Shown in pieces: positions 1-64,000 of a stretch of DNA of 64,000 bases (position 1 is its first letter; the number at the start of each line of letters is the position of its first letter). The stretch spans positions 1 to 64,000 of the forward strand of contig JAFSVF010000013.1 of NCBI GenBank assembly GCA_017450205.1, read 5' to 3'. The position numbers were made by a program, and so were the translations under genes. The notes beneath the pieces are model-generated. The model worked only from the letters and a program-made list of their open reading frames with translations, was not told the DNA's origin and searched no databases. This DNA is from Bacilli bacterium (lineage in GTDB: Bacteria > Bacillota_I > Bacilli_A > RF39 > UBA660).

Positions 1-1
1 T

Positions 2-595
2 AAAGCAAAAGCAGTTAATGATGTAATAAGTGGTAAATATGGTACTGGTGATGAAAGAAAAGAAGCGTTAAGAAAAGCTGGTTTTGATCCTAATGAAATT
101 CAAAAGATGGTAAATGATAAACTTAATGGTGGAGGTTCATCATCTAATAGTGGAAAAACTGAAACTAATCCAAGTGAATCATCTCAAAGCGAAAGACCTG
201 AAGAACCAAAAGATACAAGCGGAAATAACGATGCTGGATATAGAACTGGTACTTATGGAGTTCCTGCCGTTAATGAAAAAGGTTTAATTGTTACGCAAGA
301 GAGTCAAGCGGGACAAGATGTTATTAATAAGCTATTTGCAGAAATTCCTACACATTCAAATGGTACACATAGTGCAGAATTAGATGCTATGATTGATAAT
401 TTATCGGCTGAAGAGTGTGCTTGGGTTTTAACAAGAATTGAAAATGAGGGATTTGGTCAAACAGGTGCTGGTTATAGTACAGCAACTCCAGAAGCTCATA
501 AAACATTTATTGAAGATCAATTATATGGTAGATTTGGTGGAGATATTCATAATCTATTAAAAGTTTGGGGAACATTTACTTATAGCGGTTATTAA
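2..595 (+). CDS. C-terminal part of a cell-wall-binding (Cpl-7/CW_7) protein, 5' truncated by the window edge
   Basis: The reading frame is open from base 2, so the gene starts upstream. The first ~40 codons match a Cpl-7 (CW_7) repeat, the peptidoglycan-binding module of lysins, with the pattern AVNDVISGKYGTGDERKEAL followed by an AGFDPNEIQKMVN helix. A Ser/Glu/Pro-rich linker follows (about codons 45-75), then a ~120-residue C-terminal region I do not recognise, rich in Gly and Tyr near its end. An internal ATG at 107 lies inside the repeat and is not a plausible start. A wall hydrolase or wall-anchored protein is likely; the catalytic part is not in the window. A hairpin terminator follows at once. 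Confidence 0.8.
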   Translation, partial: KAKAVNDVISGKYGTGDERKEALRKAGFDPNEIQKMVNDKLNGGGSSSNSGKTETNPSESSQSERPEEPKDTSGNNDAGYRTGTYGVPAVNEKGLIVTQESQAGQDVINKLFAEIPTHSNGTHSAELDAMIDNLSAEECAWVLTRIENEGFGQTGAGYSTATPEAHKTFIEDQLYGRFGGDIHNLLKVWGTFTYSGY

Positions 596-607
596 AACAA
601 AATAAAA

Positions 608-629
608 ACTCAACATTGTTGAGTTTTTT
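608..629. terminator. Hairpin terminator between convergent genes
   Basis: ACTCAAC, loop ATT, GTTGAGT, then six T. It closes the wall-protein gene and sits against the stop of the opposite-strand repeat-protein gene. Confidence 0.85.
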
Positions 630-630
630 A

Positions 631-1497
631 TTATTCAGTAACATCAATTCTTATGTTAACAGGATCTTCATCTAAAATTATTTTACTATTAGAAGTACTT
701 GTTTCTTCATTAATAGTTATTGTATTACCATCATTTTCTATATTAAATTTTGGTTCTTCATCTAATCTAATTATTTTTCCTTCTTCAGATTTCATATTTC
801 TAAGAATATCTCTTATTTTTTGAATTGAATCTACATTAGCTTCAGGAGTATTTTCTTCTTCTAAATGAAATATAGGATCTTCATCTAAAGAAAATGCATT
901 TCCAGTTGTTCCTAGATTAAAGATTGGATCTTCTGATAGAATAATTACTTTATTAGATGCTAATGTATTTCCAATTGGATCTTCATCTAAAATTATTTTT
1001 TTACCTGTTTTTGTCATTATTGAGATTGGATCTTCATCAAGAACTATTTTATTTCCAATATTAAATTCTGGATCTTCATCTAATATTATTTTCTTACCAG
1101 TATTATCGATATAGAATACAGGATCTGAATCTAATACTATTTTCTTTCCTGATTTTGTTTCAATAATTACTGGATCTTCATCGGTAACGAATGCTCCAAC
1201 ATCACCTTCATATGCGTATGCTCCGTTTGTTGGTGTATCTTCCATAGGATCTTCATTTAATACTATTTTAATACCGGTATTATTTAACATTTGTGCTTTT
1301 GCATCTATTTTATCTTCAATATCACTCTTGAAAGTTAATATACTATTTAATAATATGTCATAATGTAGACTAGCAATTTTAATTTTTTCTTTTTCTTTAT
1401 CATCTTTAGTATTTTCTTCTTGCTTATTACCTTCATCGATGATGGCCAATCTAGCATCACTTATAATAGAATATATTTTATCTAGATATTCTTTCAT
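631..1497 (-). CDS. Acidic repeat protein with about ten K-I-[IV]-L-D-E-D-P units
   Basis: No family recognised. Residues 1-75 are charged and helical (EGNKQEENTKDDKEKEKIK region), with no signal peptide or membrane segment, so it is probably cytoplasmic. From about residue 76 to the end there are some ten imperfect units of 15-25 residues built on KKI[IV]LDEDP followed by a hydrophobic-alternating stretch such as FNIGN or VFYIDNTG; one is longer-spaced and two are degenerate (AFSLDEDP, TITINEET). Alternating hydrophobic residues with an acidic turn suggest stacked beta-strands or a solenoid, possibly binding divalent cations (inference). The start has GAGGGAT seven bases upstream. The divergent neighbour carries one related motif, TFHEDPLEV. 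Confidence 0.85.
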   Translation of the reverse strand: MKEYLDKIYSIISDARLAIIDEGNKQEENTKDDKEKEKIKIASLHYDILLNSILTFKSDIEDKIDAKAQMLNNTGIKIVLNEDPMEDTPTNGAYAYEGDVGAFVTDEDPVIIETKSGKKIVLDSDPVFYIDNTGKKIILDEDPEFNIGNKIVLDEDPISIMTKTGKKIILDEDPIGNTLASNKVIILSEDPIFNLGTTGNAFSLDEDPIFHLEEENTPEANVDSIQKIRDILRNMKSEEGKIIRLDEEPKFNIENDGNTITINEETSTSNSKIILDEDPVNIRIDVTE

Positions 1498-1612
1498 AGT
1501 TATCCCTCTATTCTTTTTCTTAATTTTACCAAGTTAATAATAAAATGTAAATGCGCATTACTTTTTTATTTGAAAAAAGAATAATATATTATAATAATTA
1601 TAGGGTGATTTT

Positions 1613-3100
1613 ATGAATACTCATTATTTTAGAAAAATATCTGTAGTTACTTATAATTTTAAGAAATTTCAAGTTTTTAAAGATGAAAATAATAAATATG
1701 CATTTTTAGAGATAGGGAAAGATAATAAATTTCATTATCCAACTTTAGATGATTTTATTGGTCTTGCTAATATTTTTGCTAAAGATTTAGATAAAGAAGT
1801 TTATTTTAGAAATACTAAAAATAATGATAATAAATATTACTTTAAATCTTTTGTATGTACATCGACTGCTATCTTAGCTTTAAGCTCTGCTTTATTTTAT
1901 GGGCTCAAAAATCAAAATGTTTTTACTAGTGATAAAGTCCCTGATGTTATTGCAATAACTGATAATTATGAACCTGAAGAACTAAAACAAGATAATGTTA
2001 GTAATGAAGTTACAGTTGAAATAGTTCAAGAAAAAGATGAACCTAAGGTTGTTGTTACTTTTCATGAGGATCCATTAGAAGTTAAAGAAGAAACTCAAGA
2101 AAATACATATGAAAGAAGTAAAGTAGTTACTGATGATATGTATGGTGTCTATGGTTCCCAAGTAGATATTTATGATTCAACTGCTTTAAATAAATTCTTA
2201 GGAGAAAAAAATATTACTATTAATGATATTAATAGCGCAGTTGATAATAATACTAATTTAAATGATGATTTAAAATCAGTTATTAAAGAATTTGCTCAAA
2301 CAATTATGTCTACTTATCCATCAATTGATATGAGATTATTCTATGAGAATGTTAAAAGATTAAGTGTTGTTTATGAAACTCAAGAAGCTATAGATAATCA
2401 TGGTGATATGATTGCTTGGTTCAATTATGAATATGGACAAATTCATGTTAATGAAAATATTAATTTATCTCCTAGTTCATATGATTTAATGGTTTTAAGA
2501 CATGAGATATGTCATATGATTTCATTAGGGTTCTTGTATGAAAATGATCAAAAGATAGTTTGCATAACTAAAAATGGTGGATATGGAGAATACTTACAAG
2601 AAGCTATTGATGTTTACTTATCTTCTGAACCATATGAAAATGAATACAATTTTACAGATTTTGGTTATGGTGTAAGTGCTAATGAATTAGAAGTAATTGT
2701 TGAAGCAATTCCAAATTTCGATATTTCAGTATTAGCTAATCAAGATGTATATAATATAGCTAGTTATTTAGATAAAGTTAATCCAAATGATGTAAGTGCT
2801 TCAAGACTTATTGATTTAATGGATATGCAAACAATTGCTTTCTATAATATGAATAATTTACAAGTAGAAAATACTGAATTTAAAGATTTATATAGATATA
2901 TTGCTAATACATATTTAAATTATGTAGTTACTCCAGATATGAGTGCTGAAGAAATTGAAAATATAAAGAATAATCTAGTGAATGAATTAAATCGTAATCT
3001 TGGATATTCAGTAAATGTTACTTATTATGATGAAATAACCAATACATTTAATGATTATATGGAAAAGAATAATATCGAACAAAACTATAAAACAAAATAG
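1613..3100 (+). CDS. Membrane-anchored gluzincin-like metalloprotease
   Basis: 495 residues. Residues 1-76 are predicted cytoplasmic, a single membrane segment lies near residues 79-97, and the rest should be outside. A zinc-protease signature HEICH is at 297-301 (RHEICHMISLGF) and a likely third ligand is E330 in GEYLQEAIDVYL, the usual gluzincin spacing. The juxtamembrane stalk (about 115-170) is acidic and contains TFHEDPLEV, resembling the repeat unit of the divergently transcribed neighbour. The start follows AGGGTGAT. Substrate unknown; the link to the repeat protein is inference from proximity and the shared motif. Confidence 0.75.
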   Translation: MNTHYFRKISVVTYNFKKFQVFKDENNKYAFLEIGKDNKFHYPTLDDFIGLANIFAKDLDKEVYFRNTKNNDNKYYFKSFVCTSTAILALSSALFYGLKNQNVFTSDKVPDVIAITDNYEPEELKQDNVSNEVTVEIVQEKDEPKVVVTFHEDPLEVKEETQENTYERSKVVTDDMYGVYGSQVDIYDSTALNKFLGEKNITINDINSAVDNNTNLNDDLKSVIKEFAQTIMSTYPSIDMRLFYENVKRLSVVYETQEAIDNHGDMIAWFNYEYGQIHVNENINLSPSSYDLMVLRHEICHMISLGFLYENDQKIVCITKNGGYGEYLQEAIDVYLSSEPYENEYNFTDFGYGVSANELEVIVEAIPNFDISVLANQDVYNIASYLDKVNPNDVSASRLIDLMDMQTIAFYNMNNLQVENTEFKDLYRYIANTYLNYVVTPDMSAEEIENIKNNLVNELNRNLGYSVNVTYYDEITNTFNDYMEKNNIEQNYKTK

Positions 3101-3112
3101 TTTTGTTTTTTT
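3078..3112 (+). terminator. Terminator of the metalloprotease gene
   Basis: AACAAAACTA pairs with TAGTTTTGTT across a 10-base A-rich loop, followed by a T run; the gene's stop codon is inside it. Confidence 0.7.
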
Positions 3113-3175
3113 ATTATCTAGATATGTATAGTTTTATGTTATAATAGCGTTGCGTATAAGAAAGGATGTGAATAA

Positions 3176-5275
3176 ATGAAAGTAATCATTGCTGAAAAAC
3201 CAAGTCTTGGACGTAATATTGTATCTGCTATTAAAGATATGAAAAGAGAAGATGGTTTTTATATTGGAAAAGAATATATAGTTACTTGGGCATTTGGTCA
3301 TTTATTCACTCTTGCTGATATTGAAGATTATCCTGGTCATGAAAATAACTTAGGTAGATGGACTATGGATAATTTACCTTGTTTTCCTGAAAATTTTATT
3401 TTTAATTTAAAAAAGGATGCTAGTAAACAAATAGATAAAGGTATTAATAAACAATTTAATATTATCAAAACTCTTTGCGAGAGAAAAGATGTTGATGAAA
3501 TAATAAATGCGGGAGATGCTGATCGTGAAGGTGAAGTAATAGTTAGACTTATTACTAATAATATTAATACTGAAGGTAAAAAGTTAACTAGACTTTGGCT
3601 TCCTGATCAAACTGAAGAAACTATTAATGCTGCATTAAAGGATTTAAAAAATGAAACTGAATATAATAATCTTGCTAATGAGGGGTTAGCAAGAACTTAT
3701 ATAGATTGGTTATATGGTGTTAATTTAACAAGATATGCAACACTTAAGACAGGTACTCTTTTAAGAGTTGGTAGAGTAATTATTCCAATTGTAAAAGCAA
3801 TTTATGATAGAGATTTAGCTATTAGAAATTTTGTTCCTGAAATGTATTATGGAATGCAATCTGTTGAAAAGACTAATGGTGAAGAGATTACTTTAGATTC
3901 TAAAGAAAAGTTTAATAAAAATGAGAATGCTAAAGTTCTTGATATGTGTAAAAAATATAATGAAGCTAAAGCATTTGTAGTAGATAAAAAAGTTAAAAAA
4001 GATAAATTAAATCCTTCTAAGTTATATTCTTTATCTAAGTTACAAAATGTATTAGGCAAGAAATATAAAATGAATATGGAAAAGTCATTATCTTTGGTAC
4101 AAGGATTATATGAAAAAGGATATTTAACTTATCCAAGAACTAATTCCGAGTATTTAGCTACTGCTGAAAAAGATAAGATGAAAACTATTATTAGTAATAT
4201 TTCTAAGTTAGGTTATCCAGTTGAGTTTAAAGATAAGAAAACTATATTCGATGATTCGAAGATTGAGTCACACTCAGCTTTAACACCTACTTTTAAAATT
4301 CCTAAAAAGGATCAATTAAGTGAAGATGAGTTTATTGTATATCAAACAGTATTTAAAAGATTTGTTGCAGTATTTTGTTCGATAGATTGTGAAATTGAAA
4401 AGACGGAAATTAAGATTAAGATTGGAGAATATGAAGAGTTTAATCTTAAAGGTACAATAATTGTAGTTCCTGGCTGGACTAAGTATGATGATACTAATAC
4501 TAAAGATAAAATACTTCCTAATTTAAATGTAGGTGATGAAGTAGTAATAAACTTTAAACCAAAAGAAAAAGAGACTACTCCTCCTAAACACTATACAATT
4601 GAGACTTTAAATAATTATTTAAAGAATCCTTTTAAAGAAGATAAAAAACGTTTAGAAGAGGAAGAAGTAGATGAGTCTTCAATTGATGATACTGAAGACT
4701 ATAAAGCAATATTTGAAGGATTAGAGTTGGGTACTGAAGCAACTCGTACTGGTATTATTGATAATGCTATAAAATCTAAATATATTGATCTTAAAAAAGA
4801 TGTTTATTATATACTTTCTGATGGTGAATACTTAATTAATTCACTTATTCAAATGGAAATAAGTATGGATAAATATAAAACCAGTGAAATGGGTAAAGCA
4901 TTAAAGAAAGTATTTCATGATGAAATCGGAATTAATGATGCTGTTAGTTTAGCAACAAATGAAATATCTTCTATATTTAATATGAAAAATGATGATAAAT
5001 CTACTGGTTTTTATGGTGAAAAGATTGGCGTTTGTCCTAAATGTGGTAATGATATAATCAAAGGAAAATATTATTATGGTTGTAAGGATTATAAGAATTG
5101 TAATTTTAGAATTCCGATTACGTTATGTGGTAGAGTAATAACTCTAAATGAAGCAAAAGATATATTAGAAAACAAGATTAGTAAAGAACTTGATGGTTTT
5201 ATTTCAAAAAAGGGAACTAACTTTAAAGCAAAATTAAAAATTGATGATGATAAAATAGTTTTTGATTTTAATTAA
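3176..5275 (+). CDS. topB: DNA topoisomerase III (type IA)
   Basis: 699 residues, normal for the family. The N-terminal Toprim domain opens with KVIIAEKPSLGR and carries the acidic triad DADREGE at 114-120. The catalytic tyrosine is Y319 in YLTYPRTNSEYL. The C-terminus has a four-Cys zinc ribbon (CPKCGN ... CKDYKNC). The enzyme relaxes and decatenates negatively supercoiled DNA by single-strand passage. It looks like a single-gene unit with a TATAAT box at 3140-3145. The GRVQTP box of the family reads GRVIIP here, so Gln and Thr are changed. TopB homologues also occur on conjugative elements, but no other conjugation gene is in view. Confidence 0.93.
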   Translation: MKVIIAEKPSLGRNIVSAIKDMKREDGFYIGKEYIVTWAFGHLFTLADIEDYPGHENNLGRWTMDNLPCFPENFIFNLKKDASKQIDKGINKQFNIIKTLCERKDVDEIINAGDADREGEVIVRLITNNINTEGKKLTRLWLPDQTEETINAALKDLKNETEYNNLANEGLARTYIDWLYGVNLTRYATLKTGTLLRVGRVIIPIVKAIYDRDLAIRNFVPEMYYGMQSVEKTNGEEITLDSKEKFNKNENAKVLDMCKKYNEAKAFVVDKKVKKDKLNPSKLYSLSKLQNVLGKKYKMNMEKSLSLVQGLYEKGYLTYPRTNSEYLATAEKDKMKTIISNISKLGYPVEFKDKKTIFDDSKIESHSALTPTFKIPKKDQLSEDEFIVYQTVFKRFVAVFCSIDCEIEKTEIKIKIGEYEEFNLKGTIIVVPGWTKYDDTNTKDKILPNLNVGDEVVINFKPKEKETTPPKHYTIETLNNYLKNPFKEDKKRLEEEEVDESSIDDTEDYKAIFEGLELGTEATRTGIIDNAIKSKYIDLKKDVYYILSDGEYLINSLIQMEISMDKYKTSEMGKALKKVFHDEIGINDAVSLATNEISSIFNMKNDDKSTGFYGEKIGVCPKCGNDIIKGKYYYGCKDYKNCNFRIPITLCGRVITLNEAKDILENKISKELDGFISKKGTNFKAKLKIDDDKIVFDFN

Positions 5276-5292
5276 AAAAATATAAAAATCTA

Positions 5293-5320
5293 TTGACTTT
5301 AATATTACTTATGATATATT
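5293..5320 (+). promoter_or_regulatory. Sigma-A-type promoter of an untranslated RNA
   Basis: TTGACT at 5293-5298, a 16-base spacer, TATATT at 5315-5320. Transcription would begin near 5327, where no open reading frame follows. Confidence 0.7.
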
Positions 5321-5326
5321 TAAAGT

Positions 5327-5690
5327 GACTTAGTAAGATAGGGTTGATGAAATTTAATTGTACATTTCGATAGAATGAACTGTACTTGATAGCTGTGGGC
5401 TATCCTTTAAGGTTGAGAGATTGAGTTCTTTCCCGACGATTGGTAAAAATCGTATACTTATTGACCCAGCATTTAGTTGATGGTGCATGCTTATATGGTA
5501 AGAGACTTTATAAGATGTGCTGATTGATTAATTGTTAGTAAAGGTTGAACTGGTAATAACACCTACTAAGTTTATGCGCATGTGGTTGAGTATACCTAAG
5601 TTATTGATTCTTAAATTAGTCTGATCAACTATAAGAATTGTTCAAATTATACTCCGAAAAACTTTGGAAGTCAGACCAAAGTTTTTTGTT
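5327..5690 (+). ncRNA. Unidentified structured non-coding RNA, ~360 nt
   Basis: This stretch has no usable reading frame on either strand, is visibly richer in G+C than its surroundings, has its own promoter and ends in a strong terminator (5657-5687). Visible pairings: a closing helix GTTGAT (5343-5348) with ATCAAC (5624-5629); hairpin GTACA/TGTAC (5360-5364, 5381-5385); GATAGC/GCTATC (5388-5393, 5399-5404); ACGATT/AATCGT (5436-5441, 5448-5453). It lacks the signatures I know for tmRNA (GGGGACGTTACGG, 3' TTCGA...CCA), RNase P RNA (GAGGAAAGTCC, ACAGAA) and SRP RNA. A known rarer class such as raiA or 6S RNA cannot be excluded from memory. Confidence 0.75.
5657..5687 (+). terminator. Terminator of the structured RNA
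   Basis: AAAAACTTTGG, 8-base loop, CCAAAGTTTTTT: perfect stem with a U-tract. Confidence 0.9.
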
Positions 5691-5743
5691 GGCCTTATTT
5701 ACAATTTTTCTACAATTAATTATAATTTTGTTAAGGTGATACT

Positions 5744-6865
5744 ATGAAAAGAAGAGGGTTGAAAAATAAGAATATTAATATATTTACTCTTATTGGTATT
5801 TATTTATTATTTGGACTATTGTTTATTATTTTAGTAGTTGGTATAAATATTGATTCTTTAAGAGTTAATGACTTATTTGATACTAATGCAAGAAAAGTAT
5901 ATGATGAATTAGATAAAATTATTGATATTCAAGAGTCTGCTATTTCTAAAATAAAAGAAGCAAGTAAAAATGGAAATTATAATTTCAGTAATCCATATGT
6001 ACTTGTTAATCCTTTTTCTTTAAATCCTTGTTCTGCTATTATGGTATTTACTACTGATGAACCATTTAAAGTTAATGTAGAAATTAATGATAGAGTTATT
6101 GGTGAAACTGATGCTTCCTCTGTACATATTATTCCTATATATGGTTTATATGAAAATAATTTTAATCAAATTGTTTTGACTCTAGAAGATGGTTCCGTAC
6201 ATGAACAAATAATTCAAACTGAAGATTTATATTCTAATCTTAAAGTTGAAAAAACTAATAGAGATCCTAGTTCGTTACTTTTAAGCTATTATGCTAGTGG
6301 TGATTTAACTTCAGTTTATGGATATAGTTATTATAATGATGTTAATTTCTTAATTAGTGGATTAAATTATATTTCTTCATATAATGTAATTGAAGATGGT
6401 TTAACTCTTGAATATAATTCAGTAAAGGGATTAGATACATTATTAATTGATATCGATTATTTAGGAAGAATAAAAAAAGTATATAGAAAAAATAATAATT
6501 ATTCTGCTGATAATGAAATTGAAATTCAATTATATAAAAATGGTATAAAGAATTATAATTTAAATAAATTTGTATCTGATGATAAATTAACTGAATTTAG
6601 TATTTTAGATTTTGATAATACAGTAGAGAATTTATCTAAAGCACATTTATATTTTAAAGAATTTTCTATATCAGTTAATAACTCATATCTAACATATAAG
6701 TTAGATGAAAAAGGATATTTAATACTTGTTAGAAATGATGGTGTAATATTATCTTATTATATAGATGATGCTAAAAATATTAAGATAGATGATAATTATG
6801 AATACTCATTATTCTTAAATGCAGATAGTACGTATTATAATTTATATACAATTATTAAAAATTAA
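5744..6865 (+). CDS. Membrane-anchored protein with arylsulfotransferase-type N-terminal Ig-like domain
   Basis: 373 residues. One membrane segment near 12-36, then a predicted extracellular part. Residues ~80-170 look like the Ig-like N-terminal domain of bacterial arylsulfate sulfotransferase (AssT): NPYVLVNPFSLNPCSAIMVF, then TTDEPFKVNVEIN and HIIPIYGLYENNFNQIVLTL follow the same order as in that family. AssT enzymes are ~600 residues and carry a six-bladed propeller with catalytic histidines; the ~200 residues left here are beta-rich but short, and I see no matching active-site histidines. A binding or scaffold role is as likely as catalysis. The start follows AAGGTGATACT. Its upstream neighbour is the structured RNA. 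Confidence 0.65.
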   Translation: MKRRGLKNKNINIFTLIGIYLLFGLLFIILVVGINIDSLRVNDLFDTNARKVYDELDKIIDIQESAISKIKEASKNGNYNFSNPYVLVNPFSLNPCSAIMVFTTDEPFKVNVEINDRVIGETDASSVHIIPIYGLYENNFNQIVLTLEDGSVHEQIIQTEDLYSNLKVEKTNRDPSSLLLSYYASGDLTSVYGYSYYNDVNFLISGLNYISSYNVIEDGLTLEYNSVKGLDTLLIDIDYLGRIKKVYRKNNNYSADNEIEIQLYKNGIKNYNLNKFVSDDKLTEFSILDFDNTVENLSKAHLYFKEFSISVNNSYLTYKLDEKGYLILVRNDGVILSYYIDDAKNIKIDDNYEYSLFLNADSTYYNLYTIIKN

Positions 6866-6893
6866 AAGAAAGTGTTGCACTTTCTTTTTTTTT
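6865..6893 (+). terminator. Terminator
   Basis: AAAGAAAGTG, loop TTG, CACTTTCTTT and a long T run, overlapping the stop codon of the preceding gene. Confidence 0.9.
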
Positions 6894-6934
6894 GGTTTAC
6901 TATAATAACAATTATATTGCAGGTGGTGAGTGTT

Positions 6935-8485
6935 ATGAGAAACAGTGACGTAAGCAGCATGCCAAATGATAGAGTAGCTATTTTAGTAACTGTATCTAAT
7001 GGTATAGATGATACTTTAATAATTAATCCAGAAGAAATTGCTTTTGGTAAATTAGATGAAACTGGTACTAAATTTTATTGTATTGATAATTCAAAAAGTT
7101 ATGAACCTTTGGATAAAAATTTATATAATTTAGAACCTGGTAAATTATATTATTGTTTTGATAAATCTATTGTAGAATTAAAAGATATTTATGGTGATAA
7201 TTTAAATACTAATGCATTAATGTGTTGTTATATGAGTAATATATTAGATACGCTTAATATTGCTATAAAAGGTGATAAGAATAAATATAATATTCATTCT
7301 ATTCCTTATGAATCTATAAAAAAGAGAACTAGTGATCCTATCGAAGAAATAACTAGACCTGAAGAAAAGAATGAAACTATTGTTGAAGAGAAACTTAAGA
7401 AAAATGATAATAGTGTTAAGACAGTTTATTCTAATTTAAGAGCTGTTGATTATACTGATCCGGCTAGTGTATTACGTAATATTAATAATATTGAGTTTGA
7501 AAATTATTTAAAAGAAAGAGTTATTGGTAATGATAGAGTAATAGAAGATACTGTTACAACTATTTTAATGAACCTTTCTACTAATAATCCAAAACTTGTT
7601 AATAATATCTTAACAGTAGGCCCTACTGGAACTGGAAAAACATATACATATGAGCTTATTTCAGAATATTTAGGAGTTCCTTTTGTTAGAATTAATGCAT
7701 CAACATTAAGTACTGCAGGTTATAAAGGTGATGATACTTCTGACTTATTAGGAAAAATTTGGGAAGCTAGTAAGCATAATATTGCACTTGCAAATAAAGC
7801 AATTGTTATGCTTGATGAATTCGATAAGTTAAAAAAGACAGATTTAAGTATTAAAGAATCTGCTCAAAATGATTTATTAACTTTATTAGAAGGTTCAAAA
7901 ATTGATTTTGAAGTTAATTCACATACTGGTGAAAGATTAGAACTTGATACTGGTTGTATGACTTTTATTGGTAGTGGTGCTTTTTCGGAGTTATTTAGTG
8001 ATAAAAAAGTTGGTATTACAAATCCTATCGGATTCTTAACTCCTGAACAAAGAGTAGAATTTGAAAAAAACAAAAAAACATCAAAAACAAGTATTACTAA
8101 GGCAGAATTAATAAAATATGGAATTAAAGAAGAACTAATTGGTAGATTCCGTAAATATAATATATACGCTAATCTTGATGCTGAAGGATTAAAAAGAGTA
8201 ATGAAAGAAAGTAAGGAGAGTATTCTTAATCTTACAAAAGAAAGATATTTAAATCAATTTAATGTTGAATTTGATTGTGATGATTCATTCATTGATGAAA
8301 TTGTTAGGTTAGCTCTTGAAGAAAATCTTGGTGGAAGAAGTTTAAATAACGTTACAGAAACAGTATTTGGACGTATTGATAGACAAGTTTTAATGCTTGA
8401 TCATTCTGAAAGAAATTATTTTACATTAACAAGAGAAAACGTTTTAGATAATGATAAAAAATTAGAATTAAGAAAGAAAATGTAA
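6935..8485 (+). CDS. ClpX-like AAA+ unfoldase with a non-standard N-terminal domain
   Basis: 516 residues from the ATG preceded by AGGTGGTGAG; an earlier in-frame start at 6872 overlaps the terminator and is unlikely. The AAA+ core has Walker A GPTGTGKT (229-236), Walker B IVMLDEFDK (290-298), an arginine finger in LIGRF (401-405) and sensor 2 GGRSL (466-470). After sensor 1 there is NPIGF with an IGF tripeptide at 365-367, the loop by which ClpX docks on ClpP. The four-Cys zinc-binding N-domain of true ClpX is absent; instead ~185 residues of unrecognised sequence precede the core. It is therefore likely a second ClpP-partner unfoldase with its own substrate recognition (inference). No clpP is nearby. 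Confidence 0.8.
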   Translation: MRNSDVSSMPNDRVAILVTVSNGIDDTLIINPEEIAFGKLDETGTKFYCIDNSKSYEPLDKNLYNLEPGKLYYCFDKSIVELKDIYGDNLNTNALMCCYMSNILDTLNIAIKGDKNKYNIHSIPYESIKKRTSDPIEEITRPEEKNETIVEEKLKKNDNSVKTVYSNLRAVDYTDPASVLRNINNIEFENYLKERVIGNDRVIEDTVTTILMNLSTNNPKLVNNILTVGPTGTGKTYTYELISEYLGVPFVRINASTLSTAGYKGDDTSDLLGKIWEASKHNIALANKAIVMLDEFDKLKKTDLSIKESAQNDLLTLLEGSKIDFEVNSHTGERLELDTGCMTFIGSGAFSELFSDKKVGITNPIGFLTPEQRVEFEKNKKTSKTSITKAELIKYGIKEELIGRFRKYNIYANLDAEGLKRVMKESKESILNLTKERYLNQFNVEFDCDDSFIDEIVRLALEENLGGRSLNNVTETVFGRIDRQVLMLDHSERNYFTLTRENVLDNDKKLELRKKM

Positions 8486-8503
8486 AGCATTTTCTTTTTT
8501 TTT
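8473..8503 (+). terminator. Terminator of the ClpX-like gene
   Basis: AAAGAAAATG, loop TAAAG, CATTTTCTTT, T run; overlaps the end of the coding region. Confidence 0.85.
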
Positions 8504-8552
8504 ATGATAAAATATTTTTGTTGAAAAACCCGATATAGAAAGAGTGATTTAA

Positions 8553-9272
8553 ATGGGTAGAGCATATGAAGTAAGAAAAGCTAGTATTCAAAAGAATGGA
8601 GCCATTAAAGCAAAACTTTATAGTACAGCTGCAAAAGAAGTATATTTAGCTGCTAAGGGTAATCCTGAACTTGAAACTAATGTTGTTTTAAGAAGAGTTG
8701 TTGATAAATATAAACATCAAGCCGTTCCAATGGATATTATTAATAGAGCAATTGATAAGGCTAAAGGTAATGATGGAACTGATTATATGGAAATGACTTA
8801 TGAAGGATTTGGTCCAGGTCAATCTACATTTATTATTACTACTTTAACTGATAATGTTAATAGAACAGTTGCATATGTTAGAGAAGTATTTAATAAAATT
8901 CATAAAAGTTTAGGTGTTACTAATTCTGTTTCATTTAATTATAATTATGAATCTTTACTTGGGTTTGAAGGTGATGATGGCGATGATATCATGTTAGCAC
9001 TTTTAGATGAAGGTATAGAAATAATTGATTTAGAAAATGAAGATGGAGAAATTTTAATAACTGCCAAACCAAGTGATGTAACTGCAATTAAAGATTGTCT
9101 CGAAAAAATTAGACCTGGAATTGAATATACAATTGATGAAACTGGTTGGTATCCTAAAGAAAAAGTTACATTAGAAGGCGAAGATTTAGAAAAATTTAAA
9201 ATGGCTTTAGATAAATTTGAAAATATTGATGATGTAACTAATGTTTATCATAACGTAGATTTAGGAGAGTAA
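8553..9272 (+). CDS. YebC/TACO1-family protein
   Basis: 239 residues, full length for the YebC/PmpR family. It starts MGRAYEVRKASIQKNGAIKA and keeps NVVLRRVVDKYKHQAVPMDI and YEGFGPG. The family was annotated as transcription regulators; recent work ties members to translation of difficult (polyproline) stretches. Start chosen at the ATG that begins the conserved N-terminus, with GAAAGAGTGAT upstream. It has its own terminator and precedes a two-component operon. Confidence 0.9.
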   Translation: MGRAYEVRKASIQKNGAIKAKLYSTAAKEVYLAAKGNPELETNVVLRRVVDKYKHQAVPMDIINRAIDKAKGNDGTDYMEMTYEGFGPGQSTFIITTLTDNVNRTVAYVREVFNKIHKSLGVTNSVSFNYNYESLLGFEGDDGDDIMLALLDEGIEIIDLENEDGEILITAKPSDVTAIKDCLEKIRPGIEYTIDETGWYPKEKVTLEGEDLEKFKMALDKFENIDDVTNVYHNVDLGE

Positions 9273-9285
9273 TATCTCCTTTTTT
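9263..9285 (+). terminator. Short terminator after yebC
   Basis: AGGAGA, loop GTAATA, TCTCCT, T run; overlaps the stop codon. Confidence 0.7.
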
Positions 9286-9335
9286 CTTTATATTTTTGAA
9301 TATTTAATATATATTAATTAAGAGAGGTGAATTAT

Positions 9336-9998
9336 ATGCGTATACTTGTTTGCGATGATGAGATATTAATAAGAGAACTTATTAGTGATTATTGTTTAAG
9401 TGAAGGATATGAATGCGATACTGCTGAAGATGGTGATATTGCTATTAGTTTATGTAAAAAGAATAATTATGATTTACTTATTATGGATATAATGATGCCC
9501 AGAATGGATGGATTTAGTGCGATTGAAGAAATTCAAAAGTTTAAAAATATTCCAACTATTATGTTATCTGCCAGAAAAGAAGAGGAAGATAAACTTCAAG
9601 GTTTTGATGCTGGAATTGAAGATTATGTAACTAAGCCTTTTAGTCCTAAAGAATTAATGGCTAGAATTAAAGTTATTCTAAAAAGATATAAAAAGACTGA
9701 TACGATTTGTGTTGGTAATATACAAATTAATGATAATTCACATGAAGTATTAATTGATGGAAAAGTTATTGATATGACTTCAACTCAATTTAAATTATTA
9801 AAATTATTTGTTCAAAATGATGGTATTGCTTTATCAAGAGATAAAATTATTGAATGTATTTGGGGATATGATTATGAAGCTGATGATAGAACAATTGATG
9901 CTCATATTAAACTATTAAGAAGTAAACTAGGTAAATATAGAGATTCTATAAAAACGGTTAGAAATGTAGGTTATAAATTTAGTTATGAAGAAAAATAG
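9336..9998 (+). CDS. OmpR-family response regulator
   Basis: 220 residues from the ATG seven bases after AGAGAGGTGA (a GTG nine bases earlier lies inside that ribosome site). Receiver domain: acidic pocket CDDE (6-9), phospho-acceptor D51 in LLIMDIMMPRMDG, conserved Lys in VTKPFSP. The C-terminal winged helix (~125-220) has the OmpR/PhoB pattern ending KTVRNVGYKF. It overlaps the sensor kinase gene by 14 bases, so the pair is translationally coupled. Signal and regulon cannot be told from the sequence. Confidence 0.93.
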   Translation: MRILVCDDEILIRELISDYCLSEGYECDTAEDGDIAISLCKKNNYDLLIMDIMMPRMDGFSAIEEIQKFKNIPTIMLSARKEEEDKLQGFDAGIEDYVTKPFSPKELMARIKVILKRYKKTDTICVGNIQINDNSHEVLIDGKVIDMTSTQFKLLKLFVQNDGIALSRDKIIECIWGYDYEADDRTIDAHIKLLRSKLGKYRDSIKTVRNVGYKFSYEEK

Positions 9999-11352
9999 TT
10001 TGTTTTTTACAACACTACTTTCTATTGCAGTTTATATTGTATCTGTATTACTTTTATTATATATTTTTCAAATACAATTTTTAGATTATTTTTATGAAAA
10101 AAATAAAATAGATAATATTGTAAATATTTCTAATAATATAAGAAAATTACCTAAGGATGAATTGCAAGAATATCTTGAAAATAGTTCATATGAATATAAT
10201 GTATGTTCTATGTATGTCAGTGATAATGTATATAATTATAATTCGCATTTATTTGGTTGTGTTTTTAATTTAGGACATATAGACTTAGAAAGTTATGTTT
10301 CTAAGTTAAAAAATGAGAATTTAGATTATATTAAATTAATTGGTAAAGATGGAATAAAATCTATTATTTATTATATTGATTTAGGTAATAATGATTATGT
10401 ATTATTAAATACTAATTTGGAAAGTTTAGATATTCCTACAAAACTTTTGAAAGAACAAATTGTCTATATAGTTTTATTATTTGTTAGTATTGGAATTATT
10501 TTTTCTATTATTCTTTCTAGAACGATTACAAAACCCATTTTAACTTTAACTAAGTCAGCAAGAGAATTAGAAAAGGGAAATTATGACGTTAAATTTGATG
10601 GTGGAAATGTATCAGAGTTATGTGAACTTGCCGATTTGTTAACTGTTTCTGCATCTGAAATGAAAAATACAGATGAATTAAGAAAAGATTTAATTGCAAA
10701 TGTATCACATGATTTAAAAACACCTCTTACTATGATTAAAGCTTATGCAGAAAAAGTAAGAGATTTTACTTATAAAGATCCTAAAAAGAGAGAAAAGGAT
10801 TTAAATATTATTATTCAAGAATCAGAAAGATTAAATGGACTTGTTAATGATTTATTAGATTTATCTAGATTAGAATCTAATAATACCGAATTAGAGATAT
10901 CTGAATATAATTTATCAGATCAAATAAAAGATGTTTTAAAAAGATATGATTTATTACAAGAAGAAGGAAAAGTAAATTTCGAAGTTAATTTACCTAATGA
11001 TTCAGTTTTAATAAAAGCTGATAAAAAGAGAATGGATCAAGTTTTTTATAATCTTATAAATAATGCTATTGAACACGCTGGTGATGATAAAAAAGTAATT
11101 ATTAGTGTAAAAACTAGACAACATCATCATACTATTTCTATTAAAAATAATGGAGAAGGTATAAATAAAGAAGAGATGGCTTTGGTATGGAATAGATACT
11201 ATACAAAGAAAAAGAATCATAAGAGAAATATTGTTGGAACAGGTTTAGGTTTATCTATTGTTAAAACAATTTTAGAAAAACATAATTTTGAATATGGAAT
11301 AGATTCTAAGCATAATAGCTTTACAACATTTTATTTTAGAATAAAAAAATAA
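9985..11352 (+). CDS. Sensor histidine kinase, partner of the preceding regulator
   Basis: 455 residues. Membrane segments near 9-30 and 157-178 flank a ~125-residue extracellular sensor region with no recognised fold; a HAMP linker follows (SRTITKPILTLTKSARELE). HisKA phospho-acceptor is H242 in NVSHDLKTPLTMIKAYAE. HATPase motifs: N box FYNLINNAIEHA, GEGINKEE, and GTGLGLSIVKTI. It should autophosphorylate and pass phosphate to the regulator. The start codon lies inside the regulator's last codons. A possible small RNA or long 3' untranslated region follows. Confidence 0.93.
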   Translation: MKKNSLFFTTLLSIAVYIVSVLLLLYIFQIQFLDYFYEKNKIDNIVNISNNIRKLPKDELQEYLENSSYEYNVCSMYVSDNVYNYNSHLFGCVFNLGHIDLESYVSKLKNENLDYIKLIGKDGIKSIIYYIDLGNNDYVLLNTNLESLDIPTKLLKEQIVYIVLLFVSIGIIFSIILSRTITKPILTLTKSARELEKGNYDVKFDGGNVSELCELADLLTVSASEMKNTDELRKDLIANVSHDLKTPLTMIKAYAEKVRDFTYKDPKKREKDLNIIIQESERLNGLVNDLLDLSRLESNNTELEISEYNLSDQIKDVLKRYDLLQEEGKVNFEVNLPNDSVLIKADKKRMDQVFYNLINNAIEHAGDDKKVIISVKTRQHHHTISIKNNGEGINKEEMALVWNRYYTKKKNHKRNIVGTGLGLSIVKTILEKHNFEYGIDSKHNSFTTFYFRIKK

Positions 11353-11424
11353 TTTTTTATGTAAATTGTCGAAAAATGTAATTTTTTCATATAAATTTCA
11401 CATTTATATAGTATATTTTTAACT

Positions 11425-11539
11425 GTGAGAAGGAATAAAGAATATACAAAACGATCCTATACAACTATAAACATATAAACTTAAACTCACGCTAAAGATA
11501 TTCCTTTTCATATAAGATGTATTTATACATCTTTTTTTT
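11425..11539 (+). ncRNA. Possible small RNA or structured 3' UTR ending in a terminator
   Basis: The 275 bases after the kinase gene hold no gene. Within them GTGAG (11425-11429) can pair with CTCAC (11486-11490) and GGAATA (11432-11437) with TATTCC (11499-11504); the two helices interleave, which is a pseudoknot arrangement. A clean terminator follows: GATGTATTTATACATC (11516-11531) and eight T. A TATATT box at about 11412-11417 could start a transcript here, but its -35 box is poor. It may simply be the 3' end of the kinase message. Confidence 0.4.
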
Positions 11540-11627
11540 ATTTTGTATTTTAATATACCTTTGATACTTTAACTTATTTGTGTTATTATATTATGTATAA
11601 ATAGGGTAAGATTTTCTGGAGGATTTT

Positions 11628-12179
11628 ATGGAACATAAAGGTAGTATTATTTTATTAATTGGGTTAGTTATTTTTTCGTTACTTGTAAATGTAGTAGGTA
11701 CAACTTTTTCTTATTTTGGAGCTCAAAATAAAGAAGAGAAAGCAGAGACTACAATAATTACTAGTAATGGTGGTGTTTTATCACTTAATAATTCCGATAT
11801 TAATGGTGGATATGTAAATGTTGGAGAAGTTGTTGCTTCAAAAGAAGTTACAATTGATGGTACAATTTCAAATGCTAAAGATTTATCATATACTTTAAGT
11901 TTAAATGTTTTAAATAATGGTTATGGTGATGGTGTTTTATATTACACTGTAACAGAAGAAAATGTTTCTAAGAATGGTACTACTTTCAAATCTACTTCTT
12001 CACCAGTTGCAATTACTCCTGATAAAAATGTATTAGGTGTTGGAACTTTTGTAGGACCAATTGATTCTTCAAAACCTGCAACACATAAATATAAAATTGA
12101 TATTATTAGACAATTTGATTCAGTTGTATCTGGAGATGTAACATTTGATGCAAAACTAGTTGTTGTTCAAGGATCTTAG
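11628..12179 (+). CDS. Secreted protein with SipW-type signal peptide (TasA/CalY-like)
   Basis: 183 residues. A hydrophobic segment at ~7-25 runs into GTTFSYFGAQ, which fits the [GT]T[FY][AS]YF consensus of signal peptides cut by SipW-type signal peptidases (biofilm fibre proteins TasA/CalY in Bacillus). The mature part is beta-rich with many Thr, Asn and Gly (TSNGGVLSLNNSDINGGYVN), as expected for a matrix or fibre protein. A SipW-type peptidase gene lies 12 kb downstream (24185). The start follows CTGGAGGATTTT. Single-gene unit with its own terminator. Fibre formation is inference. Confidence 0.65.
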   Translation: MEHKGSIILLIGLVIFSLLVNVVGTTFSYFGAQNKEEKAETTIITSNGGVLSLNNSDINGGYVNVGEVVASKEVTIDGTISNAKDLSYTLSLNVLNNGYGDGVLYYTVTEENVSKNGTTFKSTSSPVAITPDKNVLGVGTFVGPIDSSKPATHKYKIDIIRQFDSVVSGDVTFDAKLVVVQGS

Positions 12180-12191
12180 AGATCCTTTTTT
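12169..12191 (+). terminator. Terminator
   Basis: AAGGATC, loop TTAGA, GATCCTT, T run; the stop codon sits in the loop. Confidence 0.9.
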
Positions 12192-12266
12192 GTTTATAAA
12201 TATAATTTAATAAACACTTTTTTTATATTTGTGTTATACTATTCTTTAAAGAAAGTGAAGATTGAA

Positions 12267-14414
12267 ATGAAATTATTAAATAATATAAAAGAATTTATTA
12301 TTACTAATTTATATGATAATACTTATGCATTAAATTTTATATTATTATTTTGTAGTTTATTTTCTATTGAAATAATATTTAGATTAATTGATGGTTTCAG
12401 TTTATTTAGTTTTGGTGTTTTAAGAATTGCTTTATTATTAATTATAATTGTTTACATATTATGTTATTTATTGAATTTTTTAAATAGTAGAATTAGAAAA
12501 ATTGTTTCGGCAATATGTGTTTTTGTTGGAAGTACATATGCTTGTTTACAATTAGGATTTTTAAAATTTTTAGGTGTATATGGATCTTTACAAAGTGTTA
12601 ATCAAGCAGGTGCTGTTGTGGATTACATTAAAGATTTTTTAAAGAGTTTTAGTCCTTTATTTTTAACTACATATATACCATTTGTATTAATTGTATTATT
12701 TTATGTTTTTGTTAAGAAAAGATTTTATAGACAAAATAAAAATAGATTATTATTTTCTACAGTTTTAATTGTTGCATTATTTGGTTGTATTTATTACGAA
12801 TTTATAATTGATGAAGATTATCAAAATAAATTACAAACTATTAGTAATGAAGAGCTATTTTTAACTGCATCAAATCCGAGTTTATCTGTTTCCGAATTTG
12901 GTATTTTTGGATTTGGTATTACGGATTTAAGAAATAAATTATATCCAGTTAAAGTTAAAACAGAAATTCAAATGGTTGCAACAAAGGTTTATACTGATTC
13001 TGATAAGGTTATTAATGGAATTGATGATAACGTATGGGAATATCTAATTGCTAATGAACAAGATGAGAACTATAAGTTCTTAGATAATTATTATTATACA
13101 AGAAATAAAGCAATTGAAAATGATTATACAGGTTTATTTAAAGATAAAAATTTAATAGTAATTATGATGGAAAGTGCTAATGATATATTCTTGGAATATC
13201 CTGAATATTTCCCTAATATGGCAAAAATTCTTAATGGTGGTTGGTCCTGGGAAAATTATTATTCTCCAAGAAACTCATGTGCTACTTTAAATAATGAATT
13301 TAGTGGTATGACATCTCTTTATTCAATTAGTAATACATGTACTGCTAAAACATATATTGATAATACATATTTTGAATCTATGTTTAATATATTTAATGAT
13401 TCTAATTATTATACTTTTAGTGCTCATGATTATACTGAACATTATTATCCTAGAAATCAAATTCATACTAATCTAGGAAGTCAAAAATATTATGGAGTTG
13501 AAGCTTTAGGTATTGAATATGATGATGTTAATTATAAGAACTGGGCTTATGATGATGAGTTTATGAAATCAGTTTTAAATATTTTAGATACTGTTGATTA
13601 TACTGATGGTAATTTCATGAGTTGGCTAACCACTGTTTCTTCACATCAACCTTATTCAATGGATTCTAAACAAGGAAATGCTTTCTATAGTATGACTGAT
13701 AAAACAGGATTTAATCCTGAAATTAGAAGATATATGTCTAAGTTGAAAGTACTTGATAATGCTTTAGGTGTATTACTTAAAGGATTAGAAGAAAAAGGTA
13801 TTTTAGAAGATACAGTACTTGTTATGTATGGAGATCATTATCCTTATGGAATTGATACTGATATTTTAAATACAGTTATGAGTTATGATACTAATGTTGA
13901 TATGAATGCTGAACAAGTTCCATTTGTCATTTATAATGAAGGTACTACTACTGAGCATCCATATGTTTATACTGATTATTCAACTTATATTAATATTTTA
14001 CCAACTGTTGCTAATCTATTTGACTTAAAATATGAATCAAGATTATATATGGGTGAGGATTTATTCAGTGAAGATTATAAATCAATTGCTATATTCCCAG
14101 ATGGATCTTGGAAAGATGATTTTGCTTTCTATAATGGTGCTACAGGTAAAATACATTATTATTCATCCTTTGAGTATTCTGTTGAAGAATTACAAAAAAT
14201 TAATAATGATGTTGCTTTAAAAATTAAAGCATCTACTTTATCAGTAACTAGTAATTATTTTGCTAACCTAAAAAGAAAACTTGATAAAAGAGTAGAAGAA
14301 TTAAATGTTTTAAGTGAAAACGCTTGTTTATTAAATGAGAATGCTGTTTATTATAGTGAAATAAATAATTGTGAAGATGATTCTGAAAATGAAAAAGAAG
14401 TAATTAGTGAATAA
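12267..14414 (+). CDS. ltaS: Lipoteichoic acid synthase-family membrane sulfatase
   Basis: 715 residues from the ATG after GAAAGTGAAGATTGAA; the open frame extends 36 bases upstream through what looks like a -10 box (TGTTATACT). Five membrane segments fill residues ~20-185. The extracellular alkaline-phosphatase-superfamily domain begins LIVIMMESAND (~297-306), has the likely catalytic threonine T340 in NSCATLNNEFSGMT, and ends its core with VMYGDHYPYG. Such enzymes move glycerol-phosphate from phosphatidylglycerol to a growing lipoteichoic acid chain. LtaS and the LtaP/LtaY primases cannot be told apart here. The gene is convergent with an acyltransferase. Confidence 0.85.
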   Translation: MKLLNNIKEFIITNLYDNTYALNFILLFCSLFSIEIIFRLIDGFSLFSFGVLRIALLLIIIVYILCYLLNFLNSRIRKIVSAICVFVGSTYACLQLGFLKFLGVYGSLQSVNQAGAVVDYIKDFLKSFSPLFLTTYIPFVLIVLFYVFVKKRFYRQNKNRLLFSTVLIVALFGCIYYEFIIDEDYQNKLQTISNEELFLTASNPSLSVSEFGIFGFGITDLRNKLYPVKVKTEIQMVATKVYTDSDKVINGIDDNVWEYLIANEQDENYKFLDNYYYTRNKAIENDYTGLFKDKNLIVIMMESANDIFLEYPEYFPNMAKILNGGWSWENYYSPRNSCATLNNEFSGMTSLYSISNTCTAKTYIDNTYFESMFNIFNDSNYYTFSAHDYTEHYYPRNQIHTNLGSQKYYGVEALGIEYDDVNYKNWAYDDEFMKSVLNILDTVDYTDGNFMSWLTTVSSHQPYSMDSKQGNAFYSMTDKTGFNPEIRRYMSKLKVLDNALGVLLKGLEEKGILEDTVLVMYGDHYPYGIDTDILNTVMSYDTNVDMNAEQVPFVIYNEGTTTEHPYVYTDYSTYINILPTVANLFDLKYESRLYMGEDLFSEDYKSIAIFPDGSWKDDFAFYNGATGKIHYYSSFEYSVEELQKINNDVALKIKASTLSVTSNYFANLKRKLDKRVEELNVLSENACLLNENAVYYSEINNCEDDSENEKEVISE

Positions 14415-14426
14415 TTACTTCTTTTT
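14397..14426. terminator. Bidirectional terminator between ltaS-like and plsC-like genes
   Basis: GAAGTAATTA, loop GTGAA, TAATTACTTC with A tract upstream and T tract downstream; the stop codons of both genes lie in it. Confidence 0.85.
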
Positions 14427-15047
14427 ATTTGGTATTAAAGATCTTACTTTTTGTTCAAAATACTCTTCTTCCTCTTGTTTATTCAATTTTAAGTCTTTAA
14501 AGTTTATTGGATTTCCTATGTTAACTTCTAATTTGTGAAATGGTTTATATGAACCAGCAATACCAACAGGAACTAATACTGTATTGCACATTTTAGCAAT
14601 TCTTGGAATACCTGGTTTAAATGGAACATAAACATCTACAGGATGAGTCATTCCTTCTGGAAAAATAGCTACTTTTTCGCCTGATCTTAAGAGTGCAATT
14701 GCGGTTCCGATTGCTTCTTGATTTTTTCTTTGATCATTTCCTGATGGATCGACTTCAAAAGTACCAACTTTTTTAAAGAACCATTTTCCTGGTTTTGTAT
14801 AATATAACTTTTGATCAACCATAAATCTTAAATTATGTTTTGTTGCTGCAATAAGTAACCATGAATCTAAGATATTTAAGTGGTTGGCTGTTAAAAGATA
14901 ATTATCATCTTTTGGAATATTTTCGATTCCATTAATTTGTATTCTATAAAATAGTTTCATCCATAGTAGAACAAATTTTTTAAATCTTACATAAAATTTA
15001 TAATCGTATTCTTTATTAGCTTCTTCTAAGTAATCCTTTCTTTCCAT
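14415..15047 (-). CDS. plsC: 1-acyl-sn-glycerol-3-phosphate acyltransferase (PlsC family)
   Basis: 210 residues. The catalytic HX4D motif is NHLNILDSWLL, and the second signature is IFPEGMTHP followed by FKPGIPRIA. PlsC adds the second acyl chain to lysophosphatidic acid in phospholipid synthesis. The start is preceded by GGGGGATT. It is convergent with the lipoteichoic acid synthase gene. The family includes other lyso-lipid acyltransferases, so exact substrate is inferred. Confidence 0.85.
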   Translation of the reverse strand: MERKDYLEEANKEYDYKFYVRFKKFVLLWMKLFYRIQINGIENIPKDDNYLLTANHLNILDSWLLIAATKHNLRFMVDQKLYYTKPGKWFFKKVGTFEVDPSGNDQRKNQEAIGTAIALLRSGEKVAIFPEGMTHPVDVYVPFKPGIPRIAKMCNTVLVPVGIAGSYKPFHKLEVNIGNPINFKDLKLNKQEEEEYFEQKVRSLIPNKKK

Positions 15048-15141
15048 AATCCCCCAACTTTCTTAAGAATGTATTATAGCAAAGTAATTTAAAATTGACA
15101 AATAAAACGGTTGTAAACTATAATTTATATAGGAGGGTATT

Positions 15142-16260
15142 ATGGAAAAGAAAGATAATAAAACTACTAAATTAAATAAGTCTAAGAGTAAAAAAGTTAC
15201 TAAAAAAGATATTAAAAAAGTAGTTGCAAGTAAGGATGAAGTTAAAGTTCCTGAAGAAGAAATTATCATAAAAAAAATCACAGAGAAAAAAGAAAGAAAA
15301 ATTAAAGTTTGTAGAAGAGATATTATTATAGCAGTTATATTCTTAGTAATTGGTGCAGTAGTATCATTTTTAATGTTTAAGAGAGCACCAAGATTAAAAA
15401 ATGGTGAACAAGTTGCTGTTTCTATAAATAAATATTCTGTAAGTGAACAAGATATTTATAATGATATTAGAACAAACAATGGTTTAAATTCAGTATTAAG
15501 AATGATTGATTTACAAATTGTAAAAAATTATTACAAAGGTTCTAAAGATGAGGAAGCTCAAAAGAATGCTGAAGAACAAGCTGAAACATATGTTAAACAA
15601 TATACTAACTATGGATATACTGAAGAACAATTCTATGCTTATTATGGATTTGAAAATAAAGAAGCTTTTATTGAAGTATTAAAAGGTGATTATTTATTAG
15701 ATTCATATTTTGAAGATACTCTTAAAAATAATGTAAGTGATGATGAAATCAATTCATATTATGAAAAATATGGAATTGGTAAAAAAGTTGTTTATATTTT
15801 CTCTGAAAAGAATTCAACTGAAAACTTAGATAAAATTAGAGCTTCTCTAAAGAAGGGAACTTCTATTGATAAGATTGTTTCTAAATATGAAAAGAATACA
15901 AGTGTAGTAATGAATCCTAAAGTTGAAATAGATTATGCTTCAATTTCTTCTTATAGTGACGAAGTTGCTTCTTATGTAAAGAAAACAAATGCTAGTTCAT
16001 ATTCTAAGATTTTTAATGATAGTACTTTAGGAAATGTATTTGTTTATGTAGATAGTGCAGAAGAGACACCTTCTAAAGATGATATTAAAGATTCGATTGT
16101 TAACGCAATTGTTGAAAAGAAGAAAACTGATGATGGTGAATTATACTTTAAAATTTTCATTGAAGAAAGAAAGAAAAATAATATTAAATTCTTTGATGAT
16201 GCATATTCAAAACAATATGATAAATATGTAGAATCACATACTAAAAGTCAAGATAATTAA
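15142..16260 (+). CDS. PrsA/SurA-like membrane-anchored foldase
   Basis: 372 residues. A Lys-rich cytoplasmic tail (1-55), one membrane segment (~60-78), then an extracytoplasmic part built like PrsA/SurA: VAVSINKYSVSEQDIYNDI, a helical chaperone region with YGYTEEQFYAYYGF, and a parvulin-like section (VVYIFSEKNSTENLDKIRAS and following). No lipobox Cys is present, unlike classic PrsA, so anchoring is by the membrane helix. The parvulin core is divergent and prolyl-isomerase activity is doubtful; chaperoning of secreted proteins is likely. The start follows AGGAGGGTATT. Confidence 0.75.
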   Translation: MEKKDNKTTKLNKSKSKKVTKKDIKKVVASKDEVKVPEEEIIIKKITEKKERKIKVCRRDIIIAVIFLVIGAVVSFLMFKRAPRLKNGEQVAVSINKYSVSEQDIYNDIRTNNGLNSVLRMIDLQIVKNYYKGSKDEEAQKNAEEQAETYVKQYTNYGYTEEQFYAYYGFENKEAFIEVLKGDYLLDSYFEDTLKNNVSDDEINSYYEKYGIGKKVVYIFSEKNSTENLDKIRASLKKGTSIDKIVSKYEKNTSVVMNPKVEIDYASISSYSDEVASYVKKTNASSYSKIFNDSTLGNVFVYVDSAEETPSKDDIKDSIVNAIVEKKKTDDGELYFKIFIEERKKNNIKFFDDAYSKQYDKYVESHTKSQDN

Positions 16261-16269
16261 TAGGAAGAA

Positions 16270-16293
16270 AATACCAAGTAATTGGTATTTTTT
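16270..16293 (+). terminator. Terminator upstream of eno
   Basis: AATACCAA, loop GTA, ATTGGTATT, T run. The eno -10 box (TATAAT, 16299-16304) starts only a few bases later, so the two signals are packed together. Confidence 0.85.
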
Positions 16294-16310
16294 TATGTTA
16301 TAATATTTAG

Positions 16311-17617
<1,307 letters not shown>

Positions 17618-17618
<1 letters not shown>

Positions 17619-18130
17619 TGAAAAAGAAATTTAAGTTTCCAAAAGGAAATGGAAAATTAATTATCAAAGGGCATGAAAAAAATCCCTTCGTTAAGTTTTG
17701 GAATTGGGGATGGGGTGTTTATTACTCTAATGTTGAACTTTGGAATTATGTAATAGTTGGTGGTTTAACAACAGTTGTAGCTTTAGGTACAAAATTTAGT
17801 TTACTATTTACATGTTTAAATGCTAAGAATGGATTAGAACTTCAAATTGCTGAGATTATTTCATGGTTTGCTGCTTTAATATTTGCTTATATATGTAATA
17901 AGTTATTTGTATTTAAAGTAAAGGGAAGTAACATAATTAAAGAGTTTTTATCTTTTACTAGTGGTAGAGTATTTACTCAAGTGTTACAAATGTTAATTAT
18001 GTGGGGATTTGTTACAAAACTAAAGTTAGATAGTAATGGCTGGGTTGTGTTCTGGTCATTAGTATGTCAAGTAATGCAAATAGTATTTAACTATGTTATT
18101 TCTAAATTATTTGTTTTTAAGAAAAAATAA
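17618..18130 (+). CDS. GtrA-family membrane protein
   Basis: 170 residues, four predicted membrane helices starting at ~45. The pattern ELWNYVIVGGLTTVVALGTK near the first helix, then CNKLFVFK and a second NYVISKLFVFKKK at the end, is typical of GtrA/PF04138, small proteins thought to help flip or supply polyprenyl-linked sugars for surface glycosylation. The ~45-residue basic N-terminal extension is longer than usual. It overlaps eno by one base, so it is co-transcribed; no functional link with enolase is implied. Confidence 0.85.
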
Positions 18131-18154
18131 AACTCATCATGTGATGAGTTTTCT
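18131..18154. terminator. Bidirectional terminator
   Basis: ACTCATCA, loop TG, TGATGAGT, flanked by an A tract on the left and TTTTC on the right; serves both converging genes. Confidence 0.85.
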
Positions 18155-18552
18155 TATGCTACAAATTCTTGAATAGAAGAATAATCTGGTTGAGTATTAT
18201 TTACTTCTTCAGCGATTGTATCAAAGTTAATTGAATTGAAATCATTTTGTGTATTATATGTATTATTTTCAACTTTTGGTTCAACTGTTTCTTGTTTAAC
18301 TTGTGTTACATTATAATCTTTTTCTATGATTTCATTCATTTCTTTTAAGTTAGTAGCTATAGCTTCTATTTCAGTTGCATTTAAACTATAACTTAATAGT
18401 TTTTCTATAAAGTTTAAATTATCTAAATAAATAGCTGTTTCTGCTCTATAAATAGAATATTCACTTGTTCTTTCTTTAAATATCATTTCTTCAAATGCTT
18501 TAATATTGTTTCTAGTTTTTTCTATTAAAGTAACTAATGATTCTCTATCCAT
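18154..18552 (-). CDS. Hypothetical small helical protein
   Basis: 132 residues from the ATG that follows GAGGTGTAATT (an ATG 18 bases earlier lacks such a site). Residues 1-85 are helical and charged (SLVTLIEKTRNNIKAFEEMI), then a Thr/Asn/Gln-rich tail with repeated aromatic spacing (NTYNTQNDFNSINFD). No signal peptide, membrane segment or known domain seen. Confidence 0.75.
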   Translation of the reverse strand: MDRESLVTLIEKTRNNIKAFEEMIFKERTSEYSIYRAETAIYLDNLNFIEKLLSYSLNATEIEAIATNLKEMNEIIEKDYNVTQVKQETVEPKVENNTYNTQNDFNSINFDTIAEEVNNTQPDYSSIQEFVA

Positions 18553-18704
18553 AATTACACCTCGTATCATTAACTAAAGTATAGCAAAATTTATTATCTA
18601 AGTAAATAAATATAATATAAAGTCAGCTTGTTGACATTTCTGTAAGTTTAAAATTAATATTATTTGTATTATAATTATTTTGTTGTTATTAAGGAGGCGA
18701 TATT

Positions 18705-19727
18705 ATTAAAAGTTTTAAGAAAGCATTAATTATGTTTCTTGTTTTATCATTAATTATATATTTAACTTTAAATAGTATATATGATAAAGAAACATTTAAT
18801 ACTATGATTCATGGTTTTAAAGATTTAAATATAGCTTATATTTTTATTGCCTTATTTTTAACTTGTTTATATTTTATTATTTATGGATATTATTATTCAT
18901 ATACTTTTAAAGTGTTTAATGTTGATGTTAAATTACCTAAAGGTATATTTTATGCGATGGTTGAGTTTTATTTTAGTGGTATTACACCATCTGCAACTGG
19001 TGGTCAACCAGTTCAAATGTATTATATGACTAAAGATAAGATTCCTATTAAGAATAGTTATATAACTCTCTTAATTAATACTTTATATTTTAAAATAGCA
19101 ATAATAGTATTAGGTATATTTGTATTAATATTAAAAAATGATATTATTTTAAAGTTTCAACCAATTCATCTAGGTTTCTTATATTTTGGATTAATATGTG
19201 ATATTTTATTTTGTATTTTATTACTACTATTATTATTTAATAGAAAATTAATTAAGAAATGCTTAGAATTAATTTTTAAATTTTTTAAAAAGTTAAAAGT
19301 ATTTAAGAAATATACAGATAGAGATATAGATGAAATACTTGGAGATTATAAAGAAGACTTAAATATATTAATAAACAATAAAGCTAAAATGAATTATTCT
19401 TTATTTTTAGTATTTATATTAAGAATTATTAATTTTTCAATTGCATATGTTGTATATAAAGGTCTTGGATTAAGTGGATATAGTTATTTTGATTTACTTG
19501 CTATTCAAATAAGTGTTCAGCTTGCAATTGAAATGGTTCCAATTCCTGGAGGATCTTATGTATCTGAAAAGATGTTCTTCTATATATTCTCAATTGTATT
19601 CTCAACAGCATTTGCGAGCCTTGGTATGTTAATGACTAGAGCATTTCTTTTCTATATACCTATCGTAGTATTAGGAATTATTATATTTATTTATAATATA
19701 GTTAATAATATTAAAGACTTCTTTTAA
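18705..19727 (+). CDS. YbhN/MprF-type flippase-like membrane protein, probable ATT start
   Basis: About 340 residues with seven or eight membrane helices; matches the lysylphosphatidylglycerol-synthase transmembrane family (PF03706) with FYFSGITPSATGGQPVQMYY and AIEMVPIPGGSYVSEKMFFY. These proteins translocate or help move lipids; no synthase domain is fused. Start: a strong AAGGAGGCGAT (18691-18701) has no ATG, GTG or TTG at the right distance, but ATT at 18705 is in frame seven bases after AGGAGG and gives IKSFKKALIMFLVLSL, a normal positively charged N-terminus. The first ATG (18732) is 34 bases from the site and falls inside the first helix. Confidence 0.8.
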   Translation: MKSFKKALIMFLVLSLIIYLTLNSIYDKETFNTMIHGFKDLNIAYIFIALFLTCLYFIIYGYYYSYTFKVFNVDVKLPKGIFYAMVEFYFSGITPSATGGQPVQMYYMTKDKIPIKNSYITLLINTLYFKIAIIVLGIFVLILKNDIILKFQPIHLGFLYFGLICDILFCILLLLLLFNRKLIKKCLELIFKFFKKLKVFKKYTDRDIDEILGDYKEDLNILINNKAKMNYSLFLVFILRIINFSIAYVVYKGLGLSGYSYFDLLAIQISVQLAIEMVPIPGGSYVSEKMFFYIFSIVFSTAFASLGMLMTRAFLFYIPIVVLGIIIFIYNIVNNIKDFF

Positions 19728-19751
19728 AACATTAGAAATTTCTAATGTTTT
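19726..19751 (+). terminator. Terminator
   Basis: AAAACATTAGAAATTTCTAATGTTTT, a near-perfect palindrome, just after the stop codon. Confidence 0.75.
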
Positions 19752-19759
19752 TATTTTGC

Positions 19760-19788
19760 TTACACAATTTTTTTATTTGTGCTATAAT
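19760..19788 (+). promoter_or_regulatory. Promoter of the MATE fusion gene
   Basis: TTACAC (19760-19765), 17-base spacer, TATAAT (19783-19788), preceded by TGC as in an extended -10. Expected start of transcription near 19795. Confidence 0.7.
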
Positions 19789-19795
19789 GAACAAG

Positions 19796-19818
19796 TTCGC
19801 CCTGAAAAGGGTAACGAA
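19796..19818 (+). promoter_or_regulatory. 5' UTR hairpin touching the ribosome binding site
   Basis: TTCG-CCCT, tetraloop GAAA, AGGG, bulge TAA, CGAA; the AAGGAG ribosome site begins at the stem's last base. It is the whole 5' leader, so it may modulate translation. It matches no riboswitch I can name. Confidence 0.35.
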
Positions 19819-19828
19819 AGGAGTTATT

Positions 19829-21799
19829 ATGAAAGAAAATATTTTAGGTACAGAAAAAATACAAAAGTTATTAATTAAATTTTCTATACCTGCGATTATA
19901 AGTATGTTAGTTAACTCGCTTTATAATATCGTTGATCAATTATTTATTGGTAATGGTGTAGGTTATTTAGGAAATGGAGCTACTACTGTAGTATTTCCAT
20001 TAGTAATGTTATGCAGTGCATTATCTTTAATGTTAGGAGATGGAGCTGCTGCATATTTAAGCTTAAAACTTGGAGAAAATAAAAAGGAAGAAGCTGCTAA
20101 TGGAGTTTATAGTGCAATTATTACAAGTGTAGTTGTATCTTTATTAGTATTTGTTTTAGTTAATTTATTCTTAAAACAAATAATTGTTGTTTTTGGATGC
20201 ACAAGCGATATTATGCCTTATGCTATGAGTTATGGTAGATGGATTGCATTTGGTTTACCATTCTCAATTGTAAGTACAGTATTAAACTCAGTTATTAGAT
20301 CAGATGGATCTCCAAAATATTCAATGGTATCTATGATTAGTGGTGCAATATTGAATTGTATATTAGACCCAATATTTATATTTGTATTTAAAATGGGTGT
20401 TGATGGAGCTGCTATTGCTACTGTTATTTCACAATTTGTATCATTTGTATTCAATATTTGCTATTTATTTAGATTTAAATCAATTGAATTTAAAAAAGGT
20501 AAAAACAAATTTAGTTTTGCTGTAGTAAGAAAAATTTGTATGTTAGGTATTTCAAGTTTAATTACTTCATTAAGTATTGTTGCTATTATGGCAGTTGAAA
20601 ATAATACTTTAGGTTCTCTTGGTGCTGCTTCTAAATTTGGGCCTAATATTCCAATGATAGCACTAGGTATTGTTATGAAAATTAATCAAATACTTAATAG
20701 TATTATTATCGGACTTGCTGCAGGTGCTCAACCAATTATTGGGTTTAACTATGGAGCAGGTAAATATGATAGAGTTAAATCTACATTTAAATATGTATTA
20801 GTATTCTCAGTTATTATTTCTACTACTGCATTAATTTTATTTCAAACAATTCCTGAAGTATTAATTAGTGCTTTTGGTAAAGGTGATAGTTTATATACTG
20901 AATTTGCTTGTATGGCTTTTAGAACTTATTTAATGTTTACTATATTAAATGGTATTCAAATTCCAAGTTCTATATTTTTCCAAGCAATTGGTAAGAGTAA
21001 AAAGTCTGCGATTCTTTCATTATCAAGACAAATAATTTTACTTATACCTGCTATGATAATATTTGGTAAATTATTTGGTATTAGTGGAGTATTATATGCT
21101 GGACCATTTGCTGATTTAATTTCATTTGTTATTTCTGTTATTTTACTTATTTTTGAATTTAAACATTTAAGTAAGAATACTGAAGAAAGTAAGAATGCAA
21201 TTTTTGAAAAAGAAGTTGAATATAAAGGCAAACATTTAGTTGTTACAATTGGTAGAGAATATGGTTCAGGTGGAAGATTTATCGGTGAATTAGTTGCTAA
21301 AGAATTAGGTTTAAAATTCTATGATAAAGATTTAATTGAACAATTATCTTTTGAAACTGGATATACAAAAGAATTTATTGAAAAGAATGAACAAAAATCT
21401 ATTGATGAACATTCAAATGGATTTATTACTAACTCTGATGAATTATTTATAAAAGAATCTGAACTAATTAAAGAAATAGCATCTAAAGAATCTTGTGTTA
21501 TTGTAGGTAGATGTAGCAATGCTGTATTAAGAAATAAAAAAGATTGTATTCATGTTTTTATCTATAGTGATAATTCAGGTAAAGTAGAAAGAGCAGTTAA
21601 GTATTATGGATTAAATAAAAAGACTGCTTTAAAAGAAATTAATAAGATTAATAAACAAAGAGCTAAACATTATAAGAATTATACTGATTTAGTATGGAAT
21701 GATCCTAATAATTATGATTTATGTATTAATTCTGATGTTTTAGGTGTTGAAGATTCTGCTAAATTAATAATTGATTTTATAAACAAAAAGAACAAGTAA
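19829..21799 (+). CDS. MATE-family transporter fused to a cytidylate-kinase-like domain
   Basis: 656 residues from the ATG after AAGGAGTTATT. Residues ~1-455 form a 12-helix MATE/MOP exporter (IPAIISMLVNSLYNIVDQLF; GAAAYLSLKLGE; AAGAQPIIGFNYGAG), which exports drugs or metabolites with Na+ or H+. Residues ~470-655 are a cytidylate-kinase-like (PF13189) domain: VTIGREYGSGGRFIGELVA with a P-loop-like GSGG, then FYDKDLIEQLS, CVIVGRCSNAVL and QRAKHYKNYTD. The two are in one uninterrupted frame with no stop or restart. The family's substrate is unknown; a nucleotide-sensing role for the transporter is inference. Confidence 0.88.
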   Translation: MKENILGTEKIQKLLIKFSIPAIISMLVNSLYNIVDQLFIGNGVGYLGNGATTVVFPLVMLCSALSLMLGDGAAAYLSLKLGENKKEEAANGVYSAIITSVVVSLLVFVLVNLFLKQIIVVFGCTSDIMPYAMSYGRWIAFGLPFSIVSTVLNSVIRSDGSPKYSMVSMISGAILNCILDPIFIFVFKMGVDGAAIATVISQFVSFVFNICYLFRFKSIEFKKGKNKFSFAVVRKICMLGISSLITSLSIVAIMAVENNTLGSLGAASKFGPNIPMIALGIVMKINQILNSIIIGLAAGAQPIIGFNYGAGKYDRVKSTFKYVLVFSVIISTTALILFQTIPEVLISAFGKGDSLYTEFACMAFRTYLMFTILNGIQIPSSIFFQAIGKSKKSAILSLSRQIILLIPAMIIFGKLFGISGVLYAGPFADLISFVISVILLIFEFKHLSKNTEESKNAIFEKEVEYKGKHLVVTIGREYGSGGRFIGELVAKELGLKFYDKDLIEQLSFETGYTKEFIEKNEQKSIDEHSNGFITNSDELFIKESELIKEIASKESCVIVGRCSNAVLRNKKDCIHVFIYSDNSGKVERAVKYYGLNKKTALKEINKINKQRAKHYKNYTDLVWNDPNNYDLCINSDVLGVEDSAKLIIDFINKKNK

Positions 21800-21813
21800 T
21801 TACTTGTTCTTTT
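21786..21813. terminator. Bidirectional terminator
   Basis: AAAAGAACAAGTA/TACTTGTTCTTTT perfect palindrome holding the stop codons of the two converging genes. Confidence 0.8.
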
Positions 21814-22246
21814 GTCTTGTTTTATTTTTTACTTGAAGTTTTTTCTTTTCATAGTTATATGCAATTATATTTAAAACTATTATTGGAATAAAAATCATTA
21901 TATTCATAAGTGTATATTTAATTGGATTAGCAAAATTTATTGAAAGTATTAGTAATTCAATTAAGCATCCAAATGAGATAGTATAGTATTTTAAATCTTT
22001 ATAAATAATAGTCATTATAGAGAATAATGATACAAAGAATAGTAAGAGTAATACTAATGCCCACCAAGTTGATGTATACATTGATTCTAAGAGTTTTTCG
22101 ATACCCATTGCTTGAATAATTAGACTTTTACTATAGGTTAGTGAATCAGTATATATAAAAGATAACGTTGCAATTATACTAACTATAGTTTCTCCTAATG
22201 TTAAAATAATAAAATATGGACTATGTTCTTTAAATAATTTCTTCAC
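21800..22246 (-). CDS. Hypothetical four-helix membrane protein
   Basis: 148 residues from the GTG that follows GGTGATATA; the frame extends 60 bases upstream, but that part crosses a terminator (22273-22291) and is unlikely to be translated. Four hydrophobic helices (about 10-30, 58-78, 83-100, 110-130), short loops and a Lys-rich C-terminus (YNYEKKKLQVKNKTRQKNK), so positive-inside topology puts both ends in the cytoplasm. No family recognised. Confidence 0.7.
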   Translation of the reverse strand: MKKLFKEHSPYFIILTLGETIVSIIATLSFIYTDSLTYSKSLIIQAMGIEKLLESMYTSTWWALVLLLLFFVSLFSIMTIIYKDLKYYTISFGCLIELLILSINFANPIKYTLMNIMIFIPIIVLNIIAYNYEKKKLQVKNKTRQKNK

Positions 22247-22272
22247 TATATCACCATAATAATTATAACATA

Positions 22273-22291
22273 AAAAGAGTCTTTCTAGACT
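22273..22291 (-). terminator. Terminator of the HerA-like gene
   Basis: On the minus strand AGAGTCT, loop AGAA, AGACTCT and TTTT, directly after the stop codon. Confidence 0.85.
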
Positions 22292-22293
22292 CT

Positions 22294-24063
22294 TTATTGA
22301 TACCAAAGATTTGTTACATCTAGTGATGTAGAAACTGGTAATGGGTTAGGTAATGGGAATGTTACTAGTAATGGTACTTTGAAAGCATTACCAAATACTA
22401 ATCCAACACCTGGATGCAATGTTTTGATTCTTTCGATTGTTTCATCTGTTACATTAGATGAAATACCTTGAACTATCTTTAAGTCTTCTGGATAGAATAA
22501 TCTAAATACTACAAAGTTAGAACATTGTGATAATGAAGTAACTGATAATTCAGAAGGTCTTTGAGTAATGAATCCTAAGATTGTACCATATTTTCTACCT
22601 TCTTTTGTGATTCTATCGAAGATATTGTATCCGATTACATCTGTATCTAAGTCTTGTTGAACATATCTATGTGCTTCTTCTAGTATGATATGTACTGAGA
22701 ATTTACCACGTGATTCAACATTAGCTGTATATTCAAAAAATAATTTAGAATATATTTTTGTTAAACATTTTGCAAATTTATCATCAATATATGAAAGGTT
22801 AATATCAACTAATTGAACTGGTTCGATACCATCAGTAGTTGAAAAGAATCTTTCTATATATTGATTCTTTGTTATGTATTCATCATCTGAATTAGTAAAG
22901 TAATTAATTTGATCAGAATTGATGATTGCTTGTAATCTTGCTTTTAATGTATTGTTTAAATCATGAGATTTTTCATTTGTGAATACACCCTCATTTATAA
23001 GTGCAAATTCAAGTGCATAATAAAGGTCTGTTAATGAATAAGATGTATTCTTATCTATTTGTGATGAGTCAATATCTACTTTTACATATCTATTGAAAAA
23101 GTCTACTACAAATGTAATTGCATTTATTTTTCCTTGTTCATCAATATTTAAACATTGTCTTATGTTTCTATCATATCCTGGTTGATGGATTGTAGAATCA
23201 AGATTTAAACTTGGTGTGTTATACGATGTTAAAAGAGATATAATTTGGTCTCTTATTTGAGTACTTTTTTTACCGCTAGATAATATATCTAGACAAGTTC
23301 TTGCAATAATATCATTTTTATAGTCTTCAACATTTGGATCTCTACTTTTAAATACTTTTACAAGTTCGATTGCTTTCTTTAATACTGGAAGCTGTTCTGG
23401 ATCAGTTGCTCCTAGCAATATTGCTAAATCATCTACATCTAGGAAATATGCAGGATATTTAAGAGTTTCTGCACTACCAAAGTTTAATTCAGTAGTTATT
23501 TTCTTAAAATGTAATCCTTGGAATTTTTCCATATCATTAAATGTATTGAAATACTCACCATATGCATCGAATAAAACAAAATGTGCATTTTTAGGTAGAG
23601 TAGTATTAGAACTATAGAATATATTTTGCATGATTCTTGCTAAACCACATGATTTACCAGAACCAGTATTACCTATAATGGCAAAGTGATTTGCAAAGAA
23701 GTCATTTAGTTTAGCAGTTATTACATAATCTTTATAAATAGGTGATGTTCCAAATAAGATATTAGATTTATCTATATAGTTTTGATCACCTAGGATACAT
23801 TCTAGTTCACTTTTAAATATAATTCTTGCTTGAGTATTTGTTGATGGTTTCTTTAATACTCCGTTTGTAAACACTCCGTTTATTATTTCTCCGATTAGAT
23901 AAATAGTAATTGTATCTGGACTAATTGATACAATTTCTCCAACAATTTTATGATCTACTTCAGGAAATACTACATGATAACCAATATAATTTGTATCTGC
24001 TATTCCTTTAGTATTTTCTAGAAACATTTTACTATTATCAAAGCCTAATATTTTACCGAACAT
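22294..24063 (-). CDS. HerA-like (DUF87) DNA-translocase/ATPase
   Basis: 589 residues. A small beta-barrel-like N-terminal part (~1-105, HAS-barrel type) precedes the FtsK/HerA ATPase core: Walker A GNTGSGKS near 133-140, FVLFDAYGEY, Walker B IILEEAHRY, and ILGFITQRPSELS before the arginine finger region. HerA forms hexamers that translocate DNA, usually with nuclease NurA in end resection; bacterial relatives also act in defence (for example with SIR2 or DUF4297 partners). Neither a nuclease nor a defence effector is next to it; the downstream gene is a small membrane protein behind a terminator. A housekeeping or unknown role is the neutral reading. Confidence 0.85.
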   Translation of the reverse strand: MFGKILGFDNSKMFLENTKGIADTNYIGYHVVFPEVDHKIVGEIVSISPDTITIYLIGEIINGVFTNGVLKKPSTNTQARIIFKSELECILGDQNYIDKSNILFGTSPIYKDYVITAKLNDFFANHFAIIGNTGSGKSCGLARIMQNIFYSSNTTLPKNAHFVLFDAYGEYFNTFNDMEKFQGLHFKKITTELNFGSAETLKYPAYFLDVDDLAILLGATDPEQLPVLKKAIELVKVFKSRDPNVEDYKNDIIARTCLDILSSGKKSTQIRDQIISLLTSYNTPSLNLDSTIHQPGYDRNIRQCLNIDEQGKINAITFVVDFFNRYVKVDIDSSQIDKNTSYSLTDLYYALEFALINEGVFTNEKSHDLNNTLKARLQAIINSDQINYFTNSDDEYITKNQYIERFFSTTDGIEPVQLVDINLSYIDDKFAKCLTKIYSKLFFEYTANVESRGKFSVHIILEEAHRYVQQDLDTDVIGYNIFDRITKEGRKYGTILGFITQRPSELSVTSLSQCSNFVVFRLFYPEDLKIVQGISSNVTDETIERIKTLHPGVGLVFGNAFKVPLLVTFPLPNPLPVSTSLDVTNLWYQ

Positions 24064-24184
24064 AAAAATCCCTCTATTCTCAAAATAATTTTAACAAATA
24101 TTTAAATAAAGTTAAATAAGATATGTGAATTTTATATTATTGAAAATAGTATTTAATATTTATATAATATAATAGGAGAGTAAT

Positions 24185-24892
24185 ATGAAAAATAAAACTT
24201 ATATATTTAAGACAATTTTAGATTTTTTCTCATATTTATTACTAAGTGTTTTAATATTTTTATCTGCTTTTTTTGGTTTTTATATTGTAGAAAATGCTTA
24301 TGCTAATATTACTAAAACTAAGCCGTTAATTAGTTTATATGTAATAGTTTCTCCTTCAATGGTTCCTACAATTAATGTTCATGATATGATTGTAGATTTT
24401 GGTGTTAATAAAGAAGATGAAGTTAAAGAAAATGATATAGTTACTTTTTATTCAAATGTTATTGATACAGGCGGTTATACAATTACTCATAGAGTAAATA
24501 AAATAAATGTATTTAATAATGAAACTAGATATGTAACAAAAGGAGATAATAATAAATCTGTAGATGTAGGCTTTACTACGATTGATAGAATTGTAGGTAA
24601 AGTATTTTTAATTATTCCTAACATAGGTAAGTTTCAAGAATTTATAAGTTCTAAGTGGGGATGGTTAATTATTGTTATAGTTCCATCCGTTGCAATATTA
24701 ATTGCAGATATTATTAAGTTAATAAATTTAATTAGAATTAAAAAAGAAATTATTAATATTAAACCAGTAGGTAATATTGAACATAAAAATGAGATTGAAT
24801 CTAATAAAAATTTAAGAGTTCTTTATGAAAAATCTAATGAATTAGAAAAACAAAAAGAGGAAGAAAATGAAAAGGGAACAAATATTAACTAA
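24185..24892 (+). CDS. sipW: Signal peptidase I, SipW/ER type
   Basis: 235 residues. Membrane helices at ~15-35 and ~155-175. Catalytic Ser58 is in VSPSMVPTI; the general base is His102 in YTITHRVNKI rather than Lys, which marks the ER/archaeal/SipW class; the conserved Asp-containing box is YVTKGDNNKSVD. This class releases SipW-dependent proteins such as TasA-type fibres. It is the first gene of a four-gene operon (24185-26685) with overlapping or touching genes, whose other products are single-helix proteins with extracellular beta domains. The C-terminal ~45 residues after the last helix are charged and cytoplasmic. Confidence 0.88.
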   Translation: MKNKTYIFKTILDFFSYLLLSVLIFLSAFFGFYIVENAYANITKTKPLISLYVIVSPSMVPTINVHDMIVDFGVNKEDEVKENDIVTFYSNVIDTGGYTITHRVNKINVFNNETRYVTKGDNNKSVDVGFTTIDRIVGKVFLIIPNIGKFQEFISSKWGWLIIVIVPSVAILIADIIKLINLIRIKKEIINIKPVGNIEHKNEIESNKNLRVLYEKSNELEKQKEEENEKGTNIN

Positions 24893-25571
24893 AGCTCAAA
24901 AATATTTAATTAAGTATAGTAATTCTAGTTCTAAGTATTATGAAGAATTAAAGAAAGCTTATAATGAATATAAAGAATTAGATAATAGTGATCCAGTTAT
25001 TAATAAGCTATACTCTAAACAAATAAATAAACTATGTATGTATGTTGAAGAAAGTGAAAATTTTGTTTCATTTTTGATAACACTTATAATAGTAATTATT
25101 GTTATTATTACGCTTGTTAGTTATACAACTGTAAAAATATTAAGTGGACAAGAAAAAGTAAAGGTAGTTATGGAAAAAGCTAATAGTGAAGTTAGTTTAA
25201 ATGTTAGAAATTATAATAAAGATTTTACTTTAAGTTATTCTGATGAGAATTATAAAGAACTAAATCCTATATATTTAGAATTAAATCCTCATAGTAAAGA
25301 TAACTTTAATGTTGTATATAATATTTATTTAACAGTTAATAGTTTTAGTGGAAATATAGATAATTTAAAATATGTTATTACAATTGATAATAATGATTAT
25401 ATTTATAATCTTAAGGATGCAAGTATTGTTTTAGATAAATATTTAATTTATACTAATAATATGAATATGAATGATTATAAAAGAATACAATTAAGAATTT
25501 TTGACATTGATTCAACAGACGATTTAAGTGTATTTGATTATAAAATTGATTATGATGCTTATTTAGAATAG
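24867..25571 (+). CDS. Single-pass membrane protein of the sipW operon
   Basis: 234 residues; overlaps sipW by 26 bases and has AAAGAGGAAG upstream. Residues 1-65 are helical and charged (KYLIKYSNSSSKYYEELKKA), a membrane helix spans ~66-92, and ~140 extracellular residues follow with alternating beta pattern (SEVSLNVRNYNKDFTLSYSD). No family recognised. Position suggests a partner or substrate of the SipW-type peptidase, but no clear SipW cleavage motif is seen after the helix, which is internal rather than N-terminal. Confidence 0.75.
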   Translation: MKREQILTKAQKYLIKYSNSSSKYYEELKKAYNEYKELDNSDPVINKLYSKQINKLCMYVEESENFVSFLITLIIVIIVIITLVSYTTVKILSGQEKVKVVMEKANSEVSLNVRNYNKDFTLSYSDENYKELNPIYLELNPHSKDNFNVVYNIYLTVNSFSGNIDNLKYVITIDNNDYIYNLKDASIVLDKYLIYTNNMNMNDYKRIQLRIFDIDSTDDLSVFDYKIDYDAYLE

Positions 25572-25579
25572 GTGATCTT

Positions 25580-26188
25580 ATGAAAAAAAAGAATAAAAAG
25601 GAATTTAATTTTGAGGTAGCTGGTATTAATGTTTTCTTATGCTTATTAGTTATGTGTCTATTAATTATTCTTATATATTATTTTCTAGTATATAAAAATG
25701 ATTCAAATGAAAAAATATGGGATGTTCATTTCTCTAGAGTTATAAATAAAGAATGTAGTTATGAAGCTGTTTGTACTACTCCAACAATATATACTGATTC
25801 CACTAGTACTGGTGATTACACTGTTGAATTTAGTCAAGCTAATCAAAAAGCAATTTATGAAATTGATGTTACTAATGACGGACTAGTAGATGCAGAAATC
25901 ACTGATATTGTATTGGGTAATCCACATTGTAAGGGTAACTCCAGTGATCCTGAAAAAGCATATAATGATTCATTATTAGTTTGTGAAAAAGTAAAGTATT
26001 CTTTATTAGATGAAGATTTTAATAAAGTAGTTCCAGGTAATATATTAAAAGTTGGAGAAAGAAAAACTTATCAATTAGTTTTAACTTACAATGATAATAA
26101 TTATTTTGTATCTGAAGATGAAAGATTAAGTGATACTGTTACAGTAAGAAATTTAAATTTAACAATTAATTATAATCAGGTGAGATAA
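25580..26188 (+). CDS. Extracellular beta-domain protein of the sipW operon (matrix-protein-like)
   Basis: 202 residues. Short basic N-terminus, one hydrophobic helix (~14-38), then an extracellular domain resembling DUF11/TasA-like fibre modules: EIDVTNDGLVDAEITDIVLG, with two Cys pairs (ECSYEAVC; HCKG with VCEKV) that could form disulfides. Starts nine bases after the previous stop with GGTGATCTT, and its stop overlaps the next ATG by one base. Likely exported; cleavage by the neighbouring peptidase is inference. Confidence 0.7.
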   Translation: MKKKNKKEFNFEVAGINVFLCLLVMCLLIILIYYFLVYKNDSNEKIWDVHFSRVINKECSYEAVCTTPTIYTDSTSTGDYTVEFSQANQKAIYEIDVTNDGLVDAEITDIVLGNPHCKGNSSDPEKAYNDSLLVCEKVKYSLLDEDFNKVVPGNILKVGERKTYQLVLTYNDNNYFVSEDERLSDTVTVRNLNLTINYNQVR

Positions 26189-26685
26189 TGAAAAAAATTA
26201 ATAAAAACACATATATATTTTTAAAATTTTTATTTACCTTTATATTTCTATTCGTAGTAATAATGTGGTTTATAAGTAATACATTAAAACATGATGTTAT
26301 TACTTATGGTAATGTTATAATTAATACTGGTCAATTTCCGCAATTAAAAGTTTTAGATGAAACTGATGCTTTGAATGGTGAGTCTACGATTGTTTCATTA
26401 ACTAATGATACTAATTCAGTAGTTAATTATAAGTTATATTTTACAATCGATAAAAAAAGTACAATTGATAGAAAGTTTGTAAGAGTAAACTTTAATGGTA
26501 AAACTTATGATTTATCTAAAATGAATTATTTAGAAGTTAATAATAAATATTATTTTTATCTTACTGATGGAGAAGTTGATGCTAATTCAATGTTACCTTT
26601 TGATACTTATATTTGGATAGATAAAAGTTTTGATGGAAATATTGAAGACTCAAAAATTTTTATAGATTTTGATACCTTATCTTAG
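26188..26685 (+). CDS. Small exported or anchored protein, last gene of the sipW operon
   Basis: 165 residues. N-terminal hydrophobic helix (~12-32), then a beta-rich domain opening NVIINTGQFPQLKVLDETD and including STIVSLTNDTNSVVNYKLYF, similar in style to TasA-like or DUF11-like modules. No Cys in the mature part. Starts inside the preceding stop codon (ATAATGA overlap). Function unknown; the operon suggests a surface fibre or its accessory. Confidence 0.7.
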   Translation: MKKINKNTYIFLKFLFTFIFLFVVIMWFISNTLKHDVITYGNVIINTGQFPQLKVLDETDALNGESTIVSLTNDTNSVVNYKLYFTIDKKSTIDRKFVRVNFNGKTYDLSKMNYLEVNNKYYFYLTDGEVDANSMLPFDTYIWIDKSFDGNIEDSKIFIDFDTLS

Positions 26686-26699
26686 TAAGGTATTTTTTT
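26672..26699 (+). terminator. Terminator of the sipW operon
   Basis: ATACCTTA, loop TCTTAG, TAAGGTAT, T run; the stop codon is in the loop. Confidence 0.9.
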
Positions 26700-26765
26700 A
26701 TTGCAGACTTTTAAAAATATAGTATAATTATCTTAGAAAATATATAATCTGGGGGGATATATAAA

Positions 26766-27551
26766 ATGTATGAAGAAAGAAAAAAAAGAATAAATTGGGC
26801 TAAGATATTTTTAGTAGTTATTATTATATTTTTATTATTACTCCTAGCTGTTAAAATTATTACTTTAATTAGATTTAATAATAATCCTACTAAATATTAT
26901 TCAAAAGAATTAGATTCTTTACAAAGTAATGCTAAAGCATACTTTAATAAAGGTAATATTCCAAAAGAAATTGGCGAAAGTGATGTTATATATTTAAATC
27001 AATTTGAAGAAAAAGGAATTGTTCATGAACTTATACCTATGAATAATGATAAGTGTAGTTTAGAAGAATCTTATATAAGAGCTACAAGATTAGAAACAGA
27101 ATATCAAGTTAAAAGTTATATTAAATGTGATAAATTTGAAGATAGTAAAATTGATTATGTAAGTTTAGATGAATCTAAAGAGGTTACAAGTGTTACTACT
27201 ACAACTACTAGGGAAACAAGTATTCCAAAAGAGGAGACAACAATAATTACTAAAGCGACTGATGAAAAAACAAAAAGTGTAGAAACAACTAAAAAACAAG
27301 TAACTACAAAAAAGGTTATTACTACAAAAAAACAAACTACAACAAGTAATAAAATAACAATTGGATTTAATGTTAATGGTGGTGAACAAATTAGTTCAGT
27401 TACTGTTAATAAGGGAAGTAAAATTAAATTACCAACTCCTGTAAGATATGGATATACATTTGTAGGTTGGTATAAAAATAATATTCATTATACAAGTGAT
27501 ACTGTATTTAATGATAATATTATATTAGTTGCAAAATGGACAAAGAATTAG
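26766..27551 (+). CDS. Surface protein with Thr-rich stalk and InlB-type (Flg_new) repeat
   Basis: 261 residues. Membrane helix at ~12-34; residues ~45-130 form a domain that resembles the N-terminal domain of the convergent neighbour (27588-28691): AKAYFNKGNIPKEI ... KCSLEESYIRATR ... YQVKSYIKC. Residues ~145-200 are a Thr/Lys stalk (TTTTTRETSIPKEETT). The C-terminus is one Listeria-Bacteroides (InlB B) repeat: NVNGGEQISSVTVNKGSKI to GYTFVGWY and LVAKWTK. Likely a cell-surface adhesin or scaffold with the repeat outermost. A strong ribosome site (CTGGGGGGATAT) precedes the ATG. Confidence 0.8.
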   Translation: MYEERKKRINWAKIFLVVIIIFLLLLLAVKIITLIRFNNNPTKYYSKELDSLQSNAKAYFNKGNIPKEIGESDVIYLNQFEEKGIVHELIPMNNDKCSLEESYIRATRLETEYQVKSYIKCDKFEDSKIDYVSLDESKEVTSVTTTTTRETSIPKEETTIITKATDEKTKSVETTKKQVTTKKVITTKKQTTTSNKITIGFNVNGGEQISSVTVNKGSKIKLPTPVRYGYTFVGWYKNNIHYTSDTVFNDNIILVAKWTKN

Positions 27552-27570
27552 TATTGACTAATTCTTTTTT
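27545..27570 (+). terminator. Terminator of the InlB-repeat surface gene
   Basis: GAATTAGT, loop ATTG, ACTAATTC, six T. Confidence 0.9.
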
Positions 27571-27577
27571 ATTGCAT

Positions 27578-27608
27578 AAAAAAGATGTTACTTTTTCTTT
27601 GTAACATC
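27578..27608 (-). terminator. Terminator of the lipoprotein gene
   Basis: GATGTTAC and GTAACATC pair; on the minus strand the stem ends in TTTTTT. The gene's stop codon is in the loop. Confidence 0.8.
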
Positions 27609-28691
27609 TCCAATTATATATGGATCTTCTTTTGAACCATTTCCAGATTTATAATTTATTTTTCCGTCAATAGATATTTTTAATAAAGTATATAATTTAT
27701 TATCAACAGTTGCAGTACTAATATAACCATATGACATAGTATATGCTAGGTTAGATTTCTTTGTTGATGGTGTAATAGTATATGTTTTTTTAAGAGTTGA
27801 CATCCAGTTGAAATTTTTACATGATGTTGATTTTAATGTTATACATTCTTCATCAATTGATGCTCTCATAAATTCATAAATATTTACAAGATTTAATGGT
27901 TCGCCTTCAATATTTTCTAAACATTCTGTTGAACCATCTTTTGTTATATCATCTTGTGATCTTGCAGCATAACATACTTTTTGTGTTGCTAAATATGTTT
28001 TTGTTTCATCTTTTAATTCTTCTTTATAATATTCTGCTAAGCATTTTCTTAGATTTGAATCTTTACCTTCACCTTGATAGTATTTGTTAATACCATTTTC
28101 ATTAATGTCTATATTATAGTGTTTGTCATATTCGCATTCTAGTGATTGTTTTGTTTGTAATAAGTTAATGTTGTTATTTTCATCAATACTAATTATTCTC
28201 CATGTTTCATCATTAAATGTAACATAGTTATTTACATCATCACCTTTGAAAACATATTCATTTCCAATTTCGAATAATCCTTTTCCTGATTCTGATAGAT
28301 TATCTTCTATTATTTTGTCTGTTAATTTTTTTGTAGAATAATCTTCTCCACAATCTAATTCAACTGTATATAAGTAATATCCATTATTATTTGTAACAGT
28401 TACTCCACCATCACATTTTGCTTCTTTATTTTTAAATGCTTTTGTATAATCATCTATATTTTTATCTTCAATCATTTGTTTTAATGAATATTCACTTGTT
28501 TTTTTGTCATCAGTAGGTAATTCATCTTCATGCTTTTTAAAATATTCTTTAGCACTTTTTTCCATTTTCTTTTGATATGATTCGTAACTTGTTGAACTTC
28601 CTTGACAAGCCGATATTGTAAATATAATAATAAATACGATTATAAAACCAGCAGAAATATAAATTATCAATTTTTTTAGTTTTTCATCCAC
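27588..28691 (-). CDS. Probable surface lipoprotein
   Basis: 367 residues from the GTG that follows AAGGAACTCAAA; the frame continues 72 bases further but without a ribosome site. N-terminal signal with a lipobox-like ISAC (C29; IIIFTISACQGSS), so lipid anchoring is likely. Residues ~40-130 resemble the corresponding domain of the convergent surface protein (AKEYFKKHEDELP ... AKCDGG ... YLYTVELDC). The rest carries FNDETWRIISIDENNNINLL, a pattern common in large surface proteins of related gut Bacillota, with six Cys. Function unknown. Confidence 0.75.
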   Translation of the reverse strand: MDEKLKKLIIYISAGFIIVFIIIFTISACQGSSTSYESYQKKMEKSAKEYFKKHEDELPTDDKKTSEYSLKQMIEDKNIDDYTKAFKNKEAKCDGGVTVTNNNGYYLYTVELDCGEDYSTKKLTDKIIEDNLSESGKGLFEIGNEYVFKGDDVNNYVTFNDETWRIISIDENNNINLLQTKQSLECEYDKHYNIDINENGINKYYQGEGKDSNLRKCLAEYYKEELKDETKTYLATQKVCYAARSQDDITKDGSTECLENIEGEPLNLVNIYEFMRASIDEECITLKSTSCKNFNWMSTLKKTYTITPSTKKSNLAYTMSYGYISTATVDNKLYTLLKISIDGKINYKSGNGSKEDPYIIGDVTKKK

Positions 28692-28903
28692 TTTGAGTTC
28701 CTTCTTTCCTGTAAAAATTATACCATGATGTAAATATTTTTCCAATAAAGATTGTATAGTCAATTGAATATATTTTTATACCATGTTAAACTTAAATAGA
28801 ATAAGGGAGTTGGTTAGATTAAGATGTTTGTACAAAATTAAACATTTTTAATTTACTCTTAAATTTTTATTTATTATAATATACAAACGGGAAGTGATAT
28901 TTT

Positions 28904-29728
28904 ATGATTTCATGGGCTACATTATGGAGCGCAATAACCAAAATTATCGATTGTGGTATTATTTGGTATATTTTATATACATTATTAAAATCAATTAAGA
29001 ATAACGTTAAGATGGTACTTATTTTTAAAGGTATTTTTATACTTTTAGTTATTAAAGTATTAAGCAATGTTTTAAATTTAAATACAGTTGGTGTTTTACT
29101 TGAATATGTTATTTCTTGGGGACCAATTGCTATTATAATTATTTTCCAACCAGAAATAAGAAATATTCTAGAACAAGTTGGAAGAACGCAATTACTTGGT
29201 AAACATAAAGTTTTAACTGTAGATGAAAGAGAAAAAGTTGTATTTGAACTTATGACTGCAGTTGAACATCTAAAAGATGAAAAAATTGGAGCTTTAATAG
29301 TTATTGAAAGAAATATGTCTTTACAAGAATATATTGCACCAACTACTAAGCTTTATGCTGATATTACTAGTCAATTACTTGAAGCAATATTTTTGCCACC
29401 AAACCCATTACATGATGGTGGTGTAATAATTCAAGGTAATAAAGTTACATGCGCTGGTGCTGTATTTAAAACAAGTATGAATCCTAATGTTAATAAAAAG
29501 TTAGGAACTCGTCATAGAGCGGCTCTAGGAGTAGCTGAAGAAACTGATGCAATTGCATTAGTAGTCAGTGAAGAAACTGGAAGAATCTCAATAGCTTGTG
29601 ATAATTATTTACATTATAATTTAACAGTTGAAGAATTTAGAACAATGTTATTAGATGAATTAAAACCAAAGAATACAATGTTCTTTGATGCAGAAGGAGT
29701 AGGAGGTGCTGATGATGAAAATCTTTAA
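28904..29728 (+). CDS. cdaA: Diadenylate cyclase CdaA (DacA)
   Basis: 274 residues. Three N-terminal membrane helices (~10-85), then the DAC domain: FQPEIRNILEQVGR, the DGG motif LHDGGVIIQGN and the RHR motif LGTRHRAALG. Makes the second messenger c-di-AMP from two ATP; essential in many low-GC bacteria for K+, osmolyte and wall control. GGGAAGTGAT precedes the ATG. Its last codons overlap the start of cdaR, the usual arrangement. A TATAATAT box lies ~25 bases upstream of the ATG. Confidence 0.96.
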   Translation: MISWATLWSAITKIIDCGIIWYILYTLLKSIKNNVKMVLIFKGIFILLVIKVLSNVLNLNTVGVLLEYVISWGPIAIIIIFQPEIRNILEQVGRTQLLGKHKVLTVDEREKVVFELMTAVEHLKDEKIGALIVIERNMSLQEYIAPTTKLYADITSQLLEAIFLPPNPLHDGGVIIQGNKVTCAGAVFKTSMNPNVNKKLGTRHRAALGVAEETDAIALVVSEETGRISIACDNYLHYNLTVEEFRTMLLDELKPKNTMFFDAEGVGGADDENL

Positions 29729-31085
29729 GATAATTTTTACACCTTTTATTGCTTTATTTAAAGGATTATATTTCGTTTTAGATAAAGTAATTATTACTCC
29801 ATTAAGTAAAATTATTTATAATTTAAGAGATGTATTTAAAAATAATAGTGGAAAAATAGAAAAAATACTTAATATGCCAAATGTGTTATTCTTTTTCTCA
29901 CTTGTTTGTGCGTTTGGGTTAGTTTTATTAGTTGATAGTCAAGTTATTACTTTTAATAATAGTGAAGCTGAAATATTAACTGATCAACCTGTTGAAGTAA
30001 TTTATAATGAAGAATCATATGTTGTTGAAGGTGTGCCTGAAAAAGTTGATATAACACTAATTGGTAGTAAATCTGCTTTATATTTAGCTAATCATGCTAG
30101 TAATAATAAAGTTTCTTTAGATTTATCTGGATATGGTGTTGGTACATATAAAGTTAAATTAAAATATAATAGTGCTTCTTCTGCTATTTCATATAAGTTA
30201 GATCCAAGTACTGTTACTGTTAAGATTAGTTCTAAGTTAAGTGAAGAAAGATCTTTAGGATATGACTTATTAAATGAACAATCATTAGATAAGAGATTAA
30301 GCATTTCAAAAGTTGAATTAAATACTTCTTCAGTAGTTGTTAAGTCTTCTAGAGAAATCCTTGATAAAGTATCTGTTGTTAAAGCTTTAGTTGATATTAA
30401 AGATTTAGGAGTTACTACTTCTGGTGAATATCAAATTGAAGGTGTTAAATTAGCTGCTTATGATGCAAATGGTGATAAGATTAACAATGTTGAAGTTGTT
30501 CCTTCTAGTGTAGTTGCAACTGTTACATTGGATAGTTATTCTGCTACTAAACCAGTTAAGATTGTAACAACTGGTACTATGAAGTCAGGATATGCAATTG
30601 AATCTCTTACATCAAGTGTAACAAGTGTTACAGTATATGGTGGTCAAAGTGTCGTTGATTCGCTTGATTATATTGAAGCACAAGTTAATGTTAATGATTT
30701 AGATAAAGATGTTTCAAATAAATCTTATGATTTAATTGTTCCTAATGGAATTAGATTTATGTCTAATACTACTACTCAAGTAAGTATTAAAGTTGGTACT
30801 GAAGATCAAATTACTTTAAGTAAGGTACCAGTTAAGATTGAAAACTTAGGTAGTGATTATACTGCTCTTGCTGTTAATGAAGAGAGTCAAGCAATCGATG
30901 TTTTAGTTAAAGGAACAAGTAATGTTATTAAATCAATTACTGCAGAAGATATAAGAGTATTTGCTGATCTTTCTGGTTTAACACCTGGTGTTCATAAGGT
31001 TACTGTTCAAGTAAGTTCTTCTGATACACGTGTTACGGTTAAAGCTGTTACAACTGAAGTTGAAATTAAATTAAATAAAAAGTAG
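29715..31085 (+). CDS. cdaR: CdaR (YbbR-domain protein), CdaA regulator
   Basis: 456 residues. Start taken at ATG 29715, eight bases after AGGAGG; GTG 29706 and ATG 29712 are in the same frame. One membrane helix (~55-75) and four YbbR domains outside (recurring PVEVIYNEESYVVEGVPEKV, PVKIVTTGTMKSGYAIESL, PVKIENLGSDYTALAV patterns). CdaR binds CdaA in the membrane and tunes its activity. In most Bacillota glmM follows; here a pilin-like gene and two unusual sugar-phosphate enzymes follow instead. Confidence 0.9.
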   Translation: MKIFKIIFTPFIALFKGLYFVLDKVIITPLSKIIYNLRDVFKNNSGKIEKILNMPNVLFFFSLVCAFGLVLLVDSQVITFNNSEAEILTDQPVEVIYNEESYVVEGVPEKVDITLIGSKSALYLANHASNNKVSLDLSGYGVGTYKVKLKYNSASSAISYKLDPSTVTVKISSKLSEERSLGYDLLNEQSLDKRLSISKVELNTSSVVVKSSREILDKVSVVKALVDIKDLGVTTSGEYQIEGVKLAAYDANGDKINNVEVVPSSVVATVTLDSYSATKPVKIVTTGTMKSGYAIESLTSSVTSVTVYGGQSVVDSLDYIEAQVNVNDLDKDVSNKSYDLIVPNGIRFMSNTTTQVSIKVGTEDQITLSKVPVKIENLGSDYTALAVNEESQAIDVLVKGTSNVIKSITAEDIRVFADLSGLTPGVHKVTVQVSSSDTRVTVKAVTTEVEIKLNKK

Positions 31086-31108
31086 TTAGAGATAACTACT
31101 TTTTTTTT
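31081..31108 (+). terminator. Terminator of cdaA-cdaR
   Basis: AGTAGTTA, loop GAGA, TAACTACT, eight T. Confidence 0.9.
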
Positions 31109-31144
31109 GGTGTTTATGCTATATTTAATGTAGAGTGATGTAAT

Positions 31145-31906
31145 ATGAGAAAAATTAATAATGGATTTACTTTAGTAGAAATATTAGCAGTTATTGTAGT
31201 TTTAGGAATTATAATGATTGTGGCTTTACCAACTTATAGTAATATTTATAATTCTATAAAGTTAACAACATATTTAAATAATGTAAAAACTGTTAAAAGT
31301 GCTGCATTAGATTATGGAAATAATACTTATATAAAGGATTCTATTAAGCAATTACATGATTCCTCTAAAAATGATTGGTGTTCTACTATTTCTATTCAAA
31401 ATTTAATTAAAGCCGGATACATAAAGAGTGATGATGATTATAATGATCAAATTACTGATGTTTTTACTGGTGGTGCACTAGGATATAATTTAGTAAGTAA
31501 TTTTGATGATTCTTATTCTCCTAATTCTGTTGCTTTATGTTTTTGCAGTAATCAATTGGATATTGATGCATTTATTATTAATGATTTAGCAAAAGATAAT
31601 GTTTATCATGAAGGTGAATATGTTAGAAATCTTGTATATAGCAATGATGCTACTGGTGAAAAAGTTAATAAATATGAATTTAGAGAATTAAAGGTAAGTT
31701 TTATATATAATGATTTGGCTAAAAGAATAGTAAGAGCTAAAAATAATGGTAGTAGTTCTATAACTGTTGAAGGTGTAGAAATGAATATTAGTAATTATTT
31801 TGATGGTATATCTTTATCATCGATGAATGATGATTTTGTAAAAGCTCTTAATAAAGCAATATTTGATTATTTAACTTACGATAGTACATGCCCTTTTAGC
31901 AATTAG
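31145..31906 (+). CDS. Type IV pilin-like (pseudopilin) protein
   Basis: 253 residues. Short basic leader, prepilin peptidase site NGFTLVEILAVIVVLGIIMI, with cleavage expected after Gly7 and the conserved Glu at mature position 5, followed by the usual hydrophobic helix. The rest (about 220 residues) is unrecognised, with Cys residues at WCST, LCFC and TCPF that could form disulfides. Pilus or competence pseudopilins (ComGC type) are shorter, so this may be a minor pilin. No pilus ATPase or prepilin peptidase gene is in the window, but comEA-comEC are 8 kb away. Confidence 0.75.
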   Translation: MRKINNGFTLVEILAVIVVLGIIMIVALPTYSNIYNSIKLTTYLNNVKTVKSAALDYGNNTYIKDSIKQLHDSSKNDWCSTISIQNLIKAGYIKSDDDYNDQITDVFTGGALGYNLVSNFDDSYSPNSVALCFCSNQLDIDAFIINDLAKDNVYHEGEYVRNLVYSNDATGEKVNKYEFRELKVSFIYNDLAKRIVRAKNNGSSSITVEGVEMNISNYFDGISLSSMNDDFVKALNKAIFDYLTYDSTCPFSN

Positions 31907-31957
31907 AATTTTATGATTTGTTTTGTTAATTGTGTTATTATATAGGCAGGTGTTTTT

Positions 31958-33457
31958 ATGAATAAAATTTTAATGATGATTATTGACGGTATAGGCATTA
32001 ACAATAAAGAAGAAGGTAATTTTTTAAAAAAGGCTGAACTTAATAACTTATCTGATCTTTATAATGAATATCCTCATTCTGTTTTAACAACTACAGGAGA
32101 TGTTATTGGACTTCCAGATGGTGTACCTGCTAATGAAGAAATTGCACATGTTGCTTTTGGTGCGGGAAAGAAAGTTAAACAAGACGTTACTATATTAAAT
32201 GAAACTTTAGGTAGTACTTTGATTGAAAAGAATGATTTACTTATTTCAATTATTAAAAAATTAAATAAAAGTGGTGGAACTCTACATTTAGCTGGACTTG
32301 TAAGTGATGGTAGAGTTTCATCAGATATTAGATATATTGAAAACTTTATATCTCATCTAAATAATATGGGACTTGAAAGACTTTATTTTCATGCTATTAC
32401 AGATGGTGTAGATAGTAAGACTGATTGTAAGGTATTCTTAGATAGATTAGTAGATACTTTTAATGAAAATTCTTTAGGTAAGTTGGTTACCATTTGTGGT
32501 AGAAACTATGCTATGGATAAAGATAATAATTGGAATAAAACTAAAATATATACTGATTTATTATTTAATGGTGAAGGTGCTAGAATTAGAAAATATGATA
32601 ATGCACTTGAAACTTGTAAAAAGAAGGATGTTCCTGATAATTTAATTCCACCAATAAAATTAATTGATGATCCAACTATTAAGAATGGAGATATATTATT
32701 GTGGTTAAATTTTCAAGTGGATACTTCAAGACAATTATTAAAAGCTATTTGTGATGATGAATTTACTATTTATCCTGTAAATAAACCTGAAAATTTTGAT
32801 GTTTTCACACTTTTAGAAATTGATAATATGAATATTGATTATTTAATTGAAGATGAAGATGAATTTTATTCAATTGGAACATACTTTAATGATTTAAGAT
32901 TAACTCAAGCAAGGATTGCTACAAAGGAAAGATATCCGATGGTTACTTATTTCTTTGATGGATATAAAAATGATAAGTTAGATTTATGTGATACTTTTTT
33001 AATTCCTTCTTTACAAGAAGATTATTTATTTAGAGAAACTATAGATAGTATTACAAAACAAACAATTAAGTGTATAGAAAAAGATTATAATTTCATTTTA
33101 GTTAATATTCCATATGCTGATATAATTGCAAGATATGGTAATGAAGAACAATTGCTTGAGACTTTAAGAAATATTGATGATTGTATTGGAAAAATTTTTG
33201 AGTCAGTTGAAGATAATTTTTATAAAATGATTGTTACTTCTTCATTTGGTAATGCAGAAGAAATGGTTGATAGTGTAGGTGTTGATAATAAAGGAACGAC
33301 TACCAATCCCGTACCTTTTATAGTTACTGATTCTAGATTAAGTTTAAGAAGTAAAGGAGATTTAACTATGGTTGCTCCTACTATACTTAGATATATGGAT
33401 ATTGCACTTCCTAAACAAATGTCACAAATGAAGACTTTAATAGAAGAAGAGGGTTAG
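31958..33457 (+). CDS. Phosphoglycerate-mutase (iPGM) homologue lacking catalytic residues
   Basis: 499 residues, the length and layout of cofactor-independent phosphoglycerate mutase (MIIDGIGI; GRNYAMDKDNNW; FGNAEEM; NPVPFI). The residues that do the chemistry are changed: nucleophile Ser of NSEVGH is Glu60 (ANEEIAH); the ADHGN metal site reads SSFGN (429-432); the NPDMVGH metal site reads IPYADIIAR (Asp kept, His to Arg); FRPDRARQ reads FQVDTSRQ; SDGGVHSH reads SDGRVSSD. Mutase activity is therefore unlikely. A regulatory or binding role is inferred. Three bases separate it from the next gene. Confidence 0.82.
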   Translation: MNKILMMIIDGIGINNKEEGNFLKKAELNNLSDLYNEYPHSVLTTTGDVIGLPDGVPANEEIAHVAFGAGKKVKQDVTILNETLGSTLIEKNDLLISIIKKLNKSGGTLHLAGLVSDGRVSSDIRYIENFISHLNNMGLERLYFHAITDGVDSKTDCKVFLDRLVDTFNENSLGKLVTICGRNYAMDKDNNWNKTKIYTDLLFNGEGARIRKYDNALETCKKKDVPDNLIPPIKLIDDPTIKNGDILLWLNFQVDTSRQLLKAICDDEFTIYPVNKPENFDVFTLLEIDNMNIDYLIEDEDEFYSIGTYFNDLRLTQARIATKERYPMVTYFFDGYKNDKLDLCDTFLIPSLQEDYLFRETIDSITKQTIKCIEKDYNFILVNIPYADIIARYGNEEQLLETLRNIDDCIGKIFESVEDNFYKMIVTSSFGNAEEMVDSVGVDNKGTTTNPVPFIVTDSRLSLRSKGDLTMVAPTILRYMDIALPKQMSQMKTLIEEEG

Positions 33458-33459
33458 TT

Positions 33460-34827
33460 ATGGAGTTTGATACTAGTATTTTAAGAGAAGCAGATATTAG
33501 AGGAGTTTATCCTACTCAAGTTAGTGGTGAATTTGCTAATAGACTTGGTAAAGTATTTGGTACCTATGTGTTAAAACAAGGTTTTAAATATATTGTTGTA
33601 GGTCATGATAACAGAATTGGTGGACCACATTTAACAAAAGAGTTGATAACCGGACTTTTATCAACAGGTATTAATGTTATTTATATTGGATTAGCAACAA
33701 CACCAATGCTTAATTATGCTAGTCATAAGTTGGGTATTCAATATGGTATTGAAGTTACAGCATCTCATAATCCAAAGAATGATAATGGTTTTAAACTATT
33801 TGGTGAAAATTATTTGCATTGTAATCATGATGTTTTAGATATTATTTATGCAGCTCTTTCTAATGAGAAATATAGAATTTTGAAAGGCGATGGAAATTTA
33901 GAACATATTGATGTTTTACATAGTTATGCTAAATATGTTGCTAATAAGTTTAAAGATATTAAACCTTTAAGAGTAGTAGTTGATTGTGGAAATGGAACAG
34001 GTTCTACTACTATTAGACAAATATATAATAGAATTCCTGGAGAAGTTATTTATATTAATTCAGATAATGATCCTAGATTTCCTAATCATCATCCAGATCC
34101 TAACGTTAAGAAGAATTTAACTCAATTGAGTGAAGCTGTTATTGCAAATAAAGCTGATTTAGGACTTGCTTATGATGGTGATGCTGATAGAGTAGGCTTT
34201 GTTGATGAAAAAGGTGAAGTTGTTGATAGTGATGTTATGATGGCACTTATGGCAAGAGAAATCTTAAAAAAATCATCTAAACCTATTTTAGTTGATGTTA
34301 AGTGCTCTAGAGTATTACTAGAAGAAATTAAGAATCTTGGTGGAGAGTATATACTTGAAACTCCTTCAAGTGCTCGTCAAGAAGATTTATTATTCTATGA
34401 TAAGTTAGACTTTGGTGGTGGATATTCAAATCACATCTTTTTTGGCGATAGTCATCCTGGATATGATGATGGTATATATGCTGGTTTAAGATTCCAAGAA
34501 ATGCTTGGTGATTCAAAAAAGAAATTAAGTAAACTAGTTAAAACTTTACCTGAATACTATAATACTGAAGAAATAAAAATTTCTACAACTGATGCTAAAA
34601 AATGGAAAATAGTTGAAGAAGTTAAGAAGTATTGCGATACTAGAAATTATGATTATTCAACCGTTGATGGTGTAAGAGTAGAAAAAGAAAAAGGCTGGGC
34701 ATTAGTTAGAGCAAGTAATACTGGCCCTAATTTAACTTTAAGATTTGAAGCTACTTCTAAAAAAGGATTAACAATGATTCAAAATGAATTTATGGAAGTT
34801 TTAAATATTGTGATTAATAAAAAATAA
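33460..34827 (+). CDS. Phosphohexomutase (phosphomannomutase/phosphoglucomutase family) with altered sugar loop
   Basis: 455 residues. Catalytic phosphoserine S102 in TASHNPKNDNGFK; Mg loop DGDADR (239-244); phosphate-binding RASNTGPNLTLRF. The sugar-binding loop, GGEMSGH in the family, is GGGYSNH (319-325): the Glu that holds sugar hydroxyls is Gly. The fold is intact, so it may still be active on another hexose phosphate or be regulatory. It directly follows the inactive-looking mutase homologue and stands where glmM is found in many cda operons, but NGFKLF and this loop do not look like GlmM. Confidence 0.85.
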   Translation: MEFDTSILREADIRGVYPTQVSGEFANRLGKVFGTYVLKQGFKYIVVGHDNRIGGPHLTKELITGLLSTGINVIYIGLATTPMLNYASHKLGIQYGIEVTASHNPKNDNGFKLFGENYLHCNHDVLDIIYAALSNEKYRILKGDGNLEHIDVLHSYAKYVANKFKDIKPLRVVVDCGNGTGSTTIRQIYNRIPGEVIYINSDNDPRFPNHHPDPNVKKNLTQLSEAVIANKADLGLAYDGDADRVGFVDEKGEVVDSDVMMALMAREILKKSSKPILVDVKCSRVLLEEIKNLGGEYILETPSSARQEDLLFYDKLDFGGGYSNHIFFGDSHPGYDDGIYAGLRFQEMLGDSKKKLSKLVKTLPEYYNTEEIKISTTDAKKWKIVEEVKKYCDTRNYDYSTVDGVRVEKEKGWALVRASNTGPNLTLRFEATSKKGLTMIQNEFMEVLNIVINKK

Positions 34828-34855
34828 AAAATGTAACATTTTGTTACATTTTTTT
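34827..34855. terminator. Bidirectional terminator
   Basis: TGTAACA, loop TTT, TGTTACA, with A and T tracts on the two sides. Confidence 0.85.
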
Positions 34856-35576
34856 AGTCTTTAGTTGCAGCATTAAGTGCTATTTCAATCATATCAGTAA
34901 GTGCAGTTTCTCTTTCTTCTGAAGTTACTTCAATTTCTGGAGTATATTTTGAATCTACAATTGTAAACATTACTGTAGCTTTCTTTCCGCAAAGTCTTGC
35001 AACATGTAGAATTCCAAAACCTTCCATTTCAGACCCCATTAATTTATCTTTAATAGGACAAGCATTATATACATGATCTAAGTTTGCATATGGATCAAAT
35101 ACATCAATTGTATATGTAGGTCCTTCTTTAACAACTTTATTTAATTCTTTCGCTGATTCTTTTATTTTATCATTTAAGCTTACATCGGTTCTTAAGAATT
35201 TTTCGGAATAGTTTCCCCATTCGTATGCGATATTTGATTCTGAATAACATCCATTAGATAAAATGATATCTCCAATCATTACATTAGGATTTCCTGCTCC
35301 AGCAGAACCTATTCTAATTATTTCTTCAACATCATAGAATGTAAATAATTCATAAGTATAAAGTGCAGCTGATGGAATTCCCATTCCTGATGCAATTACT
35401 GTTATTCTTTTTCCTTTATATGTTCCTGTATAACCGAACATGTTTCTTACTGTATTTATTAATTTAGCATCTTCTAGAAAGTTATCTGCGATGTATTTTG
35501 CTCTTAGTGGATCTCCAGGTAAAAGCACTGTTTTTGCTATATTTTCTTTATCAGTTACTATATGTACTGGTTTCAT
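34854..35576 (-). CDS. deoD: Purine nucleoside phosphorylase, DeoD type
   Basis: 240 residues, standard length. Phosphate and ribose contacts are seen in LLPGDPLRAKYIA, ASGMGIPSAALYTYEL and IRIGSAGAG; the purine and ribose site GSEMEGFGI and the catalytic Asp in FTIVDSKYT are present. Cleaves purine (deoxy)ribonucleosides with phosphate for salvage. Single gene on the minus strand, with AGTAGGTGAT before the start. Confidence 0.95.
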   Translation of the reverse strand: MKPVHIVTDKENIAKTVLLPGDPLRAKYIADNFLEDAKLINTVRNMFGYTGTYKGKRITVIASGMGIPSAALYTYELFTFYDVEEIIRIGSAGAGNPNVMIGDIILSNGCYSESNIAYEWGNYSEKFLRTDVSLNDKIKESAKELNKVVKEGPTYTIDVFDPYANLDHVYNACPIKDKLMGSEMEGFGILHVARLCGKKATVMFTIVDSKYTPEIEVTSEERETALTDMIEIALNAATKD

Positions 35577-35638
35577 ATTATCACCTACTTTAATAGTATC
35601 AAATATGTTATAATAATTCCATATTGGAGGGCTTATTT

Positions 35639-36886
35639 ATGAATAAAATTTATGAATTTGAACACTATAATATTCATTCTAAATCAACAAATAAGTTTAA
35701 AACTTTTTTAATCGAAATAAATTTTTTTAACAAATTTGATTTTAAAAGACTTGCTGTTAGAGAAACTATGCTTAGAATGTTATTTTTAAATAATAAGATT
35801 TATAAAACATCAATTGATATTTCTAAAAAATGTGAAGATTTATATGATCCTTATATGTATTTTGAAAGAAGTAGATTAGGTATTTTTGAAGTAAGTACTA
35901 TATTTATGAAGTTTATAGATCCAAAATATATTAACGAAGAAGATTATTATGATTCGATTATTAAGTATTTATTTAATTTAATTCATAATCCTGAATTTAA
36001 TGAAGAATCACTAGAGTTTGTTAAGTCTTCGTTGATTAATGAATTAAATTCTATTATGGATAAACCAAATAAATATGCTTCTATTAGATTTATGTCTTCT
36101 TTAGATAAGAATGATCCTAGAAGCATACCTTTAATTGGAAATAAAGATGATATCGATTTTTTAACTATAGATGATATTAAGAATGAATTTAATAAATTTA
36201 TTAATGAAAGTAATATTGAAATTAATTTTGTTGGTGAAGAAATTAAAGATGAGTATATTGATATAATTAATAAATATTCTAATTTTAAAAATAACACTAA
36301 ATTAATAAATTTTAATCCTTATAGAGAAACATTATTTAAGAATGAAGAGTTTAAAGAAGAAAAAGAGTATACTCAAAGTAATTTATTCATGATATTTAAT
36401 TGTGATGATTTAACTAATAAAGAAAAAAATATAACTATGTTATTATTTAATGAAATACTTGGAGGATTTTCTGTTAATGCTAAGTTAAATTATAAATTAC
36501 GAGAGGAGAACTCCATATGTTATGGAGTAAATTCTTTTTATGATAAGTATGATAATGATTTAAGAATTGTGACTTCAATTAGTAAAGAAAATATTGATAA
36601 AGCCAAAGAGTTAATATTTGAAACAGTAAATGATATGAATAATTTAGATAAAGAAGATATGGAAAATGCTATTAAAAGATTAAAACTTGGGTTAAAAGAT
36701 TCTTATAATAATATTTTTTCTTGTGCTTCTATTATGTTGTATAAAGATTTAAATCTAATATATAATGTTGAAGAAAAACTTGATTTATTAGATAAGATTA
36801 GTATTGATGAAGTAAAAGTTTTATTAAATAAAATTAAATATAATTCTTCGTTTGTATTAGTGGGGGTAAAAGATGGAAATAATTAA
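35639..36886 (+). CDS. M16-family protein, YfmF type (no zinc motif)
   Basis: 415 residues from the ATG after GGAGGGCTT (a TTG 15 bases earlier lies before that site). Two M16 (insulinase-like) domains; the first lacks HxxEH, while the second has LYKLREENSICYGVNSFYD typical of the family. In Bacillus the YfmF/YfmH pair acts together, in some strains linked to modification of elongation factor P. It overlaps the catalytic partner downstream by 14 bases, so the two likely form a heterodimer. Confidence 0.85.
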   Translation: MNKIYEFEHYNIHSKSTNKFKTFLIEINFFNKFDFKRLAVRETMLRMLFLNNKIYKTSIDISKKCEDLYDPYMYFERSRLGIFEVSTIFMKFIDPKYINEEDYYDSIIKYLFNLIHNPEFNEESLEFVKSSLINELNSIMDKPNKYASIRFMSSLDKNDPRSIPLIGNKDDIDFLTIDDIKNEFNKFINESNIEINFVGEEIKDEYIDIINKYSNFKNNTKLINFNPYRETLFKNEEFKEEKEYTQSNLFMIFNCDDLTNKEKNITMLLFNEILGGFSVNAKLNYKLREENSICYGVNSFYDKYDNDLRIVTSISKENIDKAKELIFETVNDMNNLDKEDMENAIKRLKLGLKDSYNNIFSCASIMLYKDLNLIYNVEEKLDLLDKISIDEVKVLLNKIKYNSSFVLVGVKDGNN

Positions 36887-38135
36887 TATAAAAAACGTAA
36901 ATGAAAAGGTTTATCATGAAATTTTACCATCAGGATTAAATGTATATATTTATACTTCTGAATTAACTAATACTTATGATATGAAGTTAGTGGTTCATGT
37001 TGGTTCAAGAGATAATCATTTTAAGGTTAATGGTAAAGAGGTAAGAATTCCTAATGGAGTTGCTCATTTCTTAGAACATTTAACCTTTAATACTAAAGAT
37101 GGTACTGCCGAAGATTATTATTCTAAAAAAGGTGCTTACATTAATGCTAGTACATCATTTGATAATACAACATATAGTTGTTCATGTAATGATTTGTTCT
37201 TAGATAACTTAATATATATGTTAGATTTTGTTACTAATCCTTATTACACTAGTGAACTAGTAGAGAAAGAAAGAGGAATTATTTTAGAAGAAATTCTAAT
37301 GCATATGAATGATGTTGATGAAAAGTTCTATTATAAATTTTGTGATAATATATTCGTAAATGATACTAATAAATATCAAATTGGTGGAATTGATATAGAT
37401 GTTAAAAGTATTACCTTGGATGATATAGTTAATACTTATAACTGTTTTTATAAAAAGAATAATATGGATTTAGTATTAACTGGTAATATTGATGTTAATG
37501 AAACTATTAATAAACTTATTGAATGGGATAAAAAAGCTATTGAAAAGTCTATTATTGAAAATATATCTGATGAAGAACCTGATGATGTAAATAGAAGTGA
37601 ATTAACATACAAAGATAATGTTTCTTCTAATAAAATGTTTATCGGTTATAAAGTAAATAAAAAGAATTCTAAACTTAATGATATAGAATTTGATTTATAT
37701 TCATCTATTCTTTTAGATTTAATGTTTGGTGAATCAAGTGACATGAGACTTATGTGTGAAAAAGAGCAATTTGTAGATGGATATGTTGATGGTTTCTTTA
37801 TAAATGGATTTAACCATAGAGTCTTATCTATTGAATTTGAAAGCGATAATTTAGACTATGCTTATAAAAAAATAGATCAATATATTAAAAAATTTAAAAT
37901 AAATATAGAAGATTTAGAAAGAAAAATAAAAGCTTCTTTAGCAAGAATTATTATTTCTTTTGAAAATCCTGAAAGATATGGTTCATCACTTGTTAATAAT
38001 TTAATTAAATATGGTCGTGTCATTGATAATTATTATGATTTACTTAAAAATGTAGATATTAATACTTTAAACGATATTTTAGAAATGTATAAAAAAGCAA
38101 GTTTAACATATATAAAATTACTTCCTAAGAAGTAA
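36873..38135 (+). CDS. M16 metalloprotease, YfmH type
   Basis: 420 residues. Inverted zinc motif HFLEH in GVAHFLEHLTFNTKDG with the distal Glu expected in ERGIILEEILMH. SFDNTTYSCSCN follows the typical insulinase pattern. It is the catalytic partner of the zinc-less YfmF-like protein encoded just upstream. Cytoplasmic; no signal peptide. A terminator follows at once. Confidence 0.9.
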   Translation: MEIINIKNVNEKVYHEILPSGLNVYIYTSELTNTYDMKLVVHVGSRDNHFKVNGKEVRIPNGVAHFLEHLTFNTKDGTAEDYYSKKGAYINASTSFDNTTYSCSCNDLFLDNLIYMLDFVTNPYYTSELVEKERGIILEEILMHMNDVDEKFYYKFCDNIFVNDTNKYQIGGIDIDVKSITLDDIVNTYNCFYKKNNMDLVLTGNIDVNETINKLIEWDKKAIEKSIIENISDEEPDDVNRSELTYKDNVSSNKMFIGYKVNKKNSKLNDIEFDLYSSILLDLMFGESSDMRLMCEKEQFVDGYVDGFFINGFNHRVLSIEFESDNLDYAYKKIDQYIKKFKINIEDLERKIKASLARIIISFENPERYGSSLVNNLIKYGRVIDNYYDLLKNVDINTLNDILEMYKKASLTYIKLLPKK

Positions 38136-38143
38136 TTTTTCTT
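38115..38143 (+). terminator. Terminator of the yfmF-yfmH pair
   Basis: AAATTACTTC, loop CTAA, GAAGTAATTT, T run; the stop codon lies in the stem. Confidence 0.85.
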
Positions 38144-38198
38144 TTTAGATTATTTATCTTATTTATAATTTAATTTATAATTATAATAGGTGAATAAA

Positions 38199-39485
38199 AT
38201 GAAAAGTAGATGGGTTACAATTCTTTTATATTTTTTATCATTTTGTTTGATTTTTGTAATAACATCTGTTGTTATTGTTAATGCTTATTATGCAATTCCA
38301 TATGATTCAGGTGGAATAATCCTTGAAAGAACATTTAGTGTTTCGTATGATTTATTATTTGGAATTATAGCTTTCTTTTTTTCAATATTAGCTACATATA
38401 GTTTTTTAAGTATATTTGGTAGTAAAAAATTTAGTGAAGTGTTTTTTTCTAGAAGAAGAAAGTTAGTATATATTTCAACATTTTTAACGTTTATGATTGT
38501 TTATTTTATGTTTGAATTATTAGTTGGATATATTGTTTTAAATATTAAAAATCCAAATGCATTTGTAAATGGTAATACTTCAAATAGTATAGTAATTGAA
38601 AGTGATAAGAATAGTAGTAAAGTTTATTTAGATAGTTCTACGAATAATACTAATATGTTTGTTGTAGGTAATGGTAATTCTTTCTCCTTAAGTGATTCAA
38701 ATTTAAATCATTCTGGTAATGGATCAGGATATAATAATCCTGGTAAGAATACTATTATATATGTACATGAAGGTGCTACTTTTAATGGAGATAGAATAAT
38801 GTTAAATTTAAGAGGTGCTTATAGTGAAGCTTTATATGTACATGAAGGTACTATGAGAATATTTAATAGTAATGTATTGACTAAAGGAAAGAATAGTATT
38901 CCTTTATATGGATACCATAGTAATATTTATGTTAACTCTTCATCATTTAGTAGTAATTCAGAAAATGCCGTTGTATTAAGAAATGGTAGTGAATTTACTT
39001 TTGATAATAGTATTTTTGATTTAGGCGATGTATGTAAAGAAATCTTTATTTTAGATTCTAGTAGTGAAGATGAAACTAACGTTGTTAATATTAGAAATAG
39101 TAATATTGATACTGCTAATTATCATTTATTTAAAATTAAGAATTCAAAAAATATTATTAATTTTGAAGAAGTAAAATTAGACTGGGGAGATATAGAAAGT
39201 TATTTAGCTACGATTGATAAATCTGATGTTACTATTAATATTAAGAATTCAAATGTGTCTGGTAACTTTTATTTAGATGATGTATCTAATTTAAAAATAA
39301 ATTTAATTAATTCAGAGTTCTCTGGTAATATTGTAAATAATAAAGGATTTGAGTTAACTATGGATGATGTTAGTTTATTTACTTCAAAAGGAAATATTCA
39401 TTTATTTAAATTTAATGGAAGTGAGATGGCATTTAAGAAAGTTATAAGTATTCAAAATCAGGTTATTTTAGATACAAATAATTAA
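38199..39485 (+). CDS. Membrane protein with extracellular beta-helix-like Asn-rich domain
   Basis: 428 residues from the ATG after AATAGGTGAATAAA. Three membrane helices (~8-30, 48-70, 92-115), then ~310 extracellular residues with recurring short beta units spaced ~20-25 residues and rich in Asn and Ser (NSNVLTKGKNSI, NSSSFSSNSENAV, DNSIFDLGD, NSNIDTANYH, NSNVSGNFY, NSEFSGNIVN). This [SN]x[FI]xx pattern is that of right-handed parallel beta-helices. YVHEGATF and YVHEGTMR are near-duplicate units. Surface attachment or carbohydrate binding is plausible; no enzyme motif is seen. Confidence 0.7.
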   Translation: MKSRWVTILLYFLSFCLIFVITSVVIVNAYYAIPYDSGGIILERTFSVSYDLLFGIIAFFFSILATYSFLSIFGSKKFSEVFFSRRRKLVYISTFLTFMIVYFMFELLVGYIVLNIKNPNAFVNGNTSNSIVIESDKNSSKVYLDSSTNNTNMFVVGNGNSFSLSDSNLNHSGNGSGYNNPGKNTIIYVHEGATFNGDRIMLNLRGAYSEALYVHEGTMRIFNSNVLTKGKNSIPLYGYHSNIYVNSSSFSSNSENAVVLRNGSEFTFDNSIFDLGDVCKEIFILDSSSEDETNVVNIRNSNIDTANYHLFKIKNSKNIINFEEVKLDWGDIESYLATIDKSDVTINIKNSNVSGNFYLDDVSNLKINLINSEFSGNIVNNKGFELTMDDVSLFTSKGNIHLFKFNGSEMAFKKVISIQNQVILDTNN

Positions 39486-39490
39486 AATTT

Positions 39491-39519
39491 AAGAATAATT
39501 GAAAAATTATTCTTTTTTT
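39491..39519 (+). terminator. Terminator
   Basis: AAGAATAATT, loop GAAA, AATTATTCTT, T run. Confidence 0.85.
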
Positions 39520-39570
39520 ATAGGGAAAAATAGAAGTCTACCGTGTATATATAATAGTAAGGGGGTAATT

Positions 39571-40200
39571 ATGTATTATATAAAGAAATATTTAAAATTT
39601 ATTATTACTATATTTGTATGTATTTTTATTGTTTGTTTTTATTTTATTATTAATGGTATTGAGAATTACAAAGATAAAAATGATACTAATGAGGTTGTAG
39701 CTTTTGTAGAAACAACTACTAGCGTAGAAATTAAAGATGAAGTAAATAATTTTTACGTTGATGTAAAAGGGGAAGTTAAGAATCCCGGAGTTTACTTTGT
39801 CAGTGAAGGAATGCTTGTAATTGATGCTATTAATTTAGCTGGTGGATTAACTAAAAAAGCTTGTACTGATGATATTAATCTATCTATGAAACTTACTAAT
39901 GAAATGGTAATTTATGTTAATAATAAGAATAGTTTTACTACAACTACAAAAGTAACAGAATTAAATGATGTTAAGATAAAAGAAGAAAAACAAGAAAAGT
40001 ATACTAATAATGGATTAGTTAATATTAATACTGCTTCTAAAGAAGAATTAATGACTTTAAATGGTATAGGTGAAAGTAAAGCTAATAGTATTATTGAATA
40101 TAGAAAAACTAATAAATTTAATACTATCGAGGATATTATGAATGTATCTGGTATAGGAGAAAAGTTTTTTGAACAAATTAAGAATTATATTACAGTATGA
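39571..40200 (+). CDS. comEA: ComEA, DNA-uptake receptor
   Basis: 209 residues from the ATG after AAGGGGGTAATT. N-terminal anchor helix (~8-28), an SLBB domain (VDVKGEVKNPGVYFVSEG ... INLAGGLTKKA), a Thr/Lys linker, and a C-terminal pair of helix-hairpin-helix motifs (VNINTASKEELMTLNGIGES; IMNVSGIGEKFFEQI) that binds double-stranded DNA. Ends in TGA, which shows TGA is a stop codon here. The comEC start codon lies 32 bases inside it. Confidence 0.93.
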   Translation: MYYIKKYLKFIITIFVCIFIVCFYFIINGIENYKDKNDTNEVVAFVETTTSVEIKDEVNNFYVDVKGEVKNPGVYFVSEGMLVIDAINLAGGLTKKACTDDINLSMKLTNEMVIYVNNKNSFTTTTKVTELNDVKIKEEKQEKYTNNGLVNINTASKEELMTLNGIGESKANSIIEYRKTNKFNTIEDIMNVSGIGEKFFEQIKNYITV

Positions 40201-42232
40201 TTTTATTTGTTTACTTATTTTATTTTTAATTATTATTTTAAGTCTAATAAGGTGTAATATTAATCATCCTTCTAAATATGATTTAAATGAAGAGATTTTT
40301 GAAGGAATGCTTATATCAAAATCATTTGATGGTGATAAGTTTAGTTTTATTATTAAAGGTAAAGAAAAAATAAAATGTAATTATTATTTAAATAGTGAAG
40401 AAGAAAAGAATTATTTTGATTCAATAGATTTAGGTATTACTTTAAAATTAAAGGGAAATTTATCTGAAACTAGTAGTAATACTATTCCAAATAATTTTAA
40501 TTATAAAAAGTATTTAAGAATAAATAGAATTAACTATATTTTAAATGTTAAAAATATTGAGATTGTTTCAAAGAATGTTGATCCTATTTTTTATATAAAA
40601 AATATAATAATTAAGAAAATAAAAAAGTGTAATAATAGTGATTATTTAATGATGTTTATCATTGGAGATAAATCATTAATTGATGATGAACAATATAATA
40701 TTTATTCTGATCTTAGTGTAACTCATGTGTTTGCTATTTCTGGATTACATATAAGTATTCTTTCTAGTCTTTTATTAAAAGTATTTTCTTTTTTTAAGAA
40801 TAAAAAGTATTTAATAGTTATATTTATATTATTTGTTTATATGAATATTACAAGTTTTTCTCCATCAGTTGTTAGAAGTGTAGTTTTTTTTACTTTTCTT
40901 TTTTTAAATAAAAGATTAAGTTTTAATATTGATTTAAGTAATGTATTTTATTTAACTGTTGGAATGATTTTACTTTTTGAACCTTTCTATTTATATAACG
41001 TAGGATTTCAATATTCATCATTAATTTCTTTTACATTGATTAAATACAATAAGTTAATAAATGGTAATTTTTTAACAAAAATGATTAAGGTTTCTTTGTT
41101 ATCAATATTTGTTTCTTTTCCGATAACAATAAGCTCTAATTATGAAGTTAATATATTAAGCTTTTTAAACAATTTATTGATAGTTCCTTATATTTCATTT
41201 ATTTTATATCCATTAAGCTTATTAACCTTTGTATTTAGTTTTTTAGATAAATTTTATTATATTTTTATTTTCTTTTTAGAATTTTTAAGTAAGTATTTAT
41301 TTGTTTTAAAAATAATAATTCCAAAGATGAATTTATTAATAATTATTATTTATTATGTTTTTTTATATTTATTTTTAAATACTTATAGTAAAAAGTATTT
41401 AATATTTATAATTTTATTAATTATTTTTAATAAATATTTTTACGTTTTTGATAAATCTAATTATGTATATTTTTTTGATGTTGAACAAGGTGATTCAAGT
41501 TTAATAAATTATAATGATAAGTTAATACTTATTGATACAGGTGGAAAAGAAACTTTTTATAAAGAGTCTTGGATGATAAGAAAAAAATATTATTATACTG
41601 ATTCAATAATTAAATATATTAAAAGTATTGGTTATGATTCTATTGAAACTTTAGTTATTAGTCACGGAGATTTTGATCATATGGGTGAAGCAATTAATTT
41701 AGTTAATAATTTTAAAGTAGAAAAAGTAATTTTTAATTGTGGAGAATATAATAACTTGGAACAAGAATTAATTAAAGTATTAGATAAAAAGAAAATACCT
41801 TATTATTCATGTATTAAAGAATTAAATATTGATAGCAATAAGTTATATTTTTTACAAACCAAAGAATATGATAATGAAAATGATAATAGTAATGTTATCT
41901 ATACAGAACTTGGTGGATATAAATTTATGTTTATGGGAGATGCATCTATAACTACAGAAAAAGATATATTAAATAAATATAATTTACCAGATATAGATGT
42001 ACTTAAAGCAGGACATCATGGAAGTAAGACAAGTAGTAGTGAAGAATTTATTAATAAGATAAATCCAAAGTATTCGATTATAAGTGTTGGCAAAAAAAAT
42101 CGTTATGGTCATCCAAATAATGAAGTATTGAGTGTATTAGAAAAATCTAAAATATATAGAACAGACCAAGATGGAAGTATTATGTTTAAGATAAAAAATA
42201 ATAAATTGAAAATAGAGACTTGTAGTCCATAA
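40169..42232 (+). CDS. comEC: ComEC/Rec2, DNA-uptake channel
   Basis: 687 residues. TTG start, eight bases after AGGAGA (40155-40160), inside comEA, so expression is coupled. An N-terminal OB-like region and helices give way to the Competence domain (VFAISGLHISILSSLLLKVF, then SPSVVRSVVFF) with ~8-10 membrane helices. The C-terminal metallo-beta-lactamase domain has DVEQGDSSLI, the zinc motif SHGDFDHMGEA, FMGDAS and KAGHHGSKTSSS; this domain degrades the non-transported strand. Complete and apparently functional. Degenerate copies of its 3' end lie downstream at ~42945 and ~43447. Confidence 0.95.
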   Translation: MNKLRIILQYDFICLLILFLIIILSLIRCNINHPSKYDLNEEIFEGMLISKSFDGDKFSFIIKGKEKIKCNYYLNSEEEKNYFDSIDLGITLKLKGNLSETSSNTIPNNFNYKKYLRINRINYILNVKNIEIVSKNVDPIFYIKNIIIKKIKKCNNSDYLMMFIIGDKSLIDDEQYNIYSDLSVTHVFAISGLHISILSSLLLKVFSFFKNKKYLIVIFILFVYMNITSFSPSVVRSVVFFTFLFLNKRLSFNIDLSNVFYLTVGMILLFEPFYLYNVGFQYSSLISFTLIKYNKLINGNFLTKMIKVSLLSIFVSFPITISSNYEVNILSFLNNLLIVPYISFILYPLSLLTFVFSFLDKFYYIFIFFLEFLSKYLFVLKIIIPKMNLLIIIIYYVFLYLFLNTYSKKYLIFIILLIIFNKYFYVFDKSNYVYFFDVEQGDSSLINYNDKLILIDTGGKETFYKESWMIRKKYYYTDSIIKYIKSIGYDSIETLVISHGDFDHMGEAINLVNNFKVEKVIFNCGEYNNLEQELIKVLDKKKIPYYSCIKELNIDSNKLYFLQTKEYDNENDNSNVIYTELGGYKFMFMGDASITTEKDILNKYNLPDIDVLKAGHHGSKTSSSEEFINKINPKYSIISVGKKNRYGHPNNEVLSVLEKSKIYRTDQDGSIMFKIKNNKLKIETCSP

Positions 42233-42244
42233 AAAAGAGTAAAT

Positions 42245-42652
42245 ATGAATTATTATAATGAGATAAAAAATAAAATAATTGATAATGAAGTATATTCAAA
42301 AATTAAAGATTATTCAAAAGAAAGACATAAAGTTATTACATATTTTGAAATAGGTAAATTATTAAATGAAGATGGTGGCAAATATGGAGATAATATTATA
42401 GATGAATATTCTAAAAAGCTAATTGTTGAAGTTGGTAAAAAATATAATAGAAGAACTTTATTTAGAATGAAACAATTTTATAATATGTTTAAAGATGAAA
42501 AAGTGTCGCCAGTGGCGACACAATTGAATTTGAGTCATTATTATGAGTTGTTATCAATAAAAGATATTAATAAATTAACATATTATATTAATATTGTAAT
42601 AAACAATAATTTATCCAAAAGAGAATTAAGAGAAAGAATTAAATCCAAATGA
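42245..42652 (+). pseudogene. N-terminal fragment of a DUF1016 (YhcG-type) nuclease gene
   Basis: 135 residues. The sequence fits the DUF1016 N-terminal domain: TYFEIGKLLNEDGGKYGDNI, then LIVEVGKKYNRRTLFRMKQF and the closing NNNLSKRELRERIKSK. In intact genes this continues into a ~180-residue PD-(D/E)XK nuclease domain, but here a TGA comes immediately after the point where that domain would begin (normally SKEYERL). The start is weak (AAAGAG) and lies only 12 bases after comEC. DUF1016 proteins are common accessory genes near restriction and mobile loci. Probably inactive remnant. Confidence 0.8.
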
Positions 42653-42656
42653 ATTA

Positions 42657-42890
42657 ATGGATACTTTGAAACAAAAATTTGGAGAAGAAATAATATTACT
42701 TTGTCATGAGCCGCCTGGATTAGAAATAAATAAAGAATACTTTTGCCATAGAAGATTATTAGCTGATTGGATTGAACTTGAAACGGGTATTGTAATTCCT
42801 GAACTATCAATTAATGAATTTGGTGTAATAACTTTTGAAGAAACATATGATCTTAAACCTAGAATTAAAAAACTAATTAAAAAGGATTAA
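42657..42890 (+). pseudogene. C-terminal fragment of a DUF488 gene
   Basis: 77 residues. EEIILLCHEPPG followed by FCHRRLLADWIELETGI fits the conserved C-terminal half of DUF488 proteins (LLC-E ... CHR-L-A-WL). The family is normally 120-290 residues, so the N-terminal part is missing. It begins five bases after the DUF1016 fragment's stop, which suggests two accessory genes joined by a deletion. It has an ATG but no good ribosome site, so expression is uncertain. Confidence 0.65.
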
Positions 42891-42918
42891 AGAATTATCG
42901 TAATGGTAATTCTTTTTC
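42888..42918 (+). terminator. Weak terminator after the DUF488 fragment
   Basis: AAAGAATTA, nine-base loop, TAATTCTTT and TTC. Confidence 0.6.
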
Positions 42919-42944
42919 TTTAGTGTTATTCGACTTACTTTTTG

Positions 42945-43078
42945 ACAATCACCACATAGAGATTATGATCATATGTGTGAAGCAATAAACCTTGTTAATA
43001 ATTTTAAAGTAGAGAAAGTGATATATAATTGTGGACCTTACAATGTAAAGTATTAGATAATGAGAAAATAGCATATTA
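42945..43078 (+). pseudogene. Decayed copy of a comEC 3' segment (copy B)
   Basis: No open frame. The DNA from GATTATGATCATATGTGTGA onward lines up with comEC bases ~41683-41815 (GATTTTGATCATATGGGTGA), through GTTAATAATTTTAAAGTAGA and on to a match of GTAAAGTATTAGATAA, with internal deletions and stops. The encoded motif is the metallo-beta-lactamase zinc box SHGDFDHMGEA, now broken. It shares a leader TCGACTTACTTTTT with the second copy at 43447 that the real comEC lacks, so B and C come from one another. Confidence 0.8.
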
Positions 43079-43123
43079 AAAAATAGATAAAAGTTTGATA
43101 AAATAATTATAGGATGTGGTAAG

Positions 43124-43369
43124 ATGAGAAAAAAATGGTGGATTGTTTTATTAATTGTTGGCATATTTCCTTTGATTTTGCCATTGGTATATGGTATATA
43201 TAATTCGATAAATGGCTTTAGTGGATTGTGTTTGTGGACGTGTAATTATGATTATGGATTTAAAGCATTAATTGGTAGTATTATACTTTATTCATTTTTA
43301 TTTTGGCCAACATATATTATAGGTATTGTTTTAATATTTATATCTGTAAAAAAATTAAAAAACAAATAG
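43124..43369 (+). CDS. Small hypothetical membrane protein between comEC remnants
   Basis: 81 residues with AGGATGTGG before the ATG. Two hydrophobic helices (~5-25 and ~50-72), Trp-rich N-terminus (MRKKWWIVLLIVGIFP), two Cys in the loop (LCLWTCNYDYGFK), Lys-rich end. No family recognised. It lies in the decayed accessory stretch but has a complete frame, a good ribosome site and its own terminator, so it may be expressed. Confidence 0.6.
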   Translation: MRKKWWIVLLIVGIFPLILPLVYGIYNSINGFSGLCLWTCNYDYGFKALIGSIILYSFLFWPTYIIGIVLIFISVKKLKNK

Positions 43370-43390
43370 AATAATTAAAGCACTTTCTGA

Positions 43391-43420
43391 ATTATCAAAT
43401 TGATAATTTTTTTTTTTTTT
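43391..43420 (+). terminator. Terminator of the small membrane protein gene
   Basis: ATTATCA, loop AAT, TGATAAT, then about thirteen T. Confidence 0.85.
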
Positions 43421-43436
43421 AAATAAATTTTATTAA

Positions 43437-43690
43437 TCGACTTACTTTTTTAACAATTATCACATGGTGACTATGATCCTATGGGAGAAGCAATTAACTT
43501 AGTCAATAATTTTAAAATAGAAAATGTTATGGGGACCTTACAAAGATTTAGAAATAGAATTGATAAAGATGGCAGTATTATGTTTAAAATATATAATAAA
43601 AAAAGATAGTTTAGGCTTGTAGTCCTTAGAAAAGAGTAAATACGAATTATTGTAATGATTTTTTAATATTGATAGTAATACATTTAAAAA
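43437..43690 (+). pseudogene. Decayed copies of comEC 3' end and its downstream junction (copies C and D)
   Basis: No usable frame. CCTATGGGAGAAGCAATTAA and what follows matches comEC near 41696-41730; then, after a deletion, GATGGCAGTATTATGTTTAA through GCTTGTAGTCCTTAGAAAAG and GAGTAAATACGAATTATTGT matches 42168-42262, that is the comEC stop codon, the intergenic bases and the first codons of the DUF1016 fragment. A further scrap, AATATTGATAGTAATA (~43667-43682), matches comEC at ~41826. The rest of the 470-base gap up to 43839 shows nothing I can identify. Confidence 0.8.
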
Positions 43691-43839
43691 GTAAATGTAA
43701 ATATATAAAAGTTAATGTTATGTTTAGTAATAATATTGTAAAATATATATAGATGATAAATTTTTATGAAAATGAATTAGATGACTTAATAAAAAAGTTT
43801 AATAATATTAAATAATATAAAGGTATTGGAGAGGTATAT

Positions 43840-44613
43840 ATGTATGATATTAATTTAAAAAATGTAAAAAAAGGAAAAGCTTTATTTTTAATATTTTTTG
43901 TTATAGGATTGTTAACATTAATAGTTCCTACTGCATTAATATATTTTCAAAATGAAAAAATAAAGAAAATGGACTCATCTGTAATCTCTACAAAAATGGA
44001 TGTTGAGTCTTATTTAAATGAAGATGGTAATAGAATGTATAAAGCAGTATATACTTATGAAGTAAATGGAATAGAATATAAATGTGATTCTAATACGTCT
44101 TCTAATATTCAACCATCTGAAAAAAATGTAAATATTTATTATGATTCAAATAAGCCTGAATTATGTATGACAGAGGGATCTAAAAATGCAATTCCATTTA
44201 TTTATTTGTTTTATTTAATACCTCTAGTATTTATTTTAATTGGATTCTTTGGCCTAAAAAATAATAAAAAAAGAATAAAATCTATTATGGATTTAAATAG
44301 TAAAGGTAAACTAGTTAAAAATTTACCATATAGACTTGAACGTACAGGAACAGTTATTAATAATAGACCTGTTTTAAGACCTGTTGTTGATTATAAGTTA
44401 CCTAATGGTTCTATTGTTACTTTATATGGTGATGGTAGATATGATTTTAAAGAAACTGATGAAGATGGAATGGTTGATATAATAATAGATGAACAAAATC
44501 CAAATAATTATTATATTGATTTTGAAATTAATAGATTAAGTGGTAATAGAGAAGAAGATTATTATAAACCTGAAGTTATTAATCAAGATGATCCTTTTAA
44601 AACTGATTTTTAA
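43840..44613 (+). CDS. DUF3592-like membrane protein
   Basis: 257 residues. Helices at ~15-37 and ~123-145 flank an extracellular loop with YTYEVNGIEYKCDSNTSSN and VNIYYDSNKPELCM, the pattern of DUF3592 proteins (a short beta domain between two helices, with a [YV]YDP-like box). A second, cytoplasmic beta section (~165-240) has LRPVVDYKLPNGSIVTLYGD, repeating the theme. Function unknown. GGAGAGGTATAT precedes the ATG; it has its own terminator. Confidence 0.75.
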   Translation: MYDINLKNVKKGKALFLIFFVIGLLTLIVPTALIYFQNEKIKKMDSSVISTKMDVESYLNEDGNRMYKAVYTYEVNGIEYKCDSNTSSNIQPSEKNVNIYYDSNKPELCMTEGSKNAIPFIYLFYLIPLVFILIGFFGLKNNKKRIKSIMDLNSKGKLVKNLPYRLERTGTVINNRPVLRPVVDYKLPNGSIVTLYGDGRYDFKETDEDGMVDIIIDEQNPNNYYIDFEINRLSGNREEDYYKPEVINQDDPFKTDF

Positions 44614-44618
44614 TATGA

Positions 44619-44643
44619 AGAATTACTTAGTAATTCTTTTTTT
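44619..44643 (+). terminator. Terminator
   Basis: AGAATTAC, loop TTA, GTAATTCT, T run. Confidence 0.85.
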
Positions 44644-44673
44644 ATGTTATACTTTATTTAGTGGAGGATTGTT

Positions 44674-45120
44674 ATGATAAAAAGAGTAGATAACATTGAA
44701 GATGCGAAGAAATGTGATGAGTTTTTAACAAAATTGATTCATGATGAAAAACAATATGATGATTCGATTGATGATAGTTTTATTGTAAATAATTTTTATC
44801 CAACTATTTATAATAATGATGATAGAGTTATTTTTGGGTATTATTTAGATGATTTACTAATAGGTTATATATATGTATATGAAAACTATTCAAATAATAT
44901 TAAAGGTTATTTTATTGATGCTTTATATGTAGAAGAAGATTATAGACATAGAGGATATGGAAGAGAACTTATTAATGAAGCTTTAAGTTATGCTGAAGGA
45001 AATGATGGTAAGTTTATAGATATTAAAGTATTAAATGATAATTCAATTGCTAAAGAATTATATAAAAGTAGTGGTTTTAATGAATTTAAAGTTATGTTAA
45101 GAAAAGATATAAATGTCTAG
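44674..45120 (+). CDS. GNAT-family N-acetyltransferase
   Basis: 148 residues, typical length. Acetyl-CoA motif A is DALYVEEDYRHRGYGRELINEA (R/Q-x-x-G-x-G/A as RHRGYG) with the helix after it; the end NSIAKELYKSSGFNEF is the usual motif B. Substrate not predictable. GTGGAGGATT precedes the ATG; single gene. Confidence 0.88.
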   Translation: MIKRVDNIEDAKKCDEFLTKLIHDEKQYDDSIDDSFIVNNFYPTIYNNDDRVIFGYYLDDLLIGYIYVYENYSNNIKGYFIDALYVEEDYRHRGYGRELINEALSYAEGNDGKFIDIKVLNDNSIAKELYKSSGFNEFKVMLRKDINV

Positions 45121-45133
45121 TAATAATTTATAC

Positions 45134-45162
45134 TTGATATTTTTCTTAAATATTGTTAATAT
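45134..45162 (+). promoter_or_regulatory. Promoter of rpsO
   Basis: TTGATA (45134-45139), 17-base spacer, TAATAT (45157-45162). The leader of about 80 bases before rpsO may carry S15 autoregulation, but I cannot resolve a structure. Confidence 0.65.
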
Positions 45163-45249
45163 ATCAATGTAAGTTTTTACTTAGATTTAATTTGCTTCCG
45201 AATTTTATCTCAGTTTAAACGGTTAATTAATGTAAAGGAGGAACTGAAA

Positions 45250-45519
45250 ATGGCTGTAACTAAAGAAAGAAAAGCTGAATTAGTTAAAAAGTTTGGTAGT
45301 AGCGCTAAAGACTCTGGTAATACTAAAGTTCAAATCGCTATTTTAACTGAAGAAATCAATGATTTAACTGAACATTTAAAAGTTCATATTCATGATTTCC
45401 ATTCAAAAAGAGGTTTACTTATGAAAGTTGGTAAAAGACGTAGCTTACTTGATTATTTAAAAGCTAACGATGTTATCGCTTATCGTGAGTTAATCAAAGA
45501 ATTAAATATTAGAAAGTAG
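45250..45519 (+). CDS. rpsO: 30S ribosomal protein S15
   Basis: 89 residues, full length. Canonical S15 sequence with [18 protein letters not shown], the 16S-binding [18 protein letters not shown] and the loop [15 protein letters not shown]. Binds helix 22 of 16S rRNA early in small-subunit assembly. A very strong ribosome site (AAAGGAGGAACTG) precedes the ATG. It is followed by a terminator and then pnp, the classic rpsO-pnp order. Confidence 0.98.
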
Positions 45520-45545
45520 GCACTTGTTTTTAAGTGTCTTTTTTT
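45519..45545 (+). terminator. Terminator between rpsO and pnp
   Basis: GGCACTT, loop GTTTTT, AAGTGTC, seven T; probably partial, giving some read-through into pnp. Confidence 0.8.
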
Positions 45546-45612
45546 CTGTCTTTTAGATTTAAAGACAATAATAAGAAATTTTAGGAAGATAAAAAATAAA
45601 AGGAGATAAATT

Positions 45613-47814
45613 ATGAAGAGAGTATTTGAAAAAGAATTCTTTGGTAAGAAAATCATAGTTGAAAATGGCGAAATAGCTAAACAAGCTCATGGTGCTGTTT
45701 TAGTTAGATATGGTGATACTGTTGTTCTTTCTACTGCTGTAGTTGGAAACAATGCTAATATTTTAAGTGATTTCTTTCCATTAATGGTTTTATACCAAGA
45801 AAAATTATATTCAGTAGGTAAGATTCCTGGTGGATTTATTAAAAGAGAAGGTCGTCCTACAGATGCAGCTACATTAGCAGCTCGTATGATTGATAGACCT
45901 ATGAGACCATTATTCCCAGAAGACTTTAGAAATGAAGTTCAAGTTGTTAATACTGTACTTTCAGTTGATACTGATAATTCACCAGAATTAACTGCAATGT
46001 TTGGTTCATCTTTATGTACTTCAATTTCTAAGATTCCATTTGGTGGTCCAATCGCTGGTGTTAAAGTAGGTAGAGTAAATGGAGAATTTATAATTAACCC
46101 AACTCCAGCTGAGTTAGAAGTATCTGATATTGATTTAACAGTTGCAGGTACTAAGGAAGCAATTAATATGGTTGAAGCAGGTTCTAAAGAAGTATCTGAA
46201 GAAGATATGTTAGAAGCTTTAATGGTTGGTCATGAAGCAGTAAAAGAACTATGTGCTTTTCAAGAAGAAATTATTAGTGAAATTGGTGTTGAAAAGATGG
46301 AATATGAACGTCTTGAAATCGAAGATTCACTAAGAGAAGAAATTAAAGAATTAGCAAGTGAAAAACTTGATAAAGCTATGCGTATTAAAGCTAAACTTGA
46401 AAAATATGCTGCTATTGATGCTGTAAAAGAAGAAGTTATTAATAAGTATGTTGAAGAAAATAGTGATTTAGATAAAGATGAATTAGAAGTTTTAACTACT
46501 AAAGTTAAACTAGTTCTTGAATCAATTGAATATGATATCTTTAGAGGAATTACTGTTAATGAACATGTAAGAGCTGATGGAAGAAAGATGGATGAAATTA
46601 GACCACTTGATGCTCAAGTTGATTTACTTCCAAGAACTCATGGTTCTGCTTTATTTACAAGAGGAGAAACTCAAGCATTAGCTATTACTACATTAGGTGC
46701 TTTAAATGAATATCAAGCATTTGATGGTATTTCGTTAGAAACTCAAAAACATTTTATGTTACATTATAATTTCCCTGCATTCTCTGTAGGTGAAACAGGA
46801 AGATATGGAAGTCCAGGAAGAAGAGAAATTGGACATGGAGCTTTAGGTGAAAGATGTTTAAGACAAGTTATGCCTAGCGAAGAAGATTTCCCTTATACTG
46901 TTAGAGTTGTATCTGAAATTTTAGAATCAAATGGATCATCATCACAAGCTACTATTTGTGCTGGTTGTATGTCATTAATGGCTGCAGGTGTTCCATTAAA
47001 AGCTCCAGTTGCTGGTATTGCAATGGGTCTTATAACTTCTAAAGATGAGAGTGAATATGAAATTTTAACTGATATTCAAGGTATGGAAGATCACCTAGGT
47101 GATATGGACTTTAAAGTAGGTGGAACAAGAAAAGGTATTTGTTCTCTACAAATGGATATCAAGATTAAAGGTATTAATAAAGAAATTTTAGGAAAAGCAT
47201 TAATGCAAGCTAAAAAAGCTCGTATGGAAATTTTAGATGTTATGGAAGCATGTATTCCAGAACCAAGAAAAGATGTTTCTCCATATGCTCCTAAGATAGA
47301 AACATTTATGATTAATCCAGATAGAATTAAAGATGTTATTGGAAAAGGTGGAGAAACTATTACTAATATCATTTGTACTGCTTCTAACGTAGATACAGTT
47401 CAAGATATTAATGCAGTTAAGATTGATGTTGAAGAAACAGGACAAGTAATTATTTATCATACTGATAGAGAAGTTATTAATAAAGCTGCTGAAATGATTA
47501 AGAATATTGTTAGAGAAGTTGAAACTGGTGTTAAATATGAAGGAAAAGTAGTTAAAGTTGAAGACTTTGGTGCTTTTGTTGAATTATGGCCTGGATGTGA
47601 AGGATTAGTTCATGTTTCTAAACTTGCTCATGAAAGAGTAGATAAAGCTTCCGATGTTGTTTCAGTTGGAGATAAGATTATGGTTGTTTCTTTAGGATAT
47701 GATAATAGAGGTAGATTAAATCTTTCTAGAAAAGATGCTTTACCAAAACCTGTTAAAAAAGAAAAAGTAGAAGAAAAGAAACAAGAAGAAAATAAAGAAG
47801 AAAGTGCTGAATAA
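45613..47814 (+). CDS. pnp: Polynucleotide phosphorylase
   Basis: 733 residues. Two RNase PH domains (VLSTAVVGN; IKREGRPTDAATLAARMIDR; second catalytic domain with LFTRGETQALA, ETGRYGSPGRREIGHGALGE and ICAGCMSLMAAGVPL), a helical linker, a KH domain (VIGKGGETITNII) and a C-terminal S1 domain (YEGKVVKVEDFGAFVEL). Degrades RNA 3' to 5' with phosphate. The Lys/Glu tail is short. AAAAGGAGATAAATT precedes the ATG; follows rpsO as in most bacteria. Confidence 0.98.
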   Translation: MKRVFEKEFFGKKIIVENGEIAKQAHGAVLVRYGDTVVLSTAVVGNNANILSDFFPLMVLYQEKLYSVGKIPGGFIKREGRPTDAATLAARMIDRPMRPLFPEDFRNEVQVVNTVLSVDTDNSPELTAMFGSSLCTSISKIPFGGPIAGVKVGRVNGEFIINPTPAELEVSDIDLTVAGTKEAINMVEAGSKEVSEEDMLEALMVGHEAVKELCAFQEEIISEIGVEKMEYERLEIEDSLREEIKELASEKLDKAMRIKAKLEKYAAIDAVKEEVINKYVEENSDLDKDELEVLTTKVKLVLESIEYDIFRGITVNEHVRADGRKMDEIRPLDAQVDLLPRTHGSALFTRGETQALAITTLGALNEYQAFDGISLETQKHFMLHYNFPAFSVGETGRYGSPGRREIGHGALGERCLRQVMPSEEDFPYTVRVVSEILESNGSSSQATICAGCMSLMAAGVPLKAPVAGIAMGLITSKDESEYEILTDIQGMEDHLGDMDFKVGGTRKGICSLQMDIKIKGINKEILGKALMQAKKARMEILDVMEACIPEPRKDVSPYAPKIETFMINPDRIKDVIGKGGETITNIICTASNVDTVQDINAVKIDVEETGQVIIYHTDREVINKAAEMIKNIVREVETGVKYEGKVVKVEDFGAFVELWPGCEGLVHVSKLAHERVDKASDVVSVGDKIMVVSLGYDNRGRLNLSRKDALPKPVKKEKVEEKKQEENKEESAE

Positions 47815-47826
47815 GCACTTTTTTTA
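47801..47826 (+). terminator. Terminator of pnp
   Basis: AAAGTGCT, loop GAATA, AGCACTTT, T run; the stop codon is in the loop. Confidence 0.9.
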
Positions 47827-47875
47827 TTGTATTAAACTTCTAAGAAAATTATAATGATATTAGATGGTGATGTTT

Positions 47876-49327
47876 ATGTTTAAGTCTAAGAAGAAAATAA
47901 TTATTTTTATAGTTGTTTTTGTAATTGTTTTAGGTTTAGTAAGTTTTTTATCAGTACAGTTATTAACTCCTAAATTTAAAACATCAAATTTTAACGGTGT
48001 GGTTTCTAAAGTTTATAATGATGATTTAGAATTCAATGATGTTTGTTATGGTAATGCATTTTCATGTAAAAATGTTAAACCAGAAATAATTGGTGATTAT
48101 GACATAAATAATGTAGGAGTTTATGAAGTTGAATATGTTTTTGAATATAAAGGTCATACTTTTAAAAAGAATGGTGTTTTAAATGTTGTAGATAATGAAA
48201 AGCCTGTAATTACTAAAAGTGATGAGGATATTCATGTATGTCCTAATAATGGTAAGATTTTAGAAGGTAATATTACAGCTAGTGATTCATATGATGGTGA
48301 TATTAGTAATAAATTAAGTTTCAATTATGATAGATCTACTAACAAATTATTTGTTTCTGTAAGTGATTCAAGTGGAAATAAAAAAGATGAATTTTATGAT
48401 GTTGTAGCAAGTGATCAAGTTCCACCAGTAATTACAATTAATGGTGATAGTACAATTAGTATAAAGAATGGTAGCGAGTATAGTGATTTGGGTGCTAGTG
48501 CTATAGATAATTGCGATGGTGAAGTAGAAGTATCTGTTCATAATCCTGTAAATGCTAAAAAAAATGGTACATATGAAGTAATTTATACTGCAAAGGACTC
48601 ATTTGATAATGTATCTGAGGTAAAAAGAACAGTTAAAGTTTATTCTTCTAGTACAAGTTCTGGTGGTAATAGTTATTCTTGTGAAGGAAAAATTAAATAT
48701 AGTTGTGGTGGAAGTGGTAAAGTTATATATTTAACTTTTGATGATGGACCTTCAGGTTATACAAATAAACTTTTAGATGTATTAAAACAATATAATGTTA
48801 AAGCTACTTTCTTTATTACAGGAAATGGTAGTGATGATGTAATTAGAAGAGAATATAATGAAGGTCATACAGTTGCACTTCATTCTTATACTCATAACTA
48901 CGGTCAAATATATGCTTCGATGGATGCTTATTTTGCAGATTTAGAAAGAATAAATGATAGAGTAGAAAGAATAACTGGTCATAGATCTAATATTGTAAGA
49001 TTCCCTGGTGGTTCTTCTAATACTGTTAGTAAAAAAAGTAAGTGTATTATGACAGCTCTTGCTCATGAACTTACTAATAGAGGCTATGTTTATTATGATT
49101 GGAATATATCTAGTGGAGATGCTGGAGGAACTACTAGTACAGATCAAGTCTATTTAAATGTGGTAAATCGTTTAGGTAATGGGAAATATGTTGTTTTACA
49201 ACATGATTCCAAAGGATATTCAGTAAATGCTGTAGATAGAATTATACAATATGGTTTAAGTAATGGTTATACTTTTGAAAAACTTGAGAGTAATTCAATG
49301 ACTTGTCATCATGGGACTGCCAATTAG
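47876..49327 (+). CDS. Membrane-anchored polysaccharide deacetylase with Ig-like domains
   Basis: 483 residues from the ATG after GGTGATG; earlier in-frame codons at 47864-47870 lie in the ribosome site. Membrane helix at ~9-29; two Ig-like cadherin/DUF5011-type domains (DNEKPVITKSDEDIHV; PPVITINGDSTISIKNGSEY); then the NodB deacetylase domain with TFDDGPSG, the metal site HSYTHNYG, and RFPGGSS. Similar enzymes remove acetyl groups from peptidoglycan sugars, giving lysozyme resistance. A Ser/Gly linker with a Cys pair (YSCEGKIKYSCGG) joins the parts. Confidence 0.9.
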   Translation: MFKSKKKIIIFIVVFVIVLGLVSFLSVQLLTPKFKTSNFNGVVSKVYNDDLEFNDVCYGNAFSCKNVKPEIIGDYDINNVGVYEVEYVFEYKGHTFKKNGVLNVVDNEKPVITKSDEDIHVCPNNGKILEGNITASDSYDGDISNKLSFNYDRSTNKLFVSVSDSSGNKKDEFYDVVASDQVPPVITINGDSTISIKNGSEYSDLGASAIDNCDGEVEVSVHNPVNAKKNGTYEVIYTAKDSFDNVSEVKRTVKVYSSSTSSGGNSYSCEGKIKYSCGGSGKVIYLTFDDGPSGYTNKLLDVLKQYNVKATFFITGNGSDDVIRREYNEGHTVALHSYTHNYGQIYASMDAYFADLERINDRVERITGHRSNIVRFPGGSSNTVSKKSKCIMTALAHELTNRGYVYYDWNISSGDAGGTTSTDQVYLNVVNRLGNGKYVVLQHDSKGYSVNAVDRIIQYGLSNGYTFEKLESNSMTCHHGTAN

Positions 49328-49418
49328 TGTAAAAAGAATATTATTTATTTAACTTTATAGATTATTTTATTTAATTGTGATATATTTAATGTATAAAAAT
49401 AATAGGAGGAGAATAGAT

Positions 49419-50339
49419 ATGAAAAAATTATTTGCTGGTTTAGCTGCCATTTTAGCACTTGCTCCAGTAGTTGCAAATGCTGCAAGTTATACTGCTGGAC
49501 AATATGTTAATTTTGCCGGAACTGCTGAAGATGCACAAAATTTCCGTAGTGAAAATTATGATGAATGGATTTTAAATAATTCGGGAGTTGGTACTTTATA
49601 TATTGAAGATACTACTCATACTGATAGTGATGGAAATAAATATTTAAAGGTTATGTCATTATTTAATATAATGACAAATTTTAATAACGAAGGTGAGATT
49701 GATGATTCTGCTTTTGGTGATGTTATTGAAGTTATAAGAGAACATGTTAATTATCCATATGGATATTCTGCATCTGGTTCAACTGTAGATGTTTCTATTG
49801 CTACTAAAGAAGAAGCAATGAAATTATTTGGTGTTAGTAATGTTAATGATTCTATTACTTTAACAGGAGATATTAAAGCTGCATTTGCAATGATGGCAGA
49901 GAGTGCCATTACTGATACATTCTATCTTTATACTAATACTAAAGATACTAGTGTTGCAGGTAATTATTTTGCTGTTGAAATTAAAAAATCTGCAAATGAA
50001 ATTACTTCAGCTAAATTTGTAAGTCATGCATTAGATAATGTTAATGCTTATGTAATTCCAGTTATAGAAATGAACTCTGCATATGTATGTTCTGGTGAAA
50101 CAGAAGAAGAATATGCATGTTATGAATGTCCAAGTGAAAATAATAAAACTATTTTATCTTGGTTCAAAAAAGGTTCTCAATCTGCTAATTGTAAAGAAGT
50201 AGATAAACCTAAATCAAAATGCGCTACATCTCCTAAAACAGGTGTTGATAGTTATTTAATACCATCTGCAATTGTACTTGGTGTTTGTGCTATCGTATTA
50301 ACTGTTCTTAAGAGAAAAGATGCATTTAAAGCAATTTAG
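49419..50339 (+). CDS. Secreted surface protein with SPKTG sorting-type signal
   Basis: 306 residues from the ATG after AGGAGGAGAA; the frame is open 42 bases upstream but without a site. Clear signal peptide: KKLFAGLAAILALAPVVANA, cut before ASY. The mature part is Thr/Asp-rich with no domain I know; four Cys cluster near the end (VCSGETEEEYACYECPS). The C-terminus is SPKTG, a hydrophobic stretch (YLIPSAIVLGVCAIVLTVL) and KRK, the layout of a sortase substrate. [SN]PxTG rather than LPxTG is the class reported for Clostridioides difficile sortase B. No sortase gene is in the window. Confidence 0.8.
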   Translation: MKKLFAGLAAILALAPVVANAASYTAGQYVNFAGTAEDAQNFRSENYDEWILNNSGVGTLYIEDTTHTDSDGNKYLKVMSLFNIMTNFNNEGEIDDSAFGDVIEVIREHVNYPYGYSASGSTVDVSIATKEEAMKLFGVSNVNDSITLTGDIKAAFAMMAESAITDTFYLYTNTKDTSVAGNYFAVEIKKSANEITSAKFVSHALDNVNAYVIPVIEMNSAYVCSGETEEEYACYECPSENNKTILSWFKKGSQSANCKEVDKPKSKCATSPKTGVDSYLIPSAIVLGVCAIVLTVLKRKDAFKAI

Positions 50340-50347
50340 TTAAATTA

Positions 50348-50377
50348 AACTATTAGTTATATACTAATAGTTTTTTT
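50348..50377 (+). terminator. Terminator
   Basis: AACTATTAGT and ACTAATAGTT pair across TATAT, followed by seven T. Confidence 0.85.
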
Positions 50378-50464
50378 GTGTCTAATTTTACCAAATAATT
50401 AAAATATTGCTTAGATATTATCATAATGATATAATTTGTATGTAAGATAGGAATGACAAATTAT

Positions 50465-51136
50465 ATGAAGAAAATGACAATTATGGTAACCTTAGTTTTA
50501 TTATTTGGTATTTCATTAGCTGTTATTATTCCATTTAATTTAATAAATAAAACTGATAATAAAGTTAGTCAATCAGGTAATGTTGAACAATCTCCAAAAG
50601 CAGAAAAGAATGAGAGTGAAGACCTTGTTCCTTTTGGTGTACCTAGTGATGAATCTAAAGATTCAGATTACGTAGATAATGGAGTTTATCCTTATAGTAA
50701 TCCTCCTGAAATATATGATGATGGATCAATTGTTTACGATGGAATGACAGTAACAGAATTAACTAATAAGCTTAATAAAAGTTTGAGAGGTTTTGTTACT
50801 AATACTGGATATTTATTCGCTGATTATACTAGAAAAACAGGTTTAGATCCTTATTTAGCAGTTGCTATTATGTTACATGAAAGTGGTTGTAATGGTACTT
50901 GCTCTAATTTAGCTGTTAATTATTATAATTTTGGTGGTTTTAGAAGTACAGGAAGTAATTGGTATCATTATGATACATTTGATGAAGGTATGAATGCATT
51001 TTTAAATGTAATTTATAATAATTATTATTCTCAAGGTTTAACTACTCCTGAAGCTATCGTATGTAAATATAACGCTTGTAGTGAACATTGGGTTAGTCAA
51101 GTAAGAGATTATATGAATACTATAAGAAATAGGTGA
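50465..51136 (+). CDS. Exported glucosaminidase/lysozyme-like protein
   Basis: 223 residues. ATG 50465 is preferred: AGGA ends 12 bases before it, whereas it abuts ATG 50453. N-terminal helix (~5-22) serves as signal or anchor; an acidic Ser/Pro linker; then a lysozyme-superfamily domain with DPYLAVAIMLHESGCNG, whose Glu is the probable catalytic acid, FGGFRSTGSNWYHYDTFDEG and a C-terminal helix. This fits glucosaminidases that trim peptidoglycan. Two Cys near HESGC and NGTC may pair. It is four bases ahead of a small repeat protein, likely co-transcribed. Confidence 0.75.
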   Translation: MKKMTIMVTLVLLFGISLAVIIPFNLINKTDNKVSQSGNVEQSPKAEKNESEDLVPFGVPSDESKDSDYVDNGVYPYSNPPEIYDDGSIVYDGMTVTELTNKLNKSLRGFVTNTGYLFADYTRKTGLDPYLAVAIMLHESGCNGTCSNLAVNYYNFGGFRSTGSNWYHYDTFDEGMNAFLNVIYNNYYSQGLTTPEAIVCKYNACSEHWVSQVRDYMNTIRNR

Positions 51137-51140
51137 TAAT

Positions 51141-51374
51141 ATGAATAATTTAGTTAATACTAATAATAATGATGTCCTTGTTTTAAATGACGAAAAGAAT
51201 AATATAATTACAAAAGAGGTTAATGATAATGATATCTTAGTAAAAGAAGATACTAAAAAAGATATACTTGTTCAAGAAGAAAAGGATAATGATGTATTAG
51301 TTCTTCAAGAAAAAGATAATGATTTATTAGTTAAAAATGAATCAGATAATGATATTTTAGTTCAAAAAAAATAA
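51141..51374 (+). CDS. Small acidic repeat protein with D-N-D-[IV]-L-V units
   Basis: 77 residues. Nearly all of it is a tandem repeat of about 10-11 residues: NNDVLVLNDEK, NDNDILVKEDTK, KKDILVQEEKD, DNDVLVLQEKD, DNDLLVKNESD, DNDILVQKK. Hydrophobic I/V-L-V triplets alternate with acidic turns. No signal peptide; cytoplasmic unless exported by an unknown route. No family recognised. Overlaps the operon of the glucosaminidase-like gene (GGTGATAAT before the ATG). It resembles in style, not in sequence, the larger LDEDP repeat protein at 631-1497. Confidence 0.75.
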   Translation: MNNLVNTNNNDVLVLNDEKNNIITKEVNDNDILVKEDTKKDILVQEEKDNDVLVLQEKDNDLLVKNESDNDILVQKK

Positions 51375-51396
51375 GAGGAGTAATCCTCTTTTTTTA
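51373..51396. terminator. Terminator between convergent genes
   Basis: AAGAGGA, loop GTAA, TCCTCTT, T run; the repeat gene's stop is at its left edge. Confidence 0.85.
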
Positions 51397-52329
51397 TAGA
51401 ATATTATCATCAAAACCAAATTTTATTTTTGATATATAAATAGGTCTTTGTTTAGTTTCCATATATATTCTTGCTACATATTCTCCAATTAAACCAAGTA
51501 ATGTAAGTATTACTCCACCAAGAAGTAATAAAACACACATTATTGATGCAAAACCAGGAATATCTTTACCTAATATAAGTGTTTTTATTATTAAATATAC
51601 TAAATATATAAATGAAAATATAGAAATTGTTGATCCTAAATATAATGCTAGCTTCATTGGTGATGTTGAAAAGTTTAGAATACCATCAATTGCATAATTA
51701 ATTTGTTTTCTAAAATTAAATTTTGATTTACCGTGTAATCTTTTATCAGGTGTGTATTTTAAGTATTTAACATTAAAACCAGTCCATGCAAATAATCCTT
51801 TTGTAAATCTATTTGTTTCTTTTAAATCTATTAAAGTTTTTGCAACATAGTTTCTGATAGTTCTAAAATCGGATGCTCCAACTTCAAAATTATAATGAGT
51901 TATTCTAGTCATAAGTTTATAGAATGACTTTTTCATTTTCTTTTGAATAAATGATTCATTTGTATAACTGTTTACCATTGCTACTTCATCATAATCTTCA
52001 TTTTTATTTAGGAAATCAATCATTTCTAATATATGTTTTGGATGTTGTTGTAGATCTGAATCAATAATTGATATGTATTTACCAGTTGATTCTTTTAATC
52101 CAGCATATATAGCGGCATCTTTGCCAAAGTTTCTTGTAAAAGATATTATTTTTATATGATTAGTATCTTTTTTATATACTTTAATTAAATTAGATAATGT
52201 TTTATCGGTTGATCCATCATCTATGAATATTAAGTTGTATTTAATATCTTTTAAAGTATTAGATAGCTCTTTATATAATGGTTCGATATTATCTTCTTCA
52301 TTAAATGTTGGTATTATTACATCTAGCAT
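51394..52329 (-). CDS. Family 2 glycosyltransferase with C-terminal membrane anchor (GtrB/DPM1-like)
   Basis: 311 residues. GT-A fold: VIIPTFNEEDNIEPLYKEL, IDDGSTDKT, then the DxD-like SIIDSDLQQHP. Two C-terminal membrane helices (~225-290). Proteins of this layout transfer a sugar from a nucleotide to undecaprenyl phosphate, feeding GtrA-type flippases. A GtrA-family protein is encoded at 17618 in this window, 34 kb away. Start follows AATGAGGTGATTAT. Confidence 0.88.
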   Translation of the reverse strand: MLDVIIPTFNEEDNIEPLYKELSNTLKDIKYNLIFIDDGSTDKTLSNLIKVYKKDTNHIKIISFTRNFGKDAAIYAGLKESTGKYISIIDSDLQQHPKHILEMIDFLNKNEDYDEVAMVNSYTNESFIQKKMKKSFYKLMTRITHYNFEVGASDFRTIRNYVAKTLIDLKETNRFTKGLFAWTGFNVKYLKYTPDKRLHGKSKFNFRKQINYAIDGILNFSTSPMKLALYLGSTISIFSFIYLVYLIIKTLILGKDIPGFASIMCVLLLLGGVILTLLGLIGEYVARIYMETKQRPIYISKIKFGFDDNIL

Positions 52330-52438
52330 ATAATCACCTCATTAAAATTATAACTTAATTATAGTGAATTTGAAAATAAAATGTACATTTTTTATTATCT
52401 TATGTTATACTTATATTAGCGATAGGATGGTGTTAAAA

Positions 52439-53179
52439 TTGAAAATAAAAAAAGAGAAGAAAGCAACAGTAGTACCAGCTGAAAAGAAAGGTGCTGAGAA
52501 TGTAGTTACTAAGAAAAAATTTAATTTTAAAGAAACGTTTAATAGAATTTTTAATAGTATCAAAAAAGGTTTTGGTTCATTAGTTATTTTAGTAAAAAAT
52601 CATAAAGGAATTTCAATTGCTACGTTAGTAGTATTAATTGCAGCAATTGCAGGATTAGTATTTATACCAAGTCATTCTTCACCTGAAAAAACAATGAAGA
52701 ATCATTTAAATGATATTGGTGTTAAATTCTATGAAGATTTCTATTTCAAATCAGCAGGTAATGGTGATGCTGAAAAAAGAAAAGAATTCTTAGCTAAATA
52801 TGAACAAATGGGAATTAAAGTTTCGTTAGATAACCTTGTCAGATATTATGTTACTACTGATTCATATAAAGAATTAGAAAATGCTAAAAATGATGCAACA
52901 GTTACTGAAAGAGTAGAAGCACTTGAAAAAGAATGGTTCCAAGATAAGAAATATAATTGTGATAAAGATAATACTAAAGTTATTATTTATCCTCAAGCTC
53001 CATTTGAACAAGCAAGTGATTATAAAATTGAATTAGTTACTGTTTGCGGTTTCAAAGATGATGACAAAAGTGTAACAACAACTAGTCAAAAGAAAAAAGA
53101 TGATAATACAGTAACAACTACTAAAAATGCTGAAGCTACTGATCAAAAGACAACTAAAAAAACTACAAAGAAAAAATAA
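52439..53179 (+). CDS. Hypothetical membrane-anchored surface protein with Thr/Lys-rich tail
   Basis: 246 residues using TTG 52439, eight bases after AGGATGG; ATG 52427 and GTG 52430 in the same frame overlap that site. Lys-rich cytoplasmic part (1-55), a membrane helix (~58-78), an extracellular ~130-residue domain starting SPEKTMKNHLNDIGVKFYED, with a Cys pair (NCDKD; VCGFK), and a Thr/Lys tail (TTTSQKKKDDNTVTTTKNAE). The domain, with a C...C end and a preceding YEDFYF helix, is close in style to those at 26766 and 27588. No known family. Confidence 0.75.
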   Translation: MKIKKEKKATVVPAEKKGAENVVTKKKFNFKETFNRIFNSIKKGFGSLVILVKNHKGISIATLVVLIAAIAGLVFIPSHSSPEKTMKNHLNDIGVKFYEDFYFKSAGNGDAEKRKEFLAKYEQMGIKVSLDNLVRYYVTTDSYKELENAKNDATVTERVEALEKEWFQDKKYNCDKDNTKVIIYPQAPFEQASDYKIELVTVCGFKDDDKSVTTTSQKKKDDNTVTTTKNAEATDQKTTKKTTKKK

Positions 53180-53200
53180 AAGTGGATTAATCCACTTTTT
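53178..53200. terminator. Bidirectional terminator
   Basis: AAAGTGGATTAATCCACTTT palindrome with A and T tracts, shared by converging genes. Confidence 0.85.
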
Positions 53201-53957
53201 TTAGTATATCTAAAATATGTCTTCCAGCTCCTAGTAGTTCTGGTCTTTCACATGTTTGTAGGTGATATTTTATTAACATATTTAATTCTTCATCATTCAT
53301 AGAGTTGATTTCTTTTTTTAAATATTCTGCTGGTCCATCTTGGCTTAATATTTTAACTCTTTCTAATTTTGCATCGTTCATTAAACTATTAATGTCTTCT
53401 AATCTAACATAAGTATAAAGATCTGTCGGTTTATTAATTATTTTAAAAGATTCGTCTAATTGATTTTTAATATTTAATATTTCTTTTTCTTTAAATGCAT
53501 GTGTTATTACAGCATATTCATTCATACAATAACTTATGAAGATAATACCATTATTTTTACAAACTCTTTTAGCTTCTATTAAAGCTTGTAGTTTTTCTTC
53601 ATAACTAATTAAATGATATAAGGGTCCAAATAGAATGACTCCATCAAATGTATTATCTTTAAACTTTGATAAATTAATTGCATTACCCTGAATACATTTT
53701 ATATTTGGATTTTTGATTTCTATCTCTTTTAAATTGTGTTTAACTAATTCAAAAGCAGTAACATTATATCCATCTTCATATAATGGAATAGAGTAGGCAC
53801 CAGTTGCAGCTCCTACATCTAATATATTTGATCCTTTTTTAAGATATTTTTTTATGTATGTTAGACCTGTAATATATTCAACTTGAGCATGTCTAGTTTT
53901 TAATCTTTTATCTTCATTATGTTTGTTATAGTGTTTAATTAAATTTTCTTCGTTCAT
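53187..53957 (-). CDS. Class I SAM-dependent methyltransferase
   Basis: 256 residues. SAM-binding motif I is NILDVGAATGAYSIPL, followed by an acidic loop after VTAFELV and the post-motif NTFDGVILFGPLYHL. The ~90-residue C-terminal part is helical. Substrate unknown; similar proteins methylate small molecules. ATG 53957 is chosen over the in-frame GTG nine bases before, which lies in GTGAT serving as its weak ribosome site. Confidence 0.85.
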   Translation of the reverse strand: MNEENLIKHYNKHNEDKRLKTRHAQVEYITGLTYIKKYLKKGSNILDVGAATGAYSIPLYEDGYNVTAFELVKHNLKEIEIKNPNIKCIQGNAINLSKFKDNTFDGVILFGPLYHLISYEEKLQALIEAKRVCKNNGIIFISYCMNEYAVITHAFKEKEILNIKNQLDESFKIINKPTDLYTYVRLEDINSLMNDAKLERVKILSQDGPAEYLKKEINSMNDEELNMLIKYHLQTCERPELLGAGRHILDILKKVD

Positions 53958-54034
53958 ATAAATCACATGTATATATTATTAAAAATTTTTAAATATGGCA
54001 AGTTTATGTGCTATTATGTATTTAGGTGATAAAT

Positions 54035-54340
54035 ATGTCTAATATAAGAGTGAATAGTGGAATTCATTATAATAATTCAAGATATTCTAGTGACAAAATT
54101 GATGCAGTAAAAAAAACGGATACATATAATAAAGTTAGAACATTAAGGGACGATGAAGAAACTATGATTTATAATTCTAAAAAAACAGAAGAATTAAATG
54201 ATAATGAAAAGAATGCTTTATTAAATGAGATTGATAAAAGTAAAACTTCAGAAATGACTTCATATGATTTCTATGAAAAGGAACAATTTACATCAAATAT
54301 AAATAAAGATATTTTATTGAGTAAAAATAAGACAAAATAA
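54035..54340 (+). CDS. Hypothetical small charged protein
   Basis: 101 residues from the ATG after AGGTGATAA. Highly polar, no membrane segment, no Cys; sequence such as KTEELNDNEKNALLNEIDKS predicts helix in the middle and disorder at both ends. No family recognised. Single gene between two terminators, on the strand opposite its neighbours. Confidence 0.65.
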   Translation: MSNIRVNSGIHYNNSRYSSDKIDAVKKTDTYNKVRTLRDDEETMIYNSKKTEELNDNEKNALLNEIDKSKTSEMTSYDFYEKEQFTSNINKDILLSKNKTK

Positions 54341-54342
54341 AG

Positions 54343-54363
54343 AGTAGGTTAATACCTACTTTT
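54343..54363. terminator. Bidirectional terminator
   Basis: AGTAGGT, loop TAAT, ACCTACT, T run. Confidence 0.8.
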
Positions 54364-54364
54364 A

Positions 54365-55156
54365 TTATTCATCTTTATTTGTTATTTTTTGTATTTGTTC
54401 AACTGCTTTAGTTGCACCTTGTTGACCATAAGCACTTAATATTTCGATTGGAATTGCAAATATAATTGTGTTTGATTGATCAGAAGATAAGTCATTAAGT
54501 GTTGCTAAAGTTCTTAAATGAAGAGCTCCAGGTGCACTACTTAATTCTCTTGCTGCTTCTGCTAAATTATTTGCAGCTTCTTTTTCACCAACAGCTTTAG
54601 TAATAACTGCTTGTTTCTCTCTTTCAGCTTCGGCAATTTTAGCAATTGTTCTTTGCATATCAGCTGGTAATTTAATATCTTTTAATTCAACGTTTTCAAC
54701 TTTGATTCCCCATGGATCTGATGCTGTATCAATTACTGTACAAATTTGAGTAGAGATTTTATCTCTTTGTGTAAGTAACTCATCAAGTGTAACAGCACCA
54801 ACTGCATTACGCATTGTTGTTTGAGCTAATTGAGATACTGCATATTTGTAATCTTCAACAGCACAAATTGCTTTTGATGCATCAAAGATTTTGTAATATA
54901 AAACTGCATTAATTTTAATTGTTACGTTATCTTTTGTTATTGCATCTTGTTCAGGTACGTCAACTGCTTTAGTACGTACGTCAACTTTTTGGAAACTTTG
55001 AATTATTGGTAATACTACATGCCAACCTGGATTTAGTTGTTTTTTATATTTACCAAATTCAAATAAAATTCCTTTCTCATATTCATTAATTTGTCTTATC
55101 GAATTTAAAATTATTATTAAAATGATAATACCTATTGTTATAAAAAATCCTTGCAT
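54365..55156 (-). CDS. SPFH/stomatin-family membrane protein (slipin)
   Basis: 263 residues. An N-terminal helix (~3-18), then the SPFH/band 7 domain: NEYEKGILFEFGKYKKQLNPGWHVVLP, VDVRTKAVDVPEQDAITKDN, MRNAVGAVTLDELLTQRDKI. A coiled-coil with EREKQAVITKAVGEKEAANNLAEA follows. Stomatin-like proteins scaffold membrane microdomains, often with an NfeD partner; no nfeD gene is adjacent. Confidence 0.92.
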   Translation of the reverse strand: MQGFFITIGIIILIIILNSIRQINEYEKGILFEFGKYKKQLNPGWHVVLPIIQSFQKVDVRTKAVDVPEQDAITKDNVTIKINAVLYYKIFDASKAICAVEDYKYAVSQLAQTTMRNAVGAVTLDELLTQRDKISTQICTVIDTASDPWGIKVENVELKDIKLPADMQRTIAKIAEAEREKQAVITKAVGEKEAANNLAEAARELSSAPGALHLRTLATLNDLSSDQSNTIIFAIPIEILSAYGQQGATKAVEQIQKITNKDE

Positions 55157-55284
55157 TATAATTCATCCTTTCTATATATTTATTATATGATATTTATATG
55201 TAATATTAAATGATAAATATGAAGATTTATTGACTTTTTTGTTTGATAAAAGTAATATGAGAATAGGAAAGTGGGTAATTAAAA

Positions 55285-55893
55285 ATGATTAATAAAATTT
55301 TTGAAATTTTAACTAAAAGAAGAAATGAAAACCAAAAACATTTTTATGTTGGTTTATCGATAAGTGCAGCATTATTTATATTAGGAATTATATATATAAT
55401 TAGTCCTTCTATTATAACTACTGAAACTTATAGAGTTAATCAATATGTAATTATTATGTTATCTTTATATGGACTTGGTAATTTAATTAAATTTATTGTT
55501 ATAAATTATAAGACTTATGAAAAAGTATATTTATGCTTAGGAGCATGTGCGATAGCAATTTTAAATGTTATTTTAAGTGCATTTATTGATAGTTCTACTG
55601 TATTTGCTATGTCAATTATGTTATTTACTTTAGTAGTTACAGGTGTTAAACTATTTGCCGTTGATTATTATTATCAAAGAAAAGATGCTTATTGGTATAT
55701 TTTAACTATGCTTTTAATTATTTTTATAATTGTAGGTACAGTTATATCTATTGCATTAATTAATAATCCAGCTATTCAAGTTATTAGTTTAGGATTCTTT
55801 GTAATAATAATTGCTATCTTAGATGCTGTTGATGTTGCAATTAAATGTATGTTAAAAGCACCTAGATTTGTTAAGAATATTAAATTGAAATAG
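55285..55893 (+). CDS. Six-helix membrane protein, HdeD/DUF308-like
   Basis: 202 residues with six predicted membrane helices in three pairs, the layout of DUF308 (HdeD-like) proteins: ILGIIYIISPSIITTETYRV, LYGLGNLIKF, and repeats of that pattern. Function in Bacillota unknown. A GGAAAGTGGGTAATT site precedes the ATG. The next gene starts eight bases after its stop. Confidence 0.7.
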   Translation: MINKIFEILTKRRNENQKHFYVGLSISAALFILGIIYIISPSIITTETYRVNQYVIIMLSLYGLGNLIKFIVINYKTYEKVYLCLGACAIAILNVILSAFIDSSTVFAMSIMLFTLVVTGVKLFAVDYYYQRKDAYWYILTMLLIIFIIVGTVISIALINNPAIQVISLGFFVIIIAILDAVDVAIKCMLKAPRFVKNIKLK

Positions 55894-55901
55894 GTGATAA
55901 T

Positions 55902-56792
55902 GTGAAAATTATAAAAGATTTTCCTGAATATGAAATATTAGATATGGCTAGTGGTCAAAAATTAGAAAGATGGAATGAAGTAATTCTTTCTAGACCTGAT
56001 CCACAAATTATATGGACTGATAAAAAGAATAAGTCTTTATGGGATTCAGTTGATGCTAAATACACTAGAAGTAAAACTGGTGGTGGAGAATGGCATATAT
56101 TTAATAAACATATGGATGATTCTTGGGAGATTAGATGGAAAGATTTAACTTTTAATTTAAAACTTATGGGTTTTAAACATACTGGTTTATTTCCTGAACA
56201 ATCTTATAATTGGGATATTATTAGAGAAAAGGTAAGTAAAGAAGTTAAAAGTGGAAGAACTGTTAAGGTTCTTAATCTATTTGCATATACTGGTGGTGCA
56301 TCCGTTGCTGCTTTAAGTGCAGGTGCAGAAGTAGTACATGTTGATTCTTCTCGTGGAATGATTGATTGGGCTAAAGAGAATGTTAGAAGTTCTAATTTAC
56401 AAGATAGACCAATTAGATTCTTAGTAGATGATGTTGTTAAATTTGTCGAAAGAGAAATAAGACGTGGTAATAAATATGATATTATTCTTATGGATCCTCC
56501 TTCTTTTGGAAGAGGTTCTAATAAAGAAATATGGAATATTGAAAATGATTTATATAATTTAGTTAAATTATGTACAGAGATTTTAAGTGATGATCCAATT
56601 ATGTTTTTAATTAATAGTTATACAACTGGTCTTTCTATGAATGTTTTAGAAGATGTTTTAAAATTAACAGTTAATAGAAGATTTAATGGTTTTATTACTT
56701 CTGATGAATTAGGTATTCCTATGAAAGATTCTGATTTAATATTACCTTGTGGTATATTTGCGCGTTGGGAAAAAGAAAAATATGAAGATTAG
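55902..56792 (+). CDS. SAM-dependent methyltransferase, RlmI/PF10672 type
   Basis: 296 residues, GTG start after ATAGGTGATAAT. N-terminal segment with IIWTDKKNKSLWDSVDAKYT, then the methyltransferase fold: KVLNLFAYTGGASVAALSAGA (motif I), EVVHVDSSRGMIDWAKEN, and catalytic IILMDPPSFGRG. Related to rRNA 5-methylcytosine enzymes, but it lacks their PUA domain, as in the short bacterial PF10672 group. Its last codons overlap the nadK start by 11 bases. Confidence 0.88.
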   Translation: MKIIKDFPEYEILDMASGQKLERWNEVILSRPDPQIIWTDKKNKSLWDSVDAKYTRSKTGGGEWHIFNKHMDDSWEIRWKDLTFNLKLMGFKHTGLFPEQSYNWDIIREKVSKEVKSGRTVKVLNLFAYTGGASVAALSAGAEVVHVDSSRGMIDWAKENVRSSNLQDRPIRFLVDDVVKFVEREIRRGNKYDIILMDPPSFGRGSNKEIWNIENDLYNLVKLCTEILSDDPIMFLINSYTTGLSMNVLEDVLKLTVNRRFNGFITSDELGIPMKDSDLILPCGIFARWEKEKYED

Positions 56793-57555
56793 TGTGGTAG
56801 CAAATAATAAAGAAGAATGTAAAAGTTTTGAAAAAACACTTATTAGTAAACTAGATGGATGTAGTGTTAATGATAAAAATCCTGATGTATGTTTTTCAGT
56901 AGGTGGAGATGGAACTTTTCTTTATATGGTTCATAAATTTGGATTTAATACTAATATTTATTATGCTGGATTTAATTTAGGAACAGTTGGATTCCTTACT
57001 AGTTTTAGTGAAAATGATTTAGATAAATTTAGAAATACTCCGATAGAAAAGTTTTATGTTGATAAGTATTCATATTTAAACATTGAAATTAAAAATAAGA
57101 GTGGTATTCATAAATATAAAGCATTAAATGAAGTTGTAGTTAGAAACTTTGTTAGTAAAGCATCAAGATTTGAAGTTTTTGCTAATAATGAAAAGTTAGA
57201 AGATTTTGTAGGAGATGCTTTAGTAGTTGCTACTCCAATTGGATCTAGTGCTTATAATTATAATTTAGGTGGACCACTTATTTATGATAAGATTGATTCA
57301 TTAATTTTAAATTCACTTGCTCCAATTAATAATAGTGTTTATAAAAGTATAAATAATGCAGTACTTTTTGATAAGAGTAGTTCCATTATTATGAAACCTA
57401 TTAAAGATGATGATATATATTTTATTATGGATGGGTTTGAAAAGAATTTAAAAGATGTTGAATATGTAAAGATATCTTTAAGTAAAAAGAAATTAAAAGT
57501 ATTAAGATTTAAACCTGTAAGTTATAGTTATTTAATTAACAGTAAATTATTGTAA
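56782..57555 (+). CDS. nadK: NAD kinase
   Basis: 257 residues from the ATG within the end of the preceding gene. GGDGTFLYMVHKF (catalytic Asp and NAD binding), AGFNLGTVGFLTSF, LNEVVVRN and the second motif DALVVATPIGSSAYNYNLGG are canonical. Phosphorylates NAD to NADP. Starting at the earlier frame opening (56749) would add residues without family support. Confidence 0.95.
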   Translation: MKISVVANNKEECKSFEKTLISKLDGCSVNDKNPDVCFSVGGDGTFLYMVHKFGFNTNIYYAGFNLGTVGFLTSFSENDLDKFRNTPIEKFYVDKYSYLNIEIKNKSGIHKYKALNEVVVRNFVSKASRFEVFANNEKLEDFVGDALVVATPIGSSAYNYNLGGPLIYDKIDSLILNSLAPINNSVYKSINNAVLFDKSSSIIMKPIKDDDIYFIMDGFEKNLKDVEYVKISLSKKKLKVLRFKPVSYSYLINSKLL

Positions 57556-57577
57556 GATAGAGTAATCTATCTTTTTT
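57554..57577 (+). terminator. Terminator of the methyltransferase-nadK unit
   Basis: AAGATAGA, loop GTAA, TCTATCTT, T run. Confidence 0.85.
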
Positions 57578-57584
57578 ATGCATA

Positions 57585-57611
57585 AAAAAACATTGTTAAT
57601 TTTTAACAATG
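57585..57611 (-). terminator. Terminator of the coiled-coil gene
   Basis: CATTGTTAA pairs with TTAACAATG; minus strand ends in a T run. The stop codon lies in the stem. Confidence 0.75.
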
Positions 57612-58246
57612 TCATTTGATATTATTGAATCTAAGTCAAAAGCTTCAGAAGTTACTTTATCATTTACTCTTTTATTATTTTTCTTAGCATTATTATGTTT
57701 TTGAGAAACTTTTGTTTTATCTTGTTTAAAATAATCACATAGATTATCTGGATTCTCATTAGAGTAGGCAATTATGTCACTAAGAGTTCCTTCATAGAAT
57801 TTTGAAATATCCATTGATTTATTTAAAAGAATTTCCAGTGCTTTCTTTTCAGCATTTAGTTTAATTAGTTCCTTTTTAATATCTTCTGCTTCGCTAACGA
57901 GTTTATTCATTTGATCTGTATCTTTTTGAATAGTTAATTTTCTTTCATTAATCTTTGCTGAAATTTCTTTATTAGCTCCTATTAAGATATTAGATAATTC
58001 ATCATCTTTAAATTTATCTACTAATTTTTTATATTCTTCTTTGAATTCATCAATATCGGCATTTAAATTATCTATTTTTTCTTTAGCTTCATAGTATTTT
58101 TCTTTATATTCTTTTACCATTTCTAATTTGTTATTAATGATTTTATTAATTTCATTATACTTTGTTTGGTATTTTTCTTTATTTTCATTGAGAATACTAA
58201 TGATTTCTTCTAGTTTTTTATTTGTTTCTTTAATTGCATTATCCAT
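57596..58246 (-). CDS. Hypothetical cytoplasmic coiled-coil protein
   Basis: 216 residues from the second ATG, seven bases after AGAGG (ATG 58252 abuts that site). Residues 5-140 are one long heptad-rich coiled coil (KEKYQTKYNEINKIINNKLE and following), then a helical section and a polar tail. No membrane segment or known domain. Its leader AGAATAGAGG is nearly the same as those of the genes starting at 1497 and 24063. Confidence 0.75.
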   Translation of the reverse strand: MDNAIKETNKKLEEIISILNENKEKYQTKYNEINKIINNKLEMVKEYKEKYYEAKEKIDNLNADIDEFKEEYKKLVDKFKDDELSNILIGANKEISAKINERKLTIQKDTDQMNKLVSEAEDIKKELIKLNAEKKALEILLNKSMDISKFYEGTLSDIIAYSNENPDNLCDYFKQDKTKVSQKHNNAKKNNKRVNDKVTSEAFDLDSIISNDIVKN

Positions 58247-58358
58247 AGCCATGCCTCTATTCTTTTATTATAGTTTGAGTATATCAAATATAGTTTTCTT
58301 TGTAAATAAACCTAGTGTGCACTTATATTGAATATGCTATAATTAATTAGGTGGTATT

Positions 58359-60116
58359 ATGGATACTAATGAAATAATTGATAATTATCTAAACAATAAT
58401 GATTGGAAAGTAAAAGAGAATAGTACAGTACCTTATTCAATTGGAGGATTAATTCTTTATGAATCTGGTAATATGACTAAGAATTATTGGTTAAAGAAAA
58501 TATATAATGAAGAAATAGAATTTGCTCATAATGATGGATATATTCATATTCATGATTTAAATATGCTAGCTCCTTATTGTGCTGGTTGGAGTTTAAAACA
58601 ACTTATTATGTTTGGCATTAAAGGTGTTGAAGGGAAAATTACTAGTGGACCTGCTAAACATTTACAAACTTTGTGTATTCAAATGGTAAACTTCTTAGGA
58701 ATTATGCAAAATGAATGGGCAGGTGCTCAAGCTTTTTCTTCATTCGATACATATTTAGCTCCTTTTGTAAGAGTAGATAATTTAGAATACAAACAAGTTA
58801 AGCAAGCTATTCAAAGTTTTGTATATGGGCTTAATATTCCATCTCGTTGGGGTTCACAAGCTCCTTTTACTAATATTACTTTGGATTTAATGCCTCCAAG
58901 TGATTTAAAAGATTTACCTGCACTTGTTGGTGGAGAAGAACAAGAGTTTAATTATGGTGATTGTCAAAAAGAAATGGATATGATTAATAAAGCATTCTTG
59001 GAAGTTATGCTTGAAGGAGATTATGATGGAAGAGGATTCCAATATCCAATTCCTACATATTCGATTACTAAAGATTTTGAATTTAATGATTCTGAAATAA
59101 ATAAACTATTATTTGAACTTACTAGTAAATATGGTACACCTTATTTTTCTAATTATATTAATAGTGATATGGAACCTAGTGATGTAAGAAGTATGTGTTG
59201 TAGACTTAGACTAGATTTAAGAGAACTTAGAAAAAAATCCGGTGGTTATTTTGGTAGTGGAGAGTCTACTGGTTCGATTGGTGTTGTTACAATTAATGTT
59301 CCAAGACTTGCATATGAAGGAAAAGATTTAAATGAATTCTATGAATCTTTAGATAATATTTTAGAAATTGCAGTTAATAGTTTGAATATTAAAAGAGAGA
59401 AAATAGTAGAATATATGAATAATGGATTATATCCATATTCAAAAGCTTATTTAGGCACTTTAGATAATCATTTTTCTACGATTGGTGTAGTTGGAATGAA
59501 TGAAGCTTGTTTAAATGCTAAATGGGTAAAAAAAGATATAGCATCTAGAGAGGGAAAAGAATTTGCAATTGATGTATTAAATCATATACGTTCTAAATTA
59601 AGTGATTATCAAGAAAAATATGAGTGTCTTTATAATTTAGAAGCTACTCCAGCAGAAGCTACAGCTTATAGATTAGCTCTTAAAGATAAGAATAAATATC
59701 ATGATATTATTACTGCTGGTGATAAAGAACCATATTATACTAATTCAAGTCATTTGCCAGTTGGATTTACTGATGATGTATTTGAAGCATTAGATATAGA
59801 AGATGATCTTCAAGTTCTTTATACAAGTGGAACAGTATTTCATACATTCTTAGGAGAAAAATTAAATGATTATAAAAGTACTCAAAATTTAGTTAAGAAA
59901 ATTGCATACAATTATAAGCTTCCATATTTTACAATTAGTCCAACTTATTCAGTTTGTCCAAATCATGGATACTTGGCAGGGGAAGTGAATACTTGTCCAA
60001 AGTGTAAAAGTACTTGTGAAGTCTATAGTAGAATAACAGGGTATTATAGACCAGTTAAAAATTGGAATAATGGTAAACAAGAAGAATTTAAAGATAGAAA
60101 AACTTATAATATATAA
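58359..60116 (+). CDS. nrdD: Anaerobic ribonucleoside-triphosphate reductase, short class III form
   Basis: 585 residues. No ATP-cone at the N-terminus, so the short form as in some archaea and Thermotoga. Key residues: APYCAGW (C74, the first radical-path Cys), SMCCRLRLDLREL, and GSIGVVTINVPRLA; a C-terminal zinc ribbon (CPNHG ... CPKCKSTC); the glycyl radical is G561 in SRITGYYRPV. Makes deoxyribonucleotides without oxygen. The activating enzyme NrdG is not next to it. TTAGGTGGTATT precedes the ATG. Confidence 0.93.
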   Translation: MDTNEIIDNYLNNNDWKVKENSTVPYSIGGLILYESGNMTKNYWLKKIYNEEIEFAHNDGYIHIHDLNMLAPYCAGWSLKQLIMFGIKGVEGKITSGPAKHLQTLCIQMVNFLGIMQNEWAGAQAFSSFDTYLAPFVRVDNLEYKQVKQAIQSFVYGLNIPSRWGSQAPFTNITLDLMPPSDLKDLPALVGGEEQEFNYGDCQKEMDMINKAFLEVMLEGDYDGRGFQYPIPTYSITKDFEFNDSEINKLLFELTSKYGTPYFSNYINSDMEPSDVRSMCCRLRLDLRELRKKSGGYFGSGESTGSIGVVTINVPRLAYEGKDLNEFYESLDNILEIAVNSLNIKREKIVEYMNNGLYPYSKAYLGTLDNHFSTIGVVGMNEACLNAKWVKKDIASREGKEFAIDVLNHIRSKLSDYQEKYECLYNLEATPAEATAYRLALKDKNKYHDIITAGDKEPYYTNSSHLPVGFTDDVFEALDIEDDLQVLYTSGTVFHTFLGEKLNDYKSTQNLVKKIAYNYKLPYFTISPTYSVCPNHGYLAGEVNTCPKCKSTCEVYSRITGYYRPVKNWNNGKQEEFKDRKTYNI

Positions 60117-60219
60117 ACAGGCGAATTGATTCCTTTGATAAGGAACAATATATATTAAAAACTATTCAAGTTATATTTTTTGTCGATTTATGTTATATTA
60201 AGTGGGGAGTGATAAAAAA

Positions 60220-60759
60220 ATGGAATTAAAGGGATCAAAGACAGAAGCAAACTTAAGAAAAGCATTTGCTGGGGAGAGTGAAGCAAGAAATAAATATACT
60301 TATTTTGCATCTAAAGCAAAAAAAGATGGTTATGAACAAATTGCTGCTTTATTTGAAGAAACAGCTAATAATGAAAAAGAACATGCTAAGATGTGGTTTA
60401 AAGAATTAAATGGTGGAGAAATTCCTTCAACACCTGAAAATCTTTTAGCAGCTGCTGAAGGTGAAAAATATGAATGGACTAGTATGTATGAAGAATTTGC
60501 TAAGACAGCTGAAGAAGAAGGATTTAAGGCGCTTGCTATTAAATTTAGACAAGTAGCTGCAATTGAAAAACATCATGAAGAAAGATATAGAAAATTATTA
60601 AAGAATATTGATGATGAAGTAGTATTTTCAAGAGATGAAGATAAGATTTGGATTTGTAGAAATTGTGGACATGTTGTTATCGGTAAAAAAGCACCTGAAG
60701 TATGTCCTGTATGTGCTCATCCAAAGAGTTTCTTTGAATTAAAGGCAGAAAATTACTAA
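60220..60759 (+). CDS. Rubrerythrin
   Basis: 179 residues from the ATG after GGGGAGTGAT. Ferritin-like diiron domain with [31 protein letters not shown], the inter-helix [18 protein letters not shown] and [11 protein letters not shown]; a C-terminal rubredoxin domain [10 protein letters not shown] ... [11 protein letters not shown]. Reduces peroxide in anaerobes. It follows nrdD, in line with an oxygen-sensitive lifestyle. Residues GDN are not needed for the assignment. Confidence 0.96.
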
Positions 60760-60786
60760 AATTTGTCAATTTGACACTTACTTTAA

Positions 60787-60811
60787 AAAGAATACGTAGT
60801 ATTCTTTTTAT
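60787..60811 (+). terminator. Terminator after rubrerythrin
   Basis: AAAGAATAC, loop GTA, GTATTCTTT and T/A run. Confidence 0.75.
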
Positions 60812-60917
60812 TTTTATATATGTAAATTTGTGTTTGAAATGTATTATTTTGTGTTGTATTATCGAAATTGTTTCGTGGCAAAAAGCGAAAAAAGAAGAGT
60901 AAAAGGAGTATAGGATT

Positions 60918-61265
60918 ATGAATAAGAACGAAAAAGAAGTCGGCATCTTACTTCATAGGTTAGGCGTATCCAGCAAGTATCATGGTTTTGATTATTTGAA
61001 TAAATGCGTATGTTTATTACTTGAAAATGAAGTATATAGACACAAAACTATGAATTTCTTATATGAAAGAATTGCAGAAGAGTTTAATTGTACATCTAAA
61101 TGCATTGAAAGAAATATAAGAACTTGTATTGATAGAAGCTGGAATAAAGTTTCTTATGATACTGTTGATCATGTATTCGGTAGTACAATGAACTATGAAG
61201 ATGATTGTCCTACGAATCGTGATTTCATTATGAATTTGTTAGATTTCTTTAAATTTAATAAATAA
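60918..61265 (+). CDS. Stand-alone Spo0A-type C-terminal DNA-binding domain
   Basis: 115 residues. The whole protein matches the effector domain of sporulation regulator Spo0A (PF08769): LLHRLGVSSKYHGFDYLNKC, IAEEFNCTSKCIERNIRTCI (recognition helix region; Spo0A has NTTPSRVERAIRHAI), and ending WNKVSYDTVDHVFGS with PTNRDFI. The receiver domain that Spo0A needs for phosphorylation control is absent, and the protein starts right before this domain with a good AAAAGGAG site. It is therefore a DNA-binding protein outside the phosphorelay, regulated at expression level (inference). No other sporulation gene is in the window. Confidence 0.85.
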   Translation: MNKNEKEVGILLHRLGVSSKYHGFDYLNKCVCLLLENEVYRHKTMNFLYERIAEEFNCTSKCIERNIRTCIDRSWNKVSYDTVDHVFGSTMNYEDDCPTNRDFIMNLLDFFKFNK

Positions 61266-61286
61266 GTGTGAGAATAGCGTGAGTAT

Positions 61287-61320
61287 AAGGGAGAACTTAA
61301 AAAGTTCTCCCTTATTGTTT
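61287..61320 (+). terminator. Terminator upstream of cysS
   Basis: AAGGGAGAACTT, short A loop, AAGTTCTCCCTT, then ATTGTTTTG. Confidence 0.85.
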
Positions 61321-61322
61321 TG

Positions 61323-61351
61323 TTGAAAAAAATAAGTAATTTTTATATAAT
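61323..61351 (+). promoter_or_regulatory. Consensus-like promoter of the cysS transcript
   Basis: TTGAAA (61323-61328), 17-base spacer, TATAAT (61346-61351). Transcription should begin near 61358, just ahead of the short leader frame. Confidence 0.75.
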
Positions 61352-61371
61352 ACGTTAAAGAAGTGATAATT

Positions 61372-61407
61372 ATGATGAAAAATAAACGATGTTGCCTTTT
61401 GTCTTAA
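61372..61407 (+). CDS. Putative leader peptide MMKNKRCCLLS upstream of cysS
   Basis: An 11-codon frame with GAAGTGATAATT before its ATG, lying between the cysS promoter and cysS. It contains two adjacent Cys codons (TGT TGC). CysS is the enzyme that charges tRNA-Cys, so a ribosome stalling on Cys codons when charged tRNA-Cys is scarce could change translation of cysS. No attenuator hairpin lies between the frame and cysS (36 bases apart) and no T-box is present, so control would be translational. The coincidence of place and codons is the evidence; function is inference. Confidence 0.55.
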   Translation: MMKNKRCCLLS

Positions 61408-61443
61408 ATTAAATATATACAATAATTGGAAAGAGGTAATTTT

Positions 61444-62835
61444 ATGAAAATATATAATACTTTAACAAGAAGTGTTGAAGATTTTAAAACTAATGAGGAA
61501 GGTAAAGTTAAGTTTTATACATGTGGACCTACTGTATATCATTATGCTCATATAGGTAATATTAGAAATTATATTGGTCATGATATTTTAGATAAAACTT
61601 TAAGATATATTGGATATGATGTAACTAGAGCTATGAATATCACAGATGTAGGACATTTAACTAGTGATAGTGATTCTGGTGAAGATAAGATGGCTGTTGC
61701 TGCAAAAAGAGAACATAAAAAAGCTATGGAGATTGCATCATTTTATACTGATGCATTCTTTAAAGATTTTGAAGCAGTTAATTGTAAGAAACCTGAAATA
61801 ATTAGTCCTGCTACTGACAATATTGAAATGTATATTAAGATGATTGAAAAGTTACTTGATGAAGGATATGCTTATCAATCAGGAGGTAATGTATATTTTG
61901 ATATTTCAAAACTAGATGACTATTATGTTTTAACTAATCATAAAGTAGATGATATGGTAGTTGGTGCTAGAGAAGGTGTTGAAGAAGATAGTGCAAAAAG
62001 AAATCAAGCAGACTTTGCATTATGGTTTACTACTTCTAAATTTGAAAATCATGAATTAACTTGGGATTCTCCTTGGGGAGTTGGATATCCTGGATGGCAT
62101 ATTGAGTGTTCTGGAATCTCAATTAAATATTTAGGAGAACATTTAGATATTCATGGAGGTGGAGTTGATAATATATTCCCACACCATACAAATGAGATTG
62201 CACAAAGTGAAGCATATCTTGGACATAAATGGTGTAATTATTGGTTCCATAATGAACATCTTCTAACTGATGAAGGTAAAATGAGTAAGTCTAAAGGAGA
62301 TATATTAACTGTTTCTAAACTTATTGAACAAGGTTATGATCCACTTGCTTATAGATTGATGGTATTAAGTAGTCATTATAGAAAACAATTATTATTTACA
62401 TATGATTCTTTAAACCAAAATGAAACATTACTTAAGAAGTTAAGAAATAAAGTTTCAAGTATTAAAGAAGATGGAGAATTAGTTCAAAATGAATTTGATA
62501 AATATAATAATAGATTCAAAGAAGAACTTGAAAATGATTTAAATACAGCTAATGCATTAACTGTTTTATTTGAATTATTAAAAGATGATAATGTTAATGG
62601 AAAAACTAAATTAGAATTAATTAAGAGTTTTGATAAAGTATTTAGTTTGGATTTAATTCAAAAAGAAGAATTTTCTGAAAATGATGAAGAAATTATTAAA
62701 TTAATTGAGAAGAGAAAAGAAGCTAAAAAGAATAAAGATTTTGAACTTGCTGATTCTATAAGAGCAGATCTTTTAAGTAAAGGAATTGAATTAATTGATA
62801 CTAGAGAAGGTACAACTTATAGAATTATTAAATAG
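61444..62835 (+). CDS. cysS: Cysteinyl-tRNA synthetase
   Basis: 463 residues from the ATG after AAAGAGGTAATTTT. HIGH-type motif in YTCGPTVYHYAHIGNIR, zinc ligands including the Cys of that motif and GWHIECSGIS, and KMSKS in EGKMSKSKGD. The C-terminal anticodon-binding region ends with KNKDFELADSIRADLLSKGI, standard for the family. Loads Cys onto tRNA-Cys. A short Cys-Cys leader frame and its own promoter lie upstream; a YugP-like gene follows ten bases after. Confidence 0.97.
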   Translation: MKIYNTLTRSVEDFKTNEEGKVKFYTCGPTVYHYAHIGNIRNYIGHDILDKTLRYIGYDVTRAMNITDVGHLTSDSDSGEDKMAVAAKREHKKAMEIASFYTDAFFKDFEAVNCKKPEIISPATDNIEMYIKMIEKLLDEGYAYQSGGNVYFDISKLDDYYVLTNHKVDDMVVGAREGVEEDSAKRNQADFALWFTTSKFENHELTWDSPWGVGYPGWHIECSGISIKYLGEHLDIHGGGVDNIFPHHTNEIAQSEAYLGHKWCNYWFHNEHLLTDEGKMSKSKGDILTVSKLIEQGYDPLAYRLMVLSSHYRKQLLFTYDSLNQNETLLKKLRNKVSSIKEDGELVQNEFDKYNNRFKEELENDLNTANALTVLFELLKDDNVNGKTKLELIKSFDKVFSLDLIQKEEFSENDEEIIKLIEKRKEAKKNKDFELADSIRADLLSKGIELIDTREGTTYRIIK

Positions 62836-62845
62836 AGGTGTATAA

Positions 62846-63496
62846 ATGATTATTTTAATTATATATTGTGTTTTATTTATTGTCTCTTTAGTTATTAACA
62901 TTTATATTTCCTTATTTGAGAGAAAATATAAAACTAAAAATAATAAAAAGAAATTAACTGGATGTGAGCTTTCACATGAAATATTAGATTTAGATAAAAA
63001 AGCTAATTCTTATATTTTACTTACTAAAGGAGATAGCTTATATAATAGTTTAAGAGATACAATTAAATTAGATGAAGATTGTTTCGATGAATCATCTATT
63101 TATTCATTAACTGTTTCTGCTTTAAAAACGTATGAAGCAATTGATAATAAAAATAAAGAACAATATAAATTAAGAGATAAATTATTAAAGATAGTATTTT
63201 ATATGGTAATCCTTTCATATATACTTTTAGCTGCATGTGTAGTTTTAAATGATTATTCATTTGGATATGTTAGTTTAGCTTTACTTATTGTAGTTTTATT
63301 ATTTGATATTAGATGGTATTTATTATATAAATCAAATATTGAAAAAATAGTTAAACTATTAAAGTCTAATGGCTTTATTGATAAAGATGAAGTAGATAGT
63401 GTTAATAGTTTAATGAGAGTAGAAGTATTAAAATCTTTTACTAGACTTATAAATGTTATTAAGAATTTATTCGATCAAATAATTCCAGATGCCTAA
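62846..63496 (+). CDS. YugP-like (Zn_peptidase_2) homologue without the zinc motif
   Basis: 216 residues. N-terminal helix (2-22), then KKLTGCELSHEILD, aligned with the LTGAEVARRILD of YugP-type zinc peptidases (PF04298), and YNSLRDTIKLDEDCFDESSI aligned with their YDPRSKVVRLSEGVY..TSI. Where the family has the catalytic AAHEVGHAIQ, this has VSALKTYEAIDN: both His and the Glu positions are lost. Two more helices (~118-160). It is probably a non-catalytic membrane protein. Starts ten bases after cysS with TAGAGGTGTATAA. Confidence 0.6.
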   Translation: MIILIIYCVLFIVSLVINIYISLFERKYKTKNNKKKLTGCELSHEILDLDKKANSYILLTKGDSLYNSLRDTIKLDEDCFDESSIYSLTVSALKTYEAIDNKNKEQYKLRDKLLKIVFYMVILSYILLAACVVLNDYSFGYVSLALLIVVLLFDIRWYLLYKSNIEKIVKLLKSNGFIDKDEVDSVNSLMRVEVLKSFTRLINVIKNLFDQIIPDA

Positions 63497-63497
63497 A

Positions 63498-63524
63498 AAG
63501 AGACGTAATTACGTTTCTTTTTTT
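63498..63524 (+). terminator. Terminator of the cysS operon
   Basis: AGAGACGTAATTACGTTTCT near-perfect hairpin and seven T. Confidence 0.8.
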
Positions 63525-63563
63525 GATGTCAATACAATTTTTAAAAAAAGTTAAATAAATTAC

Positions 63564-63592
63564 TTGATTTTAAAAAATAGATAAGGTATAAT
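63564..63592 (+). promoter_or_regulatory. Promoter of the S10 ribosomal operon
   Basis: TTGATT (63564-63569), 17-base spacer, TATAAT (63587-63592). Start expected near 63599. Confidence 0.8.
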
Positions 63593-63598
63593 GTTTGT

Positions 63599-63728
63599 GT
63601 TTAAACGGCGATGATGTGCGAGGTTGCTGACACACCAGGAGGAGTTGCAAACCTGGTATAATATGTCAGGTTAATTCGTTACGGAGCTATGTTTATACAA
63701 AGATATAAACGAAGGGAGACAAATTAAT
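63599..63728 (+). promoter_or_regulatory. S10-operon (rpsJ) leader RNA
   Basis: The 130-base leader is more G+C-rich than its surroundings and contains TGCGAGGTTGCTGACACACC (63617-63636), which I recognise from the leader before rpsJ in Bacillus and relatives. Visible hairpins: CCAGG/CCTGG (63635-63656) and GTTTATA/TATAAAC (63691-63697, 63704-63710). Likely the autoregulatory or processing leader of the operon; the binding protein is not known to me for this lineage. Confidence 0.7.
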
Positions 63729-64000
63729 ATGTCAAAAATTAGAATAAGATTAAAAGCTTATGATCACAAAGTTCTAGACAATGCTTGTGCAAAAGTTATT
63801 GACACTGTAAAGAGAACTGGTGGAGAAATTTCTGGTCCAGTACCACTTCCAACAGAAATTCAAAAAATTACAGTATTAAGAGCTGTACACAAATATAAAG
63901 ATAGTCGTGAACAATTCGAAATGAGAACTCATAAGAGATTAATCGACATCAAAAATCCAAGTGAAAAAACTATGGATGCTCTAAAGAAATTAGATTTACC
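63729..64000 (+). CDS. rpsJ: 30S ribosomal protein S10, 3' end cut by the window
   Basis: The first 90 of about 102 codons. Canonical S10: [34 protein letters not shown] and the 16S/NusB contact region [20 protein letters not shown]. First gene of the large S10-spc ribosomal protein cluster, which should continue beyond the right edge. GAAGGGAGACAAATTAAT precedes the ATG. Confidence 0.98.

Follow-up and report, generated by a model that had tools for sequence, protein, structure and literature searches.

How is the cysteinyl-tRNA synthetase gene cysS controlled in a genome that carries 11 T-boxes, none of them at cysS? The T-box (RF00230), which binds uncharged tRNA directly, is the usual control element of aminoacyl-tRNA synthetase genes in Firmicutes. 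The question is raised by a locus near the end of the window, that is, the whole stretch of 64,000 nucleotides analyzed here. The original prediction held that a short leader peptide with Cys codons in front of cysS could act in place of a T-box, by stalling of the ribosome when charged tRNA-Cys is low. Our comparison of related genomes supports this reading as attenuation, and we infer that the leader responds to the charging of Cys-tRNA.

The leader region of cysS

The features of the region are listed in Table 1. The near-consensus promoter upstream of cysS was confirmed, and a TATAAT is similarly placed in the relatives. From this promoter, the cysS mRNA is expected to start near position 61358. 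This putative 5' end lies about 14 nt upstream of the leader ATG, and the leader has a Shine-Dalgarno (SD)-like sequence. The short frame with tandem Cys codons and its own ribosome site was also present as described; it begins with the ATG at 61372, has a second ATG at 61375, and ends with the TAA at 61405-61407.

Two absences had been claimed for this region, and both were borne out. The Rfam search of the window gave no T-box (RF00230) near cysS; the other members of the genus have 8 to 12 T-boxes each. No terminator was found between the leader (61372) and cysS (61444). The sole nearby terminator, a hairpin with a T run at 61285-61315, lies ahead of the promoter and is that of the preceding gene.

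Table 1. Features of the cysS locus, in positions of the window.
Feature	Positions	Strand	Evidence
Sigma-70-type promoter, TTGAAA-17-TATAAT	61323..61351	+	11 of 12 consensus matches; best site of the region
SD-like sequence of the leader, AAAGAAGTG	61357..61365	+	Sequence
Leader frame MMKNKRCCLLS, 11 codons	61372..61407 (stop included)	+	Conserved upstream of cysS, 22 genomes
Rare Arg codon CGA	61387..61389	+	Invariant in 22/22 CGA-type leaders (by construction; see text)
Putative sensor Cys codons, TGT TGC	61390..61395	+	First Cys in 22/22, second in 16/22
Anti-Shine-Dalgarno arm GTTGCCTTTT, overlapping the Cys codons	61391..61400	+	MFE fold and cognate pairing test
Partner arm AAGAGGTAAT, with the cysS SD AGAGG (61432-61436)	61431..61440	+	MFE fold and pairing test
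cysS, cysteinyl-tRNA synthetase	61444..62835	+	Pfam tRNA-synt_1e (3.1e-94), DALR_2

As for the neighboring genes, the one immediately before the cysS transcription unit (60918-61265, forward strand) encodes a stand-alone Spo0A C-terminal DNA-binding domain of 115 aa (PF08769, 3.4e-28) without a receiver domain, and the strong terminator at 61285-61315 follows it. The gene after cysS (62846-63496, forward strand) matched PF04298 Zn_peptidase_2 (1.2e-14), but the product is short (216 aa) and membrane-like. Further downstream, at 63603-63712 on the forward strand, a match to the S10-Clostridia ribosomal protein leader (RF03136, 35.4 bits, barely over the cut-off) precedes a ribosomal S10-like gene at 63729.

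Conservation of the leader

We found the leader upstream of cysS in 22 genomes, whose leader sequences are related to one another and do not represent 22 independent events. They comprise 10 genus members, that is, all 10 genus genomes in which a cysS match was obtained (that of the window included), and other genera of the family. The conservation that the original prediction would lead one to expect was thus seen within the genus and beyond it. Nearly all of the relatives that have named records are metagenome-assembled genomes.

The leaders of the genus were MMKNKRCCLLS, MTLNKRCCL, MLNIKRCCL, MKKNTKRCC, MRKNVKRCC, MYTKRC, MYTKRCCLSILY, MIIDKRCCTL, MFTKRCCTSYLYIK, and MLTKRCCTLLNY. Those outside the genus were MELFFKRCRRCIGTF, MVKEFRRCCACIK, MKYNYFRCLCHS, MNLYPLRCLSFIRHE, MVKRCCIYIT, MLTKRCCTY.., MINLEKNKRCCSLYQKKK, MLVINNLKRCCFYQIIK, MYIKRCCRF, MQEKQIPNIFRCGCCEKKTNE, and MKKIDPKTNYSTRCQNWNRTIIK. 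We also noted a likely extra leader in G523 (contig C24:735-800), CGATGTCTTCGCCAC.. (RCLRHF), which has a single Cys codon, with GAAGGACAT before the cysS start; it stands outside the counts given here.

In a tree of 80 CysRS proteins, the leader was present in 15 of the 16 members of one well-supported clade and in isolated cases elsewhere. The presence of the leader on this tree needs at least five changes, which means repeated gains, transfers, or an old element that was often lost. A search of the whole class for CGATGYTGY ahead of a cysS-like start gave nothing convincing outside the family, and in the same genome, of which a part was scanned, none of 262 genes possessed another leader with CGA or CGG. 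Within the family, a pattern scan with AAACGATGTTG was rejected as too loose; the non-cysS matches inspected among those listed seemed to be intragenic.

One explanation of this conservation is that CGATG is a nucleotide motif bound by a protein, for example CysRS or a transcription factor, and that the frame is incidental. The motif is indeed constant as DNA, and AAACGATGTT is invariant within the genus. However, an ATG preceded by an SD was open in the frame of CGA in 21 of the 22 leaders, and in either of the other two frames in none of the 22. In addition, the distance from this ATG to CGA varies between the leaders in multiples of three, and the Cys codon varies between TGT and TGC, with CGG-TGT in one leader, as would be expected of codons. 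We therefore regard a protein-binding motif as very improbable and consider that the conserved element is a reading frame.

We then compared the distances to cysS. The CGA codon lies 50-62 nt before the cysS start with an sd of 3.4 nt, whereas the sd was 8.4 nt for the leader ATG and 12.7 nt for the leader stop. Because the spacing of CGA to cysS is tight and that of the ATG and the stop is loose, it seems that the place of a stall is constrained, not the end of the peptide. The +1 frame that begins at the ATG within CGATG was inspected by eye and rejected, since neither its length nor its sequence was conserved.

The CGA-Cys core

The original prediction placed the weight on the tandem Cys codons. 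This view held for the first Cys codon, which does not drift: CGA was followed by TGT in 21 and by TGC in one of the 22 CGA-type leaders. It did not hold for the tandem, which was found in only 16 of the 22 leaders and is not the invariant part; some leaders (G008, L046, and G293) have a single Cys codon. That is, the core is CGA-Cys. The figure of 22/22 for CGA is by construction, because the set was partly gathered by a CGATG search. The unbiased basis for CGA-Cys is the codon table of 132 cysS genes, the genus set, and the screen for other Cys leaders. In the SD-led short frames before the 132 cysS genes, CGA occurred in the relevant interval at 21 loci, and Cys was the next codon in all 21. 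Neither AGA-Cys nor CGT-Cys was found in these frames.

CGA is a rare codon in this genome. It accounted for 1 of the 446 Arg codons in the window, for 25 of 1807 in further genomic stretches, and for about 1% in the genome. AGA made up about 86-92% of the Arg codons in the window and the other stretches. The commonest Arg codon is thus never placed before Cys in these frames, which points to a constraint at the level of the codon, rather than on a peptide or a DNA site.

This finding bears on a second explanation, in which the ribosome is halted by an Arg-Cys peptide within its exit tunnel when cysteine or some other metabolite is sensed. Arg-Cys is constant in the peptides, as such an arrest would need, but the residues before Arg vary in sequence and number, and AGA, with about 90% of the Arg codons, would have served the peptide equally and is never used. 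The N-terminal residues, the length of the peptide, and the position of the stop all drift among the leaders while CGA-Cys stays. Thus, stalling that depends on codons fits better than arrest by the nascent peptide, which we think hardly probable.

Two exceptions occur at the same distance, namely CGG-TGT in G412 and TAC-TGT-TGT in G062. These exceptions mean that CGA is not absolutely required. The Cys-Cys leader of G062 (L196) is MILKNIEFYCCSYNLKKDT; it has TAC for CGA, and the other members of its genus have CGA-Cys. This leader is a natural exception that is useful for considering the role of CGA.

CGA is read by tRNA-Arg(ACG) once converted to inosine. We rejected the idea that CGA is an unreadable codon and kept that of a rare codon, because the genomes with the leader do not all have CGA near zero (46 of 653 Arg codons). 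The absence of tRNA-Arg(ACG) was rejected since the gene is present, and TadA-type deaminases were found, below the family cut-off. A TadA-type editing motif (TACG) was also rejected, since the base before CGA varies. In E. coli, reading through the A:I wobble was described as inefficient (Curran 1995, as cited in PMC10454642). In B. subtilis, a reporter was not lowered by four consecutive CGA codons (PMC10454642), and slow reading of CGA is therefore not a given.

Our favored guess is that, with CGA in the P site, the next Cys codon becomes more sensitive to a shortage of tRNA, and the main alternative to it is a plain pause. One may go further and suppose that CGA-Cys is a purpose-built unit, in which the weak A:I wobble of a near-forbidden Arg codon in the P site sensitizes a single Cys codon to a lack of charged tRNA-Cys, and which has been kept or has arisen repeatedly in one family. 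We put this forward only tentatively, as a rather doubtful possibility. If it is true, one Cys codon could replace the long codon runs of classical leaders.

Pairing of the leader with the cysS Shine-Dalgarno region

The RNA from the Cys codons onward is complementary to the SD region of cysS. In the window, GTTGCCTTTT is complementary to AAGAGGTAAT, and the arm pairs of other leaders have different sequences, such as CCGCUGUAU/AUACAGUGG (L048), UGUUGCCUUU/AGAGGUAACA (G001), and GAUGUCUU/AGGACAUU (L046). The mean energy of the cognate arms was -9.86 kcal/mol, compared to -7.14 kcal/mol (sd 0.42) for permuted partners (z = -6.4), and none of 20,000 permutations was as low as the cognate pairing. 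With 17 representatives, the z value was still -5.3. As controls, z values near 0 were obtained for windows taken upstream of CGA or within the cysS coding region, and 110 cysS loci without the leader showed no pairing effect (z = +2.4). That is, the two arms coevolve in the leader-bearing loci. The whole leader fold by itself was unexceptional (z = -1.2).

Since the Cys-codon region pairs with the SD region of cysS, attenuation here would be translational rather than transcriptional. The original prediction had not named this effector step. The pairing was weak or missing in about six of the 22 leaders (G193, G293, L052, and G197, together with G187 and G008, which pair around the start codon), and the model is thus not equally good everywhere.

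A further explanation is that transcription is attenuated by Rho or by polar effects, so that an untranslated leader permits Rho-dependent termination before cysS. The locus has no intrinsic terminator, and in this it is like the cys leaders of Actinobacteria for which Rho has been proposed (PMC1262725). However, few nucleotides separate the stop of most leaders from cysS (22-45 nt within the genus), and termination by Rho leaves the coevolving SD pairing unexplained. We consider it extremely unlikely.

We next calculated the cost of opening the cysS SD in a folding model, in which the ribosome masks and the RNA energies are simplified and the energies are approximate because the RNA is very AT-rich. 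The mean opening cost was 4.1 (4.14) kcal/mol in the free RNA and 0.7 kcal/mol with a stalled ribosome that has Cys in the A site. For the leader of the window, the modeled cost fell from 6.6 to 0.9 kcal/mol with a ribosome mask that has CGA in the P site. With the ribosome at the start of the leader, the cost was unchanged in the model (4.2 kcal/mol). When the footprint was moved along the leader, the modeled mean cost was at its floor with the P site from CGA to CGA+6. When the linkers were shuffled, the drop averaged 0.5 (sd 0.2, at most 1.2), compared to 3.6 for the real sequences.

In the same model, a ribosome that waits at CGA is enough to open the SD (0.99 vs 4.14 kcal/mol). This value agrees with a constitutive pause, in which CGA slows every ribosome on the leader and the SD is open in proportion to the translation of the leader. 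The Cys codons would then be incidental, and the element would set the level of expression and would not read Cys-tRNA. The constancy of CGA, which is greater than that of any other feature, and the leaders with a single Cys codon named above are also in line with such a pause. However, a plain pause needs no Cys, and Cys stands directly after CGA in 21 of 21 cases; the regulated gene is the Cys synthetase itself; and G062 has Cys-Cys without Arg. We therefore think that a constitutive pause is unlikely.

Proposed mechanism

As judged from the comparison of sequences, cysS is likely to be under a translational attenuator that senses the charging of Cys-tRNA. According to this proposal, the mRNA would start near 61358, and a ribosome would begin the 11-codon leader. 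When Cys-tRNA is plentiful, the ribosome would clear CGA-TGT-TGC, and GTTGCCTTTT would then pair with AAGAGGTAAT, so that the synthesis of CysRS would be low. When charged tRNA-Cys is scarce, the ribosome would wait at the point where CGA occupies the P site and Cys the A site. The footprint of the stalled ribosome would cover the anti-SD arm, the SD of cysS would be open, and more CysRS would be made. At this place, the ribosome is probably slowed or weakened by the rare CGA before Cys, which may thereby sharpen the response. The sign of this predicted control fits feedback, because the charged tRNA sensed by the leader is the product of CysRS.

What we believe to be new here is the sequestration of an SD without a terminator on the gene of an aminoacyl-tRNA synthetase, in a lineage where T-boxes are in use, together with a conserved rare CGA. 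That is, the element joins known ideas, namely Cys leaders and the pairing of sensor codons with an SD, on a synthetase gene, and adds the CGA rule. If our proposal is true, a synthetase gene in T-box-using Bacilli of the gut/rumen type is under a much smaller control at the level of translation, with only about 85 nt from the transcription start to cysS. It also offers a testable rule, that of a rare codon immediately upstream of the sensor codon. If CGA does sharpen the response, this would be a natural example of a codon-pair context adapted to sensing, would bear on how small a number of sensor codons can suffice for an attenuator, and would be useful for compact amino-acid sensors. These considerations suggest that leaders with a rare codon and a sensor codon are worth seeking; searches for codon runs would miss them.

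Comparison with known systems

We found no report of this CGA-Cys cysS element in the open-access collection searched, which omits most subscription papers. The leader differs from the T-box in that it has no RF00230 match, though 11 T-boxes exist elsewhere in the genome, and it differs from the classical transcription attenuator in that no intrinsic terminator lies between the leader and cysS. In the drug-induced attenuators of the ermC type, a stalled leader ribosome frees a sequestered downstream SD, and both a macrolide and a specific nascent peptide are required for the stall. The cysS leader resembles them in that the SD would be freed by a stalled leader ribosome; the trigger here is presumably the lack of charged tRNA-Cys.

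Cys-codon leaders are known from two other groups. The uORFC-8-2 of cysS in Rhodobacterales (alpha-proteobacteria) is a Cys-Cys uORF, usually with UGC codons at positions 14-15, for which ribosome-mediated attenuation that reads Cys-tRNA has been predicted; it has two stems and a terminal U-run, that is, an intrinsic terminator, and acts by transcription read-through (PMC8632094). The leader studied here is similar in being a uORF with tandem Cys codons directly before cysS (KRCC in the window; 16 of 22 leaders). In contrast, it belongs to Bacilli and has no terminator, a sequestered SD, and the CGA-Cys core.

Polycysteine leaders have been predicted for the cys operons of Actinobacteria (PMC1262725), and in mycobacterial cys operons, leaderless polycysteine uORFs are described as giving cysteine-dependent attenuation of downstream translation (Canestrari et al. 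2020, as cited in PMC9031893). These uORFs also are short Cys-codon frames without a terminator. They are leaderless, have runs of Cys codons, and belong to sulfur-assimilation genes of high-GC Actinobacteria, whereas the leader here is predicted to be SD-led, belongs to a synthetase gene, and has the CGA-Cys core.

The pairing itself has a counterpart in the LEU element of leuA in Actinobacteria, in which a run of Leu codons has been proposed to pair with the downstream SD and which has a conserved pseudoknot (PMC1262725). In both elements, the downstream SD is the direct pairing partner of the sensor codons. They differ in that the LEU element combines leuA, a pseudoknot, and a run of Leu codons, whereas the gene controlled here is that of a synthetase.
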